Shown here: positions 1 to 32,350 of the stretch, piece after piece
Numbering within the stretch: position 1 is the first letter of the stretch
Layout: every line of letters starts with the position of its first letter
Source: Rubrivivax sp.
GTDB taxonomy: Bacteria; Pseudomonadota; Gammaproteobacteria; Burkholderiales; Burkholderiaceae_C
DNA: 32,350 bases
Reading direction: 5' to 3'
NCBI GenBank assembly: GCA_022842825.1
Contig: JALHOU010000027.1
Span: forward strand, 1 to 32,350
Notes under the pieces: generated by a model
Database searches by the model: none
Told to the model about the DNA's origin: nothing
The model's input: the letters and a program-made list of their open reading frames with translations, nothing else
Program-made: the position numbers and the translations under genes

Positions 1-1065
1 CGACGGCGCGGCGCCGCTTTCGACGCGGCTGCCGAGGCGACCGTCCGCCAAGTCGCCCGCATCGCCGCGGAGCGGCACGTGCAACGGCAATGCGAGCAGC
101 AATTCGCCGAAGCGGCCGCGGCCTGGCGCGCGGCGAGCGAAGCGCTGCCGGCCGACCCCGGCGCGGCACGCGCGGGTGCCGGCGCGCTCGCGTCGGCCCT
201 GACCGAGAAGCTCATCAACGACGGCGAGGTCGGCATCCGCCTGCTCCCCGGCGCGGGCAACGACCGCGCCGCGGCACACGCGCTGAACGTCACGGTGGTG
301 TCGATGCTGCTCGGCCGCTCGCTTGGCCTGGCGCGCGAGGACCTGGCCGATCTCGCGCTCGGTGCGCTTCTGCACGACGTGGGCAAGCTCGGCCTGCCCG
401 AGCGCGCCCGCCACCTCGAGGCCGGCAACACGGCCGCCGAGGTGTCCGCCTACCGCGAGCACGTGGTGCGCGGTGTCGCGACGGCGCAGCACATGGGCCT
501 GCCCGCCGGCGCGCTGGAGGTCATCGCCCAGCACCACGAACATGCCGACGCCACGGGCTTTCCGGGCCGCCTGGGCGGCGACCGGCTCTCGCTCGCCGGC
601 CGCATCGTCGGCATCGTCAACCGCTACGACAACCTGTGCAACCCCGCCACGCGCACGGCGCCGCTCACGCCGCACGAGGCGGTGGCGATGCTCTTCGCGC
701 ACGGCCGCACGCGCTACGACGCCGCGGTACTCAACGCCTTCATCCGCATGATGGGCGTCTACCCCGCGGGCTCGCTGGTGCAGCTCACCGACGAGCGCTA
801 CGCCATGGTGGTGGCCGTCAACTCGACGCGCCCGCTGAAGCCGCGCGTGCTGGTGCACGAGGCGCGCGTGCCGCGCAGCGAGGCCCTGCTTCTCGACCTC
901 GAGCACGAGCCCGACATCGGCATCCGGCGCAGCGTGGCCGCGGCCAAGATGCCTCCCGTCTCGCTGCAGTACCTGGACCCCCGCCCGCGCGTGGCCTACT
1001 TCTTCGAGCCGCTCGCGGCCGCCGGCGCCGCGGTGCCGGCGTCGCGCGAGATGGCCGCGGCCTGA
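1..1065 (+). CDS. HD-GYP-like HD domain phosphohydrolase (5' truncated by window edge)
   Basis: Frame 1 is open from base 1 to TGA at 1063-1065. Motifs LLHDVGKLGLPE and HHEHADATGFPGRLGGDRLSLAGRIVGIVNRYD resemble HD-GYP phosphodiesterases, with GFP in place of GYP. Confidence 0.8.
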   Translation, partial: RRRGAAFDAAAEATVRQVARIAAERHVQRQCEQQFAEAAAAWRAASEALPADPGAARAGAGALASALTEKLINDGEVGIRLLPGAGNDRAAAHALNVTVVSMLLGRSLGLAREDLADLALGALLHDVGKLGLPERARHLEAGNTAAEVSAYREHVVRGVATAQHMGLPAGALEVIAQHHEHADATGFPGRLGGDRLSLAGRIVGIVNRYDNLCNPATRTAPLTPHEAVAMLFAHGRTRYDAAVLNAFIRMMGVYPAGSLVQLTDERYAMVVAVNSTRPLKPRVLVHEARVPRSEALLLDLEHEPDIGIRRSVAAAKMPPVSLQYLDPRPRVAYFFEPLAAAGAAVPASREMAAA

Positions 1066-1093
1066 CCGGCACGGGCGGCGCACAGACAACCCG

Positions 1094-3289
1094 ATGGCAC
1101 ACGCGCACGCCAGCATCGTCGATGCCCCGGCCGCCGGTCCGGCCTCGGCGTCCGCGCTCGTGTGCGCGCTGCCGCATGCCGCTTGGCTGGTCGCGTTGCC
1201 GCAGGCGGTGGTGGTGGCCGCCAACGAGGCCGCTGCACGCCTGCTCGGCCGGCCCGTGGGTGAGCTCGTCGGCGCGCCGGCACAACAGCTGGCCGCATCC
1301 CCGGAGGACCTGGCCTGGTGGGCCGCAATGGCCGGCAGCGGCTGGCGCTCTTCTGGCTGCCCGACCGAAGGGCCAGTGGCGCCGCTGCTCGACTCGGATA
1401 CGGTGTTCGCCGCCGCCGCTGGTCAGGCCCGGCATGTGCGTCGCAGCATCAGCCTCGTGCCCGACGAGGCCGACACCGGCCGCGCCTGGGCTCTGGTGAT
1501 GGTCATCGACCGCACCCCGGAGCAGGCCGTCGACGCCGAGCGCGAGGCCCGCGTGGCCGAGCTCGAGGCCACCCTCGAATCGGCCGCCGACGGCCTGCTC
1601 GTCACCGACCTCGCCGGCGGCCTGCGCTCGTTCAATCGACGCTTCGCGGCGATGTGGGGCCTGCCCGACGAGCTGCTGCGCGCACGCGACGATGCCGGCA
1701 TCGTCGCCTGGATGCAGCGCAGCGTGCTCGAGCCCGGCGCCTACGCCCAGCGCCTGCGCACGCTGTTCGACTCGCCCCTTCTCGCCGCGACCGACCGCGT
1801 GGCCCTGCTCGGCGGGCCGGTGTTCGAGCGCGTGACGCGACCGCTGTGGCGCGACGGCCGCCCCCAAGGGCGCGTGTGGGCCTATCGCGACCTCAGCGAA
1901 CGCCTCGCCGCCGAGGAGCGCATCGAGACGCTGTCGAGCACCGACCCGCTGACCGGGCTGCCGAACCGCCGCGTCATGTCCGGCTGGGTCGAGGCGGCCG
2001 CTCAGGCCAGTGGTGGCAGCGGCGAAGGTCGACAGGGCTTCGCCGTCATGGTCGTGGACCTCGACCACTTCCGGCAGATCAACGTCTCGCTCGGGCATGC
2101 CATGGGTGACCGCGTGCTCAGGCACGTGGGCGAGCGGCTGCAGGGTTGCCTGCGCGACGACGACCGGCTCGCGCGCATCGGCGGCGACCAGTTCGGCGTG
2201 CTGCTCACCGGCGCCGACGCGCGCGCCGCCGAGGCCACGGCGCGCCGCATGCTCAACGTCGTGGCGCAGCCCTGCGCGCTCGAGGGGGCCACCTTCACCC
2301 TCACCTGCAGCATCGGCATCGCGCTGGCGCCGGCGCATGGCCGCAGCGCCGACGAGCTGGCACGGCACGCCGAGGCGGCGATGCGCGCCGTCAAGCAGGC
2401 CGGGCGCGCCAACGTTCGCCTGCACCAGGCGCGCGCCGAGGTCGACCGCCGTTCGCACATGATGCTCGACCACGCCATGCGACAGGCGCTCGTGAGCGGC
2501 CGCTTCCGCCTGGCCTACCAGCCGCAGGTGAGCCTGGCCGACGGCCGCATCGTCGGCGCCGAGGCACTGTTGCGCTGGCGCGACCCTGAACTCGGCGAGG
2601 TTCCGCCGGCGCGCTTCATCCCGGTGGCCGAGGAGAGCGGCTTCATCGTCGCCATCGGCGACTGGGTGCTGGCGCAGGCCGTGCGACAGGCCGCACTGTG
2701 GCACCAGCGCGGCTGGCAGGTTCCGGTGGCAGTGAACGTCTCGGCGCTGCAGTTCCACCAGGCGCAGTTCGTCGAGCGCGTGGCCAGTGTGCTGGCGGTG
2801 GCGGCGCTGCCGCCGAGGCTGCTCGAGCTCGAACTCACCGAGTCGATCCTTGTGCACGACGCCGACGAGGCCCTGGCGCGCCTGCACGAGCTGCACCGGC
2901 TGGGTGCACGCATGTCGATCGACGACTTCGGCACCGGGTACTCCAGCCTCGCCTACCTGAAGCGCTTCCCAATCGGCAAGCTCAAGATCGACCGCAGCTT
3001 CGTGCAAGGTCTGCCGGGCGACGAAACGGACGCCGGCATCGTGCGCGCCATCCTGCAGATGTCGCTGGCGCTGGACATGCGGGTCATCGCCGAAGGCGTC
3101 GAGACCGAGCAGCAGCGCGAATTCCTCGTGCGCGAGGGCTGCGCCGAGATGCAGGGCTACCTGTACGCGCCGGCGCTCGATCCGTTGAGCTTCGAGCAGA
3201 GGCTGGCGCAGTCGCGCGTTGACGAGGCAGGCCCAGCCCAGCCGGGCGCCGGCGCGCCCGGCCAGCGCATCCGCCTCGTGCGCGGCTGA
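1094..3289 (+). CDS. PAS-GGDEF-EAL bifunctional diguanylate cyclase/phosphodiesterase-like protein
   Basis: GGDEF region DPLTGLPNRR...RIGGDQFGVLL (degenerate GGDQF). EAL region with EALLRW, ELTES, DDFGTGYSSLAYLKRFPIGKLKIDRSFV, AEGVET and QGYLYAPAL. Confidence 0.93.
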   Translation: MAHAHASIVDAPAAGPASASALVCALPHAAWLVALPQAVVVAANEAAARLLGRPVGELVGAPAQQLAASPEDLAWWAAMAGSGWRSSGCPTEGPVAPLLDSDTVFAAAAGQARHVRRSISLVPDEADTGRAWALVMVIDRTPEQAVDAEREARVAELEATLESAADGLLVTDLAGGLRSFNRRFAAMWGLPDELLRARDDAGIVAWMQRSVLEPGAYAQRLRTLFDSPLLAATDRVALLGGPVFERVTRPLWRDGRPQGRVWAYRDLSERLAAEERIETLSSTDPLTGLPNRRVMSGWVEAAAQASGGSGEGRQGFAVMVVDLDHFRQINVSLGHAMGDRVLRHVGERLQGCLRDDDRLARIGGDQFGVLLTGADARAAEATARRMLNVVAQPCALEGATFTLTCSIGIALAPAHGRSADELARHAEAAMRAVKQAGRANVRLHQARAEVDRRSHMMLDHAMRQALVSGRFRLAYQPQVSLADGRIVGAEALLRWRDPELGEVPPARFIPVAEESGFIVAIGDWVLAQAVRQAALWHQRGWQVPVAVNVSALQFHQAQFVERVASVLAVAALPPRLLELELTESILVHDADEALARLHELHRLGARMSIDDFGTGYSSLAYLKRFPIGKLKIDRSFVQGLPGDETDAGIVRAILQMSLALDMRVIAEGVETEQQREFLVREGCAEMQGYLYAPALDPLSFEQRLAQSRVDEAGPAQPGAGAPGQRIRLVRG

Positions 3290-3330
3290 GGCGCCTGGCG
3301 CGGTAGGCGACGCGACGCGTTGCGGTCGTC

Positions 3331-3383
3331 GGCATTGGCATTGGCAACGGCAGTGGCAGCCGCTGCGGCAGCGGCAACGGTTG
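3331..3383. repeat. Degenerate GGCANN hexanucleotide repeat tract
   Basis: Direct reading: ggcatt ggcatt ggcaac ggcagt ggcagc cgctgc ggcagc ggcaac ggttgg, in the intergenic region between the EAL gene and the DUF1840 gene. Confidence 0.5.
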
Positions 3384-3471
3384 GGGCGCCGACAGCGGCG
3401 ACGGCCGCCACAATGCGGCCACAATGCTCGGCGTGGCCCGGCGATTCGGCCAGCGGTCGGCCACCACCCCC

Positions 3472-3801
3472 ATGATCTACAAGTTCAAGAGCGCCGCCAG
3501 CGGCGACGTCATCATGCTCGGCCCGCATGGCGATGACATGCTGCGCCTGCTCGGGCGCGAGCCGGCGGCCAAGGGCATCGTCGAGGCGCGTGACATGCCC
3601 GCGGCCATCGCCGCGCTGCGCGCCGCCATCGAACGGGCCGAGCGGCGCGCCGCCGCGCCGGGCTCCGGTGCACCGCCTGGCAGCGCGCCGCCCGAGGGCG
3701 AAACCGAGCCGGCCGTCCGCCTGCGCCGCCGTCTGTGGCCGATGATCGACATGTTGGAGCGCGCGCAACGCGCCGACGTGCCGGTGGTCTGGGGCGCATG
3801 A
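3472..3801 (+). CDS. DUF1840 family protein
   Basis: MIYKFKSAASGDVIMLGPHGDDMLRLLGREPAAKGIVEARDMPAAIAALRAAIE...LWPMIDMLERAQRADVPVVWG matches the DUF1840 pattern. The internal ATG at 3472 is preferred over the ORF start at 3424. Confidence 0.75.
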   Translation: MIYKFKSAASGDVIMLGPHGDDMLRLLGREPAAKGIVEARDMPAAIAALRAAIERAERRAAAPGSGAPPGSAPPEGETEPAVRLRRRLWPMIDMLERAQRADVPVVWGA

Positions 3802-3895
3802 CCCCGCATCCGGGCCGGATCTGCACTGGCTGGCCCCCGCCGCGCCGGCAGCCCCGGCGCGCCCCGACCCACCCCCCAGAGTTGAACGTAGACCG

Positions 3896-4531
3896 ATGAA
3901 ACTGTGGAGCGACAGCTGGACCAACGGTGACCGCATCCCGGCCCGCTATGCCGCGGGCCGCCCCGACGGCGCCGGCCGCGCCACCTTCGGCGACAACCTG
4001 AATCCGCACCTCGCCTGGAGCGAGCTGCCCGAGGGCACGCGCTCGATGGTGCTGGTGTGCCACGACTTCGACGCGCCCACCGAGGCCGGCCAGGTCAACC
4101 GCGATGGCGTCGAGGTGCCGGCCGACCTGGAGCGCACCGACTTCTTCCACTGGGTGCTCGTCGACCTGCCGCCGCGGCCGATGGTCATCGGCGAGGGCGA
4201 GTTCAGCCGCGGCTTCGTGCCGCGCGGCAAGCCCGGCCCGGCGGCGCCCAATGGCGCGCGCCACGGCCGCAATGACTACACGCGCTGGTTCGCCGAGGAC
4301 GCCGCGATGGCCGGCGACTACTTCGGCTACGACGGCCCCTTCCCGCCGTGGAACGACTCGCTCGTGCACCACTACGTCTTCACACTCTATGCCGTGGCGC
4401 TGCCGCGGCTGCCGCTGCAAGGCGTCTTCGACGGCCTCGACGTGCGCCGGGCGCTGGCCGGACGCGTGCTGGCCGAGGCCACCTACTCGGGCACCTACAC
4501 CCTGAACCGGCGGCTGCTGGAGGAAGGCTGA
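3896..4531 (+). CDS. YbhB/YbcL family Raf kinase inhibitor-like (PEBP) protein
   Basis: NLNPHLAWSELPEGTRSMVLVCHDFDAP, DFFHWVLVDLP and GYDGPFPPWNDSLVHHYVFTLYAVALP are PEBP signatures. Confidence 0.88.
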   Translation: MKLWSDSWTNGDRIPARYAAGRPDGAGRATFGDNLNPHLAWSELPEGTRSMVLVCHDFDAPTEAGQVNRDGVEVPADLERTDFFHWVLVDLPPRPMVIGEGEFSRGFVPRGKPGPAAPNGARHGRNDYTRWFAEDAAMAGDYFGYDGPFPPWNDSLVHHYVFTLYAVALPRLPLQGVFDGLDVRRALAGRVLAEATYSGTYTLNRRLLEEG

Positions 4532-4539
4532 GCGCGACC

Positions 4540-5205
4540 GTGGCGCCGCGGCCGGCCGAGTCTTCCGAGCCCGTCGAGCCTGGCGGGGCCGTCGAGGCGA
4601 CCCGGGTCCTCGTGCTGCGGCACGGCGAGACGGCCTGGAACGCGGCGCAACGCATCCAGGGCCATGTGGACGAGCCGCTCAATGAGCGCGGTCGCTGGCA
4701 GGCCGCGCGGCTGGGCGAGGCGCTGCGCGGCGAGGGTCTCACGCAGGTCTACAGCAGCGACCTGGCGCGCGCACGCGACACCGCCGAGGCGCTGGCGCGT
4801 GCGGCCGGCATCGCCGAGGTGCGCACCGAGGTCGCGCTGCGCGAACGTGCCTTCGGCATCTTCGAGGGCCTCACCTACGCCGAGGTCGAGCAGCGCTGGC
4901 CCGACGACCTGCGGCGCTGGCGCACGCGAGAGCCCGGCTTTGCGCCCGGCGGCGGCGAGAGCCCCGAGGTCTTCTACGCCCGCTGCGTGCCCTGCGCCGC
5001 GGCCATCGCCACGCGCCACCCCGGCGGCACGGTGGCACTGGTGGCGCATGGGGGCGTGCTCGACTGCCTCTACCGCGCCGCCACGGGCCAGCCTTTGCAG
5101 GCGCCGCGCACCTGGCAGCTGGGCAACGCCAGCATCAACCGCCTGCTGTGGAACGGCTCGAGCTTCGTGCTGGTGGGCTGGAACGACGACGCCCACCTGC
5201 TGTAG
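4540..5205 (+). CDS. Histidine phosphatase family protein (phosphoglycerate mutase-like)
   Basis: VLVLRHGETAWNAAQRIQGHVDEPLNERGRWQA (RHGE catalytic motif) and ALVAHGGVLDCLYR. GTG start proposed at 4540, just after the PEBP stop. Confidence 0.85.
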   Translation: MAPRPAESSEPVEPGGAVEATRVLVLRHGETAWNAAQRIQGHVDEPLNERGRWQAARLGEALRGEGLTQVYSSDLARARDTAEALARAAGIAEVRTEVALRERAFGIFEGLTYAEVEQRWPDDLRRWRTREPGFAPGGGESPEVFYARCVPCAAAIATRHPGGTVALVAHGGVLDCLYRAATGQPLQAPRTWQLGNASINRLLWNGSSFVLVGWNDDAHLL

Positions 5206-5277
5206 CGCGCCGCCCGGCCCGCCGCCGCACATCGCCCCGGCGCGGGCCCCGGCCCATTCCGCCGAGGCCCCACATCG

Positions 5278-8200
5278 CTACCGTCGCAGTTCGCGCCAGG
5301 CGTTCTTCGAAGGCTGGATGATCGTGCCGATGGGCAGCTGGCGCTGGAATATGGTGTCGTCGGAGCGGTGCGCGGTGCCGAAGATCTTGCCGTCCACGGC
5401 GCGCAGCGTGATCACGCGCGAGGCATTGGCGGTGTTCGAAATCAGCGTGGCGGCGAAGGTCGAGTCGTTGACCTTCTTGCCGGTGCCGATGTCCAGCAGG
5501 TACAGCCACGAGGACTGCGAGCAGTCGGTGCTGCCGTTCGTGTTGGTGACGAAGGCCACCGTGCCGTAGGTGACGACGGGCAGCGTGTTGGCCTGCTCGC
5601 CGGCCGGCAGGTCCATGTACCAGCCACGGTCGCTGGCCCAGTTGAACGCGCTGCCGGCGACCGGCGTGGACGCGACGGTGCCGTCGTCGGCCGAGCGGGT
5701 GTAGGTGCGCTGCACGAGGCCGCTGCGCGCGTTGGACAGCGTGGCGCCGTCGGCAATCGCGTAGAAGGTCTGCGTGCGCGTGCTGCCGAAGTCGTTGATG
5801 TCGAGCACGCGGCCGGTGCCGACGAGGATGACGCGCTTGTCGGCCATCGTCACGAGCTCCGGTGCCGCCGTCACGGGCTGCCGGTTGCCGGCGCTGTCGT
5901 ACAGGGTGGCCACCAGTTCGGCGTCGTGCGGGCCGGCGCCGCTCTTGGCGAGGTCGAACTTCCAGACGTTGCCCAGCAGGTCGCCGCCATACGCATAGCG
6001 GGTCGTGCCGTCGAGCTCCTTCATCGCCGAGATGTGGGCGAGGCCGGCTTCGCTGGCCGTCGTGCCCTCGGTCGTGCGGAAGGTCTTCATGACGGCGCCG
6101 GTGGTCGCGTTGAGCATCCACACGCGGCCCTTCCCGTCGCCGAGCGTGACGCCGTTGTCGTAGCCCGAGGTGACCAGCGCCACGGCGCCGTCGGCGGCGG
6201 TCCTGGTGAGCACCGGCCGGCCCACGGTGTAGCCCATGAGGCCGCGGTTGGTGGTGTCGGTGGTGGCCGGGAAGACCCACTTGAACTGCGCCGCCGCCGC
6301 CGTGGCATTGGCCGGGCGCGGGTTGCTCACGTCCAGCGCGTAGTAGCTGCGGCCGGCCGCGCCGAGCCCGCCGACCAGCATCTTCTGGCTGCTGGAGAGC
6401 TGCGCCAGCGTGGGCGTGGCGTCGAGCTGGGTCTTGAAGACCCAGCCGCGCGCCACCGCCGCGCCGGCGCTGGCCAGCGTGTCCGAGGGGTGGTAGGCCC
6501 ACAGCTCGGCGCCGGTGGCGGTGTCGAAGGCGTGCAGCATGCCCTCGCCGGAGGCCAGGTAGACGACACCGTCGGCGCGCGAGACCACCGGCTCGGCGTT
6601 GACCACGGCGCTGAGGAGGCCGGAGCGTGCGCGCACCGTGGTGCCCTCGCCGGCGCGGTTGCCGCGCATCCACTCCACGACCTGCGCATTGGTGAAGGTG
6701 GCGCTGTCCGGGTTGACCGTGCTGCCCACGTTGGTGCTCGTGAAGTCCAGGCCGGCGCTGTTGTTGGACGTGAAGATGAGGCGCGTGGTCCAGTCGCGCG
6801 CGGCCAGCAGCGCGGCGGCCGACCAGGTTGCGGTGGTGCTGACGGCGCCGGTGCTGGTGTTGACGGCGTTGCGCGTGAGGTCGCCGCTCCAGCCGCGGAT
6901 GTTGTACTTGCCGAGGTAGGCGTTGTCGTCGCCGCGGCCGAGGTTGACCGAACTGACGCCGATGGAGGCCTGGGCGCCTGCCTGGTTGAGAATGTCGTCG
7001 AACGCGGACTGGATCGCCGTGCGCATCGCCGTGGCGTCGTTGGCGAGGTACATCAGGCCGCGGCCATTGATCGTCGCGTGCCAGAGGTCGTCGATCATCG
7101 TCGGGTCGTCGGCGATGGGGGTCGGCCAGGTCGGCGGCGAGGCGAAGACGTTGGTTGCGAACGGGTTCAACGCCGTCGGGTACAGCGTGCCGCGCGCGCC
7201 CAGCGTGATGCCGTAGGTCGTCACATGCAGGTTGGGGTTGGTGATGGGGTTGACGCGCGCGGGGTCGCCCAGCGGCACGAGTCCGGCCGGCAGGTCGGTG
7301 CGCAGGCGGTTGGTGTAGAACGACAGTGCCAGGTCGGCCAGCGAGTTGGCCGCCGTGGTGGTGTACGGCGCACTGCCGCCGTAGGTGGCCGCGTTGTAGG
7401 CCGGCGTCGTCGTGCTGTGCGAGTTCGCGAAGCCGTCGGTGACGACGAACATGCTGTTGCGCTGGCACGCGTACTGGACGACGCCGGTGTTGGTGTTGAA
7501 CTGGCCGCCGATGTGCGCCACCGTGGCGTGTGTCGGCGTGCCGTTGGCTGCCATCGAGTTCAGGTAGAAGCTGCCAGCCACCGCAAGCCGGTTGCTCGAG
7601 GCGGCCGTCGAGTCGGCATCCAGCATCGTCACCGTGCCGCGGTTGTTGAAGGGCACCACCGCCATTCGCATGCCGGTGACCGGCTCGAGCGCATTGCCCA
7701 TCGAGGCGGCCAGCATGAGCTTGCGCTTGCGGTAGTAAGTGAACCAGTTCGCGAAGTTCTGCAGTTCCTGCGCATGCGTGCGGCCGGTGGGAAAGGTGTT
7801 GCCGCTCTTGATCTCGTAGCGGCGCAGCTTGCCCAGGCCGTCGGGCGACGCGACACAGGCGGCGCCAGGATTGGTCAGCGGGTCCAGCACCGTGCAGTCG
7901 GGCGCGGCGACGCAGGCGGTGTCGCCGGCGGGGCACACGGTGCGTTGCCAGTAGGTGGCGGGGTAGTACGGGATGGAGGCGCGGCAGCTCTGGCCGGCGC
8001 CCACCACCGTGACGGCCGTCAGCGTGCGCGTGGTGCCGCCGGTGCAGATGCCGCTGCTGGTGGTGTTGGCCTCGACTTCGGTGCCCACCGGCAAGGCCAT
8101 GCCGGCCAGCACGCGGAACCGGAAGTCGTTGGTGCTCCAGGAGGCATGCGAGGAGTTCCAGTCAGTACCGACATTGAGCGTAGGCGCGCCGCTGACCGCG

Positions 8201-8712
8201 GGGTGCGACGGCGAGGCCGACGTCGACGCGTCGGCATAGGTCCGTGAAGCGCCGTCCACATACGCCGGCGCCCAGGCCGTGTAGGTGACGTGCGGGTTGT
8301 AGTACAGCGGATTGAAGGCGCTCGACCGCGTCCAGGCGAGCTGGGCAATCGGCGGGATGCCCCGGCCGAAGCTGCTGGAGCTGTTGTACAGCGCGGCGCC
8401 CGTGGCCGTGCCGAGCGGAAACAGGTAAGACAACTGGCTGAAGTCGGGCGAGCTCTCCCAGGGCTTGTTGTTCGTGCTATCCCAGGCGCTGCCGTTGGTG
8501 CCGTCACCGCGCCACCAGACCGCACCATTGTCGGTGCCGAGCACGGTCTCCCAGTCCATCGAGCCCGAGTCGTCCATGCCGAAGATGACATTGGGCTTGG
8601 CCAGCGCCGCCACCTTCAGCGGCAGTTCGGACAGGTTCGTCGCCTCGGCCGCGGTGACCCAGGCCAGGCCGGCCGTGGCCAGCGTGCTGAGGATGGCTTG
8701 CAACTTGTTCAT
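5278..8712 (-). CDS. pilY1: PilY1-like type IV pilus adhesin/assembly protein with N-terminal VWA-like and C-terminal beta-propeller domains
   Basis: ATG at 8712 (MNKLQAILSTLATAGLAWVTAAEA...), MIDAS-like DDSGSMDW, propeller repeats (VVYLASGEGMLHAFDTATGAELWAYHP, YAYGGDLLGNVWKFDL), and position at the end of the minor-pilin operon. Confidence 0.9.
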   Translation of the reverse strand: MNKLQAILSTLATAGLAWVTAAEATNLSELPLKVAALAKPNVIFGMDDSGSMDWETVLGTDNGAVWWRGDGTNGSAWDSTNNKPWESSPDFSQLSYLFPLGTATGAALYNSSSSFGRGIPPIAQLAWTRSSAFNPLYYNPHVTYTAWAPAYVDGASRTYADASTSASPSHPAVSGAPTLNVGTDWNSSHASWSTNDFRFRVLAGMALPVGTEVEANTTSSGICTGGTTRTLTAVTVVGAGQSCRASIPYYPATYWQRTVCPAGDTACVAAPDCTVLDPLTNPGAACVASPDGLGKLRRYEIKSGNTFPTGRTHAQELQNFANWFTYYRKRKLMLAASMGNALEPVTGMRMAVVPFNNRGTVTMLDADSTAASSNRLAVAGSFYLNSMAANGTPTHATVAHIGGQFNTNTGVVQYACQRNSMFVVTDGFANSHSTTTPAYNAATYGGSAPYTTTAANSLADLALSFYTNRLRTDLPAGLVPLGDPARVNPITNPNLHVTTYGITLGARGTLYPTALNPFATNVFASPPTWPTPIADDPTMIDDLWHATINGRGLMYLANDATAMRTAIQSAFDDILNQAGAQASIGVSSVNLGRGDDNAYLGKYNIRGWSGDLTRNAVNTSTGAVSTTATWSAAALLAARDWTTRLIFTSNNSAGLDFTSTNVGSTVNPDSATFTNAQVVEWMRGNRAGEGTTVRARSGLLSAVVNAEPVVSRADGVVYLASGEGMLHAFDTATGAELWAYHPSDTLASAGAAVARGWVFKTQLDATPTLAQLSSSQKMLVGGLGAAGRSYYALDVSNPRPANATAAAAQFKWVFPATTDTTNRGLMGYTVGRPVLTRTAADGAVALVTSGYDNGVTLGDGKGRVWMLNATTGAVMKTFRTTEGTTASEAGLAHISAMKELDGTTRYAYGGDLLGNVWKFDLAKSGAGPHDAELVATLYDSAGNRQPVTAAPELVTMADKRVILVGTGRVLDINDFGSTRTQTFYAIADGATLSNARSGLVQRTYTRSADDGTVASTPVAGSAFNWASDRGWYMDLPAGEQANTLPVVTYGTVAFVTNTNGSTDCSQSSWLYLLDIGTGKKVNDSTFAATLISNTANASRVITLRAVDGKIFGTAHRSDDTIFQRQLPIGTIIQPSKNAWRELRR

Positions 8713-9353
8713 GGGGGTGGCACTCCGCCGGCAACTGACGCAGAACCTTTGCTGACCAGGGTCTGCACCCAGGTCTCGGTGTCCTTCGGGCCCAGCACGC
8801 GCACGGTGATGCGGAACTGGCGTGTATTGGGTGGGTCGACCTCGTCGGCACCGACCCGGCTCGAGCTCACCTGCGGCACCTGGCGCACGAGGCACTGGCG
8901 CAGGGTGTCGGTGACCGGTGCCACGTTGCACATGCGCTCGACGATGTAGCGCACGCTGTAGCTGCCGACCACGACCTCGGGCGCATTGGCCCAGGCGACG
9001 TTGGGCATGCCGTTGGCGTCGGCAGCCTGCGTGGTCGCCCAGTACCAGGTGCCGCTGTTGACCTCTTCACTGGCCAGCGCCCTCGTCTCGGCATAGGCCG
9101 TGTTGATGCCCACCTCACTGGCCTGAAGCGAGGCCTCGCGCGTGGCGTTGTTGCCGGTGGCGAGCGTGCCGATCTCGGTGACGCGCGCGAGCGCCATGCC
9201 GCCCAGCACCATCACCGACATCAGGATGAGCACGACGAGGATGGTCACGCCGCGCTGCGCGCGCCGGGCCGGGTGGCGTCGGGCGGCGATCGTGCGTGCC
9301 CCACGACGCAGGGACGCCGCGGCACCTGCCTGCGGTTGGCTGTACGGACTCAT
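8709..9353 (-). CDS. pilX: PilX-like minor pilin
   Basis: MSPYSQPQAG...ARRAQRGVTILVVLILMSVMVLGGMALARVTEIGTLATGNNATREASLQASE. Lies between pilW and pilY1. Stop overlaps the pilY1 start (ATGA). Confidence 0.82.
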   Translation of the reverse strand: MSPYSQPQAGAAASLRRGARTIAARRHPARRAQRGVTILVVLILMSVMVLGGMALARVTEIGTLATGNNATREASLQASEVGINTAYAETRALASEEVNSGTWYWATTQAADANGMPNVAWANAPEVVVGSYSVRYIVERMCNVAPVTDTLRQCLVRQVPQVSSSRVGADEVDPPNTRQFRITVRVLGPKDTETWVQTLVSKGSASVAGGVPPP

Positions 9354-10468
9354 GGCACCATCCCCAGCACGAGGTTGCGCAGCGGCACGACGAGCATCGT
9401 GCTGCGGTAGCGGTAGCACTGCCAGTCGGCCACGTCGGCCGTGACGGCAGCGCCGAAGAGCGTGGGCATCGCGGTGCTGGCCTCGCAGTCGCCGGCGGCG
9501 TTCGGCTTCTCGCGTTGCGTGCTGCGCGTGACCATGCCGATGCGCAGCGCGCGCACGCGCGGCAGGTTGGCCGGCGTGAGCGTGGCGAAGCCGCTCGCCG
9601 CGGCTTGCCATGAGGCGAGTGCCGTCGTGCCGGCATCGGCCAGGCCGTACTCGGCGCGGAAGGCGATGACGTTGCGCGCCAGCACCACCGCGTCGCCGCC
9701 AAGCGGCCGCTCGAGCGTGAGGTCGGTGCCGACGAGGCGGTAGCGCGACCAGCGCAGGTCGCCCAGCAGCGTGACGCGGCCGCGGTCGGGGTAGGTGACG
9801 TTGGTCGTGAAGGCGGCGCGGTTGTAGCGGGCCGTCGTCACGTTGGCATATTCGATGACCTGCGGCGTGTCGACGCCGGCGGCGGTGTTGGTGGTGACGG
9901 TGCGCACGACGCACGGGTCGCCCGGCGTCGCCGGCGCCAGCAACACGGCCTGGCCCACGCCCACCGGCAGCAGAGAGCGCAGCGGCGCCGAGGCCGTGGT
10001 GCTGGCGGCCTGGAGCAGCACGTTGGCGCCCGAGGACACGTCGGTGGCGTAGAGCACGTCGATGCGGTCGCCGGCGGCCTCGGTGGTGATGGACACCGGC
10101 GTGAAGTCCACGCCGTCGAGCAGCACGCTGGTGCCCACGCTCAGGTTCAGGCGGCGGCAGAGGAACTGCGAGTCGCCGAAGAAGCCGAGGCCGGCGGCGG
10201 ACACGTCGTCGCGCAACGCCGCCAGCGCCGTGCCGGCACTGACCGTCGTGCCGCCGGTGCCGACGCCCTGGCGCTGGGTGGCCGTGAAGAGCATGGCGCC
10301 ACTGGTCGCGGTGAGGCTGACGAGCAGCGCGACGACCAGGCCCACCATCAGTTCGACGAGGGACAGGCCGCGGGAAGGGCTGCGGAACAGACCGCGACAA
10401 GCGCCCGGGGCAAGGCCGCGCGGCGCGCGCGGCCCGGCGCGGCGCCCGGTGTTGAAATCAGCGCACAT
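9350..10468 (-). CDS. pilW: PilW-like minor pilin
   Basis: Prepilin motif SRGLSLVELMVGLVVALLVSLTATSGAMLF. Length and neighbours fit PilW. ATGA overlap with pilX. Confidence 0.85.
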   Translation of the reverse strand: MCADFNTGRRAGPRAPRGLAPGACRGLFRSPSRGLSLVELMVGLVVALLVSLTATSGAMLFTATQRQGVGTGGTTVSAGTALAALRDDVSAAGLGFFGDSQFLCRRLNLSVGTSVLLDGVDFTPVSITTEAAGDRIDVLYATDVSSGANVLLQAASTTASAPLRSLLPVGVGQAVLLAPATPGDPCVVRTVTTNTAAGVDTPQVIEYANVTTARYNRAAFTTNVTYPDRGRVTLLGDLRWSRYRLVGTDLTLERPLGGDAVVLARNVIAFRAEYGLADAGTTALASWQAAASGFATLTPANLPRVRALRIGMVTRSTQREKPNAAGDCEASTAMPTLFGAAVTADVADWQCYRYRSTMLVVPLRNLVLGMVP

Positions 10469-10910
10469 CGGTCACGGCCTCCAGGCGTCGGGTGTCGCCG
10501 CTGTCCTTGCCGGTCCAGTTCACGACCACGGTCATCCGGCCGCTGGCGGCGTCGAGCGTTGCCGTGCTGCTCACGGTGCCGGGCAAGGCGGCGGACACGC
10601 GCGTGGCCCATTCGGTGGTGCGGGCCATGGCCGCGGCGTTGGCGCAGGCACCGGCCTGCGGCAGCGTGTAGCAGGCAGCGTTCGTGGCGTCGACGAGCAC
10701 GGTGGCCAGCAGTTCGGAGGAGAGCTGGGTCGCCAGTTGCCGCGACTGCGACTCGGTGGTCTGCGCCACCATGCGGCCCTGGAAGCGCGTCATCGCGAGC
10801 ATGCCGAAGGCGAGGATGGCGAGCGCGATGAGTCCGTCAAGCAGCCCGCTGCCGCGACGCGCCATGACCAGACGTGCGGCGTGCGGCCGGTGTACTTGGC
10901 GAGTCTTCAT
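10458..10910 (-). CDS. pilV: PilV-like minor pilin
   Basis: ATG at 10910. MKTRQVHRPHAARLVMARRGSGLLDGLIALAILAFGMLAMTRFQGRMV; prepilin-like N-terminus. 11-bp overlap with pilW. Confidence 0.82.
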   Translation of the reverse strand: MKTRQVHRPHAARLVMARRGSGLLDGLIALAILAFGMLAMTRFQGRMVAQTTESQSRQLATQLSSELLATVLVDATNAACYTLPQAGACANAAAMARTTEWATRVSAALPGTVSSTATLDAASGRMTVVVNWTGKDSGDTRRLEAVTDVR

Positions 10911-10912
10911 CG

Positions 10913-11473
10913 TCAGCACCCGGAGAGCTTGTTGCCGCACAGGCGGATGCCGCCGCCGGCGTCCACCCGCAGGCCGGGGCAGCGCTGCTCGGACGAGCAG
11001 GTCACGCCGGTCAGGCCGAGGTCGATCGCGGCGGCCACGAAGTCCACAGAAGGATTGACCGCGCGGTTCACCGGAAAGCCGCGCGGCGCGAAGTCCACCG
11101 TCGTGGCGGCGCCAGCGACGACACCGCCGGCCAGCGTGCGCTCGCGCAGCAAGGTCGTGTTGGCCGGGTCCTGCGCCTCCAGCACCTGGATGGTCGAGCC
11201 CGAGATCGTGAGGCGCACGAAGCGGTTGCGCTTGATCGCCTCGCTCTGCGCGAACAGCGCCTCCGTCTGCAGCGTGGTGCCGCCCTCGCGCATGCGCGAG
11301 TTGTTGGTGTAGTCGGCGAAGTGCGGCGCCGCCGCCATGACGAGGAAGGCACCGATGGTGACGGCCACCATCAGCTCGATCAGCGTGAAGCCGCGGGCTC
11401 GGCGGGGCGCGGGCGAGCACGCCGCGCCGTGCGTCATGGCCGGCAGCGTGTGCCGGCCCGAGGGGCTCGTCAT
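10913..11473 (-). CDS. fimT: GspH/FimT family pseudopilin
   Basis: RARGFTLIELMVAVTIGAFLVMAAAPHFADYTNNSRMREGGTTLQTEALFAQSEAIKRN. Start at 11473 overlaps the upstream pilin stop (ATGA); 11437 is an alternative start. Confidence 0.85.
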   Translation of the reverse strand: MTSPSGRHTLPAMTHGAACSPAPRRARGFTLIELMVAVTIGAFLVMAAAPHFADYTNNSRMREGGTTLQTEALFAQSEAIKRNRFVRLTISGSTIQVLEAQDPANTTLLRERTLAGGVVAGAATTVDFAPRGFPVNRAVNPSVDFVAAAIDLGLTGVTCSSEQRCPGLRVDAGGGIRLCGNKLSGC

Positions 11474-11922
11474 GTGTCGCATGTGCCGCCTCGCGTGGTC
11501 CAGCAGGCCGTCGCCGGCGTGCCCTTGGGATGCGCCGTGGTGTTGCGCGCGCCCTGGTGATTGATGGTGAAGGTGTAGCCGCTCATCGGGCCCGAGCCGG
11601 TGGCGGTGGCGGTGAAGCCGGTGCCGCCGCCCGAGATGGCGCAGGTGACGGTGAAGTTGTTCACCGTGGGCACGGCGACGGCGCAGGCGCCGGCGTTGGC
11701 GTAGTTGCCGGCGTCCTGGAAGCGCTGCTCCATGCGCACGGCGTACGAGCTCAGCCCGTCCAGCGCGGCGGGTACGCGCGAGCGCTGCACGTAGTTGTTG
11801 TACGAGGGCAGCGCGACGGCGGCCAGGATGGCGGCGACGGCCATCGCCACCAGCAGCTCGATGAGCGTGAATCCCCGTGCCGACGGGAGCCGGCTCGCGC
11901 CGCGGAAGTGATTTCGAACCAT
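11470..11922 (-). CDS. pilE: Type IV pilin, PilE-like
   Basis: MVRNHFRGASRLPSARGFTLIELLVAMAVAAILAAVALPSYNNYVQRSRVPAALDGLSSYAVRMEQRFQDAGNYA; Cys pair near the C-terminus. ATG at 11922 preceded by an AAGGTG RBS-like sequence. Confidence 0.87.
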   Translation of the reverse strand: MVRNHFRGASRLPSARGFTLIELLVAMAVAAILAAVALPSYNNYVQRSRVPAALDGLSSYAVRMEQRFQDAGNYANAGACAVAVPTVNNFTVTCAISGGGTGFTATATGSGPMSGYTFTINHQGARNTTAHPKGTPATACWTTRGGTCDT

Positions 11923-12082
11923 GCCGGACACCTTGCATCGAAGGCGGGGCGGGGCGCGCCATGGGGCACGCCGGGAGCCATCGCCATGAGCAGGTATCGG
12001 CAGGACCGGGTGGCGACTTGAGCGCCGTACAGTGATTCGGAGTGCGTGGCCGGGGCCGCCAGGCTCACGCGCCGTGCCGCGG

Positions 12083-12098
12083 CGTGACGTGCGTCACG
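12083..12098. promoter_or_regulatory. Palindrome CGTGACGTGCGTCACG with GTGA-N6-TCAC core (CRP-like site candidate)
   Basis: Perfect dyad CGTGACG-TG-CGTCACG in the ruvB-pilE intergenic region. Confidence 0.4.
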
Positions 12099-12119
12099 TC
12101 GGCCGCGGGGCGACCCGGC

Positions 12120-13211
<1,092 letters not shown>

Positions 13212-13293
13212 GGCGCGATTATCCGTGCCGGCACAATCGGCCCGAGCGGGCCCGGCCCGCCCATGACGCCACGAACCACCCGAGGAGACACCG

Positions 13294-13953
13294 ATGATCA
13301 CCCTGTACGGCGCCACGCTGTCGAACTACTACAACAAGGTCAAGCTCGTGCTGCTGGAAAAGAGCCTGCCGTTCACCGAGCAGGTGCAGCGCACGCGCTC
13401 CACCGACGAGGCGGTGCTCAACGCCACGCCGCTGGGCAAGATCCCGTTCGTGCGCATTGGCGATCAGACGCTGTGCGAGAGCCAGGTCATCGTCGACTGC
13501 CTGGAGGCGATGCACCCGAACCCGCCGCTCGTGCCGGCCGACCCGCTGGGCGCGGCCAAGGTGCGCGAGCTGTGCGCCTTCATGGAACTGTATGTCGAAC
13601 TCGTGGGGCGCGAGCTCTATGGCCAAGCCTACTTCGGCGGCAAGGCAAGCGAAGACGTCAAGGCCGGCGTGCGTGAGCGGCTGACGAAGAACCTCGCGGG
13701 GCTCAAGCGGCTCGTGAAGTTCTCGCCCTACATCGCCGGACCGGCGTTCACCTTGGCCGATGCCGCGGCCTTCGCGACTCTGCCCACGGTGGCGCAGGCC
13801 ACCAAGGCGGTGCTCGGCGAGGACCTGGTCGCCGCCGCCGGCATCGACTGGAAGCCTTACCTGAAGCTCCTCGCCGAACGCCCCTCCGTGCAGCGCATCA
13901 ACGCCGACCGCAAGCGCGACCTCGAAGCGGCGGCGGCCGTCGCCAAGGCCTGA
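13294..13953 (+). CDS. Glutathione S-transferase family protein
   Basis: [27 protein letters not shown]..., [50 protein letters not shown] upstream. Confidence 0.9.
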
Positions 13954-14008
13954 TCCGCCCCGAAGATGCTTCGCCATGGTTGCACGCTGTTGCAGGCCGG
14001 GTTCGAAG

Positions 14009-14050
14009 CTAGGGGGGCGCGTGCCCGCAAGCCGCGCCGCACACCCCTAG
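14009..14050. repeat. Inverted repeat CTAGGGG...CCCCTAG downstream of the GST gene (possible terminator)
   Basis: CTAGGGG at 14009-14015 and CCCCTAG at 14044-14050. Confidence 0.4.
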
Positions 14051-14150
14051 AGCGGAACTTTCAGGGCCCCGCCAAGGTCAGAACGGTTCACACTGCCGAG
14101 AACAACCAACATCATCGGCTCGCGGATGGCGCGGCGGTTGTGGGGTTTCT

Positions 14151-14243
14151 CTGTTGTGCAGCCGGCCCCAGCGGCTGAAATCTCCGGGCGGTTCTCCTCC
14201 TCCTCCCTCCCTCCCTCGTTCGCCCGGGGGCGCTGCACAACAG
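14151..14243. repeat. Nested inverted repeat: 12-bp perfect arms enclosing a pyrimidine-rich loop
   Basis: CTGTTGTGCAGC (14151-14162) is the exact reverse complement of GCTGCACAACAG (14232-14243). Inner arms CCGGGCG (14184-14190) and CGCCCGG (14221-14227). Confidence 0.6.
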
Positions 14244-14284
14244 CATTTATTCGCCTGCTTCGAGTGGGCGCCGTGGCTGGGCTC

Positions 14285-14809
14285 TCAGGGCGTCGTCGAC
14301 AACAGCGGCGACGCCACCCCTGCCGGCGGCAGGCCTCTCTGGCCTTCGGTGAGGGAATGGCTCTGGAACAGGCCCGAGCGGTCGACAAAGAAGGTCTCCA
14401 CGAATCGGACCACGCCGCCCGGCAGCTTCGCCGGGACCGGGAACGGCGCTGCTCGGCGCAGCAAGGCCACCATCCAGGGCTCGATCGCCTCGGCCGCCGG
14501 CTTGCGCACGACGGCCATCGTGGCGATCTCGCCCTTCTCGTTGATCTCGGCCTCGACCGTGATGACGCCGTAGATCAGTGGCGGCAGCACGCCGAGGTAG
14601 ACGCGGCCCGGGAAGCACTCGTAGACGTGGCGCGCGGCCTCGAGCCGATACGCCTCCTCGGTGCTGCTGGCGGCCGGGGCCTGCGGCGGGCACTGGGGCG
14701 GCGGCACCATGTTGAACTGCGCCGCGGCCAGGGCCGGCAGCGCCAGCAGACACATGCCGGCCAGCACTGGCCGCGCCTTGCCGCGGGCACGCCACCTCAA
14801 CGAAGCCAC
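14285..14809 (-). CDS. Secreted TonB C-terminal-domain-like protein
   Basis: Signal-peptide-like N-terminus (ARPVLAGMCLLALPALAAAQ) and ITVEAEINEKGEIATMAVVRKPAAEAIEPWMVALLRRAAPFPVP, resembling TonB-C. GTG start at 14809 overlaps the corA stop. Confidence 0.6.
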   Translation of the reverse strand: MASLRWRARGKARPVLAGMCLLALPALAAAQFNMVPPPQCPPQAPAASSTEEAYRLEAARHVYECFPGRVYLGVLPPLIYGVITVEAEINEKGEIATMAVVRKPAAEAIEPWMVALLRRAAPFPVPAKLPGGVVRFVETFFVDRSGLFQSHSLTEGQRGLPPAGVASPLLSTTP

Positions 14810-15771
14810 CCCTTGCGCCGGAAGTAGATGAACGGCGCGGCGACGCTGGCCACCATCAGCGCCAATGCGAAGGGGTAGCCCCAGGGCTGCTCGAGCTCGG
14901 GCATGGCGCGGAAGTTCATGCCGTAGATGCTGGCGATGAGCGTTGGCGGCAGCAGGGCGACGCTGGCCACCGAGAAGATCTTGATGATCTTGTTCTGGTT
15001 GATGTTGATGAAGCCGACCACGGCATCCATGAGGAAGTTGATCTTCTCGAACAGGAACGCGGTGTGCGAATCGAGCGAATCGATGTCGCGCAGGATCTGT
15101 CGCGCTTCCTCGAACTGCTCGGCGTTGAGCATGCGGCTGCGCATCATGAAGCTGAGCGCGCGCCGTGTGTCCATGACGTTGCGGCGGATGCGGCCGTTGA
15201 CATCCTCCTCGCGCGCGATGGCGGCCAGCACTTCGGCCGCCGTGCGGTCGTTGACATCCTCCTTCAGCACGCGCGCGCTGACGCGCTCGAGCTGGTCGTA
15301 GATGCCTTCGAGCGCGTCGGCACTGTACTCGGCGTCGGCGTCGTAGAGCTTGAGCAGCACGTCCTTGGCGTCCTCGATCAGCGCCGGGATGCGCCGCGCG
15401 CGCAGGCGCAGCAGGCGAAAGACCGGCAGGTCCTCGGCGTGGATCGAGAACAACACGTTGCGGTACAGGATAAACGCGACGCGCACGTTGCGCGGCGCCA
15501 CGTCGTCGTCGATGAGGAAGTCGGAACGGATGTGCAACTGGCCGCCGTCCTCTTCGTAGAAGCGCGCCGACTCCTCGATGTCGGACTCGACGATGTCGTC
15601 GGGGATCCCGAGTTCGAAGCGGCTCTTGATCCAGCCCTTCTCCTCGGCGCTCGGCGCTTCCAGGTCCACCCACACCGGCTGCACGTGCGCGAGCGACTGC
15701 GCCAGCTCCTCGGCGCTTTCGATCTCTTCCTGGAACAACCGGCCGTTGGCCAGCGTGAAGACGTTGAGCAT
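14797..15771 (-). CDS. corA: CorA family magnesium/cobalt transporter
   Basis: IYGMNF signature, C-terminal transmembrane helices (FALALMVASVAAPFIYFRRKGWL), acidic cytoplasmic N-terminus. ATG at 15771. Confidence 0.93.
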   Translation of the reverse strand: MLNVFTLANGRLFQEEIESAEELAQSLAHVQPVWVDLEAPSAEEKGWIKSRFELGIPDDIVESDIEESARFYEEDGGQLHIRSDFLIDDDVAPRNVRVAFILYRNVLFSIHAEDLPVFRLLRLRARRIPALIEDAKDVLLKLYDADAEYSADALEGIYDQLERVSARVLKEDVNDRTAAEVLAAIAREEDVNGRIRRNVMDTRRALSFMMRSRMLNAEQFEEARQILRDIDSLDSHTAFLFEKINFLMDAVVGFININQNKIIKIFSVASVALLPPTLIASIYGMNFRAMPELEQPWGYPFALALMVASVAAPFIYFRRKGWLR

Positions 15772-15839
15772 GGCGCGTGTCCGCTCGCTGCAAGGTGTCG
15801 GAGCCGGGGTCGACCGAGGCACCCTGTGCGCTGCGCCAT

Positions 15840-17498
15840 TCAAGGCAGCGGCATCACGGGATGTCGGTTCACCGTTGAGGGCTGGGGTCCAATCAAGGGC
15901 TCCGACTGTGGCGACGATGGATTATCCCATCGGCCTTGCGTGGCCGGCCCCGCCGCCGCCTCGGCCTGGAGCGGAAACCAAAGGGTCACGGTGGTTCCCT
16001 GCCCCTCCTTGCTGTCGATCTCGATGCGGCCGCCCTGGAGTTCCACAATCTCCTTGACCAGGCTCATGCCAAGGCCGGTGCCGGGGATGTTTCCACTCGG
16101 GTCGGCCCGGTAGAAGCGTTCGAACACGCGTGCCAGTTGCGGCGCACTCATGCCGATTCCCGGGTCGCGAACGCGCACACCCAGGGTGGGCTGGCTCTCG
16201 AGTCGCCCGGGCACGAGGTCGACCCTGATCTCCCCGCCCGCGGGCGAGTACTTCACCGCGTTCGAAAGCACATTGCTCAGGGCCTGAACCGTCTTGTCCC
16301 GATCCAGCCGGGCGGTGGCCGGGGCGGTGCCTGGCGTCCCCAATGACAGCGCGATGCGGTGCATGCGGTCGCCCACGTGCTGGGCTTGTACGGCCTCCTG
16401 CACCAGCTCGGTCAGGTCCACGCTCCTGCGCTGCAAGACCTGCCCCTGGCGCGACTCGATGCGCGCTAGATCGAGCAGGTCGTTCACCATCGTGATCAGG
16501 CGTCCGCACTGGCGGTGGATGGTCTGCAGCACGTCGCGTCGCCGCGTCTCGTCGATCGGGCGGTTGAGCAGGAGTTCGGTGAAGCCGAAGACGCTCACCA
16601 TCGGCGTGCGCAATTCGTGCGCGGCGGTTGTGAGGAATTCGCTCTTCATGCGGTCGACTTCGAACTCGGCGGTGATGTCGCGCAGATAGATGGCCAGCGC
16701 ACCGTCCTCGCTGCGCCGCGCGCTGATCTCCACCACGCACGCACGCGGGCGTGCCAGGCGCAGCACGCGGGAAGGCGTGTCGCCTCGTGCGGCCGCGCGT
16801 TCGGTGGGGTCTGCAGCGGCGCCACCGAACCAGGGGCCGCAGGGTTGCCCGGGTTCGAGCAAACCTGCCAGGTGCGCGTCCAACGCGGCCGCGGTCAGGC
16901 CCGGCAGCTGCTCGCGACGCATGTCGAGCATGCGAAGCAGCGCGCCATTGGCGTGCAGCACGTGTCCGCCCGGGTCGACCAGCACCATGCCGTTCTGGCC
17001 CAGCTCCAGGATGGTGTCCATCTGCTGCGAGCGCCGTCGGGCACGCGTTGCCATGCGCTGGGTGTCATCCATGGACGTCTGCATGGACCGGGCCAGAAGC
17101 AGCATCTCGCCCACGGCATCGTGGGGCGCGAAGTCATCGAACGCAAGGCCGTGCGCGCGCATCTCCTCCATCGACCCGAGCACCGGCGACACGAGGAGCA
17201 GGACGGTGCCGTCGTCGAACACCTCGCAACTGCCGCGCAGCGACAGCCGAGGCTGGCTCAACGACCTGAGCGTGCACAGGTCGGCACCATGCTCGCGCCA
17301 GGCCTGCACGCTGTCGGCGCCGCGCGGACGGCTGACCTCGAAGCAGCCGGCCAGCGGCATGCCCTCGTTGAGCGCTGGCATCGCCTTGCCCAGCGAGGCG
17401 CCACGGCCCCGAATGCGCAACTCGGCGTCCAGCGACAGGTGGAACGGGAACGCGCGCTCGAGTCGCGCGCCGGAAAGCGCGAGCACGGGTGCGTTCAC
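15840..17498 (-). CDS. HNOBA-PAS sensor histidine kinase (H-NOX associated)
   Basis: N-terminus LERAFPFHLSLDAELRIRGRGASLGKAMPAL...LRGSCEVFDDGTVLLLVSPVLGSMEEMRAHGLAFDDFAPHDAVGEMLLLARS matches the heme-NO-binding-associated domain pattern. Kinase core AAHELRTPMVSVFGFTELLL, NVLSNAVKYSP and GTGLGMSLVKEIVELQGG. GTG start overlaps the H-NOX stop. Confidence 0.9.
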   Translation of the reverse strand: MNAPVLALSGARLERAFPFHLSLDAELRIRGRGASLGKAMPALNEGMPLAGCFEVSRPRGADSVQAWREHGADLCTLRSLSQPRLSLRGSCEVFDDGTVLLLVSPVLGSMEEMRAHGLAFDDFAPHDAVGEMLLLARSMQTSMDDTQRMATRARRRSQQMDTILELGQNGMVLVDPGGHVLHANGALLRMLDMRREQLPGLTAAALDAHLAGLLEPGQPCGPWFGGAAADPTERAAARGDTPSRVLRLARPRACVVEISARRSEDGALAIYLRDITAEFEVDRMKSEFLTTAAHELRTPMVSVFGFTELLLNRPIDETRRRDVLQTIHRQCGRLITMVNDLLDLARIESRQGQVLQRRSVDLTELVQEAVQAQHVGDRMHRIALSLGTPGTAPATARLDRDKTVQALSNVLSNAVKYSPAGGEIRVDLVPGRLESQPTLGVRVRDPGIGMSAPQLARVFERFYRADPSGNIPGTGLGMSLVKEIVELQGGRIEIDSKEGQGTTVTLWFPLQAEAAAGPATQGRWDNPSSPQSEPLIGPQPSTVNRHPVMPLP

Positions 17499-18058
17499 GG
17501 CGCGATGGCCATCACTTCATGTCGCACGCGGAAGGTGTCGTGTGCGCCGGCATCGGTGCGGGCCGCTACATGCTCCACCTCGACTTGCTGGCCGAAGCGT
17601 TTGGCCAGTCCCTTCACGAGGCCAGCCACCATGGGCGCAAGGCCGGCGCGCTCCGACTCGTAGTGAAGCAGATACTCGTCCTCGTCGAGATCCTCGACGC
17701 GGAAGCGCGGCAGGCGCATCTTCGTGAAGATCGTCTCCACGCGGCCGTGCATGGCGTTCAGGTTGCCCAGGAACGAGCGCAGGTCGCTGCCGCCGGCGCT
17801 CATCAACTCGCCGTAGCCTTCGTCGGCGGTGTAGAGAACCCAATACTCGCCAAAAGCTTCGAGCACCTGGTGCGCCGTGAGGCCGAGCTCTTCGCTCACG
17901 GCACCGACGAGCTTGTAGGTGATGTCGTCGTGGTAGGGGCACATGGCGACGAAGCCGTCGCTGTCCACGCCGGCGCGGTGGCAGACCCGCTCCCAGGCGG
18001 CCTCGCCGCGCGCCGATACGACCAGCTGCTCGATGGCTCGGTTGACCAGTCCGTACAT
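17495..18058 (-). CDS. H-NOX (heme-nitric oxide/oxygen binding) domain protein
   Basis: MYGLVNRAIEQLV N-terminus, LNAMHGRVETIF (candidate proximal His), MRLPRFRV (conserved Pro), LHYESERAGLAPMVAGLVKG (YxSxR heme-propionate motif). Confidence 0.92.
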   Translation of the reverse strand: MYGLVNRAIEQLVVSARGEAAWERVCHRAGVDSDGFVAMCPYHDDITYKLVGAVSEELGLTAHQVLEAFGEYWVLYTADEGYGELMSAGGSDLRSFLGNLNAMHGRVETIFTKMRLPRFRVEDLDEDEYLLHYESERAGLAPMVAGLVKGLAKRFGQQVEVEHVAARTDAGAHDTFRVRHEVMAIAP

Positions 18059-18096
18059 GTCGGGTGTCCTTGGCTGTGAAGGGAGGGAAGGCGCGA

Positions 18097-20733
18097 TCAG
18101 CCAGCGCTAAGCGCCGGTGCCGCGGGTTGGGGGGAGGCCGGCTCGACGGCCCACCACAGCGTGACGGCCGTTCCCCGGCCGAGTTCGCTGTGGATGTCGA
18201 CCCGGCCGCCGTGCAGCTCGACGATCTCCTTGACGAGGCACATGCCCAGTCCGGTGCCGGGGATGTTGCCGCTCGGGTCGGCCCGGTAGAAGCGCTCGAA
18301 CACCCGGGCGACCTGCTCCTCGCTCATTCCGACGCCGCGATCGACGATTCGCACGCCCAGCGCAGGCTGGCCGCGCAGCTCACCGTTGCGCGTGGTGACG
18401 ACGATCGGCCCGCCGCGGGGCGAGTACTTGACGGCGTTGGAGAGCACATTGGTCAGGGCTTGCTGCGTCTTGTCCTTGTCCACGAAGATGAGCGCGTCGC
18501 CGTCGGCCAGCTCGACGACGATGTCGTTGCCGCGAGGGCCGACCCGCAGCGGCTCGACCGCGCCGCCGACGAGCTCGGCAATGCCGCACTGGGTGCGCTT
18601 GATGTCCTTGCCTTGCCGGGCCTCGATGCGCGCCAGGTCGAGCAGTTCGTTGACCATGTGGATCAGCAAGGAGGCCTGGCGGTGGATCGTCTCGAGCATG
18701 TCGCGGCGCCGCTCTTCCGGCACTTGCCGTCGCAGCAACAGCTCGGTGAACCCGAATACGCTGACCATCGGCGTGCGCAGTTCGTGCGCTGCCGTGGTGA
18801 GGAACTCGCTCTTCATGCGGTCCACCTCGGTTTCGCGCGTGACGTCGCGGAAGAAGAGGATGGTCTCCACGTGCCCGTCGTGCGGGCTGCGCGCCACGCG
18901 GTCCAGCACGCGCCGCTCGGGCCGAGTGAGCAGCATCGTCTCGGGCGCCTGATCGCCTCCGGGGACCAGGACCTCGGCCAGCGGCCGCGGCTGCTGCGCC
19001 GGGCCGGCCTCGCACTGCGCGAGCATGCGCGCCTCGAATTCCTGCACACCGAGGCCGACGATGTCGGGGTCGGCGTGCCAGCCCGTCATCTCCAGGAAGG
19101 CGGGGTTGCAGTAGACGAGCTTCGAGTCACCGTCGAACACGACGAACCCATCCGGGCTCAACTCGAACACCGCGTTGAGGCGCGCGCTGCGCTCGGCGAT
19201 CGCCATGCGCGCGCGCTCGCGGTCGGTGACGTCGTTGAGCACGCCGACGTAGTGGCGCACGCTGCCGTCGGGCTCGCCCACGGGCGCGATGGCCAGCTCG
19301 TTGAAGAACAGGGTGCCGTCCTTGCGGTAGTTGCGCAGCACCACCTGCGCACTGCGCCGCTCGGCCACGGCACGGCGGAGCTCGTCGATCTCGGGCTGCT
19401 GCACGTCGTCGCGCTGCAGCAGGCTGCAATTGCGGCCGATCACGTCCATCGGCTCGAAGCCGGTGATGCGGTAGAAGGCCGGGTTGGCGTAGAAGACCGG
19501 CTGCGCGGGCATGCTGACGTCGGAAATGACGATGCCGTTGGTGGTGCACTCCAGCGCGCGGCCGTACAGGTGCACGAGGTCCATCGACATGCGCGCCTCG
19601 GTGAGGTCGCGCACGAGGGCGGCGTAGCGCGGCCCCTCAGAAGTGTCGATTCGCGTCAGCGACACCTCGGCCGGGAAGGGCGTGCCGTCGCTGCGCATGG
19701 CCTCGGTCTCGAAGCGGGCCACGTGCGACCGCGTCGAGCGCATGTACAGACCCTGCATGGTGCGCGTCTCGACCTCTTCGGCGGTGAGCCCGGGCAGCAT
19801 GGCCACCAGAGACAGGCCCACGGCCTGCTCGGGCTCGAGCCCGAACACTGAGCGCACGCCTGGATTGGCGATGCGCACACGGCACTCGCCGTCCATGCCG
19901 ATGAGCGCGTCGGGCACGGCGTTCAACAGCGCTGCCTGGGCCGTGTCGTGCTCGCGCAGGGCGGCCAGCTGCAAGTGCAGGGCGGTCGAAGCCTCGTTCA
20001 GCGCGTCGGCCAGCTCGGCCACCTCGCGGCTGCCGGTGTGGACCTCGATGCGTTGCCCGCTGCCGCCGGCCAGTCCGCGCGAGAAGCGCGCCAGACGCTG
20101 CAGCGGGCTGACCGCCCGGGCGACGAACCAGGAGGTCACCGCCAGCATCAGCAGGCCGACGAAGGCTGCGGCCAGCAGTACGTCGTTGCGCAGGTTGCTG
20201 AAGGGGTGTTCCTCGGCCGGCAACCGGTAGGCGATGCCCACGCTGCCCAGGGTGCTGCCCGGGCCGGCGCCCGCCCAGGCGCGCAGGGTGCCGTCGGCAT
20301 CCGCCGGGCCACCCTTGCCGGGGCCGGCCATGGTCGCTGCGGTGCCGCTCGACTCGGGCTGCGCGACGCGGCCGTCGTCCTTCTGGATCAGCCGCAGGAC
20401 GCTTCGGCCATCGCGGTCGACGACGTGCACCTCCCGGGTGGCGGGCATCGCGGCGATGTCGCGCAGGGCCTGCTCCAGCCCGGCGCGGTCGCCGGTCACC
20501 AGATGCCGCGCGGCCTGGCCGGCGGCCGCCTGCGCGAGCGCCTGGACCCAGGCCTGTTCCGAGGCAGCGGCCGCCTGCTGCAGCCGCCAGGTGGAAACCT
20601 GCGCCAGCACGGCCATCGCGATGGCCGTGACCAGGGCCAGCAGCCAGATGATCTGCAGGCGCAGCGGGCGGCCGCTCCGGCCGAGAGTGGCCGCCGGCGC
20701 GTCCGCAGGCCCTTCGAACACAGGGGAGGACAT
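18097..20733 (-). CDS. Membrane sensor histidine kinase with periplasmic region, HAMP-like region and multiple PAS domains including a LOV-type domain
   Basis: Two TM segments (IIWLLALVTAIAMAVLAQV, VLLAAAFVGLLMLAVTSWFVA). LOV signature YANPAFYRITGFEPMDVIGRNCSLLQ...LRNYRKDGTLFFNELAIAPV. HisKA AAHELRTPMVSVFGF and HATPase GTGLGMCLVKEIVELHGG. ATG at 20733 preceded by GAGGTG. Confidence 0.9.
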   Translation of the reverse strand: MSSPVFEGPADAPAATLGRSGRPLRLQIIWLLALVTAIAMAVLAQVSTWRLQQAAAASEQAWVQALAQAAAGQAARHLVTGDRAGLEQALRDIAAMPATREVHVVDRDGRSVLRLIQKDDGRVAQPESSGTAATMAGPGKGGPADADGTLRAWAGAGPGSTLGSVGIAYRLPAEEHPFSNLRNDVLLAAAFVGLLMLAVTSWFVARAVSPLQRLARFSRGLAGGSGQRIEVHTGSREVAELADALNEASTALHLQLAALREHDTAQAALLNAVPDALIGMDGECRVRIANPGVRSVFGLEPEQAVGLSLVAMLPGLTAEEVETRTMQGLYMRSTRSHVARFETEAMRSDGTPFPAEVSLTRIDTSEGPRYAALVRDLTEARMSMDLVHLYGRALECTTNGIVISDVSMPAQPVFYANPAFYRITGFEPMDVIGRNCSLLQRDDVQQPEIDELRRAVAERRSAQVVLRNYRKDGTLFFNELAIAPVGEPDGSVRHYVGVLNDVTDRERARMAIAERSARLNAVFELSPDGFVVFDGDSKLVYCNPAFLEMTGWHADPDIVGLGVQEFEARMLAQCEAGPAQQPRPLAEVLVPGGDQAPETMLLTRPERRVLDRVARSPHDGHVETILFFRDVTRETEVDRMKSEFLTTAAHELRTPMVSVFGFTELLLRRQVPEERRRDMLETIHRQASLLIHMVNELLDLARIEARQGKDIKRTQCGIAELVGGAVEPLRVGPRGNDIVVELADGDALIFVDKDKTQQALTNVLSNAVKYSPRGGPIVVTTRNGELRGQPALGVRIVDRGVGMSEEQVARVFERFYRADPSGNIPGTGLGMCLVKEIVELHGGRVDIHSELGRGTAVTLWWAVEPASPQPAAPALSAG

Positions 20734-20746
20734 GGGAGCGACCACC

Positions 20747-21118
20747 TCAGGCCGTGGCCATCAGGCGCTCGATGGTGTCGATGAGCTGCAGCGGGCTGAA
20801 GGGCTTGACAAGGTACTCGTCGGCTCCCGCGGCACGGCCGGCTTCCTGGTCGCGCGCCTGGCCGCGCGCGGTGAGCAGCACCACCTTCACGTGCCGCAGC
20901 TTGGGGTCGGCCTTGATCGCCTGGCACACCTGCAGCCCATCCATCTCGCCGGGCATCATCACGTCCAGCAGCACGATCGACGGCGTCACCGCGCGCGCCA
21001 TGCGCAGGCCGCCCGCGCCATCGCACGCCTCGTGGATCTCGTAGGCCTCGAACTCGAGGGTCATGCGGATGAGCTTGCGGATGTCGGACTGGTCTTCGAC
21101 GATGAGGACGCGGTTCAT
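20747..21118 (-). CDS. Single-domain response regulator (CheY-like receiver)
   Basis: MNRVLIVEDQSDIRKLIRMTLEFEAYEIHEA...PSIVLLDVMMPGEMDGLQVC...KVVLLTARG...GADEYLVKPFSP. GGAGG RBS upstream of ATG 21118. Confidence 0.94.
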   Translation of the reverse strand: MNRVLIVEDQSDIRKLIRMTLEFEAYEIHEACDGAGGLRMARAVTPSIVLLDVMMPGEMDGLQVCQAIKADPKLRHVKVVLLTARGQARDQEAGRAAGADEYLVKPFSPLQLIDTIERLMATA

Positions 21119-21200
21119 GTGTGCCTCCGGAGGGTTCGGGGTGTCGGTACGGTTGGCTTGTGTCGGCAGGCTCGGCGGGTCGCGCACCAGGGCGGTCGGC

Positions 21201-22331
21201 TCAACGGCTTTCTGCGCCGGCCGGCAACGCGGCGGGGGCGGCGTGCCTGCGGGCGCGGTTCATCAGCGCGGCCAGGTCGCTGGCGTAACGCTGCGCCTGG
21301 GCGATGTCCAGTTGCGGGGCGGCATCGCGATGCGGCGCACCGGTGGGCAGTTCGATGAGGAAGTTGCGTTGGCCGTCCTCGTGCTCCTCGCGCAGCTGGC
21401 CGCCGTGCAGCGAGACGATGTGCTGGCACAGCTTGAGGCCGATCTGCTCGCGCGCGCCGGCCACAGGCTGCTTGGGCGTTGCCACCTTGGCACGCGCAGG
21501 CATCGGCACGCCGGCCGCGGCGCTGTTGCGGGCGGCGAAGACGCCGCAATTGCGGAACACGATGAGCGCACGCGCGCCCATCTGGCGGTGCTCGATCTCG
21601 AGCAGGCTGCCGCGCTGCGTGGCGCGCACGGCAGCGTCCAGACACTCGGCGAACACGCGCTTGAGCCAGCGCTCGCTGCCGTACAGGGTGGCCAGGCTGT
21701 CGGCGCCGGTCTGGGCGTGGAAGCGGACCTTCACGGCGCGGTCCATCGCCAGCGGCTCGATCTCGGCCCACACGTGCTGCAGCATCGGCCACAGCTCGAT
21801 GCGGTCGTTGGCCAGCAGGGTGCCGCTGCCCCAGAGGCTGGCCAGGTCCACGAGCTTGTCCACGACGTCGAGCACCTGGCCCACGCCATCGGCCAGCGCC
21901 TCGATCTCGCCCGCGCCGGAGTGCGACTGCACGAGTTCCAGCGCCGCGCGCGCGCCGCGCAGCGGCTCGCGCACATCCGTGCGGATGGCCTGCATCAGGT
22001 TGTCGAAGCCGGAGCCGTCGTCCTGGCCGATCTGCGGCCCGATGAGGACGAAGGCATCGTCCTGCGCCAGGCCCGGGATGACGCGGCACTTCATCTCGAC
22101 GTTGCTGGCCCCTGCGCCGACCACTCCGGCGGCAGCAACGGCGCGCGGCACACGACCGGCCACCGACTGCGAGACCGCCTTCGCGAGGTCCGGGTCGTAC
22201 AGTTTGCGTCCGGGCGCAAGCCCGGTGCGGGCCGCCGCCTCGCCGTTGGCGTAGCGCACGATGCCTTCGCGCGTCACCCACAGCAGCCCTGGGCGCAGGT
22301 TCTCGAGCAGTTCGGTCAGTGATGCATGCAT
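21201..22331 (-). CDS. Degenerate sensor histidine kinase-like protein (PAS-like N-terminus, altered H- and N-boxes)
   Basis: MHASLTELLENLRPGLLWVTREGIVRYANGEAAARTGL (PAS-like). AIRTDVREPLRGARAALELV occupies the H-box position without His. IGLKLCQHIVSLHGGQL resembles a G2-box. GGAG RBS upstream of ATG 22331. Confidence 0.72.
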   Translation of the reverse strand: MHASLTELLENLRPGLLWVTREGIVRYANGEAAARTGLAPGRKLYDPDLAKAVSQSVAGRVPRAVAAAGVVGAGASNVEMKCRVIPGLAQDDAFVLIGPQIGQDDGSGFDNLMQAIRTDVREPLRGARAALELVQSHSGAGEIEALADGVGQVLDVVDKLVDLASLWGSGTLLANDRIELWPMLQHVWAEIEPLAMDRAVKVRFHAQTGADSLATLYGSERWLKRVFAECLDAAVRATQRGSLLEIEHRQMGARALIVFRNCGVFAARNSAAAGVPMPARAKVATPKQPVAGAREQIGLKLCQHIVSLHGGQLREEHEDGQRNFLIELPTGAPHRDAAPQLDIAQAQRYASDLAALMNRARRHAAPAALPAGAESR

Positions 22332-22419
22332 GTCGGTCTCCTTGGAACGCATGATGCCATTTCTATCATTTTGAGCAGAAGGAACTGCTTCACGCTTGCG
22401 CAGGCAATTCCCGGAGGGG

Positions 22420-24042
22420 TCAGCCGAGCGTGAGCGTGTCGCCGGTGCGGCCGGGCACGCGCACGTGGAAGGCGCTGCCGCCGCCGCGGGCGTTCTCGGC
22501 GTGGATGCGGCCGCCGTGCGCCTCGACGATCTTGCGGCTGATGGTCAGGCCGAGACCGGTGCCGCCCGAACCGTCCTTCGTCTTGCTCGACTGCACGAAG
22601 GCCTGGAAGATGGCTTCCAGCTCGGCTGGCGGGATGCCCGGGCCGTGGTCGCGGACGCAGACGTGGACCTGGTTCTCGGCATCGATGTCCCCGGTGACCT
22701 CGATCGTCTGCCCGGGCGGCGAGAAGCGGATGGCGTTGGCGAGCAGGTTGCGCAGCACCTGCTGGTAGCGCAGCGGGTCGACCTTGGCCACCATCGGCGC
22801 CTCGCACAGGCCGAGCTCGACGTGCAGGCGGCGCTCGGCCAGCAGCGGCTGCAGCTCGCGCAGCACCTCGCGCACGAGGGTGCGCACGTCGATGCGCTCG
22901 AGGTGGAAGGTGCCCACGGCGCTCTCGATCTTGGACACGTCGAGCAGGTCGTTCACCAGAGCCAGCATGCGCTCGCCGGCGGCGTGAATGTCGCCGAACA
23001 TGGCGCCGAGCCGGGGCTCCTTGCTGCGCAGGTGGCCGAGCTCGGAGAAGCCGATGATCGACTGCAGCGGCGTGCGCAACTCGTGGCTGATGTTGGCGAT
23101 GAACTCGCTCTTGGCGCGCGAGGCCTCCTCGGCGATGTCGCGCGCCTCGCGCACGGCGCGCTCCGCGTCGCGAAACTCGCTCACGTCCATGAAGGCCACC
23201 AGCACGCCGGCCGGCCGGCCGTCCGGGCCGGGCACGGCGGCCTTGCTGATGGCCACGTCGCGACGCGAGCCGTCGCGGTGCAGGAGCGAGGCCTCGTAGC
23301 GCGCGCTGCCTCCCAGGCGCAGCAGCTCGCGGTCGCGCACGTCGTGCAGGACGGCTTCCTCCGCGGACAGGTAGTCGCGCGCGCGCCGGCCGGCCACCTC
23401 GGCGCGGCGGCGGCCGGTGAACTCCTCCCAGGCCTGGTTCACCGACTGGTAGCGGTTGTCGGCATCGAGCATCGACACCGGCAGCGGCATCACCTCGAGC
23501 AGCTGGCCGATGAAGTCCAGCTGCGACTGCAGGCGCTGGCGCGCCTGCTCGCGCTCGGTCACGTCGGCGGCGCTGCCGGCATAGCCAACGAGGCGTTGCC
23601 CGGCCTTCAGCGGCAGCACGGCGACCTCGAAGCGCCGCCAGCGGCCGGCCTGCCCCATCTGCACGACGGCCGTACGAGGTCCTTCGCCACCGCCGAAGAG
23701 GGCCCGTGTGGCGGCGGCGGACTCGGGCGCCACCCAGTCGGCCAACGGGCGGCCGATCGCCGCGACCTCCTGCCCGCCGGTGGCCGCGCCCCAACGGGCG
23801 TTGACGAACGTCAGGCGGCCCTGCGCGTCGGTCCGGAACAGCAGCGCCTGGACGCTCTCGACGATGGCACTCAGGTCGCGCTCGCGCGCCGCGACGGCTG
23901 CCAGCGCCTGCTCGCGCGAACGCAAGCGCCGCAAGGCCCACGCCGCCAGCCCGCTGACGAGCAGCAGCGCCAGCGGCGCCGCCCACGACGCGGCGGCCTC
24001 GAGGGCACCGGCCAGGGCGAGGCCGGGGTCTGTGGCGGCCAT
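22420..24042 (-). CDS. PAS-PAS sensor histidine kinase
   Basis: AKSEFIANISHELRTPLQSIIGFSELG, QVLRNLLANAIRFSPPGQ, DHGPGIPPAELEAIFQAFVQ, GTGLGLTISRKIVEAHGGRI; two PAS regions and an N-terminal TM helix. Confidence 0.93.
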   Translation of the reverse strand: MAATDPGLALAGALEAAASWAAPLALLLVSGLAAWALRRLRSREQALAAVAARERDLSAIVESVQALLFRTDAQGRLTFVNARWGAATGGQEVAAIGRPLADWVAPESAAATRALFGGGEGPRTAVVQMGQAGRWRRFEVAVLPLKAGQRLVGYAGSAADVTEREQARQRLQSQLDFIGQLLEVMPLPVSMLDADNRYQSVNQAWEEFTGRRRAEVAGRRARDYLSAEEAVLHDVRDRELLRLGGSARYEASLLHRDGSRRDVAISKAAVPGPDGRPAGVLVAFMDVSEFRDAERAVREARDIAEEASRAKSEFIANISHELRTPLQSIIGFSELGHLRSKEPRLGAMFGDIHAAGERMLALVNDLLDVSKIESAVGTFHLERIDVRTLVREVLRELQPLLAERRLHVELGLCEAPMVAKVDPLRYQQVLRNLLANAIRFSPPGQTIEVTGDIDAENQVHVCVRDHGPGIPPAELEAIFQAFVQSSKTKDGSGGTGLGLTISRKIVEAHGGRIHAENARGGGSAFHVRVPGRTGDTLTLG

Positions 24043-24049
24043 CGCGGCC

Positions 24050-24847
24050 TCAGGCCTGCGCGGGCTCGGGCAGCCCGTCGCGCAAGGCGCCGAAGCGGGG
24101 CCGCGCGGCGTTGATGCGGTCTCGCAGCGCCATGAAGCTGGGCGCCTCGGCCAGGAAGGCGTCGACCAGGCGCGGGTCGAAGGCGCGCGCGCGCTGCGCG
24201 GCGAGCATCTCGAGTGCCTTCTCGTCGCTGAAGGCCCTGCGATAGCAGCGATCCATCGTCAGCGCATCGAAGAAATCGACGACGGCCACCAGCCGGCCGC
24301 TGAGCGGGATCGCCCCGCCGGCGAGGCGGTGTGGATAGCCGCTGCCGTCCCACCGCTCGTGGTGGGTGAGCGCGACGTCCGCGGCCATGTGGAACAGCGG
24401 GATGCGCGACTGCCCGAGGATGCCAGCGCCAAGCACCGGGTGCTGGTCCATCACGGCGCGCTCGTCGGCCAGGAGCGGGCCGGGCTTCTTGAGCACGTCG
24501 TCGGGGATGCCGATCTTGCCCACGTCGTGCAGCGGCGCGGCCTGGCGCAGCATCGCCGCCTCGTCGGCCTTGCGGCCGACGGCCAGCGCCAGGGCCTCGG
24601 CCAGGAAGCCGATGCGCACGATGTGCACGCCGGTCTCGTCGTCGCGCGTCTCGGCCGCCAGCGCCAGCCTGAAGAGCGCCTCGTGATGCGCCCGCGCGAC
24701 CTCCTGCAGCGCCTCGTTGCGCTCCCGGTACAGGCGGCGCAGGTCGGTGACCAGCCGCATCATCTGGCCGAAAGCGCCGGGATCGAAGCAGGTGTCGCCC
24801 GGCGCCTCGGCGTGGGCCGCGAGCTCATGTTCGGTCGTCAGCATCAT
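24050..24847 (-). CDS. HD-GYP domain cyclic di-GMP phosphodiesterase-like protein
   Basis: PLHDVGKIGIPDDVLKKPGPL, HHERWDGSGYPHRLAGGAIPLSGRLVAVVDFFDALTMDR (HD and HHExxDGxGYP intact). Start ATG at 24847 or 24844. Confidence 0.9.
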   Translation of the reverse strand: MMLTTEHELAAHAEAPGDTCFDPGAFGQMMRLVTDLRRLYRERNEALQEVARAHHEALFRLALAAETRDDETGVHIVRIGFLAEALALAVGRKADEAAMLRQAAPLHDVGKIGIPDDVLKKPGPLLADERAVMDQHPVLGAGILGQSRIPLFHMAADVALTHHERWDGSGYPHRLAGGAIPLSGRLVAVVDFFDALTMDRCYRRAFSDEKALEMLAAQRARAFDPRLVDAFLAEAPSFMALRDRINAARPRFGALRDGLPEPAQA

Positions 24848-24887
24848 GATCAGATTGTCACTGAGAACGTTTTTAGCATTTTGGCCA

Positions 24888-24919
24888 TCTGCCGATCTTC
24901 GCGGTCGCAAGACGGCAGA
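24888..24919. promoter_or_regulatory. Imperfect dyad in divergent intergenic region (candidate operator or attenuator)
   Basis: TCTGCCG(A)TCTT...AAGACGGCAGA: 11-bp arms with one bulged A, between HD-GYP (-) and HTH-receiver (+). Confidence 0.4.
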
Positions 24920-24955
24920 ATTGCTCGAAACCTGATCACGAACGGCCATACCCGC

Positions 24956-25609
24956 ATGTCCGACACCTACTCGACGCTGGAGGTCGCGCGCCTGCTGGGC
25001 ATGGCGGTGCGTTCGGTGCAGTTGATGGTGGACCGTGGCGAACTCGCGGCATGGAAGACGCCGGGCGGCCACCGCCGGATCCTGCGCGATTCGGTGGAGC
25101 GCTGGCGCGCCGAGCGCGGCCTCGCCGCAAACGCGACAGCCCGCTCCGCCCAGCGCACGGCCGAAACCGCGCGCGAGCCTGCCGCCGTGGCGGCTGCGGC
25201 CGCCGAGGCCGGCGAGCCCGACACGCCCGTGGTGCTGCTGATCGAGGACTCCAAGCACTTCCAGAACCTCATCAGCCTGCTGGTCAGGCAGCACTTCCCG
25301 GGCGTGGACCTGCAGGTCGCCGACGACGGGATCGCCGGGCTGGCGATGGCCGGTCGGCTGCGACCGCGATTGCTCATCGTCGACATTCTGCTGCCGGGCA
25401 TCGACGGCGCCGCGCTCATCGGCAGCCTCAGGCTGCATCCGCAGTTCGCTGGCATGCAGCTCGTCGTCGTGACGTCGCTGGACGAGGCGCAGCGCGAGCC
25501 CTACGCCTTCGCGTTGCAGGACGTGCCGGTGGTGCACAAGCCGCGGCTCGTGGCCGAACTGCCGCCCCTGCTGCGCACGCTGCTCGTGCCGCAGGATCTC
25601 GATGCCTGA
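24956..25609 (+). CDS. Excisionase/MerR-type HTH DNA-binding domain fused to a C-terminal response-regulator receiver
   Basis: MSDTYSTLEVARLLGMAVRSVQLMVDRGELAAWKTPGGHRRILRDSVERW (helix-turn-helix), then VVLLIEDSKHFQNLISLLVRQHFPGVDLQVADDGIAGLAMAGRLRPRLLIVDILLPGIDG (receiver). Confidence 0.88.
   Translation: MSDTYSTLEVARLLGMAVRSVQLMVDRGELAAWKTPGGHRRILRDSVERWRAERGLAANATARSAQRTAETAREPAAVAAAAAEAGEPDTPVVLLIEDSKHFQNLISLLVRQHFPGVDLQVADDGIAGLAMAGRLRPRLLIVDILLPGIDGAALIGSLRLHPQFAGMQLVVVTSLDEAQREPYAFALQDVPVVHKPRLVAELPPLLRTLLVPQDLDA

Positions 25610-32350: not shown

Follow-up and report, generated by a model that had tools for sequence, protein, structure and literature searches.

Organization of the locus

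The window, meaning the whole 32,350-nucleotide stretch of Rubrivivax sp. DNA that was analysed, carries a run of genes on the minus strand. The run comprises an HD_5 (HD-GYP-type) protein (24050..25978), the PAS-PAS histidine kinase HKa (22420..24042), the HATPase-bearing protein HKb (21201..22352), a single-domain response regulator (20747..21187), a LOV-containing membrane histidine kinase (18097..20745), a stand-alone H-NOX (haem NO/O2 binding) protein (17495..18058) and an HNOBA-domain histidine kinase (15840..17498), all assigned with Pfam, and CorA (14797-15843). The regulator matches Response_reg, and the H-NOX protein matches HNOB at 6.2e-49.

The LOV kinase open reading frame starts with GTG and encodes 882 residues. 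Read directly from the translation, its N-terminus has two hydrophobic segments flanking a presumed periplasmic region of ~130 residues. Pfam places a weak HAMP, PAS1, LOV, PAS3, HisKA and HATPase_c behind it in this order. The HisKA domain has an intact H-box with its phospho-acceptor His, so that HisKA and HATPase_c together make up the core of a sensor histidine kinase. The stop codon of the response regulator gene ends one base ahead of the kinase GTG. In most orthologous loci HKb, the regulator and the LOV kinase co-occur, with the regulator upstream, and the adjacent regulator is the probable partner of the kinase. At the H-box position of HKb, the sequence IRTDVREPL has no His. Most HKb orthologs read IRxDLRDPL or similar and likewise lack it, so HKb is a conserved pseudokinase-like protein. 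The HD_5 protein possibly provides a c-di-GMP output.

On the other side of the LOV kinase, the H-NOX gene overlaps the start of the HNOBA kinase gene. The YxSxR motif can be read in the translated H-NOX protein, as can a candidate proximal His. In their catalytic cores, the LOV and HNOBA kinases are 64% identical over 228 residues (blastp), against ~32% to HKa, and helix 1 of their HisKA domains is very similar. This difference in identity points to a duplication and to a response regulator used in common; the HNOBA sister kinase may use the regulator adjacent to the LOV kinase. The pair looks as if one kinase had been duplicated and then fitted with a new sensor.

A reading made earlier from the sequence only had placed the LOV domain next to a NO-sensing system. 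The H-NOX and HNOBA kinase genes do adjoin it, but the arrangement is rarely shared. Of the 20 other genomes searched that have a relative of the LOV kinase, one has H-NOX and 19 lack it, among them all of the same-genus ones. At the level of loci, those examined show it in the window, L032, L033 and L036 and nowhere else. Therefore, the physical link between LOV kinase and H-NOX is not a conserved one, H-NOX as an obligate partner is ruled out, and H-NOX does not define the LOV kinase system.

Identity of the LOV domain

Residues ~388-515 of the kinase are confirmed as a LOV-family domain, nearer to LOV than to other PAS domains in sequence and fold. With its flanking helices, the domain spans residues 387-524 (19174..19587, minus strand), as delimited by PDB sequence matches, AlphaFold2 and Foldseek. 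Searched against the PDB with phmmer, the 105-residue LOV core matched 146 sequences, the best at 1e-23, and the best 60 of the 146 are LOV or phototropin-type proteins, judged by their names. Of the two remaining PAS domains in the kinase, one gave seven matches (best 6.6e-8), namely six FixL-type haem PAS domains and one unnamed sensor kinase, and the other gave none. That LOV proteins head the matches here, unlike for PAS1 and PAS3, shows that the assignment is not due to chance.

The sequence-only reading had proposed a LOV-type domain within a membrane histidine kinase and a scoring of LOV against generic PAS models as its check. In that scoring, 12 canonical LOV rows were used to build a profile, which scored the domain at 168 bits. 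PAS1 and PAS3 reached 12-16 bits, and two PAS relatives that lack the LOV motif (L080, L085) reached 93-106 bits. In addition, the NCBIfam YtvA-family and blue-light histidine kinase models fall on residues ~386-524; the kinase misses their whole-protein cut-offs, as expected from its different architecture. The AlphaFold2 model of the domain has a mean pLDDT of 92.4. Its best Foldseek matches are LOV structures with TM scores of 0.91-0.92, and LOV proteins or constructs account for all of the 50 matches listed. The PDB, profile and fold comparisons thus bear out the proposal and rule out a generic PAS or haem PAS identity. In the host genome it is the sole LOV domain with the motif; the runner-up is 33% identical (E 4e-11) and reads GRRTAEFM.

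Residues of the flavin pocket

The domain aligns to AsLOV2 without gaps, and the 9vf8 sequence gives the same register. The adduct-forming Cys of the GxNC motif is present as Cys440 (AsLOV2 C450; codon TGC, 19426..19428, minus strand). Also kept are N449, L453, Q454, R467, N482, N492 and G511 in AsLOV2 numbering, among them the ring-contacting Asn pair and the motif Gln (N472, N482 and Q444 in the kinase). The ring-contacting residues besides the flipping Gln are standard or conservative. Three positions depart from AsLOV2: R451 to S, F452 to L and Q513 to L. Ser441 (codon AGC, 19423..19425, minus strand) occupies the place of the FMN-phosphate Arg, R451 in AsLOV2 and R63 in YtvA (PMC3836802, PMC4335406). 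Leu442 stands for the motif Phe, so the motif reads GRNCSLLQ instead of GxNCRFLQ. On strand I-beta, Leu503 (codon CTC, 19237..19239, minus strand) replaces the flipping Gln in GVLND. In LOV proteins, R451 and R467 touch the FMN phosphate (PMC4335406), and their YtvA equivalents are R63 and R79 (PMC3836802).

These residues agree with the pocket described from the sequence before the present analysis. The Cys codon had been placed exactly, the Gln-to-Leu and Arg-to-Ser replacements are real, and the GRN Asn, NYRKDG and the FFN Asn are all found in the translation; the Phe-to-Leu departure was missing from that list.

Relatives and constraint

Searches of related loci and genomes recovered relatives in Rubrivivax, Piscinibacter, Roseateles, Rhodocyclaceae and others. 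The nearest read GRNCSFLQ and GVLND, and a change private to the host genome or a sequencing error is thereby ruled out. None of the pocket replacements is private to the window. LOV domains without the Gln are frequent in the bacterial family of the host, so the replacement is less unusual than the sequence-only reading took it to be. On a tree of 39 relatives, made from the C-terminal parts of the LOV kinases with the LOV columns included, the fewest state changes are five for Gln513, four for Arg451 and five for Cys450. Canonical versions (NCR...Q) occur in the Rhodocyclaceae sequences L031, L034 and L035. Arg is absent and Gln retained in L110-L112, both are absent in the group of the window, and Cys is absent in L019, L029, L036, L113 and L120. 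With these groups on the tree, loss of the Gln is a stage of a relaxation that goes further. The five changes of Cys state imply that photochemistry is not required by the whole family. Whether loss of Arg451 goes together with that of Arg467, Gln or Cys was tested on independent pairs, but too few of them were informative for significance to be reached.

Some relatives have pockets of their own kind. L029, from Piscinibacter aquaticus, is the window protein's natural opposite: its motif GRPFDFLL has no Cys, but the Gln and the two ring Asn are still there. One Rhodocyclaceae kinase (L031, L034) carries a tandem LOV-like pair, of which the first domain is Cys-less (GRDWRFL(H/Q)...GVLND) and the second canonical (NCRFLQ...GVQND). 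In L019-L022, from Roseateles and relatives, the ring Asn read N482H and N492D, G511 is replaced by Tyr or Trp, and one sequence is also Cys-less; judging from these replacements, their pockets are probably no longer canonical flavin pockets.

Fitch changes were counted for each of 109 LOV columns, with a focal clade of 20 rows. Position 451 changes 11 times in the focal clade (99th percentile) against seven times outside it (76th), and position 467 seven times (86th) against once (20th). By these counts, both phosphate-clamp Arg positions have turned fast-evolving in the Rubrivivax-type clade, which is the newer point of this analysis.

Most flavin-ring contacts and the Cys are invariant in the 14 core orthologs, namely C450, N482, N492, Q454, L466, L494, Y509 and G511 (AsLOV2 numbering). 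As 49 of the 109 LOV columns are invariant in this set, invariance of the Cys alone is weak evidence. Compared with the remaining columns, the ring-contact columns give p = 0.03 in the 14 rows and p = 0.19 in 16 rows, the latter including two Cys-less sequences; this is suggestive of conservation modestly above background. The members of the canonical set in this comparison were picked by Arg451 and Gln513, which makes the lack of variability at 451 and 513 there a matter of construction; position 467 played no part in the selection. In all five pairwise comparisons, the LOV domain has the lowest dN among the sensory domains. Only the dN ranks between domains were used, because dS is high and uneven (0.3-0.8, in GC-rich DNA) and makes dN/dS rough.

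Discussion

The explanation we favour, at a probability of roughly 55%, is that the domain is a true LOV sensor that binds flavin, is photoactive with an altered output and feeds the adjacent response regulator, on which the H-NOX-gated sister kinase probably converges. The flavin would sit in the usual ring pocket, where a blue-light cysteine adduct is still possible. The signal would probably be relayed through a transient water, as proposed for other LOV proteins lacking the Gln. By analogy, we expect a blue-shifted absorption, a slower dark recovery and a smaller amplitude. Loss of one phosphate Arg would make the pocket less FMN-specific, so that it accepts riboflavin or FAD as well, and may alter the adduct kinetics. 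The state of the LOV domain would pass through the third PAS domain and the linker to HisKA, which would phosphorylate or dephosphorylate the adjacent regulator. In the host species, the sister kinase probably feeds the same regulator, and a shared regulator would integrate light or flavin state with NO.

Published work on related pockets is consistent with a functional sensor. According to PMC9098866, the Gln is dispensable in several LOV proteins, and ~350 natural proteins without it are known, mostly with Leu or Ile, of which the tested ones still signal. The same paper gives, for Gln-to-Leu replacements, a hypsochromic shift of ~8 nm, a slower dark recovery (10-fold in YF1 Q123L and 22-fold in AsLOV2 Q513L) and attenuated yet working signalling, in agreement with the blue shift and weaker output that the sequence-only reading had cited. 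That such proteins, including the histidine kinase YF1 with a Gln-to-Leu change, respond to light argues by analogy for a light response here. In addition, YtvA-LOV has no lower affinity for riboflavin and FAD than for FMN, and the FMN phosphate contributes little binding energy (PMC3836802), so loss of the phosphate Arg need not stop binding. Together, the dispensable Gln and the flavin tolerance of YtvA-LOV are best matched by a sensor with altered kinetics that is photoactive or, at the least, binds flavin. Our literature search found no experimentally tested protein in which both Arg and Gln are naturally replaced, and no paper naming Rubrivivax with a LOV domain and photoreceptor.

Light is relevant to the host, a purple photosynthetic bacterium whose genome has photosynthetic reaction-centre genes and two BLUF domains, which are other blue-light sensors (contigs C165 and C50; loci L139 and L140). 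Reaction-centre genes are present in 12 of the 20 genomes with a LOV-kinase relative. They speak against a sensor of redox state, in which flavin reduction and N5 protonation, not light, would alter kinase activity, and loss of the Gln and the clamp would tune midpoint potential and flavin choice. So does the Cys, which would be needless for pure redox sensing and is retained in 14 of 14 core orthologs. LOV receptors have been proposed to double as redox sensors, and Q513M raises the midpoint potential of AsLOV2 (PMC11151830). A redox role would also suit the conservation of most ring contacts beside a variable Gln and two variable phosphate Arg positions, the dispensability of the Cys in related lineages and an adjoining H-NOX that would sense NO. 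We regard it as unlikely on balance. It is doubtful, too, that the domain is a former LOV that has given up flavin and serves as an ordinary PAS relay or dimerisation module, with the losses of Arg, Gln and in places Cys as signs of decay. The five Cys-less relatives and the His and Asp at the ring Asn positions of Roseateles-type sequences point that way, but the window protein has standard or conservative residues at its ring contacts apart from the Gln, its LOV domain evolves slowest among the sensory domains, and the core orthologs retain the Cys and both ring Asn. It is chiefly the repeated Cys loss in relatives that lets the redox and flavin-loss explanations keep weight.

The high turnover at position 451, which ranks first or near the top among LOV columns of the focal clade for rate of change, and the rise at position 467 from one change outside the clade to seven inside could also reflect selection against the phosphate clamp in a light sensor dedicated to a flavin without the phosphate, such as riboflavin. 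We consider this very improbable: high variability is a sign that constraint has relaxed, not that a new residue is being selected, the window protein retains Arg467, and YtvA binds riboflavin well despite having both Arg (PMC3836802). A more tentative and rather improbable extension of the relaxation is that the LOV domain of the clade has been freed from FMN-phosphate recognition with ring pocket and Cys kept, as a riboflavin-tolerant or dual redox/light sensor merged with NO through the shared regulator in the host species.

The clade offers a natural series of one kinase with canonical, Arg-less, Arg- and Gln-less, and Cys-less LOV domains, many of whose hosts are phototrophs. The series allows testing which pocket residues flavin choice, photochemistry and signal output need, and in what way a light sensor may drift towards another function.

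Comparison with known systems

With its stand-alone H-NOX gene that overlaps the gene of an HNOBA histidine kinase, the locus resembles known H-NOX/HNOBA-kinase two-component systems; the pair adjoins the LOV kinase here and in a few other loci and is missing from most genomes with a LOV-kinase relative. The closest solved structures to the LOV domain are those of short LOV proteins and Meiothermus MrLOV (7r5n, 7a6p, 9vf7/9vf8; 1e-23, TM 0.91). These are isolated LOV constructs or short LOV proteins, unlike the window kinase, and 9vf8 reads GRNCRFLQ and GIQSD, unlike the window LOV. As in Brucella LOV-HK, Caulobacter LovK and the chimeras YF1 and SB2F1, a LOV sensor governs a histidine kinase, and structures of Brucella LOV-HK, YF1 and SB2F1 are among the Foldseek and PDB sequence matches. 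All four of these proteins retain the Gln and the Arg. Unlike in them, the LOV domain here is flanked by two PAS domains and follows HAMP and an N-terminal membrane sensor.

Another close parallel is the LOV-deltaQ receptors, which include a Mesorhizobium loti LOV-GGDEF-EAL protein and the engineered YF1 Q123L (Dietler et al. 2022, PMC9098866). The window LOV has the adduct Cys, the ring Asn and a hydrophobic residue for the Gln in common with them, and by analogy would share the blue shift and the working but attenuated signalling. Unlike those receptors, it has lost the phosphate Arg and the motif Phe as well and sits mid-protein in a membrane PAS-LOV-PAS kinase. The filter of that paper takes proteins without Gln123 that keep at least 8 of 9 YtvA residues (G59, N61, C62, R63, F64, L65, Q66, N94 and N104). 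The window LOV keeps 7 of 9, Arg and Phe being the missing ones, and its near relatives L092 and L093 (GRNCSFLQ) keep 8 of 9. Since sensors without the Gln are known and usually still work, the window LOV counts as a variant and not as a novel type of system. It is a variant by combination, joining the loss of Gln and Arg and a clade-wide release of both phosphate-clamp positions to a PAS-LOV-PAS membrane kinase beside an H-NOX sister kinase.
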